This document shows positions 1-64,000 of a stretch of 64,000 nucleotides of DNA, piece by piece. The notes beneath the pieces were generated by a model. It had not been told where the DNA came from. It was given only the letters and a program-made list of their open reading frames with translations, and did no database searches. The stretch spans positions 310,001 through 374,000 of the forward strand of contig NZ_JACVPO010000002.1 of the NCBI RefSeq assembly GCF_018881835.1. Reading direction: 5' to 3'. The stretch is from Polynucleobacter hallstattensis. GTDB lineage: Bacteria > Pseudomonadota > Gammaproteobacteria > Burkholderiales > Burkholderiaceae. The translations under genes were made by a program, and so were the position numbers. Positions within the stretch are counted from its first letter, which is position 1. Every line of letters starts with the position of its first letter.

Positions 1-672
1 AGTTTTTAAAAAAGTCAACGTGCGATCCCAAGCTAAATCTGCAGCTATAGCGTTGTATTGCAATGGTGGCAGACCTCTAGCGTCTGACTTTGGATTAGCA
101 AAAGCATGCTTAGCGTCATAGCGTTGGAAATCATACTTAACTCCAGCTGCTTTCAGCTTTTCTTCCAGTTGATCTACGCCAGCGATAGAGAAAAAATCAT
201 CATGCAGCGCCCAGTGCGCCAACATCGGTTTTTTGATAGCCGTTGCATCAACATACTCTAGTGGAGGGTAACCATACCAAACCACTGTTCCATCACATTC
301 CGGAACAAGTCCAGCAGACAATACTGTGAGCGCCCCGCCCATACAAAAACCGGTTATAGCAACTTTAGTGCTACCTGTTGACTTGAGATACTGAACAGCG
401 CCACGGATATCTTGGCTGGCAGCATCACCAAAATTTAAATCATTCATGAGGTGCTCTGCTTCATTTGCTTCCAAAGCGAGCTTACCTCGGTACAGATCCG
501 GAACTAAGGCGCGATATCCCGCATTTGCTAAACGGTTAGCAACATTCTTAATCTCATCATCAAGACCCCACCACTCTTGAATCACTACTACGCCAGGAGC
601 ATTTTTAGGGTTGGTGGGCTCAATTAAATAGGCTTCTACCAAAGTGCCATCTGGTCTCTTAAATGAAATCAT
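1..672 (-). CDS. dienelactone hydrolase family protein (C-terminus cut by window edge)
   Basis: The reading frame starts at the ATG at 672 and stays open for 224 codons to the window edge, so the C-terminal end is missing. The translation begins MISFKRPDGTLVEAYLIEP and has the alpha/beta-hydrolase hallmarks of dienelactone hydrolases. These are an early EWWGL segment (about residue 35), the nucleophile elbow GFCMGG with Cys as nucleophile, an Asp in HWALHDDFF, and a late His in DAKHAFANP. Family members hydrolyse dienelactone or related small cytosolic esters; the substrate cannot be told here. The upstream minus-strand sequence has only a weak A-rich ribosome-binding site. The family call is firm, the exact function is not. 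Confidence 0.85.
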   Translation of the reverse strand, partial: MISFKRPDGTLVEAYLIEPTNPKNAPGVVVIQEWWGLDDEIKNVANRLANAGYRALVPDLYRGKLALEANEAEHLMNDLNFGDAASQDIRGAVQYLKSTGSTKVAITGFCMGGALTVLSAGLVPECDGTVVWYGYPPLEYVDATAIKKPMLAHWALHDDFFSIAGVDQLEEKLKAAGVKYDFQRYDAKHAFANPKSDARGLPPLQYNAIAADLAWDRTLTFLKT

Positions 673-820
673 CACAATCTTTCTTTTTCAAATATATTGG
701 TTTAAGGCGCTTGTTTATCCTTGTGAATATAGCCCGCCTAGCAGAAAGTAAGCAAGCCGCATCATCAAGGTGGGTTTTTATAGGTAGTAGCTGCAATTGC
801 TAAGAATAAGGTGTATCATT

Positions 821-832
821 AGGGTTAACCCT
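821..832. promoter_or_regulatory. 12-bp perfect palindrome just upstream of a small gene
   Basis: AGGGTTAACCCT is a perfect palindrome that ends directly before the TAAGGAG ribosome-binding site (833-839) of the 51-codon gene at 846. Its position in the 5' leader suggests an operator, or a structure affecting translation. No regulator can be assigned. Confidence 0.3.
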
Positions 833-845
833 TAAGGAGCTCACC

Positions 846-1001
846 ATGGCACATTCAAACTCAGTACAGTTTCAACAGGCATCTGCTTTCAGCTTTAAGC
901 CTTTTTTAGCAATCAAAGACTTTTTCTTAGTGTTGGCAGCTGCTTTTAGCGAGGCTAAAGTGATGGAGCAGAAATCACGTAGAACTAGCGGAAATTGGTA
1001 A
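846..1001 (+). CDS. 51-residue protein of unknown function
   Basis: The gene runs from ATG at 846 to TAA at 999-1001. An AAGGAGCT ribosome-binding site lies 6-7 bases upstream and a Rho-independent terminator follows at 1056-1083, so it is a complete single-gene unit. The product starts MAHSNSVQFQQASAF, has a hydrophobic middle (FFLVLAAAF, about residues 26-34) and ends in a basic tail with KSRRTSGNW. The size and basic end recall DUF1127-type mini-proteins, but the diagnostic motif is not present, so I do not assign the family. Translation signals are among the best in the window. Confidence 0.65.
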   Translation: MAHSNSVQFQQASAFSFKPFLAIKDFFLVLAAAFSEAKVMEQKSRRTSGNW

Positions 1002-1055
1002 TTTATTGCTGATCTAGCTCTGTTTTAGGCCATTTTTGGTCATTTTTTCAGGATT

Positions 1056-1083
1056 AAGCCTCCGTTTTTCTGGAGGCTTTTTT
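1056..1083 (+). terminator. Rho-independent terminator of the 51-residue gene
   Basis: An 8-bp perfect stem (AAGCCTCC / GGAGGCTT) with an 8-base loop runs directly into a T tract on the plus strand, 54 bases after the stop codon of the small gene. Confidence 0.85.
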
Positions 1084-1096
1084 CTGCATAGCGCCC

Positions 1097-1600
1097 CTAG
1101 CGCAAAATGTAATAGCCATAAACACAGCGTGACCCACCCCGAGCAGGGTTGTGCGTATCCTGGATAACACCATCAATTACAGCCGTCAGGTGCTTAGAAA
1201 CCTTCACAATCAATCTTCCTTTAGGTAGCTCACTAGCTAGTAGGTGGACCTGACAACCTGCACCAACCTTCATTGTAGGAATCCAATCAAACCCATGTCT
1301 CACAATGTAGCCATGAAATACATTGCGATGATTGCCGTTACGCGGTGAAGCGCCCTTAGCGTTTAGCCGCCTAGCTAACTTATCGTTTCGTTGATCAGCA
1401 TAAGCTGCATTAGCAGCGCGAAGATCTTCATAGACTTGCAAATAAGGCAATTGGGCGGCAATAGCAATCGCTCGAACTACGCAGTCACCAGCCCCACCTT
1501 TGAAACCTGCAAGCTCCCTCCCTCCATCATTCACTTGAAAGCCCAGTTCTTGACCACGGCCATGAGATGGCCTAGTGAAGAGGTTTAAAAAGCTAAGCAT
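1097..1600 (-). CDS. C39-peptidase-like / phage-type cysteine-protease-fold protein, function unknown
   Basis: This 167-residue ORF starts at ATG 1600. Two segments look like a papain-like or C39-like catalytic arrangement: GDCVVRAIAIA (Cys at about residue 40, start of a helix) and SKHLTAVIDGVIQDTHNP (His at about residue 137, then Asp and Asn). Proteins with this DCxxRA ... KHLTAVIDG pattern occur in phages and as bacterial orphans, and their substrate is unknown. It lies convergent with nothing and about 90 bases downstream of glcB in the same direction, separated by the glcB terminator. The fold assignment rests on motif order only. Confidence 0.55.
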   Translation of the reverse strand: MLSFLNLFTRPSHGRGQELGFQVNDGGRELAGFKGGAGDCVVRAIAIAAQLPYLQVYEDLRAANAAYADQRNDKLARRLNAKGASPRNGNHRNVFHGYIVRHGFDWIPTMKVGAGCQVHLLASELPKGRLIVKVSKHLTAVIDGVIQDTHNPARGGSRCVYGYYILR

Positions 1601-1636
1601 TGCATAGGTGGGAGTTCAGGTAAGTTGTGGCCAAAA

Positions 1637-1670
1637 AGAAAAAATGGACTTGCCTGTCGACAAATCCATT
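1637..1670 (-). terminator. Rho-independent terminator of glcB
   Basis: Read on the minus strand, AATGGATTTG and CAAGTCCATT form a 10-bp stem with one G-T pair and an 8-base loop. A run of six T follows. It lies 22 bases after the glcB stop codon. Confidence 0.75.
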
Positions 1671-1691
1671 CTCAATGCTGCTCACTTCAGA

Positions 1692-3908
1692 TTACTTTGC
1701 TTGCGCCTGCTTGACCTTCAAGCGCCAAGCATGCAGCAAGGGTTCGGTATAACCGTTTGGCTGCTCAAGACCTTTAAAGATCAGATCACTTGCGGCTTGA
1801 AATGCATATGAATCCTTATAGTTTGGCATCATTGGTTTGTATAAGGGATCTCCAGCATTTTGATTATCAACAATAGTGGCCATTCGTTGCATAGCTTCCT
1901 CGACTTCCGCTTTGCTGACATACTTGTGCAGCAACCAGTTGGCAATGTGCTGACTAGAAATACGTAATGTTGCGCGATCTTCCATCAAGCCTACGTTATA
2001 AATATCAGGCACCTTAGAGCAACCAACGCCTTGGTCAATCCAGCGAACTACATAACCCAAAATACCTTGGCAATTATTATTGAGGGATTCGCGAATCTCC
2101 TCTTTAGTCCAGTCGGGATATAGCGCAATTGGTACAGTCAAGAGATCATCAGTCAAGGCTTCATACTCAGCTGCAGTATCTTGCTTCTCCATATCCTCTT
2201 GGATCTTTGCCACGTCAATCTGGTGATAGTGAATTGCATGCAAAGTGGCGGCAGTAGGCGAAGGTACCCAAGCGGTATTAGCCCCCGCTTGCGGGTGTGC
2301 AGATTTTTGCTCTACCATTTCCTTCATAAGGTCTGGCGCAGGCCACATGCCCTTACCAATCTGTGCACGACCACGTAGGCCACAATCTAAACCTGCCAAG
2401 ACATTACGGCGCTCATAAGCCCCAAACCATTTGGCAATCTTCATCCTACCTTTACGAACCATGGCGCCACCATACATGCCGGTATGCATCTCATCGCCGG
2501 TACGATCTAAGAATCCAGTATTAATAAAGGCAACGCGAGCACCAGCAGCAGCGATGGCAGCTTTAATGTTGACGCTCATACGGCGCTCTTCATCCATGAT
2601 GCCTAATTTGACTGTGTTCTCTGGCAAACCCAGTAATTTCTCAACCCGACCAAAGAGCTCGCCAGCAAATGCCACTTCTTCTGCGCTGTGCATTTTTGGT
2701 TTCACAATATAGACAGAGCCTTTACGTGTATTACCAATAGCTTGAGTTGCTGGGCGATTGATGTCATATAAAGCAATCAATACAGTCACGACTGCATCTA
2801 AGATGCCTTCGTAGATTTCCTTACCTTCGCCAGTAATAATGGCTGGGTTAGTCATCAAGTGACCAACGTTACGTAGAAACAAGAGTGAGCGACCATGCAA
2901 AGTAACTACGCCGTCTTTCGCATTGACAGCGCCAATGCCTGCAGTGTATTTACGATCTGCGTTGAGTGTGCGGGTAAAAGTCTTGCCGCCTTTGCTAACT
3001 TCTTCAACCAAAGTACCTTTGAGAATGCCTAACCAATTCTCATAAGCAAGCACCTTGTCATCGCCATCAACAACGGCTACTGAGTCTTCTAAATCCAAAA
3101 TGGTGGAGAGCGCAGCTTCAAGTACCACATCATTTACACCCGCTAAATCAGCAGCCCCAATGGTTTTCGTCTTATCAATTTGGATATCAATGTGAATGCC
3201 GTGATTGCGCAGTAAAACAGATGATGGTGCAGAGGCATCGCCTTGGTAACCAACAAACTGCTTCTCATCAGCCAAACCCGTTGTGCTGCCGTCTTTTAAT
3301 TTCACGGACAGTTTTTTGTCTACAACGCTATAGGCAATTACATCACTATAGGAGGCCTTAGCTAAAGGAGCGGCTTGATCCAAAAACTGACGGGCGTAGG
3401 CAACTACCTTAGCACCACGAATTGGGTTGTATGCTCCGGCTTTGGTAGCACCATCCTCTTCAGAAATAACATCTGTGCCGTACAGCGCATCATACAAAGA
3501 ACCCCAACGCGCATTTGCAGCATTTAAGGCATAGCGCGCATTAAGCACCGGAACAACTAGTTGAGGGCCGGCTTGGAGTGCCAGTTCATCATCCACATTT
3601 TGAGTAGTCGCCAAAACTTTAGCAGGGACATCGTCGATATAACCAATTTCTTTCAAGTACTTACGATAAGCAGGCATATCTTTGATTGGCCCAGGATTGG
3701 CTTGATGCCATTTATCCAAATCCAATTGCAAGCGATCACGCTTAGCCAGTAATGCTTCATTTTTTGGACTTAGATCTTTAACGATCTCGTCAAAACCCTT
3801 CCAAAAATCTGCGCTTTTAATACCTGTACCAGGCAAGACTTTATCTTCAATAAAACGGTAAAGCGGTGTAGCTACTTGAAGACTATTACATTGTGTACGT
3901 GCTGTCAT
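1692..3908 (-). CDS. glcB: malate synthase G
   Basis: The enzyme condenses glyoxylate with acetyl-CoA to malate in the cytosol (glyoxylate and glycolate use). The 738-residue length fits the monomeric G isoform (about 720-730). Family segments are visible: [19 protein letters not shown] at the N-terminus, [11 protein letters not shown] (acidic active-site region), the basic [13 protein letters not shown] segment, and the C-terminal [19 protein letters not shown] region. The frame stays open to a TTG at 3926, but the ATG at 3908 has a GGGA motif in front and matches the usual start. It is the last gene of the long minus-strand block, 68 bases after purA, and has its own terminator. Confidence 0.95.
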
Positions 3909-3976
3909 TTCAAAATCCCAAAACAAATGTGTAAATTAAATATAAAAAGGTAAAAGGGTAAAAAGGGAGCGCTCAA

Positions 3977-5344
<1,368 letters not shown>

Positions 5345-5367
5345 TTAGTGTGTTGCTCATCAAGTGT

Positions 5368-6531
5368 TTACTTCTTTTTTACTACCCATGAACTATCTTG
5401 ACGAACTAGCTCACGGTCACAATGATATTCAGCCGTTTCTACATCATCGCCACCAAGTGCTTGGATGACCACTTCACCTGCAGCGCGTAACTCGGCAATT
5501 TTACTAGCTAGGCCAGCCTCCAAAGTCCAAGGCGCTACGATAGCGGACTTTCTTTGCGCTAGAGGCGCAAGGTTAGCCAAGGTCAATAGATCCATTGAAA
5601 AGCCAGTAGCTGGACGGGAGCGTCCAAATGCTTGGCCAACATGATCATATCTACCACCTCTAGCGATCGGCTGAGGCAACTGATCAACATAAGCTGCGAA
5701 CATCACACCGCTGTGATATTGATACCCACGCAAATCCGCCAAATCGATACTGAGTTCAACATTGCCTGGCAGTGCATCAGTTGCTGCAGCTAAATTTTCT
5801 AATTGATCCAAGGCCTCATCAATCAATGGATGTTTCGGCAAAGACTTTCTAGCGCCAGCTAATACTTGAGCACAGGGACCATTTAATTCAGCAAGAGACA
5901 TTAGGGCTTGCGCAGATTTTGCTGGCAGTGATTTAGCCCAAATAGCCAAACGTGGTCGATCCTTGCTCTGTAACAAGCTATACAGGACCTCAATTTCACC
6001 CTTCTCTTTAACTTGCCCATCCAAAATTCCCTCAAGCACGCCCGCATGCGAAAGATCAAGGTACACCTTATTTAGTCCAGCCACACGCAAAGTTTCTAGC
6101 AGTAAAGAAACTGCCTCGAAATCCGCTTCCCAAGTAGCGCATCCATAAATCTCTGCGCCAAGTTGTAATTCTTCACGAGCAGAGCTGCCTACTGGCGTAC
6201 GAGCATGGGCAACAGATCCAGCGTAACAAAGACGGGTTACACCTTTACGATTCAGTAAGTGCGCATCAATACGAGCAACTTGCGGAGTCATATCAGCACG
6301 CAGGCCTAATGTGCGGCCAGACAACTGATCAACCAACTTAAATGTTTGTAGATTCAGATCTGAACCGGTGCCAGTGAGTAAAGAATCTAAGAACTCCAAT
6401 ATGGGAGGAGTAACTAGTTCATAACCGTAAGACTGATACAAATCCAGAATAGCGCGACGCAGAGTCTCAACCTTACGAGCCTCGGCTGGTAAAACATCAG
6501 CAATATCTTCAGGAAGTAACCAGCGATTCAT
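5368..6531 (-). CDS. hisZ: ATP phosphoribosyltransferase regulatory subunit
   Basis: HisZ is a catalytically inactive HisRS-like paralogue that activates the short form of HisG, the first enzyme of histidine synthesis. The 387 residues begin [18 protein letters not shown] and carry class-II synthetase motifs, including [13 protein letters not shown] and the C-terminal [22 protein letters not shown]. The anticodon-binding domain of true HisRS is missing. The real hisS is at 13799-15127 in this window, so this copy is the regulatory subunit. Its place between hflC and purA is the common Burkholderiales arrangement. Confidence 0.95.
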
Positions 6532-6549
6532 GATTTGAAATATTGACTC

Positions 6550-7422
6550 TTAATTTTTTTTGTTCATGAATTTGAAGAACTCGCCATTAGGTTCAACCAC
6601 CATCACATCCCTCTTATCTTTAAAGGAACTTCGGTAAGCCTGAAGACTCTGATAGAACTGCGCAAACTGAGGGTCGCGTCCAAATGCATCAGCGTATAAG
6701 GCAGTAGCTTTGGCATCACCAGAACCTTTAATTTTCTGCGCTTCACGATAGGCTTCCGCTAAAATCGTATCACGCTGACGCTCTGCATTGGCTCGAATCT
6801 TGTCTGACTCTGCAGCACCTGTAGAGCGTAGCTCATTGGCAACGCGTTTACGCTCTGCTTCCATCCGCCTGTAAACGGAGTCACTAATTTCAGCTAATAG
6901 ATCTACCCGCTTGAGACGAACGTCAACGATTTCAACGCCAATATCAGCAGCATCATCAGCTACCTTTTTGCGTATACCCTGCATCACTTGCTCACGTTGA
7001 TCTGAAATGATCTCTCTGACTGTGCGTTTAGTGAACTCTTCATTCAAGGCAGAGCGCACTAACTGGGTTAAGCGATCTTGTGCCAAACGTTCATCACCCT
7101 TAAAGCTGACAAAAAACTTACGGGGATCAACAATACGCCACTTGACATACGAATCTACCAAGAGATTTTTCTTTTCAGAAGTAATAAAGCGTTCCGCTTC
7201 CGGAGTATCAATAGTCAAAATACGACGATCAAAGAAGCGTACGTTTTCAAAAGGCGCTGGGAGCTTCACTTGTAAGCCAGGCTGCTCAATCACGCGCACA
7301 ATCTGCCCAAATGAAAACACCACAGCATAGTTACGCTGATCGACTACAAAGATACTTGAAGTCAAAATATAGAAAAGACCAATCAGGCCAGCAATGGCGG
7401 CTAAGAGACGATTTGCATTCAT
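6550..7422 (-). CDS. hflC: protease modulator HflC (SPFH/prohibitin family)
   Basis: HflC forms with HflK a large membrane cage around the FtsH protease and modulates turnover of membrane proteins. The 290-residue product has one N-terminal membrane segment (about residues 5-25), the SPFH domain starting FVVDQRNYAVVFSFGQIVRV, and a long coiled-coil rich in Arg, Glu and Ala (about 180-240). It overlaps the hflK stop by one base, so translation is probably coupled. All expected regions are present. Confidence 0.97.
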   Translation of the reverse strand: MNANRLLAAIAGLIGLFYILTSSIFVVDQRNYAVVFSFGQIVRVIEQPGLQVKLPAPFENVRFFDRRILTIDTPEAERFITSEKKNLLVDSYVKWRIVDPRKFFVSFKGDERLAQDRLTQLVRSALNEEFTKRTVREIISDQREQVMQGIRKKVADDAADIGVEIVDVRLKRVDLLAEISDSVYRRMEAERKRVANELRSTGAAESDKIRANAERQRDTILAEAYREAQKIKGSGDAKATALYADAFGRDPQFAQFYQSLQAYRSSFKDKRDVMVVEPNGEFFKFMNKKN

Positions 7423-8927
7423 TATCTTGCATCCCCTCTGTCACGGTTTCTCAGGCCGTCGCGTTTTTCGGGAGCACCAATGCCTGAGGTATTGCTGGGG
7501 CTTGGGCTAGCTGTATTGTTACTAAATGGAGCTGCTGGATTACCTGTCGCACCTCCTACTGTCACAGACCCAGTAGGCGTTGAGCTTGGCGCCTGACCAG
7601 TAGCAACTTGTGTGCTTTCTGCACTGACTTGAGCAATGATTTTATCGAGAGGTAAATACAGCATGCTATTGCTCTTGGTGGTGTCTACCAGCACTTTAGA
7701 TACGTTGTTATACATCTCGCGCATGCTATCAATGTACATACGATCACGAGTCACGCCAGGTGCTTTTGCATATTCGGTCTGGACTTGCTTAAAGCGATTT
7801 GCATCACCCTCTGCGGTTGCAACCACCCTAGACTTATACCCTTCAGCCTCTTGAATCAGTCGATCAGCCGTACCTTTTGCACGTGGAATGATGTCGTTCG
7901 CATATGCCTGACCTTCACTCTTGAGACGCTCCTGATCTTGGCCAGCTTTAACAGCATCATCAAATGAAGCTTGCACTTGCTCAGGTGGCTGAACGTTTTG
8001 AACAGTCACGCTCGTTACATAAATACCAGTTTTATAGCTATCTAAAATTTTCTGTATTGAGCCAGCTAAATCAATCGCAATCTTTTCACGGCCTTCGTAC
8101 AAAACGGTATCCATTTTGCTACGTGCCACAATTTCACGTACTGCAGTTTCTGCAGCTTGCACCACAGTGGTATCGGGATCGCGATTGTTAAATAAATAAT
8201 CGGTTGGATCTTTTAAACGGTACTGAACTGCAAAACGCACATCAATGATGTTTTCATCTTCAGTGAGCATAGAAGTGTCTTTTTGATTGGTTGCTTTAAT
8301 CAAAATAGAACGACCAACCTCGACCGAGCGTACCCCGGAGACGTTGACAATTTGCTCGGTCTGAACAGGCCAAGGCATGCGCCAGTTAATACCAGGGCCT
8401 GCGGTGTAAGCATACTTACCAAAAGTGGTAACCACGCCCGATTGGCCTTCTTGAATAATGTAGAAACCACTAAAAATCCACAACAACACAACACCGCCTG
8501 CAGCCATGATCACCGTGATCTTGGATCCAAAGGGGTTGGTGAAATTAAAGTTGGGGGCATTGAAGCCACCACCGCCACCATTGCCACCGCCATTACCACG
8601 CTGGGATGGTGGAGGAATATCTGTACTGTTCGGCTTCTTTGCTGGCGCGCTTGATGTGGAACCTGGCTTTTTCTTGCCACCAAAAATACCGCTCAGGCGG
8701 TCATTAAAGTCGCGCCACAACTCATCTAAGTCTGGAGGACCATTTGGTCGTGCAGGCTGATTTTGAGGTTGGGTTTCAACAGGCTTATCCGACCCTGGAT
8801 TAGCAGGATCTACTTTAGGAGCCTGTTCGGAACCTTGACCTTCTTTGGCGTCCTTAGATCCGTTACCTGGGTGACTATTGCCCCAGCCTGGATCATTGAC
8901 CGAAAATAGTTCGAGAAATTTACGCAT
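7422..8927 (-). CDS. hflK: FtsH protease activity modulator HflK
   Basis: HflK is the partner of HflC. It is 501 residues, longer than the about 420 of E. coli. The extra length lies in a hydrophilic Pro/Gln/Gly-rich N-terminus ending in a glycine cluster (about residues 110-124) and in a Ser/Thr/Pro/Gly-rich C-terminal tail. One membrane helix (about 137-160) precedes the SPFH domain (IIQEGQSGVVTTFGKYAYTA), which is followed by an EAEGYKSRVVATAEGDANRF coiled-coil. The start ATG at 8927 overlaps the hflX stop by 8 bases. Confidence 0.96.
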   Translation of the reverse strand: MRKFLELFSVNDPGWGNSHPGNGSKDAKEGQGSEQAPKVDPANPGSDKPVETQPQNQPARPNGPPDLDELWRDFNDRLSGIFGGKKKPGSTSSAPAKKPNSTDIPPPSQRGNGGGNGGGGGFNAPNFNFTNPFGSKITVIMAAGGVVLLWIFSGFYIIQEGQSGVVTTFGKYAYTAGPGINWRMPWPVQTEQIVNVSGVRSVEVGRSILIKATNQKDTSMLTEDENIIDVRFAVQYRLKDPTDYLFNNRDPDTTVVQAAETAVREIVARSKMDTVLYEGREKIAIDLAGSIQKILDSYKTGIYVTSVTVQNVQPPEQVQASFDDAVKAGQDQERLKSEGQAYANDIIPRAKGTADRLIQEAEGYKSRVVATAEGDANRFKQVQTEYAKAPGVTRDRMYIDSMREMYNNVSKVLVDTTKSNSMLYLPLDKIIAQVSAESTQVATGQAPSSTPTGSVTVGGATGNPAAPFSNNTASPSPSNTSGIGAPEKRDGLRNRDRGDAR

Positions 8928-10206
8928 CGTTTGGTGAGTACTTACGGTTAGGCATCGGATTAAATTCGGAAGTTTCTGGTCGTTCTGGTAAAGGAGCTAA
9001 AAACTCGTCTGGGTCCATTTGAACTTTGGCGCGATTCTGCTCGACCCTTATTCTATCAGTCATTTGAGAGCATTCAGCAAGGGCTGAACGCAATAAATCA
9101 AGGCCTAGGCCAGTCTTGGCGGAGAGGAAAACCTGACTCGGAATTCCCTCAGAATCGCGAACTAGGACAGCCCCTTCCGTAAAGGTCTGGGGCATCTGGT
9201 CAATCTTGTTCATGATCTCGATACGGGGGATATCATCGGCCCCAATTTCCCGTAAAACAGCCTCTACTTCGGCCTTTTGCTCCCTTGCGACCGGGCTACA
9301 GGCGTCAATCACATGCAAAATCAGATCTGCATGAATCGTTTCATCCAAGGTGGCCCTAAACGCCTCCACCAGCTGGTGCGGTAACTCACGGATGAAACCT
9401 ACCGTATCGGAAACCACTATTGAACCCACACCGTCTAAATGGACTTTACGGGAGGTTGTATCCAGGGTTGCAAATAACTGATCTGCCGCATAAGTCCCTG
9501 CTTTTGTAAGGGAATTAAACAAGGTGGATTTACCAGCATTGGTGTAACCCACCAAGGAAACTGAAAAGACATCCTTGCGATTACGGGCTCTTCTTTGGGT
9601 TCTTTGCTGGCGCTGAAGCTTCTCCAACTCCAGCTCTAGACGCTTCGCCTTGGTCGCGAGCATTCGTCGATCTAATTCCATCTGGGTTTCACCAGGACCG
9701 CCACGTACACCAATACCACCACGTTGCCGCTCCAAGTGACTCCAGGCACGCACTAATCTAGACATGCGATAGCGAACTTGGGCTAACTCAACCTGCGTTT
9801 TACCAATATGACTTTGTGCTCTTTGGCTAAAGATATCCAAAATCAGACCCGTACGGTCCATCACATGAAAGCCAATATGGCGCTCTAAATTGCGTTGCTG
9901 AGTTGGGGAAAGCGGATGATTAAAGATGACCAATTCAGCACCTTGCTCTTCCATCGCTTTTTTAACTTCGTTTGCTTTGCCTGAACCAATAAATAAAGCA
10001 GGATCGGTTTTACCCTTGCGGGCAATCACACTAGTAATAGGTATAGAGCCGGCACTCTGTGCGAGCAGGCTGAGTTCTGCCATGCTGTCCGCAAAATCTT
10101 CGCGGCCTGTATTGACTCCAACCAGAACGGCACGCGCCGCATCTACACCCGTTTTAAACAGAGCTAGCTTCTTCCGTGCGGAACTCCACTGCACGAGCAG
10201 GAACAA
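8920..10206 (-). CDS. hflX: GTPase HflX
   Basis: HflX is a ribosome-binding GTPase that splits stalled ribosomes. It has the N-terminal HflX domain ([17 protein letters not shown]), the [18 protein letters not shown] linker, and a G domain with P-loop [24 protein letters not shown] and NKID. The start is uncertain: there is no good ATG, and every in-frame candidate (TTG 10206, GTG 10194, CTG 10161) lies inside the 3' end of hfq. The conserved part begins at about residue 25 of the longest form. I give the longest form; the true protein may be 15 residues shorter. Confidence 0.93.
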
Positions 10207-10396
10207 TCGTAGAAATAGCGTGTTTGTAGACCATCTGAGTTACGGTATTACGCAAGAGGACCACGTATTGATCAAACGATTCAATATTACCTTGCAATTT
10301 AATGCCATTAACCAGATAGATGGAGACAGGCACATGCTCTTTGCGCAGGGCATTGAGGAAAGGATCCTGAAGTAATTGGGTTTTGCTGTTGTTCAT
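10154..10396 (-). CDS. hfq: RNA chaperone Hfq
   Basis: Hfq is an Sm-like hexameric RNA chaperone that pairs small RNAs with mRNAs. The 80-residue product contains the Sm1 region ([19 protein letters not shown]), the [19 protein letters not shown] segment and the Sm2 motif with [10 protein letters not shown]. The C-terminal tail is short, as in many betaproteobacteria. An AAGGAG ribosome-binding site lies just upstream of ATG 10396. The 180-base gap to der upstream probably holds its promoter. Confidence 0.98.
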
Positions 10397-10576
10397 ACTG
10401 CTCCTTAATGGTTTTTATTTGCTGCTATTTTGGGAGTCTTGCTTTTTTTATCTACTATTCAACTACTAGGTAATGCTAAAACAACTACATGTCACCAACA
10501 TAAGGGGTCTGACATTCAAAAAACAAGTCCCCCCCACTTAAAACACAATTAAAACTGTAGCGCTATTTTTACTTTT

Positions 10577-11941
10577 TTACTTCTTTTTACCTTTTTTACC
10601 CTTGTCCGCATCAACATAGGGGTTTTTAGCGGTATTCATCTGAATACGTAATGGGGTGCCTGTTAACTTAAAGACCTCTCTGAAGCGACCTTCAAGATAG
10701 CGCTTATAGCTGTCGGTTACACCACTCAAGGATGTTCCATGAATCACCACAATGGGGGGATTCATACCGCCTTGGTGGGCATAGCGCAATTTTGGACGAC
10801 CCATGCCCACACGCTTAGGTTGCTGGTGCTCAATAGCATCTTGCAAAATACGGGTAAGTTTCGGGGTTGGCAATTTCGCCATGGCTGCGGCATAAGCGAG
10901 ATCAACGTCTTTAAATAGCTCTTTGAGACCAGTGCCCTTCTTGGCAGAAATCGGATGTACGTTTGCAAAATCGAGGAAGCGTAATTTTTGAGCGATCTCT
11001 AAACGCGCACGCTCTTTGACGTAAGAATCAAGACCGTCCCACTTATTCACGGCGACTACTAATGCACGTCCTGCCTCCACAATAAACCCAGCGATATGGG
11101 CGTCTTGCTCAGAAATATCTTGTTGGGCATCTAGCATCAGAATCACTACATTGCAGTCCGCAATCGCCTGCAATGTTTTGACCACTGAGAACTTCTCAAT
11201 CGCTTCAAATACTTTTCCACGACGGCGCAGACCTGCGGTATCTACCAGGATATAAGGCTTACCATTGCGCTCAAAGGGCACCTCAATTGCATCGCGCGTT
11301 GTGCCTGGCATATCAAATGCAATCACACGCTCTTCACCGATCAATTTATTGATCAGGGTAGATTTACCCACGTTAGGACGACCCACTACCGCAATCTTCA
11401 TTGGGCGATTTGGATCGTTTTCTTGCTCTTCTGGCTCTGGCTCTGGTATGCCTAAAGAATCCAAAGCATCATCAATCAAACCACGTACACCATCACCGTG
11501 CGCAGATGAAATCGGGAACGGCTCACCTAAGCCCAGTTCATGAAAGTCTGCGGTGACCACACCAGACTGCATACCTTCAGTCTTATTGACCGCCAGGATG
11601 ATCGGTCTACCCGTCTTGCGCAAGAAATCCGCAATCACGCGATCTTGTGGAGCCATACCCAAACGGCCATCCACCAAGAAAATGATGATGTCGGACTCTG
11701 CAACAGCTTGCTTGGTTTGCTTGGCCATCTCGGCCACAATGCCAGTCTTCGCTACAGGCTCAAAACCACCGGTATCTACACAAATAAATGCACGTTCGCC
11801 AATGCGACCTTTACCGTAGTGACGGTCGCGGGTTAGACCCGAAAAGTCTGCAACCAATGCATCTCGTGAACGCGTTAAGCGATTAAAGAGTGTCGATTTG
11901 CCAACGTTAGGACGACCGACAATAGTAATAACTGGATTCAT
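10577..11941 (-). CDS. der: ribosome biogenesis GTPase Der (EngA)
   Basis: Der is an essential GTPase for 50S subunit assembly and the only family with two tandem G domains. Both are visible in 454 residues: [14 protein letters not shown] at about residue 8 with NKTEG, and [14 protein letters not shown] at about 187 with NKWDG. The C-terminal KH-like domain follows, ending in a Lys/Gly-rich tail. It overlaps bamB by 4 bases, so coupled translation is likely. Confidence 0.97.
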
Positions 11942-13095
11942 TTTGGACTGTACGCCGCTAGTTTTCCACCTTGAGACTGAACCAAGATGAGGCCGTTTAC
12001 CGCAATCGGTGCGGCTGTGATGGGACTACTGTCATGACGAATGCGTGCCAGCATTTCACCATTTGCTTGTGAGAGTGCATGCACATAACCTTGTGCATCA
12101 CCAAGGAGTAAGACCTTGCCAACTGCCATTGGCTCGCCGACATCTCTAAATGTCAGTTGCGTATTTTCCCAAAATTGTGAACCGTCCTTTACGGCAAAGG
12201 CGGTAACATGCGATTTCTCATTTGAGGAGAAAACCAAATCCGGACTTTGCGCTGTGCCGGTATAGCTTGAGTAATCTTTGAACCACAGCAAATTACCGGT
12301 ACGCGCTTGACCACAACCTATACGGCCCTGATAAGAGACTGCGCAAATGATTTCGCCTTCCATGCTCGGCTTAGCTGTCACATCATTAAGGCGCTCAATT
12401 TCAGAAAATCCCTTTGGAAATGAAACCGGGGTTTCCCAAACCAGACCGCCATTCGCAATCGCAATCATGCCAAAGCGACCACCAGAAAACCCAGTCACAA
12501 TCACTTCATTACCAATGGCGAGCATGCCGTAACCAACGCGCAATGACAGAGCGGATTGTTGGCGCTGATAATTCCACTTGCGCACACCGGTCTGAGCATC
12601 AAAACCGATAAAGCGATTATCCAAAGCTCGAATAATGACTATACCGCCAGCAACCACCGGCTCTGATAGGACCTCGCTGCCAACGCTCACATTCCAAATG
12701 GCCTTACCAGTATCGTCGTAGGCATAGACCGTTCCTTTGGTGGTGACTACTGCAGTAGTGCGACCGTCCGACCCAGGCCCAATCGATAGGCGATCTGGTA
12801 CAGATACTTCCCATACTTTTTGACCAGTGCGTAAATCAATCTTGGCGAGATTGCCGCGATGAGAGGCAGCATAAACGGCATCACCCGCCACTGCAGGATG
12901 AAAATTAAATGGCTCAGATGAACCTACGCTGGCTGTCCATACGGGAGCAAAGTCAAATTGATTGCTAACGGGAACTAACTCCGCAGGCTTGCGTACACGC
13001 GAGCCGCCTGAACAAGCTACTAGGGCTGCTACCACAGAGCCCAGTACTAAAGCTGTACTTGCTAGTTTTGCTACGCGTTTGCAATCCATCATCAC
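11938..13095 (-). CDS. bamB: outer membrane protein assembly factor BamB
   Basis: BamB is a lipoprotein of the BAM complex that inserts beta-barrel proteins. The 385-residue product has a lipoprotein signal with lipobox LVAC (Cys at about residue 28). PQQ-type beta-propeller repeats follow, such as [20 protein letters not shown] and [12 protein letters not shown] at the end. GTG 13095 sits 7 bases after a GGAGGAG ribosome-binding site, and ATG follows at once. It overlaps yfgM by 4 bases. Confidence 0.95.
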
Positions 13096-13751
13096 TGAGC
13101 TACTCCTCCGACCGCATCCAATTTGACTTTCAAGAGACGACGCGCCTCTTCAGGGAATTCTTTTGAATCATTTAACTGCTTCCATGCAGCCTCATAGCTC
13201 TTGCGTGCTTCAGCCGTATTCTTTTGAGCTAGATACCAATCGCCGCGGCGCTCTGACCACAAGGCCTCGAAACCGGAGATAGGTTTTTCTTTCAGAATCG
13301 CATCTGCTTCTACAAAATCTTTTTCTGTACCAAGCTCAATTAATTGCGCTGTTAGGCGTAATTTAGCTAAGGCTAAATATCCCTGATCAGAGGCATTCTT
13401 GGTAGCCCAGCGCAAATAATCCATCGCCTTTGCCGAGTCGCCCGCATCTGATGCAATTTTTGCAGCCACTAAACTAGACATTGCAGCATAGGGCGTACTA
13501 GAGAACTGTTTTTGCAAATCATCCGCAGCACGTAAAGTTTGATCTTTATCGCCCTTGTTGATCGCGGTAACCATGGTCTCGTATAACTGGGATGCCGCTG
13601 TAGCCTGGCTAGTGAGCCACCATTGATATCCGTTATATCCTGCATAGGCAAATAAAGCAGCTGTCACCACGCCAGTGATCAGGTTGCGATACTTTAGCCA
13701 AAATGCTTTAAGTTGATCTAATTGTTCTTGTTCTTCTAGGTCTAAAGGCAT
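13092..13751 (-). CDS. yfgM: YfgM-type ancillary SecYEG translocon subunit (TPR protein)
   Basis: The 219 residues begin MPLDLEEQEQLDQLKAFW, with one membrane anchor (about residues 24-42, ITGVVTAALFAYAGYNGYQW). A periplasmic helical TPR region follows, including NTAEARKSYEAAW. In E. coli YfgM links SecYEG to periplasmic chaperones. The position between hisS and bamB is the conserved one. Confidence 0.92.
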   Translation of the reverse strand: MPLDLEEQEQLDQLKAFWLKYRNLITGVVTAALFAYAGYNGYQWWLTSQATAASQLYETMVTAINKGDKDQTLRAADDLQKQFSSTPYAAMSSLVAAKIASDAGDSAKAMDYLRWATKNASDQGYLALAKLRLTAQLIELGTEKDFVEADAILKEKPISGFEALWSERRGDWYLAQKNTAEARKSYEAAWKQLNDSKEFPEEARRLLKVKLDAVGGVAQ

Positions 13752-13798
13752 GTCAATCCAAGCAAGTAAATACAGTATTAATAATCAATCTCTTCATT

Positions 13799-15127
13799 CT
13801 ATTCGGTGGCACCAACGATGGCGTCAATTACCGCTTCTACAACGCTGTCTAGGGCTACCGCTTTCTGCTCACCAGTGCTACGTAAATCTTTCAGTTGAGC
13901 CTCATTCCGAGCCAATTCATCCGGTCCAATGATGACAGCATAGGCTGCCCCACTCGCATCCGCCTTCTTCATTTGTGACTTAAAGCTAGCAGCCTGGCCA
14001 TCAGGAGGGCAAAAGAGGATGGCATCAATACCCGCATTACGTAGGCGCTCAGCAATGATCATGGCGGAAGTTAAAGTCTCACCTCCTTGGTGAATAACAA
14101 AAGCATCGCATTGAGCCGGCGCTTCCGGTAAAGATCCAGAAACCTTCATAAGCTCCAAGACACGTTCCATGCCCATTGCCCAACCGCAGGCTGGAGCAGC
14201 TTTACCACCCATGCGCTCAATCAAAGGGTCATAGCGACCACCACCGGCAATCGTGCCTTGAGCTCCCAACTCTTCGGTAATCCACTCAAAAACAGTCAGG
14301 TTGTAATAATCTAAACCACGCACTAAACGGGGGTTGATCTTACAAGGAAAATTGTTTGCCTTGAGTAATGCTTGTACGGCATCAAAATGCTTGAGCGATT
14401 CTTCGCCCAAGAAATCCAATAACTTGGGTGCGCCTTCAATCAAATCTTGCATTGCTGGGTTCTTAGAATCCAAGATGCGTAATGGGTTCGTTAATAAACG
14501 ACGCTGTGAATCTTCATCGAGTTGATCTTTGCTTTTCTCGAAGTACGTTACCAAGGCAGCGCGATGCTCAGCACGCTCAGGAGCTTGCCCTAAGGAATTA
14601 ATCTCTAAACGCACACCCTTCAGTCCGAGCTCATCCCACAGGCGTTGACCCATCAAAATGATTTCGGCATCGATATCTGGGCCAGCAAAACCCATCGCTT
14701 CAATACCAAATTGATGGAACTGACGATAGCGGCCACGTTGTGGGCGCTCATGGCGGAACATCGGTCCGGTGTACCACAGACGCTTTGGTCCTTCGTACAG
14801 TAAATTGTTTTCAACCACGGAGCGAACTACAGCAGCAGTGCCCTCTGGACGCAATGTGAGCTGCTCACCATTCAGGCGGTCTTCAAAGGAATACATCTCT
14901 TTTTCAACAATGTCGGTTACTTCACCAATCCCGCGTTGAAATACTGCAGTCGCCTCGACAATCGGAGTGCGTAAGAATTCATAACCGTAGGCACGCGTGA
15001 GATCACGCAGAACATGTTCTAAATGTGTCCACTGCGCAGCATCTGCTGGCAAGAGATCATTCATGCCGCGTACGCCATTAATTTTCTGAATCTTTTGCGC
15101 TTTAGCTGGGTTTGCCTGTTCAGTCAT
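13799..15127 (-). CDS. hisS: histidine-tRNA ligase
   Basis: This class II synthetase charges tRNA-His. In 442 residues it has [16 protein letters not shown] at the N-terminus, motif 2 ([19 protein letters not shown]), the histidine-A motif [14 protein letters not shown], the [14 protein letters not shown] motif, and the C-terminal anticodon-binding domain missing from HisZ. It lies between ispG and yfgM in the usual order. Confidence 0.98.
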
Positions 15128-15206
15128 GATGTGCTTTGCTCAGTTTCTTTTTTATTATTGTTGTATGTTGTTGCTATAGTTTTGGCTTTGGTTTTTTGGC
15201 TTACTT

Positions 15207-16475
15207 TTACTTCGGAGCGTAATTTTTTTGAACGTACTCATCGACAATGACCTGAAACTCTTGAGCAATATTTTCGCCACGCAAAGTTTTGACTTTGATG
15301 CCATCCACGAATACCGGTGCAGCAGGAGTCTCGCCAGTACCCGGCAATGAGATACCAATATTGGCATGCTTACTCTCACCTGGGCCATTGACAATACAAC
15401 CCATCACAGCGACATTCATTGCCTCAACACCCGGATGGGTTTTTTTCCATACCGGCATTTGCTGACGCAGGTAGGACTGAATGTTGGCAGCCAATTCTTG
15501 AAAGGTGGTACTGGTTGTTCTGCCACAGCCCGGACAGGCAATCACCATGGGTGTGAAATTACGTAATCCCATGGTTTGCAAAATCTCTTGAGCCACAATG
15601 ATTTCATTCTCTCGTGGCGCACCTGGGTCAGGTGTTAAAGACACTCGAATGGTGTCGCCAATACCCTCTTGTAACAAGATACCTAATGCCGCAGTTGAAG
15701 AAACAATTCCTTTGCTTCCCATACCTGCCTCGGTTAACCCTAAGTGCAATGGGTAATCAGAGCGATTGGCGAGATCACGATATACCGCGACTAAGTCTTG
15801 TACGTTGCTAACTTTGCAAGACAAAATAATTTGATTTGGATTCATGCCAAACTCCACCGCTTTTTCAGCGGACTGCAAAGCTGACTGAATCAACGCTTCA
15901 ATCATGACTTCTTGCGCAGTCTTGGGAACTGGCAGCGCTGCATTAGCATCCATGATGCTAGCTAGCAAGTCTTGATCCAAGCTACCCCAGTTCACGCCAA
16001 TCCGAATCGGCTTATCGTATGTACAAGCTGCTTCAATCATTTGCGCAAATTGCGGATCACGTTTAGCACCCTTACCTACATTACCGGGATTGATTCGATA
16101 CTTCGATAAAGCCTTGGCACACTCGGGGTAGTCTTTTAATAGGGTATGACCGTTGTAGTGGAAGTCACCGATCAATGGCACTAAGACATCCATCTTGTCT
16201 AACTGCTCACGAATATAAGGAACTGCTGCAGCTGCAGCTGGCGTATCGACAGTAATGCGCACCATCTCTGAACCAGCACGAGCCAACTCTTTAATCTGTA
16301 TAGCAGTACCGACTGCATCAGCAGTATCGGTATTGGTCATCGATTGCACGCGCACTGGTGCATTGCCGCCAATCGTAATGATGTTGGTTTTCCAGGCAAC
16401 CGTTGCCTGACGTGTTTCCCGCTTTGGCGATGGACCTAATGGCAGCTTTGGAGGATTGTTAGAGGTATCACTCAT
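15207..16475 (-). CDS. ispG: 4-hydroxy-3-methylbut-2-enyl diphosphate synthase (flavodoxin)
   Basis: IspG is the [4Fe-4S] enzyme of the penultimate step of the non-mevalonate isoprenoid pathway. The TIM-barrel part starts at [14 protein letters not shown]. The C-terminal cluster ligands are visible in [17 protein letters not shown] and [17 protein letters not shown]. The 422-residue length fits the betaproteobacterial form. The gene is 19 bases downstream of rlmN. Confidence 0.97.
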
Positions 16476-16494
16476 AGGACTCTTTTTTATGAAA

Positions 16495-17733
16495 TTAGTC
16501 GTCTAATCTTTTAAGCCATTGCACTGGGCGTTCAGCTTGGTACTCTGGCTCTTCTTCATCATCAAGACTATCAGCAGCATCATCTTGATCCAAATTAATC
16601 TGTTGGTCATGCACAGCACGCTCGCGCACTCTAGTGCGGTCAACCACATCACCAGCCAATTGACCACAAGCTGCAGCAATATCATCGCCACGGGTTTTTC
16701 GTACTGTGGCCACCATACCCGCGTCTAGCAAAATGCTGGCGAAGGCATGAACACGCTGCGCTGATGAGCGCTTTAATCCAGACTCTGGGAATGGATTAAA
16801 TGGAATCAAATTGATTTTGCACTTGATGTTAGCCAATAAACGCACTAGTTCTTTAGCCTGAATGTCCGAGTCATTGACGCCATCGAGCATGCAGTATTCA
16901 AAGGTTAAGAAGTCTCTTGGGGCAAAAGGTAGATACCGTTCGCACGCAGCAAGCAATTCTCTTAAGGGATATTTTTGATTAAGCGGAACGAGTTGATCGC
17001 GTAACTTATCGTTTGGTGCATGCAATGACACCGCCAATGCGACTGGGCAATCTTGTGCCAAGCGATCCATCATCGGTACTACGCCAGAGGTAGAGAGAGT
17101 CACACGACGGCGTGATAAACCATAGGCTCTGTCATCAAGCATTAAACGTAAAGCAGTCACCACGTTGTCATAGTTGAGTAATGGCTCACCCATACCCATC
17201 AGGACCACATTCGAAATCACACGACCTGTATGTTCCCATCCTGGAGTTGGGTATTTCTCAATACGGCACACTGCATTTGGATCTGTGCGGAGTAAATGCT
17301 CAGCAAACCAGAGTTGGCCAATGATCTCACCAGCGGTGAGATTACGGGAGAAGCCTTGATGCCCCGTTGAGCAAAAACGGCAATTGACTGCACAACCAGC
17401 CTGAGATGAAATACATAAGGTGCCCCGATCATCTTCAGGAATAAATACAGACTCGACAGCATTTCCAGCACCAACATCAAGCAACCACTTGCGTGTGCCA
17501 TCGGCTGCATGCTCATCTTTCATAATTGGAAGTGAGAGAACTTCCGCTTTATCGAGCAATGTCGCTCTAAAGCTTTTTGCTAGATCACTCATATCGTTAA
17601 TGTTGGACACACCCCGTTGATGTATCCACTGCATGAGTTGCTTCGCCCTGAAGGGCTTTTCATTTAACCCCGCGACATACGCTGCCATTTGGTCAGCGTC
17701 AAAATCTAAGAGATTTACGCGCGGGGAGGTCAA
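16495..17733 (-). CDS. rlmN: 23S rRNA / tRNA adenine-C2 methyltransferase RlmN
   Basis: RlmN is a radical-SAM enzyme methylating A2503 of 23S rRNA and A37 of some tRNAs. The CxxxCxxC motif is in [11 protein letters not shown]. The family segments [20 protein letters not shown] and FNPFPES are intact. The C-terminal catalytic-Cys segment [16 protein letters not shown] is followed by an acidic tail of about 45 residues. The frame opens with TTG at 17733; no in-frame ATG fits, so a TTG start is likely but without a clear ribosome-binding site. Confidence 0.95.
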
Positions 17734-17779
17734 TGCGACTACTTATGTATTAAATAGCTTATTTGTTAGCAATCGTGAA

Positions 17780-18205
17780 TTAACGATTGAAAACATTCAT
17801 GCCAGCGAAGAAGAATGCAACTTCGACAGCAGCAGTTTCAGGAGCATCAGAGCCGTGAACCGCGTTTGCGTCGATGCTGTCAGCAAAATCAGCACGGATA
17901 GTGCCTTTATCTGCCTTCTTAGGATCGGTAGCGCCCATCAAGTCACGGTTCTTAGCAATGGCGCCTTCGCCTTCCAATACCTGAATCATTACAGGACCAG
18001 AAATCATGAAGCTCACCAAATCTTTAAAGAAAGGGCGTGCAGAATGAACAGCGTAGAACTGCTCAGCTTCAGCTTGGGATAAATGCGCCATTCTGGACGC
18101 AACAATCTTCAAACCAGCTGACTCGAAACGGTCATAGATCTTGCCGATCACGTTTTTTGCTACTGCGTCAGGTTTGATAATAGAAAGGGTGCGTTCGATA
18201 GCCAT
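17780..18205 (-). CDS. ndk: nucleoside-diphosphate kinase
   Basis: Ndk balances nucleoside triphosphate pools through a phospho-histidine intermediate. The 141-residue protein starts [18 protein letters not shown] at ATG 18205, preceded by TTGGAG. It contains [16 protein letters not shown] and the active-site [15 protein letters not shown]. It is the first gene of the minus-strand block. Confidence 0.98.
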
Positions 18206-18417
18206 GTAAAACTCCAATAGTGATTTCAAAGATTTTGCCAAATTGGCGCGAAATTAGGTCCAGAGAGAACTTCTCCCCCGCTTCCTACAACGCGCCAGGA
18301 TTTCGGCGACCCCCAAATTATACATCGGCTGACCGTATTTACCCTGATCTGAGCGTGGCTAAGCCCTTGAATTTACAGGGCATAACCCTTCAATTTGTAG
18401 TTCTTTTCATGGGGGAC

Positions 18418-18444
18418 TTGAAATTACCCTATTTTGTCTATACT
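18418..18444 (+). promoter_or_regulatory. candidate sigma-70 promoter of the Bax-inhibitor-like gene
   Basis: TTGAAA (18418-18423) and TATACT (18439-18444) are separated by 15 bases, slightly short of the 16-18 optimum. The transcript would start about 50 bases before the ATG at 18500. The rest of the 294-base gap to ndk shows no gene. Confidence 0.4.
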
Positions 18445-18499
18445 TACTGTCAACAGTCCCTTGTGGACTTATGTTTTTACTTTGAAAAAAGGAGTCAAT

Positions 18500-19201
18500 A
18501 TGAGCGATCTAAACTCTTACGGCTTTGGGCAAACTGGCTCGATTAGCACCCCTCAAGTACGCAACCGCGTACTGCGCAACACTTACGCCCTTTTGGCGCT
18601 TTCGATGGTTCCTACTGTCATTGGCGCATGGCTCGGCGTTGCTTTTGGGCTTAACTTCATGGCGGGTAGTCCTTTTCTAGGCTTCATCGTCTTTATGGCA
18701 ATCGCTTTTGGCTTCTTCTGGGCGATTGAGAAAAACAAAGACACTGGTGCTGGTGTCCTGTTGCTGTTGGGTTTCACCTTCTTTATGGGCATCATGATGT
18801 CCGGCTTAGTGGGCTACACCCTGAATAGCTACAGCAATGGCGCTACCTTGATCATGTTGGCCTTTGGTGGCACTGCGGCAATTTTTGCTGTGATGGCATC
18901 CATTGCTACTGTGAGCAAGAGCGACTTCTCAGGCATGGGTAAGTGGTTGATGGTAGGTGTACTGCTCTTGATCGTGGCTTCATTGGCCAACATCTGGTTG
19001 CAACTACCTGCTTTGATGCTCACTGTGATGGTTCTCGCAATTGCGATCTTCTCAGCGTTCATCTTGGTTGACGTACAGCGCATCATCAACGGTGGTGAGA
19101 CCAACTACGTCATGGCTACTTTAGCTATTTACTTGGATGTCTATAACGTCTTCACCAACTTGCTCGCACTCTTGGGCATTATGGGTGGCAATAAAGACTA
19201 A
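18500..19201 (+). CDS. Bax inhibitor-1 / YccA family membrane protein
   Basis: The 233-residue product starts at ATG 18500 with an AAAAAGGAG ribosome-binding site. After a soluble N-terminus (MSDLNSYGFGQTGSIST) there are seven hydrophobic segments. The C-terminal family signature LVDVQRIINGGETNYVMATLAIYLDVYNVF is present (its core is positions about 190-219). Family members are ion-leak or calcium-leak type proteins, and YccA also inhibits FtsH in E. coli; the FtsH regulators hflKC lie in the same region of the genome. A terminator follows at once. Confidence 0.92.
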   Translation: MSDLNSYGFGQTGSISTPQVRNRVLRNTYALLALSMVPTVIGAWLGVAFGLNFMAGSPFLGFIVFMAIAFGFFWAIEKNKDTGAGVLLLLGFTFFMGIMMSGLVGYTLNSYSNGATLIMLAFGGTAAIFAVMASIATVSKSDFSGMGKWLMVGVLLLIVASLANIWLQLPALMLTVMVLAIAIFSAFILVDVQRIINGGETNYVMATLAIYLDVYNVFTNLLALLGIMGGNKD

Positions 19202-19222
19202 GAATTAGTTCAGCTTCAATAG

Positions 19223-19247
19223 AAAAGGCACCTGCGGGTGCCTTTTT
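19223..19247 (+). terminator. Rho-independent terminator
   Basis: A 10-bp perfect stem (AAAAGGCACC / GGTGCCTTTT) with a TGCG loop and T tract lies 22 bases after the stop codon of the Bax-inhibitor-like gene. Confidence 0.9.
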
Positions 19248-19390
19248 CTTTGCCCCAACTTTTTACCCTAATTACTTATGCTAGATTCTCGCGCAATCAA
19301 AGACTGCTGCGGGTTTGCTAGCTCTCCTAGTTACGTGATTAATTTTGCCTAAAGCCCTAGGGGTTTGATAGCGCTCATTTCCAAAAAACC

Positions 19391-19418
19391 TTGCAATTAG
19401 TATTCGATCGATTACAAT
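19391..19418 (+). promoter_or_regulatory. promoter of the higBA toxin-antitoxin pair with a central palindrome
   Basis: TTGCAA (19391-19396) and TACAAT (19413-19418) are 16 bases apart. The 8-base palindrome TCGATCGA (19404-19411) lies in the spacer, a plausible operator for antitoxin autoregulation. Transcription would start at about 19425-19426, that is, at the toxin ATG. Confidence 0.55.
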
Positions 19419-19425
19419 AAATGAT

Positions 19426-19725
19426 ATGTACACGGTTAAAGAAACACCAGAATTCCAAGATTGGCTTGATAGCATTCGTGATCTCAAGACAAGAATCCGA
19501 CTAGCCAAACGCCTAGTAAAAGTACGGAACGGTACCATGGGGGATATAGAGCCGGTAGGTGATGGAATAAGTGAAATGCGTGAGCATTTTGGCCCAGGAT
19601 GGCGAATGTATTACATAAAGCAGGGAAAAGTCATTATTGTGATGTTAGGTGGCGGAGATAAATCAAGCCAAACAGCAGATATTAAGGCAGTCAAGAAAAT
19701 GCTAAAAACGTTGGAGGAATCATGA
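19426..19725 (+). CDS. higB: RelE/HigB-type toxin (addiction module killer protein)
   Basis: The 99-residue basic protein starts MYTVKETPEFQDWLDSIRD and has the RelE-fold features of the HigB-like addiction-module killer family. These are LAKRLVKVRNGTMGDIEPVG, GISEMREHFGPGWRMYYI and the C-terminal LLGGGDKSSQTADI-like segment (here MLGGGDKSSQTADIKAVKKM). Such toxins cut mRNA on the ribosome. The gene overlaps its antitoxin by 4 bases with the toxin first, the order usual for this family. There is no ribosome-binding site before the ATG. Confidence 0.9.
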   Translation: MYTVKETPEFQDWLDSIRDLKTRIRLAKRLVKVRNGTMGDIEPVGDGISEMREHFGPGWRMYYIKQGKVIIVMLGGGDKSSQTADIKAVKKMLKTLEES

Positions 19726-20036
19726 AAGCCGTTAAAGAGATAAAGAAAACCAAGATCGATGAACTGCCTAACTTTGATATGGCGCGCTATTTAAATAGTG
19801 ATAAAGCGATAACGGAATACCTGAACCAGGTGCTTGAAGAAGGTGATGATGCATTATTAGCGGAGGCTCTTGGTGATATTGCCAGAGCCAAAGGTATGGC
19901 CCAAATTGCCCAAACCACAGGCATTACCCGTGAGGCACTTTATAAGGCGCTAAGACCAAATGCTAAGCCCCGTTTTGATACCATTAACAAGGTTATTGGG
20001 GCTTTAGGCATCAAATTAGTTGCACAAAGAATTTAA
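19722..20036 (+). CDS. higA: HigA-type antitoxin (addiction module antidote protein)
   Basis: The 104-residue product has a helix-turn-helix region, GMAQIAQTTGITREALYKAL. It ends with the family-typical PRFDTINKVIGALGIKLVA. The N-terminal half (FDMARYLNSDKAITEYLNQV) is the typical toxin-binding part. It neutralises the upstream toxin and probably represses the promoter at 19391. The start overlaps the toxin stop by 4 bases and has GGAGG just before it. Confidence 0.9.
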   Translation: MKAVKEIKKTKIDELPNFDMARYLNSDKAITEYLNQVLEEGDDALLAEALGDIARAKGMAQIAQTTGITREALYKALRPNAKPRFDTINKVIGALGIKLVAQRI

Positions 20037-20086
20037 ATTTCTCTGGCCGTCCCTTTTCCTCAACCCCTCTTTCCACCTTCGTATCC

Positions 20087-21520
20087 TTAATCACTAGCAA
20101 GATCAAATACCGCCATAGATTCCACATGGGAGGTATGGGGGAACATATTGACGATACCCGCACTCTTGAGGGTGTAGCCTGCTTGATGGCACAGAATATC
20201 TGTATCTCTAGCAAGGGTTTTGGGATTACAGGAAACATAGACAATACGTTGCGGCGGCAGGTCACTGCCCTGCTCATGCAATTGGGCTAGGGCTTGGCAT
20301 ATCTCCATGGCACCTTCGCGCGGCGGATCCATTAACCAGCGTTCAGCCTTACTCCATGAGGCAATTGTTTCTGTCGTCACTTCAAACAAATTACTTTGCA
20401 TAAAGCCCACTTTGTCTGCGAGCAGATTGTGCTCCGCATTGGCTTTCGCTCTGGTTGTTAGGGTTTCTAGGCCTTCAATACCTAAGACGGCATTTGCTCG
20501 TCTTGCCAGCGGCAAGGTGAAATTGCCAATGCCGCAAAATAAGTCGAGCACACGATCACTTGTCTGAACATCCAAGAGGCGAATCGCTCTACTGACCAAT
20601 GCACGATTCATCATGTGATTGACTTGCGTGAAATCCGCCGGTTTGAAGGGCATCTCGATTTCAAATTCAGGCAGGCGATAACACAGCTTGCCAGTAAGCG
20701 GATAGAACGGTGCGACAGTTTCTATGCCTTTGGGTTGCAGCCAAATCCAAACTTCATGCTCATCAGCAAAGGCTCTGAGTAATTGCTCATCTGCAGGCGT
20801 TAGTGGCAGGAGATTTCTGAATACCAAGGCAGTGACGGGCTTTGCTTTTTTTGGATCGTCTGAATTGGGATCCTCGGGCTCACCTATAGCGATTTCGATT
20901 TGGGGCATGCGATCCACAATGGATAAACCATTGACCAACTGACGCATTGCTGGCAACAAATCGGAAACATGCTTTGGCAAAATCTCGCAAGCAGTCATAT
21001 CAGCGACATAGCCACTCTTGCCTTCATGAAAGCCAATCAGCACGGTACCTTTTTTAATCGAGCGATTGACGGCACTTAAGCGCGCGCGATGGCGATATTC
21101 CCATGCGGGGCCACCCATCGGTCGAAGAATTTCTTCAGGAGCTACTTTGGCGATATGCTTTAAGTCATCTTCCAGCACGCGCTGCTTCATTGCCACCTGC
21201 GCCCGAATATCCAAGTGCTGCATAGTGCAACCGCCACACACTCTAAACGCTTTGCACTTTGGCTCCGCTCTAAATACGGCAGGTTTGAGAATATCGAGAA
21301 CTTTAGCTTTACTGAAGCGGGCTTTGTCACGCGTAATGACATAAGTCACTAGCTCAGTTGGCAAAGCGCCTTGAATAAAGATGACTTTGCCACTTTGACC
21401 TTGGGCGGCCTCCTCTTCATTGGGCGCCAAGCGTGCAATCCCTTGCGCATCTAGATCAAGAGAATCAACTCGTACTGGCTCAGTCACAATAATGTGAACT
21501 GGCTTTTCTCCTCTACGCAT
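20087..21520 (-). CDS. rlmD: 23S rRNA (uracil-1939-C5)-methyltransferase RlmD
   Basis: The 477-residue SAM-dependent methyltransferase has an N-terminal TRAM domain (VDSLDLDAQGIARL). Iron-sulfur ligands are in CKAFRVCGGC. The SAM-binding part is VLDLFCGIGNFTLPLA and the catalytic segment is VYVSCNPKTLARD, with the methyl-accepting Cys. The start overlaps the upstream exonuclease stop by 8 bases. Confidence 0.95.
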   Translation of the reverse strand: MRRGEKPVHIIVTEPVRVDSLDLDAQGIARLAPNEEEAAQGQSGKVIFIQGALPTELVTYVITRDKARFSKAKVLDILKPAVFRAEPKCKAFRVCGGCTMQHLDIRAQVAMKQRVLEDDLKHIAKVAPEEILRPMGGPAWEYRHRARLSAVNRSIKKGTVLIGFHEGKSGYVADMTACEILPKHVSDLLPAMRQLVNGLSIVDRMPQIEIAIGEPEDPNSDDPKKAKPVTALVFRNLLPLTPADEQLLRAFADEHEVWIWLQPKGIETVAPFYPLTGKLCYRLPEFEIEMPFKPADFTQVNHMMNRALVSRAIRLLDVQTSDRVLDLFCGIGNFTLPLARRANAVLGIEGLETLTTRAKANAEHNLLADKVGFMQSNLFEVTTETIASWSKAERWLMDPPREGAMEICQALAQLHEQGSDLPPQRIVYVSCNPKTLARDTDILCHQAGYTLKSAGIVNMFPHTSHVESMAVFDLASD

Positions 21521-22334
21521 CCGGAGTAAAGCCTAAGAGATATTCTTGCCACTGCTCGCCATGTGGCTCTTTAGACTCTTTCTCTAAATAGACTTTAACG
21601 AAAGTAATTTCTTCTTTGTATTCTTCTAATGAGAAACCACCACGCAGTAACTGAAAGCGGCAATACATCAGATAGGTATTGACCACATCGGTTTCGCAAT
21701 AGCGACGAATCTCATCAATTCTGCCCTCTTGATACGCAGGCCATACTTGGCTACCATCCATTCCCATCTTGCCCGGGAAACCACAGAGTTTTGCTAAGCC
21801 ATCCAAAGGTGCATTAGCGCGACCATTGAATTTCGCCAAGAGATCCATCAGATCTAGATGGCGCATGTGATAACGACTAATGTAGTTGTTCCACTTAAAT
21901 TCACGGCTATCATTTTCTTGGCTCTCGCCCATCTCCCAATAGCGCGGTGCTTGAACGTGATTTGCTAATGCGCGGTAGTGCAGCACTGGCAGATCAAAAC
22001 CGCTACCGTTCCATGAGACCAACTGGGGAGTGTACTTTTCAACCAGCTCAAAGAAGGTCTGGATTAACACCTTCTCATCATCTTGCACACTGCCTAGCGT
22101 GCCCACCTTAATTTGAGGTGAGCCATCTTTGCTGGTTCTACGAATGACACAAGAGATAGCACAGATCCGTTGCAAATACAGCGGGAGAAATTCGCTACCC
22201 GTTTTCTCGGCTCGCTCAGCCATGGCTTTAGTAGCCACTTCACTATCTGACAGCGTGTCCGGATAGTCATTGAGACGACGCAGTCCTACCACATCGGGAA
22301 TAGTTTCAATATCAAAGACGAGAACGGTTGCCAT
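21513..22334 (-). CDS. predicted 3'-5' exonuclease of the PolB exonuclease family
   Basis: The 273-residue protein starts MATVLVFDIETIPDV, containing the DxE exonuclease I motif. It continues with VSWNGSGFDLPVLHYRAL (Exo II) and CETDVVNTYLMYCRF (Exo III region). It matches the stand-alone family of 3'-5' exonucleases related to the exonuclease domain of PolB. ATG 22334 is preferred over a TTG two codons upstream. The gene fills the place between nlpD and rlmD. Confidence 0.88.
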   Translation of the reverse strand: MATVLVFDIETIPDVVGLRRLNDYPDTLSDSEVATKAMAERAEKTGSEFLPLYLQRICAISCVIRRTSKDGSPQIKVGTLGSVQDDEKVLIQTFFELVEKYTPQLVSWNGSGFDLPVLHYRALANHVQAPRYWEMGESQENDSREFKWNNYISRYHMRHLDLMDLLAKFNGRANAPLDGLAKLCGFPGKMGMDGSQVWPAYQEGRIDEIRRYCETDVVNTYLMYCRFQLLRGGFSLEEYKEEITFVKVYLEKESKEPHGEQWQEYLLGFTPDA

Positions 22335-22365
22335 ACTCAAATTGCTAACAATGGATTGAAGGCAA

Positions 22366-23148
22366 TTACTGCAAGTATGGCGTTGGATTTACCGGCTTGC
22401 CATTCACGCGTAATTCGAAGTGGAGCTTGACTGAAGTTGCATCGGTATCGCCCATCTCGGCAATCTTCTGCCCCTTCTTCACCGAATCACCCTCTTTTAC
22501 CGTGAGCGTGCGGTTGTGGGCATACGCCGTGAGATAGGTATTGTCATGCTTGATGATGACCAGATTGCCGTAACCACGCAAACTATTACCAGCGTAAACG
22601 ACCTTGCCTTCAGAGGCTGCTGTTACAGGCTCACCCAACTTACCGGCAATATCAATGCCTTTAGTCTTTTCACTGAAATCATCCGTAACCTTACCTTTGG
22701 CTGGCCAAGATAAACGAATACCCGGCTCAGCAACGATTTCTTTAGGAGGCTCTTTGGCAGCATCTACTTTTGGTACTTCGGCTTTGGGAGTATCGCCAGC
22801 TGTTTTAGGAATGGGCTTCACAGTCATTTTGCTATTAGCTGGTGGTCTTACTAAAATGAGCTCATCTACTTCAATTAAATTGGGGTTTGATAAATTATTC
22901 CACTGCACTAAATCGCGTGGAGACTGGCCGTTATCTAAGGCAATTCGAGCCAAGGTATCACCCCGCTTGACGCGATAGTAGCCAGGAGGTGCAGCCTCAC
23001 TAGTTGCACTGCTACCACCACCACTGCGGTCAACTACCGTGGCAGGTTTTGCTCTGGGCGTGGTTGAGCAACCCACATTCAGTACTAAAGAAGCCATTGC
23101 GAGTAGCAATAGGAGGTATTTAGATGGCATATTCATAAGGATTTTCAT
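22366..23148 (-). CDS. nlpD: NlpD-like lipoprotein, LysM plus degenerate M23 domain
   Basis: The 260-residue protein has a lipoprotein signal with lipobox LNVGC (Cys 27), a LysM domain ([19 protein letters not shown], about residues 57-101) and a C-terminal LytM/M23 domain. The first zinc-ligand motif HxxxD of active M23 peptidases is replaced by KGIDIAG, as in E. coli NlpD. It is therefore probably an amidase activator at the septum and not an enzyme. It overlaps pcm by 4 bases. No rpoS follows. Confidence 0.92.
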
Positions 23149-23801
23149 ACTACCCCTGATTGTAAGGGGACAAAAAAGACCTCGTCTAGAACGGTTCTTT
23201 GATAGCGCTGGGAGCTCATCCGCTCCACCATAATCAATTGCTGCTCTTTCTCATTCTTGGCGACTGGGGCAACTAGGCGCCCGCCAATAGCCAATTGCTC
23301 TAATAAAGCATCCGGAATACCCAAGCCGGCTGCTGCCAGAATAATGGCATCAAATGGAGCGGCTTGAGGTAGACCCAAAATGCCGTCGCCGTAAATGAGA
23401 CGGAGGTTTTTAATGCGAAATGGGCGCAACTTCTCTCTCGCCATATCGTGCAAAGGACGAATACGCTCAATCGAATAGACCTCATCAGACAGTAAGCTGA
23501 GAACAGCGGCTTGGTAACCACAGCCAGTACCAATCTCCAATACCTTACCCAATTGTTGCTTGGGCTTATGCAAAAGCTCAATCATGCGTGCCACTACCGA
23601 TGGCTTGGAAATCGTTTGTGAGTGGCCGATTGGTAAAGCAGTATCTTCATAGGCCTGAGGATGCATACCCGCGTCCATAAATGCATGGCGCGGAACAGTA
23701 GCAATGGCTTCTAATGTTTTTCCATGCTTTACCCCAGCAGCGAGAACTTTCGCAGCTAAAGCTTGCCGATGACCGGCATTACGTTCTGCCGCTGGCCTCA
23801 A
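23145..23801 (-). CDS. pcm: protein-L-isoaspartate O-methyltransferase
   Basis: Pcm repairs isoaspartyl residues in aged proteins with SAM. The 218 residues contain the PRHAFMD segment, the [19 protein letters not shown] signature, and the SAM-binding [15 protein letters not shown]. The start codon appears to be TTG at 23801, overlapping the surE stop as TTGA. No later ATG would keep the N-terminal domain. Confidence 0.95.
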
Positions 23802-24592
23802 CCGCGCGTCCAGCCGTTAGCTTGCATGGCAGCCAAGCGCGCATGGTGCGTTAGGTCTAATTGCATTGGCGTGATCGAGATACACCCTTCATCAATGGCA
23901 TGAAAGTCCGTACCTTCAGAACTATCTTTGGCATGCCCTGCGGCACCAATCCAATAAATATCATCGCCACGTGGGCTTTTTTGTACTACTACTGGTTGAG
24001 AATGGTGGCGATTACCTAAACGCGTCACACGCCAGCGATTTAGCTCGGCATAGGGACGATTCGGAATATTGACGTTCAGCAAAGTAGCAGCGCCATCGGT
24101 GTGAGTCAGCTTGGATGCTAGCGTTTGCGCAACGATATCGTGAGCTGCTTTTGCGGCATCTTCAATCTGGTTCCAGCCTTTATCAATTTGTGAGAAGGCA
24201 ATTCCGGGAACGCCAAACATCACACCTTCGACTGCAGCAGCCACAGTGCCTGAGTACAGAGTATCTTCACCCATGTTCTCACCTTGATTGATGCCAGAAA
24301 CTACTAAGTCAGGTTTCTCATCTAAGAAGCCCGTCATAGCGATATGCACACAATCGGTCGGTGTGCCATTAATAAATAGGAAACCATCACGCTCACCGCC
24401 CGCTACCCGATGAATCGAGAGTGGTCGTGAGAGTGTTAACGAGTTCGATGCACCGCTGTGATTTTGCTCAGGGGCAATCACTGTGACGCGACCTAATGGG
24501 CGAATCGCATTGACCAAGGCTAAAAGACCAGGCGCAAGATAGCCATCATCATTCGAAATCAGGATGTGTGGCTGTTTTGTGTTTTCACTCAT
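23798..24592 (-). CDS. surE: 5'/3'-nucleotidase SurE
   Basis: SurE is a metal-dependent nucleotidase. The 264 residues include the metal-binding [40 protein letters not shown] and the [21 protein letters not shown] signature (split around 92-112). It starts the surE-pcm-nlpD unit and lies 25 bases after the efflux operon. Confidence 0.97.
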
Positions 24593-24617
24593 GAATATCA
24601 GTACCTTCTTAACAGCC

Positions 24618-27600
24618 CTATGCTTTTGCTGCCTGGGTTAATGCGCGACCTCTAAACCATCCATATATTACTGGTAATACCAAGAGGGTCAAAATAGTCG
24701 TCGTCACCATGCCACCCACGATCACTAAAGCCAAGGGACGCTGGGCCTCAGAGCCAATCGAATGAGATAAAGCGGCCGGCAATAACCCTAATCCAGACAG
24801 TGCCGCTGTCATCAGTACCGGGCGAACTCGCAAAGAGGCGCCCTCCACCATCACATCCTTCATCTCACCATGCTCGGTAGCAGCAGTCTTATTAATAAAA
24901 GAGATCAGAATCACACCATCCTGAATCGCAATACCAAACAAGGATAAGAATCCAAAGAAAGCAGAGATGCTTAAGGTCTCACCCGCGAGATGTAAAGCAA
25001 GGACACCGCCAATCGCTGCAAACGGTACGTTAATCATCACAATCACTGCGTCACGGAAATTACCAAAAGCACTAACGAGTAATAAGAAGATGCCCAGCAA
25101 TGCCAATGGCACGATCAGCATCAACTTCTTCTGCGCTTGCTTCATTTGATTAAATTGACCATCCCAGCTAATTGAGTAATTTGGTGGCAATGTAATATTT
25201 TTTTCAACCAAGAACTGTGCATCCTCCACTGCGCTACCTAAGTCGCGGCCACGTACGCTAAATTTAATTGCGATATAGCGCTTACCTGCTTCACGGTAGA
25301 TAAAGAATGGGCCATCACTGAGCTGAACCGTAGCGACCATCGACAAAGGAATTGCAGCGCCATTAGGTGCATCAACTAAGAGGTGGCCGATATCCGCAAC
25401 GTCATTACGACTACCCTCATTTAAACGAATTGCGATGCCAAATGTCTTTTCATCTTCGAGCAGGTTTGTAACGGCAGCACCGCCAATCGCATTGGCAACA
25501 ACCGTTTGAATATCGTTCACATTAATACCATAGCGAGCGGCACGCTCTCGATCAATCTGAATATTTAAAGTCGGCTGACCTAATTCCTTCAAAATGCCTT
25601 CGTCTGCTACACCGCGTACTTTTTTGAGCTGATTAATCACCTCGTGGGCTTTTTGATCCAAGACCTCTAAATCTGTGCCATAGATTTTGACGGAGTTCTC
25701 GCCCTTCACGCCAGAGAGCGCTTCATTTACATTGTCCTGAATGTATTGCGAGAAACTATAAGTAACGCCAGGAATCTTATTAAGCTCCACCTCGAGATGC
25801 GCAATCAAATCTTTTTTGCTTGAGCCGCTTGGCATCTTATCTGGACTCTTTAAATAGAGTCCGTACTCTTGGTTAAATACACCGGTAGAGTCTGTTCCAT
25901 CATCAGGTCGACCAATTTGAGCGGCAACTTTATCAATCTCCGGCTGCTTTAAGAAGGTCTCGCGCAGCTGATTGGCAATCTTGACTGAATAATCTAGGTC
26001 TACTGTATTTGGCAAAGTGACGCGTAGCCAAATATTGTTTTCCTCTAAGGTCGGCAAGAAAGCCGTTCCTAGGCGAGTAACACTTAATAGGGTCAGACCT
26101 AAAACAAATACTGCAACAGACACTACTGTTAATGGGCGGTCCATCCATTTTCTCAAGAGCGGTTTATAGCTACTGAGAAGCTTGGTCATAAATCCTGGTG
26201 GTTTGTGGTGCAAGTTCTCACCGAATACCAATGAGATCATGGCGGGTAAGAAAGTTAAGCTCAGAATCATCGCGGCAATCAATGCAAAGCCCATAGTGAA
26301 TGCCATTGGCTTAAAGATGATGCCCTCTACTCCACCCATAAAGAACAAGGGTGAGTAGGCAACGATGATGATCCCTGTGGAATAAATCATGGCGCGCTGC
26401 ACTTCACTCGTTGCCAAGATGATGCTTTGATTAAGTCGCTTACCACCCTCTTCTAAGTGACGCATGACGTTCTCAGTCAGAATCACTGCGGAATCTACGA
26501 TCACCCCAAAGTCAATCGCACCTAAGGAAATCAGGTTGGCTGGCACGCTCCACAGGTGCATCTGGATAAATGAGACACAGAGCGCCAAAGGAATTACCGC
26601 AGCTACTACTGCTGCGGCACGCAAATTACCTAAGAAGAAAAATAGTACTGCTAGAACCAAAGAGATACCAAAGAACAAGGTATGTTTAACCGTGCCAATG
26701 GTGATGTCCAGGAGAACTTGGCGATCATAGAACGGCACCACTTCAATACCAGGTGGGAGTACTTGTTTGTTGATGTTTTCTACAGTTTTGCGAACCCTCG
26801 CCAATACTTCGGTGGCATTTTCCCCGCGACGTAAATAAACGATACCTTCGACTGAGTCTGGGTTGTCATTGAACTGGAACATGCCTAATCGCGGAGCATT
26901 ACCAATCTCCACCCTGGCAACATCACCAATTCGAATTGGTACACCATCATGAATGGATATCACCACCCGCTTAATGTCATCGATATTTTTTAGGAGGCCT
27001 ACGCCGCGCACCACAAACTGCTGCTCACCACTAGGCAATAGTCCACCACCCGTATTGCTATTGGCATTGCTTAAGGCAGCAATCAAGTCATTCACACTCA
27101 CGCCTTTAGATTGCAGACTTTCTGGGCTGACGATGACCTGGTATTGGCGAACCCTTCCACCAAATGAGGAGACATCAGCTACACCTGGGGTTTGCTTGAG
27201 TTCTTTATAGATCTCGTAGTTCTGCAGCGTTTTTAATTGTGTAGATGAAGCGTAATCCGACTTCACCTCATAACGCATGATCTCGCCAGTGGCATCCGAG
27301 TCTGGACTAACGCTAGATGTGACTCCAGGCGGAAAACTCACATTAGCTAAGCTAGTAATAAAAGTTTGGCGGGCTTTAAAAGGATCAGTCGTATCGTTGA
27401 ATTTGAGCGTCACAACGGATAAACCAAATAAAGAAACTGAGCGGAAGGCTTGTAGCCCAGGAATACCAGCCAAGGCATTTTCTACTGGAATGGTAACTTG
27501 CTGTTCTACCTCAGTCGTACTTCTACCAGGCCATTGAGAAATCGCCTGAATGGTTAATGGAGCCACTCCTGGGTATGGCTGAATTGGCAACTTAGAAAGA

Positions 27601-27695
27601 CTGAACATCCCTAAACCGAGGAGCACAACTGAGCCAACGATGACCAGCATACGTTTCTCAAGTACGCCTCGTATAAAGGAGGTAAATGCGCTCAC
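24618..27695 (-). CDS. heavy-metal RND efflux pump inner membrane subunit (CusA/CzcA family)
   Basis: The 1025-residue proton-driven exporter subunit has twelve predicted helices and two large periplasmic loops. The helix-4 motif [20 protein letters not shown] carries the paired Asp pattern of the HME branch of RND pumps, not of multidrug pumps. The start is GTG 27695, abutting the TAA of the adaptor gene. It forms the last gene of a TolC-adaptor-pump operon. The metal or other substrate cannot be read from the sequence, and no metal-sensing regulator lies next to it. Confidence 0.92.
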
Positions 27696-28970
27696 TTAGT
27701 CTTCCTGCTTCGCAAATCGATCATTTAACAAGACAGCACCTTCGGCCAAAATACGCGCGCCAGGTTCAACACCTTCAGTAATCGCAAAAGTCTTGCTGTT
27801 CAGGTCATAGCCTTTAACAGGGAGACGGCGGTAAGCTTCATCTCCGACTTTCACAATCACGTAACGCATTTCCCTAATCCGAACCACTGCTGTTTGCGGA
27901 ACGACAATGGCATCGGCCATACCGGTAGTCAGTTTTGCCGATGCATACATATCAGGACGCAGGAGATCATCGTGATTCTCAATCTCCGCACGCACCAATA
28001 AGGCACGGGTTTGTGGATCAATTGTGGGGGCGATATAGTTTGCATAGGCCACAAATTCTTTATCAGGATATGCCTCAACATGTAAAACCATTTTTTGACC
28101 TGGCTTAATCAAGCGTAAGTCCTGCTCAAATACATTACCTAAAAACCAGAGCTGTTTAGGATCGGCCAAAGTAGCAATCACATCGCCAGAGTTCACGGTG
28201 GAACCTGGCTCAAAATTGCGCTTCACTACCACCCCTTTTAAGGGAGAGCGCATCACTAAGTTACTTTGAGTTTTACCAGTAACTTCAATTGCATTAATGT
28301 CGCCATCACCAGCGCCGAGATTGCGCATACGATTTGCGGCAGCTTGTTGGGTGATGCGCGCATCACCTAGCAAGTCACTCATCGTTTTACTGGATTCCAA
28401 AACCCTAGCGGTCTTAGAGGAGAGTAAATACTCTTGCTGGGCAGACAAAAATTCTGGGCTATAGAGTTCAACTATTGGCGAGCCAACATTCACCTGTGCG
28501 CCATCAAAAGCAAAGATACGCTCTACACGACCGGGTGCACGTGCAGACAACACTTTCGATTTTTCTGCATTAAAGGCCAGACGACCAGTCACTTTGATGT
28601 CTACCGGTACCTGTACTTTTTCAGCGGTTTGGAAAACATACACTAATGGATTGAGTTTTACGCCAGCTAACTTCAGCTCGAGAATGCCGCTCTTCTCTAC
28701 TTTCAATGCCTTGTCAGAGACTTCGATTTTGACGTTGCGATTCACGTTGGTAATGCGACCCAAAACGATACCCATAGAAAGAATAGCGAATGCAACGGCA
28801 ACTAAACGAACACGACTACGGTTTTGAGGGCTCAAGTTCCAATACAAGCCGGCAACACTTGCAAAAGCTAGCTGCAATCGATGACCGCCAAAGCGCAAGA
28901 CCTTATCGGTGATGGGCTTTGCCTTGTCAGCCAACTGCTTTAGAAAAGAAAGAATTTGGTCTTTCAACAC
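27696..28970 (-). CDS. efflux RND transporter periplasmic adaptor subunit (CusB/CzcB type)
   Basis: The 424-residue membrane-fusion protein has an N-terminal membrane segment at about residues 52-71 (VRLVAVAFAILSMGIVLGRI). A barrel-sandwich hybrid with ARAPGRVERIFAFDGAQVNVGS follows, then a helical hairpin and a beta-barrel (LWFLGNVFEQDLRLIKPGQ). It bridges the pump and the TolC-like channel. The start is GTG 28970, with AAGGAG overlapping the tolC-like stop codon, a sign of tight coupling. Confidence 0.92.
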   Translation of the reverse strand: MLKDQILSFLKQLADKAKPITDKVLRFGGHRLQLAFASVAGLYWNLSPQNRSRVRLVAVAFAILSMGIVLGRITNVNRNVKIEVSDKALKVEKSGILELKLAGVKLNPLVYVFQTAEKVQVPVDIKVTGRLAFNAEKSKVLSARAPGRVERIFAFDGAQVNVGSPIVELYSPEFLSAQQEYLLSSKTARVLESSKTMSDLLGDARITQQAAANRMRNLGAGDGDINAIEVTGKTQSNLVMRSPLKGVVVKRNFEPGSTVNSGDVIATLADPKQLWFLGNVFEQDLRLIKPGQKMVLHVEAYPDKEFVAYANYIAPTIDPQTRALLVRAEIENHDDLLRPDMYASAKLTTGMADAIVVPQTAVVRIREMRYVIVKVGDEAYRRLPVKGYDLNSKTFAITEGVEPGARILAEGAVLLNDRFAKQED

Positions 28971-28976
28971 TGCTCC

Positions 28977-30542
28977 TTAAAAAGGTTCTTTGCCAGATGT
29001 CACTAGCAACACTGCTTGCGCTTGCAATAAATTACTTTCCGCTAGCGCTAATTGAACTTCGAGATTGCGCAATTGCGTTTGCGCTGTCAGCAAATCGTTA
29101 AATCCCTGACCATTATTTGAGTACTGAGTTAAACCAACCTTGTAAGCAGCATCTGCTTGAGGAACTTGGCGCTCCTTTAGAAATTGGGTTTGATTCTTGG
29201 CTTGCTCGTAGCTTGCAAAGGCGCTATTCACAGCCAACACAATTTGTTGACGATTGGAGATATTGCCTGCCTCTGCAGCCGCTTGATTGCGCTGCGCCTG
29301 CTCTACCCCATATTTTTCTTTGGTAAAGAAATACAGTGGGATGATGAGATCAAGCTCCAACTGATAAAACATTGCGCCGTTGTTAGCTGAGAATGGGCCA
29401 CGCGGAGTAAAGGATGAGCCTATCACTTGGAAATCCGGTAGGTAGGCCTTCTTTGCCAAATCCACACCCTTACGAGCAGCCTCTAACTGCAAGGCAGAGC
29501 TCTTTAAGGATGGATGGCTAGTTTCCGCATAGTCTTCTAGCTCCAACAAAGTAGGCACGCTATTCAGAGCACGGCGTACATCACCGCGCAAGATCAACTT
29601 CTCTCTCGAGTGACGACCCACCAAAGTATTGATATTGTTTAAGGCAACCGATAGTTGACGCTCGACATTAAATTGATCGGCTTGCGCTGCGCTTTGTGCC
29701 ACTTGAGCGTTGAGATATTCAACATAAGCAGCGGCATTATTTGAATAACGCGCTTTAGCGACGTTCTTAATCATCTCCAAACGCATGACCGATTCTTTGA
29801 GAACCTGCAGTTGTTTTTGCGATGCCAAGGCGGTGTAATACAAAGTTGATAGTTGAGCGCCTAGCTGCAAGTAGGTAGATTCGCTTTGCGCTAAGAGTGC
29901 CTCAGCGTTCGTATTAGCAATATCGGATGCCAAACTCTTCTTGCCTGGAAACTGAAATGGCTGGGCTATCGAGATTGCATTGTTACTGCTGATCCCATTA
30001 GGATTCTGTGGCGTTGGTGTATTTGCCCCACCCAATGCAAATGGGGAATTGACTGGCATGCCTGACCAGACCAAACCTACTTGTGGATTGGTTGGCGCAT
30101 TGATCTGCGGCACGGTTGCCTTGGCAGACAAATAAGACTCACGCAATGAAGATAACTGTGGATTGTTGAGTTTGAGCTCATTCCACAGTTGACGCAAATC
30201 CATATCCGTTGGACCAGATGGTGCACCCTTGGTATAAATATTGGGGGTATCGCTCTTCGTGACTGGTGCAAATAGAGATGCAGCATTTGCAGGATTCGCG
30301 GACTGATTACTAATAACTGGGGGTGCGGACAAGAGATTCTGGGCTTCATTTGCCTGCACAGTAACAGTGGCAGGGATCGATGAATTAAGGGGTGAAGTTT
30401 GTGCAAAAACAGAGGAAACAAAAAACAGTGAAGCATAAGCAAGCCACTTTGCAGGGTTTGCGCTTGCAACAATCAGTTTGCTAGTTGTCATCTGGCCGTG
30501 AATCAAATCGGCTGCCTCTAAATCCGTACTAATGCAGTTCAT
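28977..30542 (-). CDS. TolC-family outer membrane efflux protein
   Basis: The 521-residue protein forms the outer membrane duct of the efflux system. Two OEP repeats with long coiled-coil helices are visible, for example LYYTALASQKQLQVLKES and YKVGLTQYSNNGQGFNDLL. The N-terminal signal sequence (about residues 18-48) ends near VFAQ. ATG 30542 has an AGGG motif upstream; ATG 30491 (17 codons later) would give a more standard signal peptide, so the start is open. Confidence 0.92.
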   Translation of the reverse strand: MNCISTDLEAADLIHGQMTTSKLIVASANPAKWLAYASLFFVSSVFAQTSPLNSSIPATVTVQANEAQNLLSAPPVISNQSANPANAASLFAPVTKSDTPNIYTKGAPSGPTDMDLRQLWNELKLNNPQLSSLRESYLSAKATVPQINAPTNPQVGLVWSGMPVNSPFALGGANTPTPQNPNGISSNNAISIAQPFQFPGKKSLASDIANTNAEALLAQSESTYLQLGAQLSTLYYTALASQKQLQVLKESVMRLEMIKNVAKARYSNNAAAYVEYLNAQVAQSAAQADQFNVERQLSVALNNINTLVGRHSREKLILRGDVRRALNSVPTLLELEDYAETSHPSLKSSALQLEAARKGVDLAKKAYLPDFQVIGSSFTPRGPFSANNGAMFYQLELDLIIPLYFFTKEKYGVEQAQRNQAAAEAGNISNRQQIVLAVNSAFASYEQAKNQTQFLKERQVPQADAAYKVGLTQYSNNGQGFNDLLTAQTQLRNLEVQLALAESNLLQAQAVLLVTSGKEPF

Positions 30543-30680
30543 TTAGCCCTGAATGTGGATTTCCCTACATTTCAAGGGGTTTTAATGATTATAGGGTGCC
30601 AGGCGCAAATGTCCACGAAATACGAATTCTTATCTTATTGATTCTAAAGACAATAATGAATTTATCCCTGCTTGCAATAC

Positions 30681-32099
30681 CTAGAATTCAGCATGAACCC
30701 TGAAAGACAGGATGTTTACCGGTCCACGAGCCGAGTTATAGGCCGGATTAATGATGTGCTGGAAGTTCACACCCGCAAGCACGTTCTTGATCACCGTAGC
30801 GTTGTAATAGACCTCACCAATCCGCTCAGGTGAATACGAAATCGTCTGACTAGGACTAGCGTAATCACCAATGAAATAAGACACGCCTCCTGCTTGTAGA
30901 TAGCCACGGCGATAACTGGATAAACCGTTTTGCATCATCGAAATACCGATGCTGTCACTAGGGCGCTGCCAACTAGTGCCATTCATGCCCATACCCACAG
31001 ATATGGAATTATCCGCCTCAGTAAACGACATGGTCTCGGTCTGACCATCCGATGTGAACGCGCGACCGTAGATGCCAAGGTCTTTGGTCAAAGCCTGCTC
31101 ACCATGTATACCAATACCCGTCTTAATTTGATTGCTATTGCGTACATTGTTAATCGCTTGCGTACCCTGACGTGCTCCTGGATTTTGATCAATATAGTTC
31201 GTAGCATCTTCAAAGCGCGCCAAAATCATTTTGTTGCGGTAGGCTAAGACGCTGACCTTGCCTGGCAAGTCGGCAATGTTGTGTTGGCGCTCCACTTCCA
31301 CTTGATCACCATAGGCATTAAAGATTTGCCAATTGAGGTCACGACCATTGGGTGATTTAGGAGCGAGCATGCGGGAGGCGCGCATGACCCAATTGTCGAG
31401 ATACCACTCACCCGCCAAGCCCCAGCTATAGCCTCTGGCATCAGCTGCATAGTCATAAGCTAGATAAGTCATATTGCCCCAGTTCATAAACTGAATACGG
31501 GGGTCTTTGGCATAACGGCTATCGTCAAAGATATCGAGCGTAGAAAACTGACCACCGGTGAGCACTACGCGATTACTACTCACCGTTTGGGTAATTTGAT
31601 TGGCTTCATCTTCTAGAACAACTTTATCGCCCTCTTGATTGATGGTGTGGCGAGCAAAGGCTCTGGCAGAATAAAACTTGGCTTGAGTGCCGCCGGCTTT
31701 AGTTGCTTCGCCGTTGGTGAAACCACCGAGGCCCACCAAGCCCGAAAATGGCACTCCCGAAACTACCTCTGGATTGAAATAGACATCGGTATTAGGCGCA
31801 ATGCGTGCACCCATAAACAAAGTGCCAGACCAGGTATAGCTCATTGATTTGAGTGAATCTAAGCTGTTCTGGCCAGAATAGGGAGAGTTGAAATTCTTAT
31901 AGCGTTGATTAATATACGTTGTTTGCCCATGAATATTGACTGGCAAACCAAAGAGCTCCCCTTCAGTGGGAAAGCTCTCAATAGGAGATGCAAATGTAGC
32001 AATTTGGTCTGAACCGGATCCCGCCTTCTGGGCATGCGCAGTCGTGCTACCAAGGGCGGCGAGCAAGCTCAACAGAAGAACGTAGGATTTGTGGGTCAT
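30681..32099 (-). CDS. OprB-like carbohydrate-selective porin family protein
   Basis: The 472-residue protein has a signal peptide cleaved after TTAHAQ and a beta-barrel pattern to the end, with the terminal Phe (RVHAEF) recognised by the BAM complex. Features of the OprB family are HGQTTYINQRYKNFNSPYSG near the start and FQHIINPAYNSARGPVNILS near the end. Expected function is diffusion of sugars or related solutes through the outer membrane. It is a single gene with about 200 bases upstream. Confidence 0.82.
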   Translation of the reverse strand: MTHKSYVLLLSLLAALGSTTAHAQKAGSGSDQIATFASPIESFPTEGELFGLPVNIHGQTTYINQRYKNFNSPYSGQNSLDSLKSMSYTWSGTLFMGARIAPNTDVYFNPEVVSGVPFSGLVGLGGFTNGEATKAGGTQAKFYSARAFARHTINQEGDKVVLEDEANQITQTVSSNRVVLTGGQFSTLDIFDDSRYAKDPRIQFMNWGNMTYLAYDYAADARGYSWGLAGEWYLDNWVMRASRMLAPKSPNGRDLNWQIFNAYGDQVEVERQHNIADLPGKVSVLAYRNKMILARFEDATNYIDQNPGARQGTQAINNVRNSNQIKTGIGIHGEQALTKDLGIYGRAFTSDGQTETMSFTEADNSISVGMGMNGTSWQRPSDSIGISMMQNGLSSYRRGYLQAGGVSYFIGDYASPSQTISYSPERIGEVYYNATVIKNVLAGVNFQHIINPAYNSARGPVNILSFRVHAEF

Positions 32100-32124
32100 T
32101 CACAATTTCACATTACTTGACATC

Positions 32125-32181
32125 AATGATCAGCGAATAACTAAAAGTAACTTGTAGTAACTTGAAGCAACTAATGATCAG
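32125..32181. repeat. short direct repeats upstream of the porin gene
   Basis: AATGATCAG occurs at 32125-32133 and again at 32173-32181, and GTAACTTG occurs twice between them. The position 25-80 bases upstream of the porin start suggests a regulator-binding region. Confidence 0.3.
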
Positions 32182-32308
32182 ATCAACCAGGGTAAACACA
32201 AGACAGCTCGGTTAGGCACGGCGTGAGATTGAAGCTCAACAGGGGTGCAGACCAAATTATCCCCAAAAAGATGTAATTTACCTAGGGTTTATGTCGGCTT
32301 AGTGACCA

Positions 32309-32497
32309 TTAGAGTTCAGGGGATTGGGTATTGAGGATATCTAGCAACATTTGCCCAGTTAACTCTAAATTATTTTCCGCAAGTTTTCCTAAGCGAGTCC
32401 AATGCTCAATTTGTTGAAATGGCAATCGACCCTCTAACCTTCCCACTCTCCTAGCATGCATCACTAGATTCTGAGACAACCTAATCACTTTGGACAT
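32309..32497 (-). CDS. ParD-like antitoxin family protein
   Basis: The 62-residue protein starts MSKVIRLSQNLVMHARRVG and continues RLPFQQIEHWTRLGKLAENN. This resembles the ParD_like antitoxin family, in which a ribbon-helix-helix part is followed by an xEHWxxxGKxAExNP segment. The start codon shares bases with the relE stop (TAATG), so it is the third gene of a relB-relE operon. It may be a second antitoxin or an unrelated passenger. Confidence 0.65.
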   Translation of the reverse strand: MSKVIRLSQNLVMHARRVGRLEGRLPFQQIEHWTRLGKLAENNLELTGQMLLDILNTQSPEL

Positions 32498-32770
32498 TAC
32501 TTGTATATGTGCTTTCGATCACCAATACTCACGACGTGAATGCTGATCTCTTTGTCTTGAATAGAAGCAATAATTCGATAATCGCCGACCCGATAACGCC
32601 AGTAGTCTCCATACTCGCTACCTTTTAAGGCTTCGCCAAGAATTCTTGGGTCAGCCTGAATTGCAAGCCTCTCTTTGCAAAACTTAAAAAAAAATTGTTT
32701 TAGCCACTTTAGGATCAAATTTTCTTAATTGTTTTTCTGCTGATGGGGCAAACTCAATCAGCCAAACCAA
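32497..32770 (-). pseudogene. relE: RelE/ParE-family toxin gene with a frameshift at a 9-base homopolymer
   Basis: From a TTG at 32770 (inside the antitoxin end) the frame reads MVWLIEFAPSAEKQLRKFD and on to VAKTI. It then meets a run of nine T on the minus strand (A9 at 32686-32694) and stops directly after it at TAA. In the next frame it continues as KFCKERLAIQADPRILGEAL to YWRYRVGDYRIIASI and GDRKHIYK, a complete RelE C-terminus. Eight T would join both halves into about 90 residues, and five T would match the family spacing best. The 274-bp length is one base over a multiple of three. It is a true mutation, a slippage-controlled gene or a sequencing error. Confidence 0.8.
32686..32694. 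repeat. A9/T9 homopolymer within relE
   Basis: Nine consecutive A on the plus strand (T on the coding strand) sit exactly at the frameshift of the toxin gene. Such tracts are prone to replication and transcription slippage and to base-calling error. Confidence 0.85.
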
Positions 32771-32978
32771 GATTTCGCTCCACCTGGTCTAATGGAATGG
32801 CTTTTACTTTGCCACTTTTTAACGCTCTCATACTCTTATCAGCTAGATATAGATCCTCCATATCTTCCATATAAGCCAAAATCGCTTTACGAGCATAAAA
32901 GGTTTTAGTTCTTCCAGTTGCCTTGGCTAAATTATCAAGTCTCAATTCAATTTCCTTGGGTAATCGTATTGCCAGCAT
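32754..32978 (-). CDS. relB: RelB-type ribbon-helix-helix antitoxin
   Basis: The 74-residue product starts MLAIRLPKEIELRLDNLA, a ribbon-helix-helix DNA-binding N-terminus, and continues TGRTKTFYARKAILAYMEDM. It ends RNLGLAD, the toxin-binding tail. AGGAGGT lies 5 bases before the ATG. It precedes and overlaps the relE frame. A 20-bp palindrome upstream is the likely self-regulated operator. The antitoxin frame is intact although the toxin is not. Confidence 0.88.
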   Translation of the reverse strand: MLAIRLPKEIELRLDNLAKATGRTKTFYARKAILAYMEDMEDLYLADKSMRALKSGKVKAIPLDQVERNLGLAD

Positions 32979-32993
32979 ATGACCTCCTAGTCT

Positions 32994-33013
32994 TTGCTAT
33001 ACAAGTATAGCAA
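32994..33013. promoter_or_regulatory. operator-like palindrome upstream of relB
   Basis: TTGCTATAC-AA-GTATAGCAA is a 9+2+9 perfect inverted repeat 15 bases before the relB start codon. It contains TATACT/TATAGC -10-like hexamers. It fits autoregulation by a ribbon-helix-helix antitoxin. Confidence 0.7.
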
Positions 33014-33182
33014 TTATGACGAATTTGTAGGAGGTACAGCAATGACAATTTATTAATTAAAAGAGTTGGGCAAAAAAGTTGTCAAAGTAATTGAGCAACT
33101 TTAAAGCAAGAAAGATATTTTATTGGAGTGGTGCCCGGTATTCAACGCTATTGGTAAAAGGGTTTTTGGGTAACCACCCAAC

Positions 33183-33797
33183 TTAACGCCGGTCCATCAG
33201 CGCTCTAGCCAGGGTGCCTGCATCCACGTACTCCAACTCTCCACCCACCGGAATACCTCTAGCAATTCTGGTGACTTTGATGCCTTTGGATTTCAGTACT
33301 TCACCAATGTAGTGGGCTGTCGCCTCACCTTCACTCGTGAAATTCGTTGCTAGAACCACTTCTCTGACTGGCACTCCAGTATCGGGCGCTTCAATACGAC
33401 CCAGTAGTCGATCAAAATGAATTTCATTAGGACCCATGCCATCGAGTGGTGAGATACGGCCCATCAATACAAAGTAATTGCCCTTAAAACTCATAGTCTG
33501 CTCAACCATGACTTGGTCGGCAGGAGTTTCCACAATGCACAGCAAAGATGGATCACGACGGTCATCCATACACGTGCCACAGATTTGGGTCTCTGAAAAA
33601 GTATTGCAACGGGCGCAGTGACCTACAGTCTCTACTGCTTCACCTAACGACTGAGCAAGTACGGCTGCGCCATTGCGATCATGCTGCAGTAGATAGAAAG
33701 CCATGCGCTGTGCAGACTTAGGTCCCACTCCAGGCAATACGCGCAATGCCTCGATCAAACGACCAAGGGCATCTTGCGGAGCTTCTTGACGCGCCAT
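33183..33797 (-). CDS. recR: recombination protein RecR
   Basis: RecR acts with RecF/RecO to load RecA at gaps. The 204 residues have the helix-hairpin-helix [18 protein letters not shown], the zinc finger [16 protein letters not shown], and the TOPRIM domain starting [16 protein letters not shown]. It is the last gene of dnaX-ybaB-recR. Confidence 0.98.
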
Positions 33798-33822
33798 TAA
33801 ATGAACCGTTTTTGGTTAATGA

Positions 33823-34146
33823 TTAAAACGGCAACTTAAAGCCAGGAGGCATTGGCATGCCCGCAGTAGCACCAGACATCACTTGTGAGCTAGCTGCTTC
33901 GACTTGTTTGAATGCTTCTGTATAGGCAGTCACTAACAAGTCTTCAAGCATTTCGCGATCATCCATTGCACCTGGATCAATCTGAACACGTTTCATTTCG
34001 TGTTTGCCAGAGATGGTGACTTTGACTAAACCACCAGCAGCTTGGCCAGTGACTTCGAGCGCAGCCAATTGCTCTTGCGCTACTTTCATCTTCTCTTGCA
34101 TCTGCTGGGCTTGTTTCATCAAACCAGCAAGGCCACCTTTCATCAT
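33823..34146 (-). CDS. YbaB/EbfC family nucleoid-associated protein
   Basis: The 107-residue DNA-binding protein has a Met/Gln-rich N-terminal helix ([20 protein letters not shown]). The family pattern [20 protein letters not shown] follows, with [17 protein letters not shown] after it. It is between dnaX and recR in the conserved order. Confidence 0.95.
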
Positions 34147-34173
34147 CGCTTTATTTCCTTATGTTTTTAATCT

Positions 34174-35829
34174 TTAGATTGGCTTAACAGAGCCACCCAC
34201 TACTTTGGCTCCAAACTCTTTTTCTAATTGCTGAATAAATGGATCTTGTGCAATCATCTGCTCTGCATTTTGCCTTTTCTCTTGATGAATCTGCGCATCT
34301 ACTTTAGCAACGGTCTTACCTTCGACTTCACCCTTTTCGATGACTACTTTCACGGGTTTGCCAAAGTGTGCAGTTAATGCATCTGCAAGGCGACCAACAG
34401 AAGCTTCAGAGGCTAATTGCGGCATGGGTGTTACCACAGTGGCGCGCACGCCTGCAGGTGAATCTTCCCAATCTTGTAACTCTGTCTGAAACGCTAACTG
34501 TTGAACTAATCCTTTCACCGGCAACTGTCGGACCAAGGTATGCCAGTCGGGACGATCTGCGCTAGACGCGGTTGGCGCTGATACAGCAGGCTTAGCCACT
34601 GGAGCTGGTGCTGGAGCTGCAGACCTGACAGGGGCAGCAGTTTGATTTGCTGGCGCAGAGGGTCTTGGCGCTGATGCTACTGGTGGCGCTGAATTACTGC
34701 TTGTACCCACTGCTCTACCTGGAGTTTCATTGCCGGGACGAAAGGCCAACATCCGTAAGAGCGTCATGGCAAAGCCAGTTTGCTCATCGGGTGCTAGTGA
34801 TAAGTCTGGGCGGCTGGTAATGCTAATTTGATAGAAGAGCTGCGCTTCTTCTTTTGTCAGTGCACTAGCTAAGCGACGAATTTCTGCCGCTTCTGGCCAA
34901 TCTTCCAATACTGACTCAGGAACGATTTGTGCAGCTGCGATTTTCTGAATGAAGCTGGATAAATCTGCAAGCGCTAATGAGAAAGACATGCTGCGCTCAC
35001 CCATTTCATTTGAGATGGCCAAAAGTGTTGCGCCATCTTTCGCAATGAGTGCATCTAAAATTTTAATGAGGTAGGCATCATCCAAAGTGCCAAGCATGCC
35101 GCGCACGGCTTCTTCGGATACTTTGCCAGCAGCATAGGCGATAGCTTGATCAGTTAAAGACAAAGCATCACGCATCGAGCCTTGGGCCGCTTTTGCTAAA
35201 ACACGCAGTGCATTGGTTTCACATTCAACTTTTTCTGCGGCAAGTACTTTTTCTAGATGCTCCACGATGAGCGGAACTGGCATTTGTTTGAGATTGAACT
35301 GTAAGCAACGCGACAGAATGGTGACCGGGATCTTTTGGGGATCCGTAGTTGCAAGTATGAACTTCACATGTTCAGGCGGCTCTTCGAGCGTTTTGAGCAT
35401 GGCATTAAAGGCATGATTGGTGAGCATGTGCACCTCGTCAATCATGTAGACCTTATAACGTGCATTACTAGGTGCGTAGGCTGCTTTTTCTAGTAAAGCC
35501 GCAATGTCGTCCACCCCGCGATTACTTGCAGCATCCATCTCGATATAGTCAACAAAGCGTCCTGCATCAATTTCTAGGCAAGCTGGGCATTTTCCACAGG
35601 GTTCTGAAGTCATACGACCTTGGCCGTCTTCTCCGGTGCAATTGAGGGCTTTGGCCATAATTCGGGCAATCGTGGTCTTTCCGACCCCGCGAGTGCCTGT
35701 AAAGAGCCAAGCGTGGTGTAGTCGACCCTGGTCTAAGGCATGGGTTAATGCCTTAACCACATGGTCTTGTCCTACCAATTGGGAGAATGTTTTAGGGCGC
35801 CACGAGCGGGCTAAAGCCAATGCTGTCAT
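34174..35829 (-). CDS. dnaX: DNA polymerase III subunits gamma and tau
   Basis: This is the clamp-loader ATPase. It has P-loop GTRGVGKTTIARIMAKAL, a zinc-binding CGKCPACLEI, the DEVHML Walker B, and SRCLQFNL sensor region. A Pro/Ala-rich linker (about residues 370-435) leads to the tau C-terminal part, which is shorter than in E. coli (total about 551 versus 643). ATG 35829 (MTALALARSWRP) is preferred over ATG 35838, which has no ribosome-binding site. I looked for no gamma frameshift site in detail. Confidence 0.96.
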   Translation of the reverse strand: MTALALARSWRPKTFSQLVGQDHVVKALTHALDQGRLHHAWLFTGTRGVGKTTIARIMAKALNCTGEDGQGRMTSEPCGKCPACLEIDAGRFVDYIEMDAASNRGVDDIAALLEKAAYAPSNARYKVYMIDEVHMLTNHAFNAMLKTLEEPPEHVKFILATTDPQKIPVTILSRCLQFNLKQMPVPLIVEHLEKVLAAEKVECETNALRVLAKAAQGSMRDALSLTDQAIAYAAGKVSEEAVRGMLGTLDDAYLIKILDALIAKDGATLLAISNEMGERSMSFSLALADLSSFIQKIAAAQIVPESVLEDWPEAAEIRRLASALTKEEAQLFYQISITSRPDLSLAPDEQTGFAMTLLRMLAFRPGNETPGRAVGTSSNSAPPVASAPRPSAPANQTAAPVRSAAPAPAPVAKPAVSAPTASSADRPDWHTLVRQLPVKGLVQQLAFQTELQDWEDSPAGVRATVVTPMPQLASEASVGRLADALTAHFGKPVKVVIEKGEVEGKTVAKVDAQIHQEKRQNAEQMIAQDPFIQQLEKEFGAKVVGGSVKPI

Positions 35830-35860
35830 GTATTCCATTCTAACAAGCTAAAATGGAATT

Positions 35861-35957
35861 GGACGGGCCTCCCCGCATGGCGGTTTGGATAACCTGGTCA
35901 GGTCGGGAACGAAGCAGCCAAACCCAATTCTGTCAGTGCCGGGGGTCGGGCTCGTCC
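35861..35957 (+). ncRNA. ffs: signal recognition particle 4.5S RNA
   Basis: The bacterial SRP RNA core is visible: the GGTCAGGTCGGGAACGAAGC segment (35897-35916) with the GGAA-type tetraloop region and the asymmetric loop, then AGCCA. GGACGGGCC at the 5' end pairs with GGGCTCGTCC at the 3' end. The length of about 97 bases fits the small Gram-negative form. It binds Ffh and targets membrane proteins to SecYEG. It is divergent from dnaX. Confidence 0.95.
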
Positions 35958-36007
35958 ACCTTCCCCTACTCTTCATTAAGGCCTAGATTGCCTTTGTTGC
36001 CTTTGGC

Positions 36008-36157
36008 TCACTTTTTCCAAAAACAAGATAAACGACGGTCAATACCAGCAGCATAGTCGTGGTAGACCCACTTACTACAAATAAACTGGTCAACCGTAAT
36101 GAGTAGGATTAGCGCTAGAGCTGAAAATATCAGCGCCCATTTAAGAGAAGCATTCAT
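36008..36157 (-). CDS. 49-residue single-pass membrane protein, unknown
   Basis: ATG 36157 to TGA at 36008-36010 encodes a protein beginning MNASLKWALIFSALALILLI. This is one clear membrane helix, followed by a hydrophilic part with two Cys and a basic end CFWKK. A GGATCTTCTTG stretch precedes the start. It lies between the SRP RNA and the next unknown gene. No family is recognised. Confidence 0.5.
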   Translation of the reverse strand: MNASLKWALIFSALALILLITVDQFICSKWVYHDYAAGIDRRLSCFWKK

Positions 36158-36204
36158 ACAAGAAGATCCATTGAGGTTTTTGCATTTAAGAATAATTGAC
36201 GCAC

Positions 36205-36585
36205 TTAGGACTCTATCTTCATTTTCTTAAACTTATCTAACAGTGCCAAACTCGCCAAGATTTGATTGGCCATATCGGCATCAAGCTCCCCTTTGGCTAG
36301 CGCATAGAGCACTTGATCGGCGTGCTCTGCTTCTGGGGCAGCTAGTAGTTCCTTAAAGATTTCTTTTTGTGTCATGCCTAAATGAATCTGTAATGGCACT
36401 AGATTGATTTGCACGGCGCCTCCTTTGATGCCAAAGCGCACCTGGGCCATCTCAATGAGTTCACTACGCTGCTTTTCTTGGAGCTGGGTAAATGAGGGCA
36501 TTTGGGTGCTTGCATTCGCTGCACTCGCAGCAGAAGCGATGGCAGGTCCTTTGCGAGGCTTTTTATATATCAAGTCATCATCCAC
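36205..36585 (-). CDS. conserved-looking protein of unknown function
   Basis: The frame is open from ATG 36615, but GTG 36585 has a GGAG ribosome-binding site exactly 6 bases upstream. I therefore start there (about 126 residues, VDDDLIYKKPRKG). The middle is SELIEMAQVRFGIKGGAVQINLVPLQI and the end is helical with MANQILASLALLDKFKKM. There is no signal peptide, membrane segment or Cys. It could be a small cytosolic adaptor. The small membrane protein lies 47 bases downstream in the same direction. Confidence 0.6.
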   Translation of the reverse strand: MDDDLIYKKPRKGPAIASAASAANASTQMPSFTQLQEKQRSELIEMAQVRFGIKGGAVQINLVPLQIHLGMTQKEIFKELLAAPEAEHADQVLYALAKGELDADMANQILASLALLDKFKKMKIES

Positions 36586-36692
36586 AAAAGTCTCCAATCT
36601 CACGATGTATACCATTCTGCTGAAATACTACCTTGACTGAAGAGTTTTGACTGAACTTTTGTGGGATCGCTTGTACCCTGCAATTAGAAATA

Positions 36693-36824
36693 CTAAATAA
36701 TCTTCAAAATTTTAAAGATGCCCCAAATCATCCAAATGATGGCTATAACCAGCATGGTTCGAGAATCTAGCTGGATCTTGAATAACTGTAGCTGCCTATG
36801 AGAACACTCAATCGAAACTCGCAA
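36693..36824 (-). CDS. candidate 43-residue membrane protein with TTG start
   Basis: A consensus AGGAGGT lies 5 bases before a TTG at 36824. The frame then reads 43 codons to TAG, beginning LRVSIECSHRQLQLFKIQL (first codon read as Met). It ends in a very hydrophobic Trp/Ile-rich helix, MLVIAIIWMIWGIF, plus KILKII. An inner ATG at codon 24 would give a 20-residue hydrophobic peptide. The strong ribosome-binding site is the main argument. Confidence 0.4.
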   Translation of the reverse strand: MRVSIECSHRQLQLFKIQLDSRTMLVIAIIWMIWGIFKILKII

Positions 36825-37221
36825 AGCTGACCTCCTTCTGTAGAGAAAGGTATTAGCGTAGAGAGTTAGGTTGGTAATGAATAGTGATAAAGGATGAATT
36901 GGATGTAGGTAAGTATTGTCCCCTCCTAGACCCTAATTATAAAGACTACTTTTGCGGGCAATAGTTGATCGCCCACGATGACCCTTGCCGCAATGAATTT
37001 GCTCAAGTTGTTAAAGCATGTGGGCTTTCGCCCCAACTTCGTATGCGTTAACTAATAAGACAATAACCTTATTTGCATAAGGGATTACATCATTTTTTTG
37101 TCATATGTCTACTAATATTTTGATCCGTATATAGATGAATCAAGCACTTAGAAGCTACATGACATTGTTGCATTGCAACTAAATTTCATCTCGTAAAAAA
37201 TTCAAAAATTGATTGGACAAG
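36825..37221. other. about 400 bases without a convincing gene; possible decayed coding remnant
   Basis: No complete gene is visible. A 28-codon stretch at 36965-37051 (plus) reads LIAHDDPCRNEFAQVVKACG and then LSPQLRMR before TAA. It looks protein-like, somewhat like the end of a HigA-type antitoxin, but has no start or upstream domain. The rest is AT-rich, with many stops in all frames. Confidence 0.4.
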
Positions 37222-37356
37222 ATGGCTCTTCAAGAACAAGATAAATCTATGTTGATGAATCAGTTAAGCGTGCGAATGGTCCCGTTTCGACACAGCATGA
37301 ATTCACTGATTTGTTGGCAACCAAATTTAGCTTCTGAAAAAATGTATCGTGAATAA
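37222..37356 (+). CDS. candidate 44-codon leader ORF directly upstream of the bactofilin gene
   Basis: ATG 37222 opens a frame of 44 codons (MALQEQDKSMLMNQLSVRM...) ending at TAA 37354-37356, two bases before the bactofilin ATG. The bactofilin gene itself has no ribosome-binding site, so translation may be coupled. However, the +1 frame also reads protein-like (KRANGPVSTQHEFTDLLATK), so this may instead be a frameshifted remnant. Confidence 0.3.
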   Translation: MALQEQDKSMLMNQLSVRMVPFRHSMNSLICWQPNLASEKMYRE

Positions 37357-37358
37357 CT

Positions 37359-37784
37359 ATGTTTGATAGAAAACCCTCTAGCTCACAACTGACCTTTACC
37401 AATGAAATTGGTTCGGGATCTAAAGTGCTTGGAAACCTCGAGGGCAATGGCAACGTTCGGGTTTTGGGTCATTTTGTCGGCAATATTACAGAAGTAGCAG
37501 AGAGTAAAGCAACCTTAGTGATCGACAAAGATGGTGTTCTGACAGGCGATTTGCACTACACCAATCTCATTGTTGCTGGGACGATTGAAGGCACCATTAC
37601 CGTAGATGAAAAAATTGAGGTCTACCCTAGCGCCTTGATTCACGGTGATATTCACTATAAATCGATTGATATCCATCCCAATGCCAGAGTCAATGGACTC
37701 CTCACTTGCTCAGTTTTAGATAAGGGCGCACAAAAGCCATCTGATGTGATTGCCTTTGATCTGACCAAAAAGATCGCCTCATAA
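37359..37784 (+). CDS. bactofilin family cytoskeletal protein
   Basis: The 141-residue protein has the right-handed beta-helix repeats of bactofilins. These include KVLGNLEGNGNVRVLGHFVG, GVLTGDLHYTNLIVAGTIEG and KIEVYPSALIHGDIHYKSID, flanked by short disordered ends. Bactofilins polymerise without nucleotide at the membrane and place cell-wall or surface enzymes. No M23 peptidase gene is next to it, unlike many bactofilin loci. The partner 48 bases downstream is unknown. Confidence 0.88.
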   Translation: MFDRKPSSSQLTFTNEIGSGSKVLGNLEGNGNVRVLGHFVGNITEVAESKATLVIDKDGVLTGDLHYTNLIVAGTIEGTITVDEKIEVYPSALIHGDIHYKSIDIHPNARVNGLLTCSVLDKGAQKPSDVIAFDLTKKIAS

Positions 37785-37832
37785 TCTACTAACGTCAGCT
37801 ACTACTTCGGATACTACTCAACGGAGTTCTGT

Positions 37833-38231
37833 ATGTCTTTTAGTATTTCACCTAAAAAAGAATTTCACCTTACCGAGCGTATGACCTACCGCAAAGATAA
37901 TAAAGAAATGCATTGTGGCTTTCTTTGGAAAAGCGGGTCTTTCATTACAGAGAATCCGCCCAATTTTTTAGCCGAATATGATGAAAATATTGGTATTAGC
38001 GTGGGGAGTCAGGACTTTACGGAGGTAAACCTCTCTAGCGAAGGTCAGCACCTCATCTACTTCTCTGAGACCGTGCCACAAGATGAGCAAACAGACTTAA
38101 ATGCCATTTTTCGGCAGAGCAAAACCACAGATGATTTTGATATTGGCTTTCAACACAAAGGTTGGCAATTGGTCGATATGGACATCGTGATGTGGGGTGA
38201 ATTATCAATCACTAGCAAGCTCGATACCTAG
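37833..38231 (+). CDS. protein of unknown function downstream of bactofilin
   Basis: ATG 37833 with a GGAG ribosome-binding site encodes 132 residues (MSFSISPKKEFHLTERMTYR...). The product is hydrophilic, has one Cys, no signal peptide and no membrane segment. The Phe/Trp/Asp pattern suggests a small beta-rich soluble domain. It lies 48 bases after the bactofilin stop and is probably cotranscribed, but no function is implied. Confidence 0.65.
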   Translation: MSFSISPKKEFHLTERMTYRKDNKEMHCGFLWKSGSFITENPPNFLAEYDENIGISVGSQDFTEVNLSSEGQHLIYFSETVPQDEQTDLNAIFRQSKTTDDFDIGFQHKGWQLVDMDIVMWGELSITSKLDT

Positions 38232-38250
38232 ATCCAGTATCAAGGCTCAC

Positions 38251-38793
38251 CTACTGCATTTGCTCAGCCTCTTGTAGTAAGCCATCAAATACCTTTTCTA
38301 GCTTGGCATTAGTTCCTCTAACGCCAGCTACCACTGCTTCAGACCAAGCAAAATACTCTTGCTTGCGTTTGAGATCCCAGCCAGCTGGCGGTGCGACCAA
38401 AATATCACGTAGATTGCAAATCTTATCGGCGAGTTTGACAAGCTTGGCCTCATGACTAGCAAAGGGGGCGTGAGCAATTTGCAAGCTTTTACGCACCTCT
38501 TTGGCAAGCGATTTATCGTCGGTCAACTCTTTCACAATCGCAGTGACTTTTTTACCAAAATGGTTAATTAACTCTTCTTCAGTCGTTTGGGTATCTTCAA
38601 GTACATCATGTAGTAAGGCTGCGCACAGCACATCCCAAGACAACACCCCACCCTCATTTACCAAAACATTGACCAGTTCAATTGGGTGATTGATATACGG
38701 AGTGATTTGCGCATCTTTACGCCGCTGATTTTTATGCTTCTCGGCTGAAAATGCCAGAGCTTGGACAAAATGATTAATCATGATGTCATCCAT
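38251..38793 (-). CDS. stand-alone HD hydrolase, MESH1-like small alarmone hydrolase candidate
   Basis: The 180-residue single-domain protein carries the HD-domain motifs of RelA/SpoT-type (p)ppGpp hydrolases. These are RRKDAQITPYINHPIELV (first His), CAALLHDVLEDTQTT (HD pair) and VKLADKICNLRDI (distal Asp). No synthetase, TGS or ACT domain follows. The length and motif order fit MESH1-type hydrolases that cut the 3' diphosphate of (p)ppGpp, or NADPH phosphate. ATG 38793 and ATG 38781 are both possible starts. The convergent neighbour is the bactofilin-partner gene. Confidence 0.82.
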   Translation of the reverse strand: MDDIMINHFVQALAFSAEKHKNQRRKDAQITPYINHPIELVNVLVNEGGVLSWDVLCAALLHDVLEDTQTTEEELINHFGKKVTAIVKELTDDKSLAKEVRKSLQIAHAPFASHEAKLVKLADKICNLRDILVAPPAGWDLKRKQEYFAWSEAVVAGVRGTNAKLEKVFDGLLQEAEQMQ

Positions 38794-38954
38794 TATAGGG
38801 ATTGCTATGGTCTTTTTCCATTGACTCCTATTCCACAGTCAAGCTATTCAATACTGACTTGACCAATGACTGCGCCAGGCTTTTGTAAGGCCTCTGCACG
38901 GCGCGCAACATACTCCGGATTTTTGATCCCAGTATGCCTATTTGCTTATCAACA

Positions 38955-39119
38955 CTATTGCTTAATATTTTTCGGTTTAAAGCCTAGACAGGCTATGTTG
39001 GTATTTGCCAAAACTTGAGCGTCTGGGGTTGTCTTAGACTTGATTTCATATAGCTTACAGCCATAGGGAAACCTCTTGTCCCAGGTAATGTAGAAAAATT
39101 GACATTCTTTACAGTTCAT
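38955..39119 (-). CDS. 54-residue four-cysteine mini-protein
   Basis: ATG 39119 to TAG 38955-38957 encodes MNCKECQFFYITWDKRFPYG followed by CKLYEIKSKT, ending with IACLGFKPKN. The pattern CxxC ... TWxxxFPYGC ... C, with four Cys, is one I recognise from short conserved proteins in many Proteobacteria, probably zinc-binding. Their function is unknown. It lies alone between the HD hydrolase and the channel terminator. Confidence 0.7.
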   Translation of the reverse strand: MNCKECQFFYITWDKRFPYGCKLYEIKSKTTPDAQVLANTNIACLGFKPKNIKQ

Positions 39120-39171
39120 TGCGAAACCATAACATCAAGCCATAAGCAGCATCAAGTATTACAAACCGGAA

Positions 39172-39198
39172 TTAAAAAAACCACCCAAAGGTGGTTTT
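39172..39198 (-). terminator. Rho-independent terminator of the channel operon
   Basis: On the minus strand a 9-bp perfect stem (AAAACCACC / GGTGGTTTT) with a TTTG loop runs into a T tract (seven A at 39174-39180 on the plus strand). It lies 92 bases after the channel stop codon. Confidence 0.85.
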
Positions 39199-39289
39199 GG
39201 TGCTGCTTAGCATCCCGGTTGAAATTCAACCGCTCTCTTAAGCATTTATAACCCTCAGCTAACCTAGCCTGAATGGGTCATTAGAAGAT

Positions 39290-40942
39290 CTAGCCTTTAT
39301 TCTTCGCCTTTTCTCCATCATGCTGCAAGAGTAACTTGAGTACATTGCTTTGTAGTGAGGTGACATTATCTGGGTTCTCAGCAAATTTACCGAGCTCCTG
39401 GCGATCCGACACACTGACAATTTGCTGCAGCTTAGAGATGGTGATCTTCAATTGCTCTGCTGCAAGCTCAGGATGCTTTGATAAAAATTCTAGGCTCATT
39501 TCGCTTGCAGCAGCTGCCTTATGACCCTTACCGCCATTGGTATCTGGCGCATGTTCTACACCCATCTCTACCTTAGCCTTTTCTAGTAAGCGCGCAAGCT
39601 CTCCATGGGATAGATGCAAACGCTTAGCCTCAGCCTCAATGAGTTCTTGCTCATCGGCTGAAATCACACCATCTTCTAGCATGTGATAGAGCTCATTCAT
39701 CATTCTTTCGCGCTCAATCCGTAGTTGATCACTGAGTGCAGATGAAAGAATCGCTGCCGGAATTGCAAAAATACCAATCCCCAAGAGCGCTATGACAATG
39801 GTAACGGCTCTACCTGCAGGGGTAATGGGAGAAATGTCACCATAACCTACGCTGGCCAAAGTAATCACAGACCAATAAATTGCTTGCGGAATATTTTCAA
39901 ACTTATCGGGCTGAGCTTCATGCTCAAAGACATAACCTAAACAGGCGGCGAGCATGACAAGTAATAGCAAAATGAAAACCGCAGCCTTCATGACAGGCCA
40001 CTCGCGTTGAATCACAGTAAATAAAGATTGAGTAGCGCCAGAATAACGCGCTAGCTTTAGTAAGCGCATCAATCTAAAGACTCGCAAGAAGCGCAAGTCA
40101 AAGAGGTGATGAAGCAGACTCTCTAAATAGAAAGGCGCAATTGCCATGAGATCAATAATGCTCGTTGGTCTACATGCGTATCTTACGCGTCCTTTGAACC
40201 AAGCCTGGTACTTAGGATCCTCAGGGGCGCTATAAATCCTCATGATGTATTCTGTCGAGAAAATCACCACTGCAATGGTATCGAGAATAATAAATTCAGA
40301 ATGTAGGTGGTAACTAATACTGTGGACTGATTCAAAAATTACCGCTAACACGGACACAATGACCCAGCTCACAATAAACATATCAAAGATGTAATGCAGC
40401 TTGCCACTGGTCGGTGTTTCATTGACTAGGGCATAAATCTTATAACGATAGGATTTGTCTTTGTTGAGCTCTAAAAACTCGTTGAACGCTGGTGCCAAAG
40501 CGCGGAAGAGTTTAAGTAAACGCAGTAAACGTAGGGCTCTTAGAATCCGTAAATCAGCCTCAAAGAAAGCGCTTAAGTAGAACGGCAAGATCGATACCAA
40601 ATCAATGAGGGCAAATGGGCTCTTGCAGTAAGCAAGACGAGGATATTTAGCCGAACTAAAGGCAGGATCTTCTGGCGCAACATACACGCGCAAGACGTAT
40701 TCAATCGAAAAGATAGCCAGCGAGACCACATCAAAAATATGAAAGAGGTGTTCCCGAGTTTCGTAAAAAACCGGAATATGCTCAAGCACTAAACCTACCA
40801 TATTGAGTACGATCATGTACGCAATGAAGCGCTCGAACTGGTTGCAATAATTGGTTTTAATCTGGTGATTAAAGAATAAGTCAAACATCCGCTTACGGAT
40901 GTGTAAGTTCAAACTAGACAATGAAATCGACTGGAGATTCAT
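39290..40942 (-). CDS. potassium channel with two tandem voltage-sensor domains and one pore
   Basis: The 550-residue protein has two related four-helix voltage sensors. VSD1 covers about residues 38-150 and VSD2 about 183-302. Each carries a matching S2-S3 block: EYVLRVYVAPEDP (81-93) and EYIMRIYSAPEDP (231-243), exactly 150 residues apart, with IDLVSILPFYL and IDLMAIAPFYL at the same offset. Both S4 helices are Arg-rich (LRILRALRLLRLLKLFR and LRFLRVFRLMRLLKLAR). Only the second is followed by S5 (318-339), a K+ filter SVGYGD (365-370) and S6. The C-terminus is a hydrophilic helical domain with DGVISADEQELIEAEAKRL, TerB-like. A second gene overlaps upstream. Confidence 0.88.
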   Translation of the reverse strand: MNLQSISLSSLNLHIRKRMFDLFFNHQIKTNYCNQFERFIAYMIVLNMVGLVLEHIPVFYETREHLFHIFDVVSLAIFSIEYVLRVYVAPEDPAFSSAKYPRLAYCKSPFALIDLVSILPFYLSAFFEADLRILRALRLLRLLKLFRALAPAFNEFLELNKDKSYRYKIYALVNETPTSGKLHYIFDMFIVSWVIVSVLAVIFESVHSISYHLHSEFIILDTIAVVIFSTEYIMRIYSAPEDPKYQAWFKGRVRYACRPTSIIDLMAIAPFYLESLLHHLFDLRFLRVFRLMRLLKLARYSGATQSLFTVIQREWPVMKAAVFILLLLVMLAACLGYVFEHEAQPDKFENIPQAIYWSVITLASVGYGDISPITPAGRAVTIVIALLGIGIFAIPAAILSSALSDQLRIERERMMNELYHMLEDGVISADEQELIEAEAKRLHLSHGELARLLEKAKVEMGVEHAPDTNGGKGHKAAAASEMSLEFLSKHPELAAEQLKITISKLQQIVSVSDRQELGKFAENPDNVTSLQSNVLKLLLQHDGEKAKNKG

Positions 40943-41502
40943 AATTTAAATTCTCCAATTCTGATCAGGTAAAAACCGGTATCGCAAAGACTCAGGCGAA
41001 TTTGTAAGCCGCTGACGAGTCTTTCCCCAGGCTCTAGTGGAGATACTCCGGGAGGCCCTGCCGGATTGGCGGTCAGTTTTTCAAAGATGAGAGCTCCGCT
41101 ATTGAGCAGATCTGTTTTATTACATTTAGCTGTATATGCTGGACCAGCCGGATTTAAAAGATTGACATAGCTCTCAAAAGGACCTTTGGCTCCAAAAAGT
41201 GCTTCAACGCAATTTTTCCAGTGGTTTGGCTTGACACCTTTAATCAATTTTTCATCTTCATCTATCGGTGTGCATGCTGCAGGTTCAATAGAATCATTGG
41301 CTTCGCTCTTGCTAGAAAGAGCCTCAAACCAGGCAACGATCTCTTCGGCGTTATCTTGTGATGTTGCTATCTTATCTGCGTTTTGATAGTTTCCTATTCC
41401 AAGATAGATCACTAGAAGCACGTTAGCCAATACAATCAAAATAAAGAAATAGTCCGAAACGCGCATGTCGCGAAATAAAATTTGGATATTCTTGCCCAAC
41501 AC
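40939..41502 (-). CDS. single-pass membrane protein cotranscribed with the channel, unknown function
   Basis: The 187-residue product has one membrane helix (about residues 17-37, SDYFFILIVLANVLLVIYLG). A presumably periplasmic domain follows with four Cys (77, 98, 127, 173), enough for two disulfides. The start is GTG/TTG at 41505/41502 behind GGGAG. The stop overlaps the channel start as ATGA, so the two are translationally coupled. This makes it a candidate auxiliary subunit. No family is recognised. Confidence 0.75.
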   Translation of the reverse strand: MLGKNIQILFRDMRVSDYFFILIVLANVLLVIYLGIGNYQNADKIATSQDNAEEIVAWFEALSSKSEANDSIEPAACTPIDEDEKLIKGVKPNHWKNCVEALFGAKGPFESYVNLLNPAGPAYTAKCNKTDLLNSGALIFEKLTANPAGPPGVSPLEPGERLVSGLQIRLSLCDTGFYLIRIGEFKL

Positions 41503-41603
41503 GCTCTCCCAGCTTTTCTTTAGTTAATAGCGACTATCTTGCCGCTTTTAATTACTGTATATTCAGATATTGAGTTAATAAGACTGCCACTCGGGGATTA
41601 TCA

Positions 41604-41783
41604 ATGTTTTTCCAAACGCTTCTGCAAAGTTTAATCAAGAAAAAGCGAGCCAAACCAGCTGAGCCTTCTCAAGAATTATCCCCAATGGCTCAAAACATAC
41701 TGCAAAAACTGGCTGAGCACGATAAAAACAAGGGTTTATCCCCGGATGATGCCAGTAAGTCAGAACTCCCAGGCAATCAGTAG
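41604..41783 (+). CDS. 59-residue hydrophilic protein, unknown
   Basis: ATG 41604 with GGGGA seven bases upstream encodes MFFQTLLQSLIKKKRAKPAE followed by a charged, Lys/Glu/Asp-rich part (MAQNILQKLAEHDKNKG) and TAG at 41781. It has a short amphipathic N-terminus and no Cys. It lies 38 bases before the exonuclease gene in the same direction. Confidence 0.5.
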   Translation: MFFQTLLQSLIKKKRAKPAEPSQELSPMAQNILQKLAEHDKNKGLSPDDASKSELPGNQ

Positions 41784-41820
41784 CTAACTTGGCTTTAAGC
41801 CATTCTCTTTGAAGAATTTT

Positions 41821-42477
41821 ATGTCTCAAGCCATTATTTTCGACGTTGAAGCCACCGATAAGACGGATGCCGTCATTATTGAAGCCGCTGCTTTAGATGT
41901 CACCTCAATCAATCCATTATCTGTTGGCAACCCTTGGGTGCAACGGTATAACCCAGGCAAGCCAATTAGCTTAGGTGCACTGGCCACCCACCACATCATG
42001 GATGAAGAGCTAGTGGACTGTCCGGCTAGCAGCTCATTTAAGTTACCTGTTGGCACCAAGTACATCATAGGTCATAGCATTGATTTTGACTGGGAGGCGA
42101 TTGGCAAACCTGAAGTCAAACGCATTTGTACCCTTGCCTTGGCTCGTAGTCTTTGGCCGGATCTCGATAGCCATACGCAAAGTGCCCTGCTTTATCACTT
42201 TGAACGTTCGACCGCTAGAGAGCAACTGCGTAATGCGCATAGTGCATTAGCGGATGTGTGGATTTGCTCCAAGATACTTGGGCAGATTATTGAGAAGCTC
42301 AAACCTGCTTCTCTGGACGCTTTATGGGAAATGTCTGAGAAGTCTCGCATTCCGACGATCATGCCTTTTGGCAAACACAAAGGTGAATTGATTAGCCAGG
42401 TGCCGTCAGACTATAAGCAGTGGATGCTACGTCAGGACAATGTTTCTGAATACCTTCGCAAAGCATTGCAGACTTAA
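41821..42477 (+). CDS. 3'-5' exonuclease with C-terminal DUF3820 domain
   Basis: The 218-residue protein begins MSQAIIFDVEATDKTDAVII (DxE, Exo I of the DEDD family). It continues YIIGHSIDFDWEAIG (Exo II) and HSALADVWICSKIL (Exo III, His and Asp). The end, MPFGKHKGELISQVPSDYKQW, is the DUF3820 signature. The combination resembles ExoX-like nucleases. ATG 41821 (after GAAG) is chosen over a TTG at 41809. Confidence 0.88.
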   Translation: MSQAIIFDVEATDKTDAVIIEAAALDVTSINPLSVGNPWVQRYNPGKPISLGALATHHIMDEELVDCPASSSFKLPVGTKYIIGHSIDFDWEAIGKPEVKRICTLALARSLWPDLDSHTQSALLYHFERSTAREQLRNAHSALADVWICSKILGQIIEKLKPASLDALWEMSEKSRIPTIMPFGKHKGELISQVPSDYKQWMLRQDNVSEYLRKALQT

Positions 42478-42496
42478 AGCTTCGCTTCTGATTACC

Positions 42497-43039
42497 TTAG
42501 TGCTGCTTATATGTTGAGGTCACTAGCTTTTCTGTATACGCAATCGCTACTGCTGAAAATACAAAGGTCATGTGAATAACGGTTTGCCACAGCAAGGTTT
42601 TTTCATCGTGTGAGGACGCATTAATAAAGGTCTTGAGCAAATGAATTGATGAAATTCCAATAATGGCAGTTGCCAGCTTCACCTTGAGTACGCCTGCATT
42701 GACATGCGATAGCCACTCAGGCTGATCTGGATGGTTCTCTAGCTCCAAACGCGACACAAAGGTTTCCCAACCACCAACGATGACCATCACCAACAAATTA
42801 GAGATCATCACCACATCAATCAGACCCAACACAATGAGCATGAGTGCAGTTTCTGTCATATTTTTCTCTGACATCATGCTAATCAGATGGGCCAACTCTA
42901 ACCAGAACTGCCATACATAAACACCTTGGGCAACAATCAGGCCAATGTAGAGCGGTGCCTGCAACCAGCGGGACATAAATATCCAGCGTGGCAGTGGGCG
43001 TAATTTTTTATCTATGAAGGTTTGCTTGTCATCGATCAT
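42497..43039 (-). CDS. YqhA/UPF0114 family membrane protein (TIGR00645 type)
   Basis: The 180-residue protein has four hydrophobic segments. It contains the family blocks [39 protein letters not shown] and [20 protein letters not shown]. The C-terminal half resembles the E. coli YqhA family, for which no function is known. It is convergent with the exonuclease gene, 19 bases apart. Confidence 0.9.
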
Positions 43040-43128
43040 GTTTGGATTTTATCCATATTTATGACATTTTTATAGCCTCATTACACATATCTTGTGTAGG
43101 GGGATTCTGATGACTTTCGCCTTGACTA

Positions 43129-43160
43129 GGGAATAAGGAATCCGTGATTTCCTTATTCCC
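43129..43160. repeat. 12-bp perfect inverted repeat
   Basis: GGGAATAAGGAA (43129-43140) and TTCCTTATTCCC (43149-43160) form a perfect 12-bp stem with an 8-base loop between the 43-residue gene and the YqhA-type gene. Neither strand has a following T tract, so it is not a standard terminator. It could be an attenuating hairpin or a protein site. Confidence 0.55.
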
Positions 43161-43205
43161 CTTCTAGGCAGCTGCTGCTTATTTTTTCTTTACTGCTGAT
43201 TTTTC

Positions 43206-43337
43206 TTACTGATACTTGCGGCTAAATACTGGGGCATTACTACGCTCATTGCGCTTGGTGTTTTTTAGTACGGCGCAGTAAGACAAAATCATGATGATTG
43301 CAAGTGAAGCGCCGTTAAAGTTATTTAATAGTTCCAT
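43206..43337 (-). CDS. 43-residue single-pass membrane protein, unknown
   Basis: ATG 43337 behind a TAGGAG ribosome-binding site encodes MELLNNFNGASLAIIMILSY, a short N-terminus and one membrane helix with a Cys. A basic, Asn/Arg-rich tail follows (LKNTKRNERSNAPVFSRKYQ) and TAA at 43206. The signals are good. The size and topology are those of regulatory small membrane proteins, but no family is recognised. Confidence 0.6.
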   Translation of the reverse strand: MELLNNFNGASLAIIMILSYCAVLKNTKRNERSNAPVFSRKYQ

Positions 43338-43412
43338 TTGATTTCTCCTAGTGTGTGTTTACGTTAATTGGTTTTTGCTTCTATTTTGCTTCTATGTATT
43401 CAGAATATTGAC

Positions 43413-43439
43413 TTACTGGCTCACGAAATGAGCTAGTAA
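43413..43439. repeat. hairpin downstream of umuC
   Basis: TTACTGGCTCA and TGAGCTAGTAA are 11-base arms with one mismatch around a CGAAA loop. It lies about 80 bases after the umuC stop. With only three A beyond it, it is at best a weak terminator. The 43440-43520 stretch between it and umuC is T-rich and low-complexity. Confidence 0.4.
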
Positions 43440-43520
43440 AATTTGCTTTGTTATTTGTTGTTTTTTATTCATTTTTTTCATTGTTTGTTCTATTGTTTGT
43501 TTCATTTTTTTGCTTGTTCT

Positions 43521-44822
43521 TTAGCGCACTACTGGCAACTCATCCCACTGTGTGGTGTAGTTTGGTGATTTGTTGCCCGATCTCATCTTCCAGTCTTGCT
43601 TGGTGCCAGATGCTGCGGTTTTGATGGCGGCATTCCCAAAGCGGCTATTGATTGAGTCCATAGCCTTCATGAGTCCAGCGGACTTGCCTTTGACTTCCAT
43701 GTCATCAAATAGCGATTGCTGCATCGTCGGTTTATCAGCCAAGAGATTCAGAATGACTCCTGCTTTCTTGTACTTAAAGCCTGCTTTGTAGATTTGCTTT
43801 AAACCTTTTAATGCGGCGCTAGTCAGCGTTAAGGTGTTGTCACTAGGATCACTCAGAACTACTGTGATGCTTTGATGATGTTGTGGCTCAAATGGTTTGT
43901 GCGGGTTAGTTTGCACAAAGATTGTGAGCGCGCCCGTAACCGACTTCTGGCTTCTGAGCTTCTCAGCACCTCTTGCGGCATGAGTGGCAACAGACTCAGA
44001 CAACCCTTCCATTGAAGTCACTGGCTTACCAAAACTTCTTGAGGAAATAATTTGTTGTTTAGCTGGCGCCACTTCTTCTAACTGTAGGCAAGATACTCCG
44101 CGCAACTCATAGCAAATACGCTCGATCACAACGCCAAACTGTTGACGCATGGCTTGTGGCGATATTTGTACTAGATCAAATATGCTATGGATCTTGAGCT
44201 CTTTGAGTTTCTTGGCAGTCTTCCCACCAATGCCCCACACCTCACCTACCGCTGTCTCGGCCATCCACTGATAGAGCGCTGCTTTAGGCATGGAGCTGAT
44301 ATCACACACGCCAGCAAACTGAGGGTGTTTTTTTGCCAAATGATTTGCTAACTTGGCAAGCGTCTTACTAGCCCCAATACCAACGCATACCGGCAAGCCT
44401 GTAGTGTCTTTAACATCTTGCTTCATGATTTGCCCCAAGCTAGTGGGATCAGCATATTGCTTGAGTACTGTCTCGATTTGCAGAAAGCTCTCATCAATGC
44501 TGTAGACCTCTAAATTGGGTGTGAACTTTCTTAAGACTTCTACTACTCTGCCACTCATATCGCCATACAAGGTGTAGTTTGATGAATAGGCTTGGATACC
44601 ATGTTGCTGAGCCAGATCTTTCATCTGAAACCAAGGTGTACCCATCTTCACACCCAGCGCTTTGACTTCAGCACTACGCGCTACGGCGCAACCATCGTTA
44701 TTCGATAGCACCACCATCGGTACATCTTCTAGCTTGGGCGCAAATACACGCTCGCAAGATACATAGAAATTATTTACATCGACCAGCGCGAAGAGTTGAT
44801 TAGTTTGGCCGGCTTGGTTCAT
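43521..44822 (-). CDS. umuC: Y-family DNA polymerase V catalytic subunit UmuC
   Basis: The 433-residue error-prone translesion polymerase has [17 protein letters not shown] (catalytic Asp), [27 protein letters not shown] (acidic catalytic pair), and the C-terminal little-finger and UmuC tail with [19 protein letters not shown]. It overlaps umuD by 4 bases (ATGA) and is controlled by the LexA site at 45319. Confidence 0.97.
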
Positions 44823-45307
44823 GCGGACCTTCCGTTTCTGCTGCTAGCGTGGCTGTACTTACGCACTACCCCAACGACCACACCCCAGATTTGGAGTTCG
44901 CTGTTCTCATTAAAGGTAATGGGCTCGTAATTGGCGTTCTCGGGCTGCAGCTCAGTTTTGCCACGCAGTTGATAGAGGCGCTTGATGGTGTACTCATCAT
45001 CCACTACGGCAACGACGATATCTTTGTGTTTTGGCTTGAGGGCTTTATCCACTACTACCTTGTCGCCGTCACAAATACCCGCGCCCATCATCGAGTCCCC
45101 TTTGACGGTAAACATGAAGGTGGCTGGCTTGTTTTGGACTAAGTAGCTATTGAGATCCAGACCTTCCTCGGCATAATCGGCTGCTGGACTCGGAAATCCG
45201 GCTGAAATACGGTGACTTAAGAGCTTGAACTCATACGCAGAATGAGCTCCTAAGGCCTGTGGGGCCTGGCTTAAGGTCGATTTTGGGGAGATCAGCTGAG
45301 TCGTCAT
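44819..45307 (-). CDS. umuD: UmuD/LexA-type self-cleaving protein
   Basis: The 162-residue protein starts at ATG 45307 ([16 protein letters not shown]); the longer upstream frame runs through the operator and is not used. It has the cleavage site Ala36-Gly37 in ISAGFPSPA, nucleophile Ser72 in [11 protein letters not shown] and general base Lys109 in DEYTIKRLY. RecA-stimulated cleavage makes UmuD', which joins UmuC in polymerase V. No ribosome-binding site is seen. The LexA box sits 11 bases before the start. Confidence 0.96.
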
Positions 45308-45318
45308 AGTGATTAATA

Positions 45319-45338
45319 TACTGTATATCCATACAGTA
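45319..45338. promoter_or_regulatory. LexA (SOS) box of umuDC
   Basis: TACTGTATATCCATACAGTA has the CTGT-N8-ACAG core and differs from the E. coli 20-bp LexA consensus at only two central positions. It is an inverted repeat 11 bases upstream of umuD, so SOS control of this operon is strongly supported. Confidence 0.93.
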
Positions 45339-45503
45339 TATGTAAAAACCTGAAAAATGACTCTGTTTTTGTTGTTTTGCTGCTGATCCCCCCTTTTTCT
45401 AGTCATAAACCCCAAGTTCTTTAGCAGGGGAAGCACCACATAATGACTCTGAGAATGCATGTAAAAGCGCATGCACTAATCAGAAAATAGCAGTAGGAGA
45501 CGA

Positions 45504-46571
45504 ATGAAGACTTACAAAATAGCTTCGATTCCAGGTGATGGGATTGGCAAAGAAGTCATACCTGAATGCGAGAAAGTATTAAACGCTTTAAGTAAAAAAC
45601 ACCCTCAGGTAGCCTTTGCCTTTGAGCACTTTGATTGGGGCGGCGACTACTACCGCAAGCACGGCATCATGATGCCTCATGATGGCCTAGAGCCCTTACG
45701 CTCTAAAGATGCCATCTTGTTTGGTTCAGCTGGCGACCCTGATATTCCGGATCACATTACGCTGTGGGGTTTGCGTCTCAAAATTTGCCAAGGCTTTGAT
45801 CAATATGCCAATGTGCGCCCCACTCGCATTCTTCCTGGCATCCAAACTCCCTTGCGCAATTGCAAGCCGGAACAATTGGACTGGGTGATTGTGCGGGAGA
45901 ACTCAGAAGGCGAGTATTCCGGGGTAGGCGGCAGAGCCCACCAAGGCCACCCAATTGAAGTGGCGTCCGATATGAGCATCATGACGCGTGTTGGCGTAGA
46001 ACGTGTACAACGCTTTGCCTTTAAGCTCGCGCAGTCTCGACCCCGTAAGCACCTCACAGTCATTACCAAGTCCAATGCCCAGCGACACGGCATGGTGATG
46101 TGGGATGAAATCGCTCAACTAGTGGCCAAAGATTTTCCAGATGTGACTTGGGATAAAGAATTAGTCGATGCTGCTACCGCTCGCATGGTCAATCGTCCTG
46201 AATCACTCGATACGATTGTGGCTACCAATTTGCATGCGGATGTCTTAAGTGATTTGGCAGCAGCGCTTGCCGGCAGTTTGGGTATTGCCCCCACCGCCAA
46301 TCTTGATCCTGAAAGACGGTATCCATCGATGTTTGAGCCGATTCATGGTTCGGCATTTGACATTATGGGCCAGGGCTTAGCAAATCCCATTGGTACGTTT
46401 TGGTCTGCAGTCATGATGCTCGACTTCTTGGGAGAAAAGGAGCTTGGCAAGATACTCATGCATGCAATTGAAATCATCACTGCTAATCCGAAATTACATA
46501 CTCGTGATTTAGGAGGCTCTGCAATGATGAGTGATGTGACTAATGCAGTAATTCAGGAGATTTCAAAATGA
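45504..46571 (+). CDS. tartrate dehydrogenase/decarboxylase
   Basis: This 355-residue NAD-dependent enzyme belongs to the isocitrate/isopropylmalate dehydrogenase superfamily. It has the substrate loop YANVRPTRILPG, the VIVRENSEGEYSGVGG segment, catalytic KSNAQRHG, the metal-binding region ATNLHADVLSDLAAALAGSL and the nucleotide site EPIHGSAFDIMGQGLANPI. The ENSEGEYSG and TKSNAQRHGM variants are those of tartrate dehydrogenases and not LeuB. An AGGAGA ribosome-binding site precedes it. It overlaps the binding-protein gene by 4 bases, linking catabolism and uptake. Confidence 0.88.
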   Translation: MKTYKIASIPGDGIGKEVIPECEKVLNALSKKHPQVAFAFEHFDWGGDYYRKHGIMMPHDGLEPLRSKDAILFGSAGDPDIPDHITLWGLRLKICQGFDQYANVRPTRILPGIQTPLRNCKPEQLDWVIVRENSEGEYSGVGGRAHQGHPIEVASDMSIMTRVGVERVQRFAFKLAQSRPRKHLTVITKSNAQRHGMVMWDEIAQLVAKDFPDVTWDKELVDAATARMVNRPESLDTIVATNLHADVLSDLAAALAGSLGIAPTANLDPERRYPSMFEPIHGSAFDIMGQGLANPIGTFWSAVMMLDFLGEKELGKILMHAIEIITANPKLHTRDLGGSAMMSDVTNAVIQEISK

Positions 46572-47518
46572 AAGTGTTTTCACTAATTAAACTTGCCGTA
46601 CTTTCTTTCAGCTTTATCTCGGTTGTCAGTGCACAGCCATTCCCCGATAAAACGATCCAATACATCATCCCCTTTCCACCTGCTGGAGAGTCGGACTTAG
46701 TGGCACGCTATCAAGCCGATATTTCTGCTAAAAAGTTCAAGCAACCGATGGTGGTCATGAATCGCGCAGGTGCCGGTGGTGCACTTGTCTGGAGCGCTCT
46801 CAATACCTATCCCGCCGATGGCACCACAGTAGTCGGTGTCAATATTCCCCATACGATCTTGCAGCCATTGCAAGAAGGTATTCAGTACAAGACCGATGAC
46901 ATCAACGCAATCTACTACTACCACTTCACTCCAGATGCCCTCATGGTCTCCGCTGATAGCCCTTATAAGACCTATCAAGATCTGATTGCCGCCGCTAAAA
47001 AGGATCCTGGCAAGATCAACCTTGCTGGCTCTGCGCAATATTCTGCAAACCATATGGCAGTAGAGCGCTTAAATAAATTAGCGGGTGTAAAAATTAATTA
47101 CGTTCCTTTTAAAGGTACGGGAGATTTAATTACTGCCTTAATTGGGATGCACGTAGATGGCGCCATGGGTTATCTACCCTTAGCAATTCAACAAAAATCT
47201 AAGGTGCGTACACTGGCGATTGCCACTGAAAAACGTAATCCTGCCCTACCAGATGTACCCACATTTAAAGAATTAGGTCTGAACTGGGTGGATGGCGCCT
47301 ACCGCGGCGTTGCAGTACCCAAGGCTACGCCACTAGTCTTACAACAAAAACTGTCTGATTATTTTGCACAGCTCAATGCCGACTCTGAAACGAAGAAAAA
47401 ATTAGAAGACTCGGGCTTTGTGATTGTCGATATCCCACTCTCAAAAATGCCGGCATTCATGAAAGAGAAAATTCCTCAGGCAATGGAAGATGCAAAGAAT
47501 GCTGGGATGATTAAATAA
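46568..47518 (+). CDS. Bug/TctC family tripartite tricarboxylate transporter binding protein
   Basis: The 316-residue periplasmic solute-binding protein has a signal peptide cleaved at about VVSAQ. The family start is FPDKTIQYIIPFPPAGESDLV, and VKINYVPFKGTGDLITALIG is present. It starts within the tartrate dehydrogenase stop codon (ATGA), which suggests a dicarboxylate such as tartrate or a related acid. No TctA/TctB membrane subunits are next to it, as is usual for orphan Bug genes. Confidence 0.9.
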   Translation: MKVFSLIKLAVLSFSFISVVSAQPFPDKTIQYIIPFPPAGESDLVARYQADISAKKFKQPMVVMNRAGAGGALVWSALNTYPADGTTVVGVNIPHTILQPLQEGIQYKTDDINAIYYYHFTPDALMVSADSPYKTYQDLIAAAKKDPGKINLAGSAQYSANHMAVERLNKLAGVKINYVPFKGTGDLITALIGMHVDGAMGYLPLAIQQKSKVRTLAIATEKRNPALPDVPTFKELGLNWVDGAYRGVAVPKATPLVLQQKLSDYFAQLNADSETKKKLEDSGFVIVDIPLSKMPAFMKEKIPQAMEDAKNAGMIK

Positions 47519-47562
47519 TTACTGAATAAGTTGATAAAGCAATATATTCATTTGTCTTCATA

Positions 47563-47597
47563 AAAACAAAAGCTACCATGTCGGTAGCTTTTGTTTT
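47563..47597. terminator. bidirectional Rho-independent terminator
   Basis: A perfect 15-bp stem (AAAACAAAAGCTACC / GGTAGCTTTTGTTTT) with a 5-base loop lies between convergent genes. The A/T-rich base of the stem gives T-rich ends on both strands. Confidence 0.85.
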
Positions 47598-47613
47598 GCA
47601 GGTAGAGTAAAAA

Positions 47614-48459
47614 TTAGACATCACTCATGAAATCACCGCCACCGCTGTCATCCCATGAGCTTGCGCCACCATCATCCCAAGAGCTGGCATCACGCACACC
47701 AAAGTTAGGATCCAAAGATGCTGGACCGCCCACTTGGTTCATATTGGAGTTGGTATTGGCATTGGAATGTCCGTTATCGTGACCGCCCATGAGGTTGCTG
47801 GCTAATGCTTGACCAGCATACATACCAGCACCCAATGCAGCGCCAGTGGCAAGACTACCCATCAAACCACTACCCATACCGCCTGCTGCCGGTGCTCCAG
47901 GGTAACCGGGACCGCCAGGGCCACCGGGACCACCAGGATAGCCAGTAGGGCCGCCCGGAGTTCCAGGATAACCTGCGCTTGGGGCGTTATAGACCTGTAC
48001 TGCTTGATCTTTACGACGCTTCATCACAATAATGACGCCGACTACCAAGATGGCAATCAAACCCCAAAAGAGTGGATTGCTAAAAATGGAAGATGAGGGC
48101 GAACTAGCAACAGAACTACCTGCGCCACTGGCGAGTTGTACTTGCAGTTTTTGCACGGATTCTGGTTGAGCAAAAGGCAAACCAGGAGCTAAGTTTTGCG
48201 CTTTAATGAAATGATCGCGCGCAACTTCTACCTTACCTTCTTTGAGATAAAGCTCAGATGCCACGTAGTGCGCCTTTGCGCTATTCGGATGGTTTTGGAG
48301 CACTTCTTTCATCATGGCATCAGCTTTAGCCATCTGCCCAGATTGCACCGCTTTATATACCTCTGGCAAAGTGGCTTCGGCAAATGCGACGTTGCTAGTT
48401 AACAGTACCGCCGCTGCGAATACGCCAACAAATAAATGGGTTACTTTACGAATGTTCAT
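47614..48459 (-). CDS. TPR-containing membrane protein with Gly/Pro-rich region
   Basis: The 281-residue protein starts at ATG 48459 behind AAGGAG. In order it has a signal peptide (to about VAFAEA), a TPR pair (VYKAVQSGQMAKADAMMKEV and HPNSAKAHYVASELYLKEG), and one membrane helix (about 127-145). A short basic stretch RRKD follows. Next comes a Gly/Pro collagen-like tract (about 165-195, GGPGGPGGPGYPG), a Gly/Ala helix, and a tail with two copies of SSWDD. The topology suggests a periplasmic TPR part and a cytosolic flexible tail. Its function is unknown; the sequence is related to envelope proteins of Burkholderiales. Confidence 0.75.
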   Translation of the reverse strand: MNIRKVTHLFVGVFAAAVLLTSNVAFAEATLPEVYKAVQSGQMAKADAMMKEVLQNHPNSAKAHYVASELYLKEGKVEVARDHFIKAQNLAPGLPFAQPESVQKLQVQLASGAGSSVASSPSSSIFSNPLFWGLIAILVVGVIIVMKRRKDQAVQVYNAPSAGYPGTPGGPTGYPGGPGGPGGPGYPGAPAAGGMGSGLMGSLATGAALGAGMYAGQALASNLMGGHDNGHSNANTNSNMNQVGGPASLDPNFGVRDASSWDDGGASSWDDSGGGDFMSDV

Positions 48460-48569
48460 CAAGACTCCTTATAGGATGTTTCGTGTGAATTTCATTATCC
48501 CTAGTTTGGGGATTTTTGCTATTCCCTACTCATATTGGGTCTTTAGAGGGGATTTCAAGGTCTAAATAC

Positions 48570-51500
48570 TTAGACTATCTCGGCAATCTCGCCCTTGGCA
48601 GAGATTAAATAGGCCTTAGCTGGCTTATCTGGGCGTATTCTGGCCAGCTCTTGTTTGTAGTTACTGAGTTGTACCCGGTACTTGTTATGCGCCTCACTGC
48701 CCGCCTCGGGGATCGTGAGCTTGTAGTCGAGGATGGCCAAGTGATCGTCAAACTCTACTAAGCGATCTAGGCGGAAACTTTTGCCATCTAGACTAACAAC
48801 ATCAATCTCATTCCAGGCCTGTACCCACTGATTTGCTGTGAGATATTGGGCAAGCTCTTGAGTATGGAGAACAGTATTTGCCTGGTCTAGTGCTTTGTTT
48901 GCTAACTCCTCACTAACATCAAGCCAGCGAGCTACTTGATCCACGCTCATAGACTCTGGATTTGTTGCCCCAGTTTGCAGGGTGAGATGCTCTAGCAGTT
49001 GATGAAAGCGCACGCCCTCTTCCAATATTTTGGCGTTATCAGGTGTGCTGCTATCTTCTTGAAATATTTCCAAGCTGAAGCCGCTTTCGATATCTTTGAT
49101 TTGCTGCTCATGACTCGCCTTAGCTGCACTCCACGAAACCTCAAAGTCATCCATCATGAAATTCTTTGGATTGACCGTCTTTTGGCTTACTGGCGCCTGA
49201 GTTTTACTTTCTACTAACCCTGCTTGATCTTCAAGGACAGCCAACTGCCCTAGCGTCGCTCTGCCATACCAAGACTTCTCATCTAGGCCTGTAGGATTAT
49301 TTGCGGTAGGCGCTTTTGCCACACCACTAATCCAAAGTCCCTGCTTTGCTCTGGTCATTGCAACATAGAGCAGATTCCAGTTTTCGTTCTTGCCAATGAG
49401 CAGCTCGCGCTCACGCACTTCACTACGAGGATTGGTTAAGGTGGCCGTGGTATACATTGACAAATGACTAGGACTTTCGCTCTCGGGCGGCCAATCCAAT
49501 AAGACGCCACGATGATCTGCCTTGCCTTCAGTATGGTTCGCGTCGAGCACGATCACAAATGGTGATTCCAAACCTTTTGCCCCATGAATCGTCATCATGC
49601 GTACGCGTTTGTTTTTATCTTCCTCAGATAAGTCACTCTCTTCGTCAAGCTCTACCAGATCAGGCTCCGCATCCACGTCACCCTCGTCTGGGGTTTCATC
49701 ATCATCGCCACGCCGAATGGTGTTGATCTCTTCAATAAAGCGACCCAGACTTGGATAACGGCCGCCATCTTGATTGAGTGCCAGCTCTAGGAAGGCATCG
49801 AGGTTCGCCAAGACTTGTGCACGGGCAATTTCTTGAGAGGCACTCGCATATTTGATGCGCACGTCACTCTCTTGATAAATACGATCAAGTAAGTCATGAA
49901 CTGGCAGACGCTCACCTAGCATGCGCCAATGCTCTAAATACCGCGCCGCCTGCATTAAACTGGCATCTAGACTATCTTGCAGGGCATCCCACCAAGAGTG
50001 ATATTGATCTGATGTCATTGCCATGGCAAGAATTTGCATTTGATTTTCGGTAAATGCAAAGATCGGGCTTCTCAATACCTGGGCAAGTGGCAAATCATGG
50101 CGGGGCGTGACTAAAACAGTTAAGAGCGCGATGAGGTCATCAATCTCTAAGGTATTTAATAATCCACCGAGTCTTGAGCTCTCAAAAGCCAGGCCTGCCT
50201 CACGTAGCGCACGCTCAAATTGCGGTAGATACTTGCGACGCTTCACCAACAATAAGAAGTCACTCTCTCTAGCCTTGCGCCAGACTTCTTTTCCATTTTC
50301 ACGATCGACTACAGGACGAGTCTGCATGAGATGCTGGATCAATGCGCTGACCCGCTGCCCCTCAACGAAGCGCTGAGTGACATCAGCAGTTTGTCGCGCA
50401 TCTACAATCGCCCGCTCAAAAGCACTGCCCGCTCTTTGCTCAAGCTCTTCGGCCTCGTATTTCACGAGGGGTAATAAATAAGCCTCACCCTCGCTTGAGT
50501 ATTGTGGGTTTAGAGCATTTCCTGCTGGCGCCTTCCACAGGGTATTTTGCGCTGTAAATGGATAGGACTCAGGCAATTGATCAGTACCGAATATCTGATT
50601 GACTGCTTCATTAATTTTCGGAGCATTGCGACGGGTCGTATTTTGATTCAATGAGGCTGCATTCATTTCTTTTAATAAGAAAGCCTGCGCATCATTAAAT
50701 AATCTCGGGTCAGCACGGCGGAATCGATAAATCGATTGCTTTGGGTCTCCGACGATAAAGACGGTGGGTTTGGATTCATCCTGACCGTAACCCTCTAACC
50801 ACGCCCGCAAAATTTGCCATTGCAAGGGATTGGTATCTTGAAATTCATCTACTAAAATATGTTTGTACTTCGCATCCAGTCGAGACTGCAAATAGGCTGC
50901 ATTAGCAGAGTCCGCCATTAACTGACTAACCCCAATTTCCAAGTCATCAAAGTCACGCACACGCATGGACTCTTTTGTTGCGTTAACGTGATCCATCATT
51001 GCAGCACTCATTGCAAACCAGGCTTCATTAAGAGCTAAGGCCTCTTGCTCTTTTTTCCAAGCAACAAACTCTAAGAAAGCGCTTGCCCAAGCCTGCTTAT
51101 AAGTCACATGCTCTTGCTCACGATCTAGCTCACCCTCTTTTTTGAGGTATTTCTTAAGATCACCTGCCGCTTTGTCGTTCGAGGTGCGATTGGTTTCGTC
51201 TTGAGTCAAAAATACTGACTGCAATATCGACGCTATCTCCATCACATCACCGCCACTAGCCTTTAAATCCATTGCCATCTGAATGGTGGGCGCATAAGCC
51301 ATTTCTGTAGCACTGCTATTACTAAAGCAGCGATGCAAATACTCTAAGTCTGCTTTAGCGTTGATACCGTTCCAGACTCCATTGAGCGGATTATCAATCT
51401 TTAATCTCGATAAATCCGTTTTGAGTTTTTCTATGGGGGTAGTGCCGTGCGCTTTACATGCATGCGAGAAAAACGTCCAAGCGCCTCTTTGCTTAAAGAG

Positions 51501-52076
51501 GCTGTAATTACTCATTAAGAACTTTTGCGTTTCACTTGCGCCAAGAGCCTTTAGCAAGACGTCGTAATGCGCCTTAATACCTTCGGGTAAATTACCCCAC
51601 CAATCATCTAAACACTCATCTTGCAAACGCTTTGCGTCTTCTCGCAAACTAAAGCCAGGCTGAATACCGGTTGATATCGGCGCCACCCCTAAGAGCCTAC
51701 CAAACCAACCATGGAAGGTATCGATCACAATACCTTGTGGGCTTGATAGTACTTTGGCATAGAGAGACTTGGCGGAAGGCAGTAATACCTTCGCTTCATC
51801 GACAGTCAAGCCGCGATCAGTTAAATGCTGGAGCAACTCTTCATCACTAGATTGCGAAAACTCTTCCAACAAACGATAGAGACGATCACGCATCTCTTGC
51901 GCTGCTTTTCTGGTGAAAGTGAGCGCGAGGATTTCTTGAGGCTTAGCTCCTGCTAGTAGAAGGCGAGTCATTCGAGTGACTAATAGCCAAGTCTTTCCGC
52001 TACCTGCGCATGCAGATACGATTACGGAGCGATGGGGATCGCAAGCAATATTGACCGGGAATGTAGAGTTACTCAC
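48570..52076 (-). CDS. addA: AddA-type UvrD/REP helicase-nuclease
   Basis: The approximately 1168-residue subunit of the AddAB double-strand-break processing enzyme has Walker A SACAGSGKTWLLVTRM, motif Ia LALTFTRKAAQEMRDRL and Walker B ILVDEFQDTNPLQW. Motif IV is FIVGDPKQSIYRFRRADP and motifs V-VI are VRMMTIHGAKGLESPFVIV and LLYVAMTRAKQGLW. The PD-(D/E)XK nuclease domain has LAILDYKLTIPEA near the end. I choose GTG 52076, which overlaps the addB stop as GTGA and has AAAGGGG upstream. Confidence 0.92.
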   Translation of the reverse strand: MSNSTFPVNIACDPHRSVIVSACAGSGKTWLLVTRMTRLLLAGAKPQEILALTFTRKAAQEMRDRLYRLLEEFSQSSDEELLQHLTDRGLTVDEAKVLLPSAKSLYAKVLSSPQGIVIDTFHGWFGRLLGVAPISTGIQPGFSLREDAKRLQDECLDDWWGNLPEGIKAHYDVLLKALGASETQKFLMSNYSLFKQRGAWTFFSHACKAHGTTPIEKLKTDLSRLKIDNPLNGVWNGINAKADLEYLHRCFSNSSATEMAYAPTIQMAMDLKASGGDVMEIASILQSVFLTQDETNRTSNDKAAGDLKKYLKKEGELDREQEHVTYKQAWASAFLEFVAWKKEQEALALNEAWFAMSAAMMDHVNATKESMRVRDFDDLEIGVSQLMADSANAAYLQSRLDAKYKHILVDEFQDTNPLQWQILRAWLEGYGQDESKPTVFIVGDPKQSIYRFRRADPRLFNDAQAFLLKEMNAASLNQNTTRRNAPKINEAVNQIFGTDQLPESYPFTAQNTLWKAPAGNALNPQYSSEGEAYLLPLVKYEAEELEQRAGSAFERAIVDARQTADVTQRFVEGQRVSALIQHLMQTRPVVDRENGKEVWRKARESDFLLLVKRRKYLPQFERALREAGLAFESSRLGGLLNTLEIDDLIALLTVLVTPRHDLPLAQVLRSPIFAFTENQMQILAMAMTSDQYHSWWDALQDSLDASLMQAARYLEHWRMLGERLPVHDLLDRIYQESDVRIKYASASQEIARAQVLANLDAFLELALNQDGGRYPSLGRFIEEINTIRRGDDDETPDEGDVDAEPDLVELDEESDLSEEDKNKRVRMMTIHGAKGLESPFVIVLDANHTEGKADHRGVLLDWPPESESPSHLSMYTTATLTNPRSEVRERELLIGKNENWNLLYVAMTRAKQGLWISGVAKAPTANNPTGLDEKSWYGRATLGQLAVLEDQAGLVESKTQAPVSQKTVNPKNFMMDDFEVSWSAAKASHEQQIKDIESGFSLEIFQEDSSTPDNAKILEEGVRFHQLLEHLTLQTGATNPESMSVDQVARWLDVSEELANKALDQANTVLHTQELAQYLTANQWVQAWNEIDVVSLDGKSFRLDRLVEFDDHLAILDYKLTIPEAGSEAHNKYRVQLSNYKQELARIRPDKPAKAYLISAKGEIAEIV

Positions 52077-55057
52077 CACATCCCCTTTCTGCAGATGCCT
52101 CTGGCTTCGCAATACTGACAAACACTATCGGGTGCAAATGCCATTAGAGGTTTACCAGACCACAGTGATTGCACATCCTCAGTCATTTGCTCAGAAAACG
52201 CTTGCATCAGGTCTGACATTTCTGCGATGACTACTGAACGTTCAACCCCATTACCCTCTTTTTTCACCTCAGTTTTTAAGGCGACCCACTCGGCAGCACT
52301 CACTGCGTACCCGGGGATCTTCTTACTCTCATTGGAGGCCCTGGCATAGATTAATAACTGAGGGTCATCTAGCAGCACCTCGGAGCGCTGCTTTACTTTG
52401 GTGAGACTCTGATTCTTATAGTCAATGACCGATGCAACCTTTGGATCATGAACGCTTACATCAAAGCGATCTGCATAACCCTCAATTCGAATGTGACGCT
52501 CGTTACCATCGACATCCGTAAATGGCAGATCAAAGCCGACCTTCACTTCGGCATCGTGGAACTGCCAACCTTGAGCCTCACGATCTAACTGCCATTGAAT
52601 AAAACTGGGGATTTGTTTTTGCCAATCCCTTAAGACGCCTAAAACTCTGGCATCACCTTCGATTAAACGCTTAAAGACTTGTTCGGAGATGAGTATGAGC
52701 TGATCTTGCATCCAAGCTCTGCGCATCTCTGGATCAGTTGTGATTGCTGTGACAGATTTTTGCGCTTCACTTTTCATGGCGTGATAAAAGTTACGCAAGA
52801 TCTTGTGTAGCGTTTGCCCCGCGAGAGAGGCATCAAAGCCCTCTTCAAAGCCTTTTAGCTTGCGCAAGCCTAGTAGGCTGCGTACGTAGTATCGATAAGG
52901 GCAGTCACGCAAAGCTTTGTAAGCACTTGGACTCATCGAGACCGGCATCGGCAAATCCGAATCCAATGTTGCGATCGACATTTGTGATGGGGCTGCTAAA
53001 GCACTGCGAGGTGTAAATAAGGCGCTGGCATTTTGTGTCTGCCAATTGGGCAAACCTATTTGAAGGCGCTGGATCCAAGCAGATGGTCTTAGGGGCTCTC
53101 CACCCTTACTCTTGCTTTGCCAGAGGAGATCGACACTTTGAAAAGAGATGAGTAGCTGAGATAAATCTCGCGCCTGCTGAATAAACTGCGCCTCGATACT
53201 CGATCCACCCAAGAGTCGATTTAAGGCATCTGAGAAAAATAATGGTGGCTCTGAAAACGCAGGAAGTTGCTGTTCATCACAACCTACCATCACAATAGAT
53301 TCAAACTCCCTAAAACGCGTGGAGCTGAGTGGCAGGATGCTTAAAGTAGCCGCTGCATTAATGCCCTTCTCTTCATAAGAAGACTCTTCGATGACAGTCT
53401 TTAATAAACTCAGCCATTCGTTTAAGCGCATGGCAATTTGCTGATGCTCTACATCAAAATCAAATGTTTCCAAAAGCTCAAGTAATTGCTTGCCAGCAGA
53501 ATCTTTTTCTAAGCCCTGAGTCATTCCCATGAGCTCAAGATCATCCATCAGATACTGATGCGCAAGAGCGCAATTGATCTTGATTCCACGCCAGCGATTG
53601 AGTCGACCACGAATGGATTGCAGGAGCTCCAGCAAAAGCGGATTAGGTGCAGCAGAACGATGCGCGACCGATCCCTCGATCGCCATATGAAAAGTTTCCC
53701 AGCCAGATTTAGCTTGGCTAGCAATCAAAATATCCTCAAACTGCGCCACTAATCCATTTAAAGATTCTGGATCACGCGTGCTGTTGAAGTTAAGACACTT
53801 ACCAAGGTCTAAGAATGGATTTTGTAAGAACTCCAATAGGTCAGCAGCGCTAGGCCCTTCAGGTGGAGCACGTAACAACTCAAGCCAACTATTGAGCGCT
53901 GCAGCAGCTCTGGTAGTAGATAACTTCCAACCCGTTTCATCTTGGATCTTGAGGGATGGGCCAAGACGCGCTAGTAGTGCTCGCGCCCTTCTGGCTACGA
54001 GACGATCTTGCGCTACTAAGGCGATATTCGTTTTACCGCTAATTAACTGTTGCTCAATTGTTTTAGCCGTTGCCCACGCCAACTCTTCAAATCGCTTCGC
54101 GGCAATCAAATGCCAATGCTCTGTGTGTGCATTGCTAATATTGGCTTGAATAGTTTGCAGCTTTTGCTCTTCAGGCATCTGGGGGCTTAATGCCTCTGAC
54201 CAGAGTGCAACTGATTCCCAATTCATCGTCACCTCAACTGCGGGAGCGTGCTGTGCAAAATCCGTTAGATATTCTTGAATGAGCTGCTTATCAATCGGGG
54301 TTGGATCTGCTGTCTCTACCCAAATTAATGGCCTTGCATTTGCTGGTGCAATTTTTTGGGCAGCCTCAAGATGGGCGGCCATAGCAAATTGCTTTCTAAA
54401 TGCAGGATCGCTTGAGCTGGTGATGTACCTCCAAAAGGTCAGTAATACTTGCGCTTCTTGATCCACTACTTTTTTGGCAAGAGTTGGGTATGCCTGACCA
54501 ATAGCGCGATCTAACAATGGCTCTAGGGTTTCGACCCAAGATTGCGTGTTTTGCGTAATGAGCTCTGCTTGATTTGAAATCAACTGATGTAGCTCTTGCT
54601 GAAGACTAGGTGCTATTGAGTTAGATAAGGTATCGCAAGCTGCAATGATGGCTTGCGCCAATCCCCATGAGCCCGCTTCAGTTTCAGCCTTGAACCACGA
54701 TTGCAGCTCTTTGTGTTTGCGAAGCGTGGCGTATACAGATAACCATCGCTCTAAATCAGTTTGTTTTTTTGGGAACTTCCATGCTCCTGGCGCCGCTTCT
54801 AGCCAGTCGTTAAAACTCATCACTTGGGGTAGAAAGGCGATGTGGCTCGGTAGATCCTTAGGTCGATACTGCTCTAAAGCCGTCCTCACTCCCATGAGCG
54901 GTCCAGCAGTACTGAGCACCACTAAGGGGCGTTGATTGGTTTGCACTGCACAATTCCAAATACCCTCGGCGAGCGATTGCAGTGCACCAGCGTTGGGTGC
55001 TATTGACCAAGCATATGGCTGCTTTTGCTCGTTTAGGGTTGGAAATGGGTGCGGCAT
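52073..55057 (-). CDS. addB: AddB-type PD-(D/E)XK nuclease subunit
   Basis: The 994-residue partner of AddA has a degenerate helicase-like N-terminus and a C-terminal RecB-like nuclease. The nuclease includes LRDCPYRYYVRSLLGLRKL, GQTLHKILRNFY and VASVIDYKNQSLTKVKQ (Asp and Lys of the active site). The end VCQYCEARGICRKGMW supplies three of the four iron-sulfur cysteines, with the first in DCPYRY. Together AddAB replaces RecBCD. It is the first gene of the addB-addA operon and is divergent from trxA. Confidence 0.9.
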   Translation of the reverse strand: MPHPFPTLNEQKQPYAWSIAPNAGALQSLAEGIWNCAVQTNQRPLVVLSTAGPLMGVRTALEQYRPKDLPSHIAFLPQVMSFNDWLEAAPGAWKFPKKQTDLERWLSVYATLRKHKELQSWFKAETEAGSWGLAQAIIAACDTLSNSIAPSLQQELHQLISNQAELITQNTQSWVETLEPLLDRAIGQAYPTLAKKVVDQEAQVLLTFWRYITSSSDPAFRKQFAMAAHLEAAQKIAPANARPLIWVETADPTPIDKQLIQEYLTDFAQHAPAVEVTMNWESVALWSEALSPQMPEEQKLQTIQANISNAHTEHWHLIAAKRFEELAWATAKTIEQQLISGKTNIALVAQDRLVARRARALLARLGPSLKIQDETGWKLSTTRAAAALNSWLELLRAPPEGPSAADLLEFLQNPFLDLGKCLNFNSTRDPESLNGLVAQFEDILIASQAKSGWETFHMAIEGSVAHRSAAPNPLLLELLQSIRGRLNRWRGIKINCALAHQYLMDDLELMGMTQGLEKDSAGKQLLELLETFDFDVEHQQIAMRLNEWLSLLKTVIEESSYEEKGINAAATLSILPLSSTRFREFESIVMVGCDEQQLPAFSEPPLFFSDALNRLLGGSSIEAQFIQQARDLSQLLISFQSVDLLWQSKSKGGEPLRPSAWIQRLQIGLPNWQTQNASALFTPRSALAAPSQMSIATLDSDLPMPVSMSPSAYKALRDCPYRYYVRSLLGLRKLKGFEEGFDASLAGQTLHKILRNFYHAMKSEAQKSVTAITTDPEMRRAWMQDQLILISEQVFKRLIEGDARVLGVLRDWQKQIPSFIQWQLDREAQGWQFHDAEVKVGFDLPFTDVDGNERHIRIEGYADRFDVSVHDPKVASVIDYKNQSLTKVKQRSEVLLDDPQLLIYARASNESKKIPGYAVSAAEWVALKTEVKKEGNGVERSVVIAEMSDLMQAFSEQMTEDVQSLWSGKPLMAFAPDSVCQYCEARGICRKGMW

Positions 55058-55175
55058 TGAGGGTAGTTCTATGGCTTCTTTTGAGAATTTAGGCAGAAAG
55101 TGTGGCTTATTGCTAATATAAGCGCTGTATCGTAATCACTATATAAAACTAAGTAAGACTAATTAAGGAATTTTC

Positions 55176-55502
55176 ATGAGTGCCGGCATCAAATATGTAA
55201 CTGACGCTTCTTTCGAAGAAGACGTTCTCAAGTCCGATAAACCTGTTCTCCTGGACTTCTGGGCTGAATGGTGTGGTCCTTGCAAGATGATCGGCCCTAT
55301 CCTTGAAGAGCTGGCTGGTGAGTACGGCGACAAGATCCAAATCGCCAAGATGAACGTGGATGAGAACCAAGGCGTTCCAGCCCAGTTCAATATTCGTGGC
55401 ATTCCGACGTTGATCCTCTTTAAGAACGGCACTGTTGCCGCTCAAAAAGTAGGCGCTTTGGCCAAATCCCAGTTGACGGCATTTATTGATAGTCATCTGT
55501 AA
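55176..55502 (+). CDS. trxA: thioredoxin
   Basis: The 108-residue thioredoxin has active site [14 protein letters not shown] and the cis-Pro loop [12 protein letters not shown]. It reduces cytosolic disulfides. An AAGGA ribosome-binding site precedes ATG 55176. It lies upstream of rho in the common order. Confidence 0.98.
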
Positions 55503-55514
55503 ATAGTCCTCGAT

Positions 55515-55539
55515 CACAGGTTCACTGGGTTAGCCTGTG
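55515..55539 (+). terminator. weak terminator-like hairpin after trxA
   Basis: CACAGG and CCTGTG pair around a 13-base loop 12 bases after trxA, and a T-rich stretch follows some 10 bases later. The stem is short, so this is only a candidate. Confidence 0.3.
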
Positions 55540-55714
55540 GTTCTTAGCTGTTTTTAGTGTAATATCTGTTTCATTAGTAGTTCAACGCACTTCCAGTGCC
55601 CCTCTTTTTTAGCAAACTCCCCCCAAATATTCCGCTTTTCAATTCTGTCTGATGTCCATCTAGACAGCGATACCCCAAAACACATTTACACCCTTATCTA
55701 CACCCGAGAACCAC

Positions 55715-56977
55715 ATGCAATTATCTGAACTCAAAGTACTCCACGTATCCGCCCTGCTTGAAATGGCTGCTAGTCTGGAGATTGAAAATACGCAACGTAT
55801 GCGCAAACAGGAGTTGATGTTTGCCATCCTGAAGAAACGCGCCAAGGAAGGTGAATCTGTTTTTGGTGATGGGACTTTGGAGGTGTTGCCTGATGGCTTT
55901 GGTTTCTTGCGCTCCCCAGATGCCTCTTATATGGCTTCTCCAGATGACATCTATATTTCTCCTGCCCAGATCCGCCGCTTTAACCTGCACACTGGTGACA
56001 GCGTTGAAGGCGAGGTTCGTACCCCTAAAGATGGTGAGCGCTACTTTGCCCTGGTGAAGGTAGACAAAATCAATGGCTTAGCTCCTGAGGCCCTGAAGAA
56101 CCGCATCATGTTCGAGAACTTGACGCCGCTGCATCCAAATCGTGTCATTCAGCTAGAGCGTGACATTAAGGCGGAAGAGAATTTAACTGGTCGCATCATC
56201 GATATGATCTCCCCGATTGGGTATGGCCAGCGTGGCTTGATCGTGTCTTCACCTAAGTCCGGTAAGACCGTGATGATGCAGCACATCGCTCATGCGATTT
56301 CTGCAAACAATCCCGATGCCATTTTGATCGTATTGTTAGTGGATGAGCGTCCTGAGGAAGTAACCGAGATGCAACGCTCCGTTCGCGGTGAAGTTGTTGC
56401 CTCTACATTCGATGAGCCCGCTGTGCGTCACGTTCAAGTTGCCGAGATGGTGATTGAAAAAGCCAAGCGCTTAGTCGAGATGAAAAAAGACGTCATCATC
56501 TTGCTTGACTCGATTACCCGTCTGGCTCGCGCCTACAACACTGTCATTCCTTCATCCGGAAAAGTACTCTCTGGTGGTGTGGATGCAAACGCATTGCAAC
56601 GTCCAAAACGCTTCTTCGGTGCCGCGCGTAACGTGGAAGAAGGCGGTTCGCTCACCATCATTGCTACCGCTTTGATTGAAACTGGTAGTCGTATGGATGA
56701 CCTCATCTACGAAGAGTTCAAAGGTACTGGCAATATGGAAGTACACCTTGAGCGTCGTTTGGCTGAGCGTCGTGTTTATCCATCAATTAACCTCAACAAG
56801 TCTGGTACCCGTCGTGAAGAGTTGCTGGTTAAAGCCGAGAACCTCCAGAAAATCTGGGTATTGCGTAAATTATTGGCCGATATGGACGATATTGAAGCGA
56901 TGAACTTTATCGTTGATAAGCTCAAATCCACCAAAAACAATGGTGAATTCTTTGATTTAATGCGTAAGGGTGGCTAA
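55715..56977 (+). CDS. rho: transcription termination factor Rho
   Basis: The 420-residue hexameric RNA helicase starts [18 protein letters not shown] (Rho N-terminal domain). It has an RNA-binding cold-shock domain with [12 protein letters not shown], Walker [16 protein letters not shown], Walker [18 protein letters not shown] and the Q/R-loop [20 protein letters not shown]. The 211-base leader has no other gene and may carry autoregulation. Confidence 0.98.
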
Positions 56978-57123
56978 TTTAGGCTCTCGAAGTCGGTAAA
57001 AGTGCGCTTTGTTGTTGATTTCATGGCATAATTTCGCCTTTACCGCTTTAATCATTTGCATTTAACTTGGGTAAGTATTTAGGTTTAAAGACCAAAACGG
57101 CTGCCCGCTAATAGGACTCAATA

Positions 57124-57471
57124 ATGAAACCTGGCATTCACCCCGAATATCGTGAAATCGTCTTTGTAGACGTTTCTAATAACTTCAGCTTCAAGACTCG
57201 CTCCACAATGTCTACTAAAGAGACAATCAAGTGGGAAGACGGCAAGGAATATCCTTTGTCCAAGATCGAGACTTCATCTGAGTCACACCCTTTCTACACT
57301 GGTACCCAGAAGATTATGGATACTGCCGGTCGTGTTGAGAAATTCCGTCAGAAATTCGGTACTAAGGCTGTTGCTAAATCTACTGGTGATGGCGCTGCTA
57401 AAACAGCTGAGAAAAAAGCTGCTGCTGCAGAAGCTAAAGCTGCTGAAAAGCCAGCTAAGAAGAAGGCTTAA
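57124..57471 (+). CDS. rpmE2: 50S ribosomal protein L31 type B with an Ala/Lys-rich tail
   Basis: The 115-residue protein begins [20 protein letters not shown] and has [20 protein letters not shown] plus VEKFRQKFG. This is the zinc-free type B L31, without CxxC. The usual form is about 85-90 residues; here an extra C-terminal tail of about 30 residues consists almost only of Ala, Lys and Glu ([20 protein letters not shown]). It has its own terminator. Confidence 0.95.
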
Positions 57472-57532
57472 TAATAGGCTTACTAACAAAGGGGCTGGGT
57501 ATTCACTATTCACCCTCCCCTGCGAGATAATC

Positions 57533-57556
57533 AAGGCAGCGTTTGCTGCCTTTTTT
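57533..57556 (+). terminator. Rho-independent terminator of rpmE2
   Basis: An 8-bp stem (AAGGCAGC / GCTGCCTT) with a GTTT loop is followed by six T. It ends 15 bases before the next start codon. Confidence 0.9.
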
Positions 57557-57570
57557 ATTGCTAGTTTTAT

Positions 57571-59298
57571 ATGGTCAAACTCACCGCCGCCGCCACCACC
57601 TCTATTCCACGCGTCATTATTTTTGCGTTGACCTTGGTCTATGGTTTTGCCGGCCTCTTTGCGCGTGACCCCTGGAAGAACGAAGATGCCATTGGATTTG
57701 GTGGCATGTGGACTTTGCACAGTGGCAAAGCACTTGATTGGATTGTTCCGCACCTTGCGGGACGTGATGTTTCTCTTGGCGCACCCTTTCCCTACTGGCT
57801 AGGCGCCACCCTGATGGATTTGTTTGGTCCATTCATTGGCATGACTAATGCTGCGCGCCTCTATGCGGCAGTTTGCTTCTTTGCTGCTGCACTAGCCATT
57901 TGGTATGCGACTTATCTATTAGGACGCCGCCCAGAGGTTCAGCCGATGGTGCTGGCAGTTGGCGGTCAACCTGGTCGTAAAAATTACGGCATGACCATGG
58001 CTGATGGTGCGCTCTTGATTTTCTTAGCCTGCGTTGGACTTGCACAGCGTGCGCATGAGACTACGCCGATGATGGCGCAACTCATGGGCATCAGCATTGT
58101 CTTGTACGGCACAGTGCGCGGTTTAGATAAACCTTGGCAAGGCGGCTTATGGACTGGTCTTGGTATTGCGATCGTTGCCCTCTCAAGCAACCTTACCTTG
58201 AGCTTAATCATCGTGAGCTCCACCATCATTGCAGTACTCGCTAGCAATGCGAAGTTGCGCTTTCGCTGGACTTTAACCAGTACATTACTAGGTCTGATTG
58301 GTTTTGCGATTTGGCCGGCGCTTTGGTATTTAGGCGACTTGACTCCAGAGTGGCGCCATATCGCACAAGAGGGTTGGCGCAACATGCCAGAAATGCGCGC
58401 AACCCCTTCTATCGAATCACTAGGTTTTTTAAGCGTTAACTTCTGGGCCTACGCCTGGCCAGTTTGGCCCTTGGCTATCATCTCGCTCGCACACTGGGGT
58501 CGAGTAAAAGAGGCAGGCCAATGGCGCGCTCCACATCTGTGTATTCCGCTGAGTTTGTTTATTGGTTGCTTGATTTATGTTCTGTTCCGCTTAGAGGCAA
58601 ACGAACATGACCTCATCATTTTGATTCCCAGTTTGTCGATCATTGCCGCATTTAGTTTGCCGATTCTCAAGCGCAACCTGATTAGCTTTATTGATTGGTT
58701 TGCGATGTTTAGCTTCACCATGATTGCATTGGCTATTTGGATTATTTGGCTTGCAAAAGTAACTGGCTTCCCAGAATCAACCGCTGCCAATTTGGCAAGA
58801 CTGTTGCCGGGATTTCAGGCGCAATTTGATTACATTGGTTTTCTTGTTGCGCTTCTGATTACCGGCGTCTGGCTAGCAATTGTGCGCTGGAGAACTTCTC
58901 GCGCCCCTAAGGAAATCTGGCGCTGCCTCATCATCTCGGCCTCTGGCACCACCTTGATGTGGGTATTGTTGATGACTTTGTGGCTACCCACAATTAATTA
59001 CGCCAAGACCTATCGCTATGTTTCTGATCGCTTAGTTCAAATTATTGCCAACACACCTGGCTGTATTGATACTACTAATCTGGGCTCAGCTCAATTAGCT
59101 TCATTTAGTTATTTCACAAAACTTCCTTTGCGTGATGATTCCAACTGCAATCTGATGCTGACTCACAGCTCATCAGAGGCCAAGGCATACGCCAGTCTCA
59201 ATAAAAAGAAAATTGAATTACTTTGGGAAGATCGCCGTGCTTCCGATCGTGATGAGCGCCTGCGCCTCTATCAAATTACCCCTGCAGGTAAAGAATAA
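57571..59298 (+). CDS. ArnT-like GT-C fold glycosyltransferase / membrane protein
   Basis: The 575-residue protein has about ten membrane segments. An early periplasmic-loop motif FARDPWKNEDAIGFGG resembles the acidic catalytic loop of GT-C/GT83 glycosyltransferases (ArnT family), and a soluble C-terminal part of about 100 residues follows. Such enzymes move a sugar from a polyprenyl carrier to lipid A or protein; the acceptor is unknown. There is no clear ribosome-binding site at ATG 57571. MATE gene starts 3 bases after its stop. Confidence 0.7.
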   Translation: MVKLTAAATTSIPRVIIFALTLVYGFAGLFARDPWKNEDAIGFGGMWTLHSGKALDWIVPHLAGRDVSLGAPFPYWLGATLMDLFGPFIGMTNAARLYAAVCFFAAALAIWYATYLLGRRPEVQPMVLAVGGQPGRKNYGMTMADGALLIFLACVGLAQRAHETTPMMAQLMGISIVLYGTVRGLDKPWQGGLWTGLGIAIVALSSNLTLSLIIVSSTIIAVLASNAKLRFRWTLTSTLLGLIGFAIWPALWYLGDLTPEWRHIAQEGWRNMPEMRATPSIESLGFLSVNFWAYAWPVWPLAIISLAHWGRVKEAGQWRAPHLCIPLSLFIGCLIYVLFRLEANEHDLIILIPSLSIIAAFSLPILKRNLISFIDWFAMFSFTMIALAIWIIWLAKVTGFPESTAANLARLLPGFQAQFDYIGFLVALLITGVWLAIVRWRTSRAPKEIWRCLIISASGTTLMWVLLMTLWLPTINYAKTYRYVSDRLVQIIANTPGCIDTTNLGSAQLASFSYFTKLPLRDDSNCNLMLTHSSSEAKAYASLNKKKIELLWEDRRASDRDERLRLYQITPAGKE

Positions 59299-59301
59299 AA
59301 C

Positions 59302-60693
59302 GTGTTGCACTTTAAATTATCGCGTTTGCGCGAGGATATTCCCTCCCTTCTCAAACTCGCTGGCCCACTACTGATTGGTCAGCTAGCCGTCATTACCTTT
59401 GGTGTTTTGGATACCGCAATGACTGCACGTTATTCTGCCGATGACTTAGCTGCTCTGGCGATGGCTTCAGCAATCTTTATTAGTGTCTATGTTGGCCTCA
59501 CTGGTGTGATCTCTGCTCTCGCCCCAATTGCCGGACAACTCTTTGGAGCCAAGCGTTTTGGTGAGATTGGTGAGGAAGTGCGCCAAGCAACTTGGCTCGC
59601 TCTTGGGCTCACCTTATTTGGTACTGCGATCTTGCTCAATGCAGATCACTTACTAGAAATCTCTCAAGTAACATCAGATATTGAAGGCAAGGCCAAGTTG
59701 TATCTCCATATCCTAGCAATTGGTTTGCCGGCCAGCATGGCAATGCGCGTACTCATGGCGCTTCACAATGCGGTTTCAAGACCCACCGTCATTACCGTAG
59801 TGCAGCTGATTGGCTTGGGCTTAAAACTGCCACTCAATCTCTTATTTATTTATGGTGGCTTTGGGATTGAAGGTATGGGCGGACCTGGTTGTGCAGTTGC
59901 TACTGTCATCATCAATTGGTTTTGGCTCATCATCACACTAGGCTTTGTACTCTTTGATAGCTTTTATAAGCCATTCAAAATCTTTGAACACTTTAGTTGG
60001 CCTGACTGGCATCGCATCTGGACTCTTCTGAAATTGGGTGCGCCCATTGGCTTTAGCTATTTAATTGAAGTGACATCATTCACTTTCATGTCACTCTTTA
60101 TTGCGCGTCTTGGTACCACTGCTTTAGCTGGCCATCAAATTGTGGCTAATATGGGAACGGTGATTTACATGGTGCCCCTGTCCCTATCGATTGCTACGAT
60201 GACTTTGGTATCTCAATCTATTGGCGCAGATAAACAAGAGCGTGCAGAAGAAATTGGCTGGTCGTCGGTTTTCTTCACAACAACTTTGTGTGTTTTTATT
60301 GGTGTGATGGTGTGGATTTTTAGAGTGCAATTATTAGATCTTTATGATCCGCCGGACGAGGTGAAGGCATTCTCTATTCCCCTCTTTTTGTTTATTGCTT
60401 TTTACCAACTCTTTGATGCCTTGCAAGTGACTGCAGCCTTTATTCTGCGCGCCTATCGCATTGCCTTCTGGCCTATGCTGATTTATGCAGGCTCACTTTG
60501 GGGTGTAGGCTTAGGCGGTGGATATTTGATGGGCTTTAATGTATTTGGTAATACCCCGGAGTTTTTGCAAGGTGCCAATGGCTTTTGGGCTGGCAATAGT
60601 ATGAGCTTAGGATTAGCTGCACTGTTATTGCTCTACCTTTTTAGAAGAACGGCGGCACGCTTTGAGAAAACACATCCGCCGGTTCAGGTCTGA
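59302..60693 (+). CDS. MATE family efflux transporter
   Basis: The 463-residue NorM-like antiporter has twelve hydrophobic segments and internal twofold similarity. Family blocks are GPLLIGQLAVITFGVLDTAM, SALAPIAGQLFGAKRFGE, RVLMALHNAVSRPTVI and GAPIGFSYLIEVTSFTFMSL. It exports cationic drugs or metabolites using Na+ or H+. The start is GTG 59302. It is in an operon with the GT-C protein and convergent with the next gene. Confidence 0.92.
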   Translation: MLHFKLSRLREDIPSLLKLAGPLLIGQLAVITFGVLDTAMTARYSADDLAALAMASAIFISVYVGLTGVISALAPIAGQLFGAKRFGEIGEEVRQATWLALGLTLFGTAILLNADHLLEISQVTSDIEGKAKLYLHILAIGLPASMAMRVLMALHNAVSRPTVITVVQLIGLGLKLPLNLLFIYGGFGIEGMGGPGCAVATVIINWFWLIITLGFVLFDSFYKPFKIFEHFSWPDWHRIWTLLKLGAPIGFSYLIEVTSFTFMSLFIARLGTTALAGHQIVANMGTVIYMVPLSLSIATMTLVSQSIGADKQERAEEIGWSSVFFTTTLCVFIGVMVWIFRVQLLDLYDPPDEVKAFSIPLFLFIAFYQLFDALQVTAAFILRAYRIAFWPMLIYAGSLWGVGLGGGYLMGFNVFGNTPEFLQGANGFWAGNSMSLGLAALLLLYLFRRTAARFEKTHPPVQV

Positions 60694-60707
60694 TTTAAGT
60701 CAATGTT

Positions 60708-61196
60708 TTACTGAATCGGTTTAAATCCACTGCTTGGAGGTCTGTAGTTAGAGCCCCCTCCCTGTGATGAATAACTCGGTACCTGATTACCTTTGGAGTA
60801 CATGCACTGCTGATAAGCGATGTTGTATTGAGCCTGCGCTTGGTTTTGTTTACCAGAGGCATTCATAGCACCCATGGCTGCGCCACCAAGCAAGCCAATG
60901 CCAGCACCAGTGCCGATGTTCTGACTGCTACCCCCCTGAATGACAGCACCCGCTGCAGCGCCGATAGCTGCGCCAATAGCAGCACTAGTTGCACCCTCTT
61001 TTAAGGAAGCATTACTGGTGTCTTTAATCGCATTTGCGGCAAAATCACGGCACTGCTGATCCTCCTGCTGAAACACATCAAATGGCTTGCCTTCACGCGG
61101 CATGATGGCGATCGTTGGGCCAGTTGGCGCGGAGACACAAGCAGCTAAAGAGGCTAAAGAGCTGATGATGGCCAAAGTCAGTACAGCACGTTTCAT
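60708..61196 (-). CDS. glycine-zipper lipoprotein
   Basis: ATG 61196 behind AAGGA encodes 162 residues with a lipoprotein signal ending in lipobox LAAC. A conserved EDQQCRDFAANAI segment follows. The glycine-zipper region is GATSAAIGAAIGAAAGAVIQ and GAGIGLLGGAAMGAM, then AQAQYNIAYQQCMYSKGNQV. Glycine-zipper lipoproteins of this kind (YMGG/OmpA-like groups) sit in the envelope; the exact role is not known. Confidence 0.82.
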   Translation of the reverse strand: MKRAVLTLAIISSLASLAACVSAPTGPTIAIMPREGKPFDVFQQEDQQCRDFAANAIKDTSNASLKEGATSAAIGAAIGAAAGAVIQGGSSQNIGTGAGIGLLGGAAMGAMNASGKQNQAQAQYNIAYQQCMYSKGNQVPSYSSQGGGSNYRPPSSGFKPIQ

Positions 61197-61231
61197 ATTC
61201 AATCCTTCAATCGGGGCAATGAGTTAATTAA

Positions 61232-61720
61232 TTAGTTTTGTCTCTGCTGCCTGGTAGGCGTACTACCAGATGGCGGCATTGCTGGCTGAGTCTGCCAACC
61301 TGATGAACAGCTTTGTACATATGGAAAATATTGCCCACTCGCTTCGCAGTAATACCAAACTGGGGCTTGAGGCTGAGAAGCCAAGACCATAGGCTGTTGA
61401 GGGGCTGCATAGCTCACCACGGGTGGCGCTGCATAAACCACGGGTGGCGCATAGTACCCAGCAGCATAAGGGTAGCCATAGCCAGGGCCGTAATATCCGC
61501 CACGCCAGCCCGGACCCCATCCACCGCCATAACCTGGGCCATATGCTGCAGGACGCCAACCGCCACCATAGCCGCCGCCCCCAACGGAGACGGCCCAACC
61601 GACATTACCTGCCTGAGCTGGTGCCGACGCCGATATGAGCGCCAGTAATCCAGCTGCCGTGAGGAGCGCTAGCATCACTTTAGAGATGCTGAATTTGTAT
61701 TGCAGTTGAGCTGTATTCAT
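61232..61720 (-). CDS. secreted Gly/Tyr/Pro-rich protein
   Basis: ATG 61720 behind AAGGGG encodes 162 residues. The signal peptide (about 1-37) ends near APAQA. A Gly/Tyr/Trp repeat region follows (GGYGGGWRPAAYGPGYGGGW) and then a Pro/Ala/Val section. The compact Cys-containing end WYYCEASGQYFPYVQSCSSG then WQTQP is common in Burkholderiales secreted proteins and probably forms a disulfide. The function is unknown. Confidence 0.75.
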   Translation of the reverse strand: MNTAQLQYKFSISKVMLALLTAAGLLALISASAPAQAGNVGWAVSVGGGGYGGGWRPAAYGPGYGGGWGPGWRGGYYGPGYGYPYAAGYYAPPVVYAAPPVVSYAAPQQPMVLASQPQAPVWYYCEASGQYFPYVQSCSSGWQTQPAMPPSGSTPTRQQRQN

Positions 61721-61829
61721 AGTGGACCCCTTCAATTGGTCGCCTCCTACTATCTTTAACGCTTCACCTAAATCTAGGCTGACAGGAATTAGGCTTTTAT
61801 TGAGATATTTATTACTTTGCTACTAGGAA

Positions 61830-62810
61830 CTACTGCTCTAATTTTGCGCCTGATTTGTAAATAACCCTACCCCATTTATTCGTCTCGGATTGGATCAACT
61901 TATCAAGCGCTTGGGGGCTGCCTGGCGCTGGCTCCAAACCACTGGCACGGAGCTTGTTTTTAACTTCGAATTGATTGAGGGTTTGGCGAGTTAAGGCATT
62001 TAAACGCTTTTGTAAGGCTGAAGGTAAATTTGCTGGCGCCATAAGAGAAAACCACGATGTAGCCTCAAAGCCAGGTAAGCCTTCTTCTACCATGGTCGGA
62101 ATCTCTGGAGCTACTGGTGAGCGTTTGAGAGTCGTTACTGCTAAAGCCTGAACCTCTCCTGCCTTAATCAAAGGCAAGGATGAGGACAGGTTATCAAACA
62201 GCATTGAAATACGTCCACTAATCAGATCTGGTAGGGATTGAGCTCTACCTTTATATGGAATATGACGAATCTGCACTCCCGTCATTTCTTTAAAAAGTTC
62301 GCCAGACATATGCAATGAAGTGCCGACACCAGAGGAGCCAAAAGTCAGCTCATTCGGTTTGGCTTTAGCGAGTTCAATCAGCTCCTGAAGATTATTGACG
62401 CCCAACTTCTTATTGACCACCAGTACATTGGGGGTGCTCGCTAAAAAACTAATGGGCGTGAAATCATTGATCGGATGAAAAGATAACTTGTCATAGAGAG
62501 CACCGTTGATTGCATGTATGCCTACAGTTCCGATGAGGAGTGTGTAGCCATCCGGTTCGCTCTTGGCTACCAGCTCAGCACCGATGTTGCCGCCATAACC
62601 AGGTCGATTTTCTACTACTACTGGTACGTCTAGACTCTTCTGCCAACTCTCAGCCAGTACACGCGCCAAAATATCGGGCGCCCCACCAGGAGTGAAGGTC
62701 ACCACAATTTTGATGGCCTGTTTAGGCCAAGCAGTATCGACTTTGCCTGTTTGGGAATGAGCGAAATGATTCAGACCCAAGAAAACTAGCAGGGCTAGAA
62801 AACACTTCAT
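61830..62810 (-). CDS. Bug/TctC family tripartite tricarboxylate transporter binding protein
   Basis: The 326-residue periplasmic binding protein starts at ATG 62810 with signal peptide MKCFLALLVFLGLNHFAHSQ. The mature part is typical: WPKQAIKIVVTFTPGGAPDI, then ENRPGYGGNIGAELVAKSEP and VQIRHIPYKGRAQSLPDLIS. The longer frame upstream overlaps dsbB and is not used. The ligand is unknown. It lies 10 bases after dsbB in the same direction. Confidence 0.93.
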   Translation of the reverse strand: MKCFLALLVFLGLNHFAHSQTGKVDTAWPKQAIKIVVTFTPGGAPDILARVLAESWQKSLDVPVVVENRPGYGGNIGAELVAKSEPDGYTLLIGTVGIHAINGALYDKLSFHPINDFTPISFLASTPNVLVVNKKLGVNNLQELIELAKAKPNELTFGSSGVGTSLHMSGELFKEMTGVQIRHIPYKGRAQSLPDLISGRISMLFDNLSSSLPLIKAGEVQALAVTTLKRSPVAPEIPTMVEEGLPGFEATSWFSLMAPANLPSALQKRLNALTRQTLNQFEVKNKLRASGLEPAPGSPQALDKLIQSETNKWGRVIYKSGAKLEQ

Positions 62811-62820
62811 AGGCACCGAC

Positions 62821-63384
62821 TTAAAAACCAAAACGCGTGCGCAACCAAATCCATCCCTCATATTTAAGGGGATCATCAGCACAAGGGCCGATGCCGCATT
62901 CCAACAAAGTGGAAGCTAGGTTAGCAAATACTAAAACAATAAATAGAATGATTAATGTATTGGCAAGCAGTGAACGCGAGCGCACGTCTCGGTTAGGCAA
63001 CATCAATAGAATTGCTAGCCCTGCAATAAGCCCAAGATAAGCTACAAAGGCCCAAGTGTAAAAGTGCAACTCTAAGAAGGTGGCACCAAATCCTTTGTCT
63101 CCCGGTAAAACATGCAAGAGCACTTGGCGCAAAGACACCATCATGCCCACCAAGCCGCCGATGATGCCCCAGCCATAGTGAGCAGAATGCGCTCCACAAC
63201 GAATATTGAGCACCAATGCAAAGCCAATAATCACAAAACCCATGCGCTGCATCAGACACAGTGGGCATGGCAGTTCACCGAAATACAGTTGGTCGACAAA
63301 GGCATAAGACAACATGCCAATAATCGCAGTTAAAGCCAGCTGATTACCAAGACCTGCCAAAGAAGGAAAAGAATGCTTACTCAT
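62821..63384 (-). CDS. dsbB: disulfide bond formation protein B, variant with C-terminal cysteine pair
   Basis: The 187-residue membrane quinone oxidoreductase has the N-terminal CPLC motif (Cys40, Cys43) and the following Arg of LMQRMG. The periplasmic loop before helix 4 (about 91-108) has no Cys, although DsbB normally keeps its second pair there. A fifth helix (about 136-158) is followed by ECGIGPCADDP with Cys163 and Cys168, which would lie in the periplasm. It lies 5 bases after the small membrane-protein gene at 63390, so both are in one operon. Confidence 0.88.
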   Translation of the reverse strand: MSKHSFPSLAGLGNQLALTAIIGMLSYAFVDQLYFGELPCPLCLMQRMGFVIIGFALVLNIRCGAHSAHYGWGIIGGLVGMMVSLRQVLLHVLPGDKGFGATFLELHFYTWAFVAYLGLIAGLAILLMLPNRDVRSRSLLANTLIILFIVLVFANLASTLLECGIGPCADDPLKYEGWIWLRTRFGF

Positions 63385-63389
63385 CTTCT

Positions 63390-63548
63390 TTAGAAATTAA
63401 GATTGAGATGACTGTTCGCATGAATGCGGAACCAGAACATCAAAATACCGACGGTGATAGCAAGTACGAATAGACCTGCCAGACGCTTCTCAAACCACAC
63501 AAGGACAAGGCCGATAAAGGCTGTCAGGAAAGGTAGAAACATATACAT
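63390..63548 (-). CDS. DUF5993-like small membrane protein
   Basis: ATG 63548 (or 63542) to TAA 63390 encodes 52 residues, MYMFLPFLTAFIGLVLVWFE and so on. There are two hydrophobic helices, a KRLAG turn, and the ending FWFRIHANSHLNLNF. The pattern (FLPF ... WFR-H- ... LNL-F) matches the DUF5993 family of small membrane proteins, which I know mainly as neighbours of dsbB. The 5-base gap to dsbB supports a joint role in disulfide formation. Confidence 0.72.
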   Translation of the reverse strand: MYMFLPFLTAFIGLVLVWFEKRLAGLFVLAITVGILMFWFRIHANSHLNLNF

Positions 63549-63622
63549 GAATGAATTTTATCGCAGGTCGATCCAGACTCAATAACAAGTGACTCAAAGG
63601 GTCTTTTGTTTAGAATGGGATC

Positions 63623-64000
63623 ATGAAATCCATCCCACCCTGCATCGACCTTCAGCTTGATGGCTCTATTGCTCGAATCACCTTCAATAATCCCACTGCA
63701 CGTAATGCCTTGACGTGGCCAATGTATGAAGAACTTAAGCGAATTTGCGATGCGATAGCCAATACGCCAGAAATCAGAGTGGCTATTTTTAGAGGCGCTG
63801 GCGATAAAGCCTTTGTGTCAGGTAGCGACATACAGCAATTTGTAGATCTCCAAAAAGATGAACCTTATGAAGTTGCCGTAGATGCTATCTTTCACTCTCT
63901 CCAACATTTGCCTATTCCGACAATTGCACTCATCGAAGGATTAGCAGTAGGTAGCGGCTTACTCATTGCTACTGCATGTGATTTCAGAATATCGACTGAT
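63623..64000 (+). CDS. enoyl-CoA hydratase/isomerase family protein (N-terminal part)
   Basis: ATG 63623 behind GGGA opens 126 codons to the window end. The sequence MKSIPPCIDLQLDGSIARIT continues with FNNPTARNALTWPMYEEL. The oxyanion-hole segments are AFVSGSDIQQF and EGLAVGSGLLIATACDFRIS, typical of crotonases. The catalytic-Glu region lies beyond what can be judged. The substrate is open. It is divergent from the dsbB operon. Confidence 0.9.
   Translation, partial: MKSIPPCIDLQLDGSIARITFNNPTARNALTWPMYEELKRICDAIANTPEIRVAIFRGAGDKAFVSGSDIQQFVDLQKDEPYEVAVDAIFHSLQHLPIPTIALIEGLAVGSGLLIATACDFRISTD

Follow-up and report, generated by a model that had tools for sequence, protein, structure and literature searches.

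A bacterial potassium channel with two voltage sensors and a single pore per chain, and its linked candidate partner gene

The locus

The DNA analysed here (the window) is a stretch of 64,000 nucleotides from contig NZ_JACVPO010000002.1 of Polynucleobacter hallstattensis, whose genome comprises 2.1 Mb in two contigs. At 39290..40942 (-) it contains the gene for a potassium channel of 550 amino acids with two voltage-sensor domains (VSDs), delimited from its open reading frame, Pfam matches, an AlphaFold2 model and the other members of its family. Directly upstream, and overlapping the channel start by 4 bp, lies a gene for a protein of 187 residues, the partner gene (40939..41502 (-)), which the first-pass annotation of the window had missed. 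Some 90 bp past the channel stop there is a terminator-like hairpin (39177..39198 (-)), which is a consensus match only; seven sites of this sort occur in 3.3 kb, against 3.0 expected from shuffled sequence.

Two matches to the Ion_trans family (PF00520) fall within the single open frame of the channel. The first covers the second sensor (VSD2) together with the pore (E = 4.1e-33), while the other, to profile positions 4-112, is confined to a sensor, here VSD1 (E = 2.6e-18). The pore family Ion_trans_2 (PF07885) matches once, at residues 325-403 (E = 1.2e-18), and the channel contains one SVGYGD sequence, at residues 364-369. Pfam and AlphaFold2 together give the order VSD1-VSD2-S5-SVGYGD-S6, in agreement with the earlier claim, made from the letters alone, of two full voltage sensors and a single K+ pore per chain. 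The frame, coordinates, strand and residues on which that claim was built are also as described: EYVLRVYVAPEDP lies at residues 81-93 and EYIMRIYSAPEDP at 231-243, IDLVSILPFYL at 113-123 and IDLMAIAPFYL at 263-273, and the spacing of 150 residues is exact.

In phmmer searches of PDB sequences, the VSD1 region (residues 29-161) matches a Nav1.7-VSD2/NavAb chimera (E = 4.1e-7), KCNQ2 (7e-6) and, from 6e-6, bacterial entries named 'Ion transport protein'. VSD2 and the pore match KCNQ5 by sequence at 1.9e-28. The nearest NCBIfam potassium channel equivalogs score 59.9 bits of a required 300 and 46.7 of 425, far under their cut-offs.

Structural model of the channel

The channel was modelled with AlphaFold2 from an alignment of 27 rows, six of them dual-sensor proteins and 21 single-sensor proteins that cover only VSD2 and the pore. 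The model has a mean pLDDT of 79.6 and a pTM of 0.58, with pLDDT below 50 at filter residues 366-368 and at 465-481 and 544-550 in the C-terminus. VSD1 (40466..40849 (-), residues 32-159; defined by AlphaFold2, PF00520, phmmer and conservation in 32 proteins) is predicted to form helices at 32-54, 64-91, 109-126 and 131-159, so that residues 38-150, on whose being a four-helix sensor the first-pass reading depended, are indeed modelled as one. Its S4 bears R132, R135, R138, R141, K144 and R147, with F78 and E81 in S2 and D114 in S3. VSD2 (40043..40405 (-), residues 180-300; AlphaFold2, Pfam and conservation) has predicted helices at 180-204, 207-241, 259-276 and 283-300, and its S4 charges are R284, R287, R290, R293, K296 and R299.

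The S4-S5 helix (residues 302-313), S5, pore helix, filter and S6 follow at 39725..40039 (-), as placed by AlphaFold2 and Ion_trans_2. The filter is TLASVGYGD (361-369), and S6 is taken to residue 406 although the helix in the model extends to 422. The remainder (39290..39724 (-), residues 407-550) is a helical C-terminus assigned to the cytosol from AlphaFold2 and alignments; a similar motif is found in single-VSD relatives. Fold comparison in effect covered residues 161-428, that is VSD2 and the pore alone, and over this range Kv4.2, Kv2.1 and Kv1.2 are matched with Z scores of 17-19. For Kv4.2 the match to residues 164-418 has a Z score of 19.0 and an rmsd of 4.0 over 244 aligned residues.

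Distribution of the dual-sensor channel

The first-pass annotation had proposed a search for homologues with two VSDs and one pore, and relatives were duly found, both within the genus and beyond it. In Polynucleobacter, which according to PMC7522526 can account for much of the bacterioplankton in fresh water, 29 of 186 genomes carry the dual-sensor channel, at 31 places in all; one of these places (G490:C48) is cut by a contig end and another, in G590, is broken near its start. Identity to the window's channel is 92% in Polynucleobacter bastaniensis and 76% in Polynucleobacter sp. UB-Piko-W3; one of the Polynucleobacter genomes encodes a protein identical to that of P. bastaniensis (L003 and L058). 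The broken copy in G590 (L083/L119) has two TAA codons within the profile match near the start, and its partner gene is intact.

In a sample of 250 Burkholderiales genomes the channel was present in two, the window's own (G000) and G941, and in the family of the latter it was found in three of 26 genomes (G941, G982 and G984). Across a phylum-wide sample of 398 genomes, with at most three candidates per genome scored at E <= 1e-30, it was again seen in two, both Polynucleobacter. Judged by the stretch of profile matched, there was no dual-sensor channel among 195 genomes of the order of G282, a member of the same phylum (E <= 1e-25), or among 190 of its class (E <= 1e-60). The scan of genomes from all phyla used only six exact short peptide patterns, so that dual-sensor channels beyond Pseudomonadota may be missed by it.

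Mobile and viral sequences add two further instances. Among the 20 listed of 72 matching plasmid records, a place on a Gemmobacter aquarius plasmid (L057:2707-4182) is alone in spanning both sensors in one piece; by eye, the open reading frames upstream of this gene are transposase-like. None of the six phage records with a match spans both sensors. IMG/VR holds one dual-sensor copy, truncated by the contig end and 56% identical, and a broader query there returned 32 loci, 31 with a single VSD match and the remaining one the same dual-sensor contig.

The dual architecture is thus patchy and rare in the genomes searched, and spans two families; the Gemmobacter plasmid possibly extends it to two classes. 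Full-length matches free of stop codons come from 28 of the 29 Polynucleobacter genomes and from three genomes of the second family. This bears on the suggestion that the open frame is an artefact of assembly or annotation, or a pseudogene made by fusing two genes. Nothing in the window speaks for such an origin, the nearest thing to support being the broken relative in G590, and for the family it is refuted by the intact copies in two families and by the low dN/dS ratios given below; we regard it as next to impossible. The VSD-VSD-pore architecture is confirmed as real and as kept across a family, and that family is an evolving one.

The first-pass annotation offered the novelty of the architecture as its own supposition, and this has held up: among the open-access full texts searched, none was found to describe a channel whose chain combines two sensors with a single pore, and one may yet be annotated in a domain database or still be unpublished. 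We rate the dual-sensor channel as a variant of Kv channel not found described, with a candidate subunit family that is also new.

Some of the single-VSD channels seen during these searches are encoded in tandem pairs whose genes overlap by 4 bp (L162:1459-3368 and L168 in G992, L163:521-2379 in G986 and L169:1441-3341 in G990). Both members have degenerate filters, one reading TISTGYGN or TITSGYGN and the other TIVGGWGN or TIIAGWGG, and such pairs look as though they might form a heteromeric channel of unusual selectivity. Adjacent channel matches likewise occur in G985 and G989.

Conservation and selection in the two sensors

Conservation was compared in 32 distinct dual-sensor proteins, a set that leaves aside L116 (truncated by its contig), L155, L156 and the second dual-sensor protein of G025. 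In the S4 of VSD1, R135, R138 and R141 are present in all 32 and R132, K144 and R147 in 31, so that 31 proteins have all six charges together; E81 and D114 are invariant and F78 is found in 31. VSD2 is similarly conserved, with the charges at 290, 293 and 296 kept in all 32 proteins and those at 284, 287 and 299 in 31. The sole exception at these sensor positions is the Gemmobacter protein, in which S4 charges have been lost in both sensors, save at position 299, where it is the IMG/VR copy that differs, having Lys. GYGD is present in every protein and the whole filter is identical in 31 of 32, the Gemmobacter channel carrying A363S and V365I.

In the eight of ten pairs for which it could be computed, VSD1 has a dN/dS ratio of 0.033-0.152; for VSD2 the range is 0.051-0.160, likewise from eight of ten pairs, and for the pore 0.010-0.059, from all ten. 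Purifying selection acts on VSD1 about as strongly as on VSD2.

These patterns help to weigh the idea that VSD1 is a structural, assembly or localization module which need not sense voltage, with VSD2 the sole sensor. It would fit the Gemmobacter channel, in which VSD1 keeps part of its S4 charges yet the architecture persists, and the single-VSD relatives of 392-401 residues, which manage without any VSD1. A mere scaffold, on the other hand, need not retain charges, and in VSD1 all six in S4 are found in 31 of the 32 proteins, the charge-transfer residues of S2 and S3 in 31 or 32, and selection is strong; the Gemmobacter protein, having lost charges from VSD2 too, says little about VSD1 by itself. 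We hold the module reading to be possible, if doubtful, and favour one in which VSD1 would serve as an extra voltage sensor.

Composition of S1 bears on a different proposal, raised in the first-pass annotation, that the first sensor could conduct protons. Here VSD1 would be an Hv1-like proton or gating-pore conductance fused to a potassium channel, for which there is the precedent that a pore-less VSD, that of Hv1, can conduct protons, and the S4 of VSD1 is Arg-rich, as the proposal would have it. According to PMC4429351, Hv1 requires a mid-S1 Asp, and this residue is missing here. Three of 30 rows have an Asp in the S1 core of VSD1 (residues 36-53), always at position 37, its inner end, and never mid-helix, while mid-helix position 47, as located from the family rows rather than by alignment to Hv1, is Asn in 29 of 32 proteins, Ala in one and missing in two. 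The composition of S1 thus disfavours the proposal, and proton conduction by VSD1 seems distinctly unlikely; our preferred reading is a role in tuning the potassium pore.

Origin of the first sensor

The motif pairs quoted above had been described as near-identical and, by implication, as a sign that the two sensors are close. The residues and their spacing stand, as already noted, and the implied closeness does not: over the whole domain VSD1 and VSD2 of the window's channel are only 30.7% identical, when VSD1 is 31.5% identical in the median, and 40.7% at best, to 57 VSDs of single-sensor channels. Motifs of the same kind recur, moreover, in ordinary single-sensor relatives. Since whole-VSD identity is no higher between the two sensors than to unrelated single VSDs, motif identity was rejected as evidence of duplication. 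Similarly, APEDP is exact in VSD1 in five of ten aligned proteins, with one-residue variants in three more, and in VSD2 in two of ten, so that its double occurrence is no mark of recent copying.

Phylogenies of both VSDs had also been proposed in the first-pass annotation. In a first tree of 121 rows the VSD1 sequences form one clade with support of 99/99, that of Gemmobacter on a very long branch, and the VSD2 sequences do not. For a second tree, of 102 rows, 17 long or distant loci (Gemmobacter included) were dropped, 12 near-copies thinned out and new rows added. The VSD1 sequences are again one clade (100/99) and the VSD2 sequences join four single-sensor channels of 392-401 residues (97/96). 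VSD1 lies nearest to five short single-sensor channels (83/90), a placement seen with a midpoint root and on which we do not lean. The internal duplication that had been read from the motifs is neither shown nor rejected by the trees: in AU tests a single clade of VSD1 and VSD2 has p values of 0.305 and 0.312, and of 0.491 with the four close single-sensor channels added. From these sequence comparisons we conclude that the architecture has one old origin, whether by duplication or by fusion of another channel's sensor.

The partner gene

The partner protein has one predicted N-terminal transmembrane helix, followed by a domain with cysteines at 77, 98, 127 and 173. All 18 aligned partners have one hydrophobic stretch near the N-terminus with cysteines after it; the column of C77 is nearly invariant and the other three cysteine columns are fully so. 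The partner belongs to no Pfam or PHROGs family, the best stray Pfam match (E = 0.043) being to an unrelated family and seen in one of the 18 members. The best match among PDB profiles has E = 0.4, with the reservation that short proteins with one transmembrane helix are easily missed by such searches. An AlphaFold2 model from a four-row alignment (pLDDT 41.7) was too poor for use.

The occurrence of the partner follows that of the channel closely. It was found in 27 of the 186 Polynucleobacter genomes, every one of them among the 29 with a dual-sensor channel, and a profile search found it in none of the 157 without (Fisher 1.7e-30, uncorrected for relatedness). The Burkholderiales sample has it in two of 250 genomes, exactly the two with the channel, and the class sample in one of 229, the window's own. 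It was not found in G521, which has a single-VSD channel of 392-401 residues and no dual-sensor channel. As the profile derives from partners found beside dual-sensor channels, it could overlook distant ones in other places. Across the 20-kb surroundings of the channel in 21 of the 29 genomes the flanking genes vary, but in every one except G010 the gene next upstream is the partner (20 of 21); in the second family it is directly upstream in all three cases. No partner-like open reading frame lies within 2.7 kb upstream of the Gemmobacter gene, and the IMG/VR contig ends before the partner's place. G010 and G589, whose channels are closely related, have a dual-sensor channel with no detectable partner, so the architecture can exist without one.

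Because of the gene overlap and the near-absolute linkage to the channel, we read the partner as a candidate auxiliary subunit. Channel and partner would form a two-gene operon, the partner being in near-perfect linkage, as one element of the overall explanation set out below, whose odds as a whole we put at about even.

The same observations allow VSD1 to act mainly on the partner, a voltage change being passed to the outer domain as a periplasmic signal beside the K+ current. Such a role would suit a protein with one transmembrane helix and a four-cysteine domain that tracks the dual-sensor channel and not single-VSD channels. G010 and G589, however, keep an intact VSD1 with no detected partner, and no known domain is recognizable in the partner itself, and we think this rather unlikely as the main role of VSD1, preferring a partner that tunes the sensor.

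Several other genes near the channel were noted. A UPF0114 (YqhA) membrane protein is encoded at 42497-43039 (-) (PF03350, E = 4.3e-35), and on the IMG/VR contig L086:2923-3552 looks by eye like a protein of the same family. A 136-residue protein with no Pfam family (36205-36615 (-)) is found within about 10 kb of the dual-sensor operon in 15 of 21 neighbourhoods, covering both main contexts. Bactofilin genes flank the operon in two chromosomal contexts (37359-37784 (+); L005:7635-8913; L187 and L190-L193), in one genome group alongside a ParA-like gene and one for an M23 peptidase. A functional link to bactofilin was considered and dropped because the window's genome has ten bactofilin matches and the flanks vary.

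Proposed mechanism

Our joint reading, made from sequence and predicted structure, is of a two-gene operon in which VSD2 would gate the pore, VSD1 would be an extra sensor tuning that gating and the partner would tune VSD1; we give it a probability of roughly 0.5. Four chains would together build a single K+ pore surrounded by their VSD2 domains and, with two sensors in each chain, the channel would have eight sensors in place of the usual four. VSD2 is expected to gate the pore through the S4-S5 helix as in ordinary Kv channels, since it is positioned as any Kv sensor is, followed by that helix and the pore. The four VSD1 domains would lie outside, each connected to VSD2 through the long helix of S4 and linker (131-159) followed by residues 160-179. 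As its charges are kept, VSD1 is taken still to move with voltage, and its movement may alter the kinetics of VSD2 and the pore or shift their dependence on voltage, a form of allosteric tuning. Contact between VSDs has a precedent in NavAb, where, according to PMC10730821, mutant sensors leave the pore and dimerize in high-speed AFM. The partner might dock in the membrane beside VSD1 or between the sensors, with its Cys-bearing domain outside the membrane.

A bolder arrangement would make the ring of VSD1 domains a separate voltage-signalling module working on the partner, so that the complex would both conduct K+ and signal the membrane voltage to other channels nearby or to the periplasm; this is speculative and we consider it improbable. 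Theory of Kv gating assumes one sensor per subunit, and a natural subunit with two, their charges intact, in two bacterial families offers a probe of gating charge, cooperativity and voltage range. It could reveal whether a VSD acts at a distance from the pore, and the partner may be an example, in bacteria, of a protein that assists a voltage-gated channel as an auxiliary subunit.

Comparison with known systems

The window's channel resembles the six-transmembrane Kv channels of the Ion_trans family, with which it shares VSD2, the S4-S5 helix, S5-P-S6 and the SVGYGD filter. It has a GYG filter with pore helix, S5 and S6, and a charged S4 joined to them through the S4-S5 helix. The closest solved relatives are KCNQ5, KCNQ2 and Kv2.1 by sequence and Kv4.2 by fold. 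Such channels have one sensor per pore subunit, whereas the window's channel adds a second complete VSD and a linked partner gene. Among single-sensor proteins, the closest kin of VSD2 are the channels of 392-401 residues from Polynucleobacter and G969, VSD2 being 46-48% identical to three from Polynucleobacter and 43% identical to that of G969. Their N-terminus resembles the VSD1-VSD2 linker by eye, and they have no VSD1.

KCNE subunits, which tune KCNQ channels, are small proteins with one transmembrane helix that accompany a Kv channel, as the candidate partner would be from its sequence and gene linkage. No sequence relation between the two was found with Pfam or PDB profiles, by which short proteins of this kind are easily missed, and the partner differs in that its gene is linked to that of the channel. 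Hv1 and the voltage-sensing phosphatases contain a VSD without a pore domain and so resemble VSD1 as a self-contained sensor; Hv1 has a mid-S1 Asp and no pore, whereas VSD1 of the window's channel has no mid-S1 Asp and is joined to a K+ pore. Two-pore channels, finally, have two VSDs per chain, as here, in the layout VSD-pore-VSD-pore; they thus contain two pores, compared with the one of the VSD-VSD-pore chain encoded in the window.
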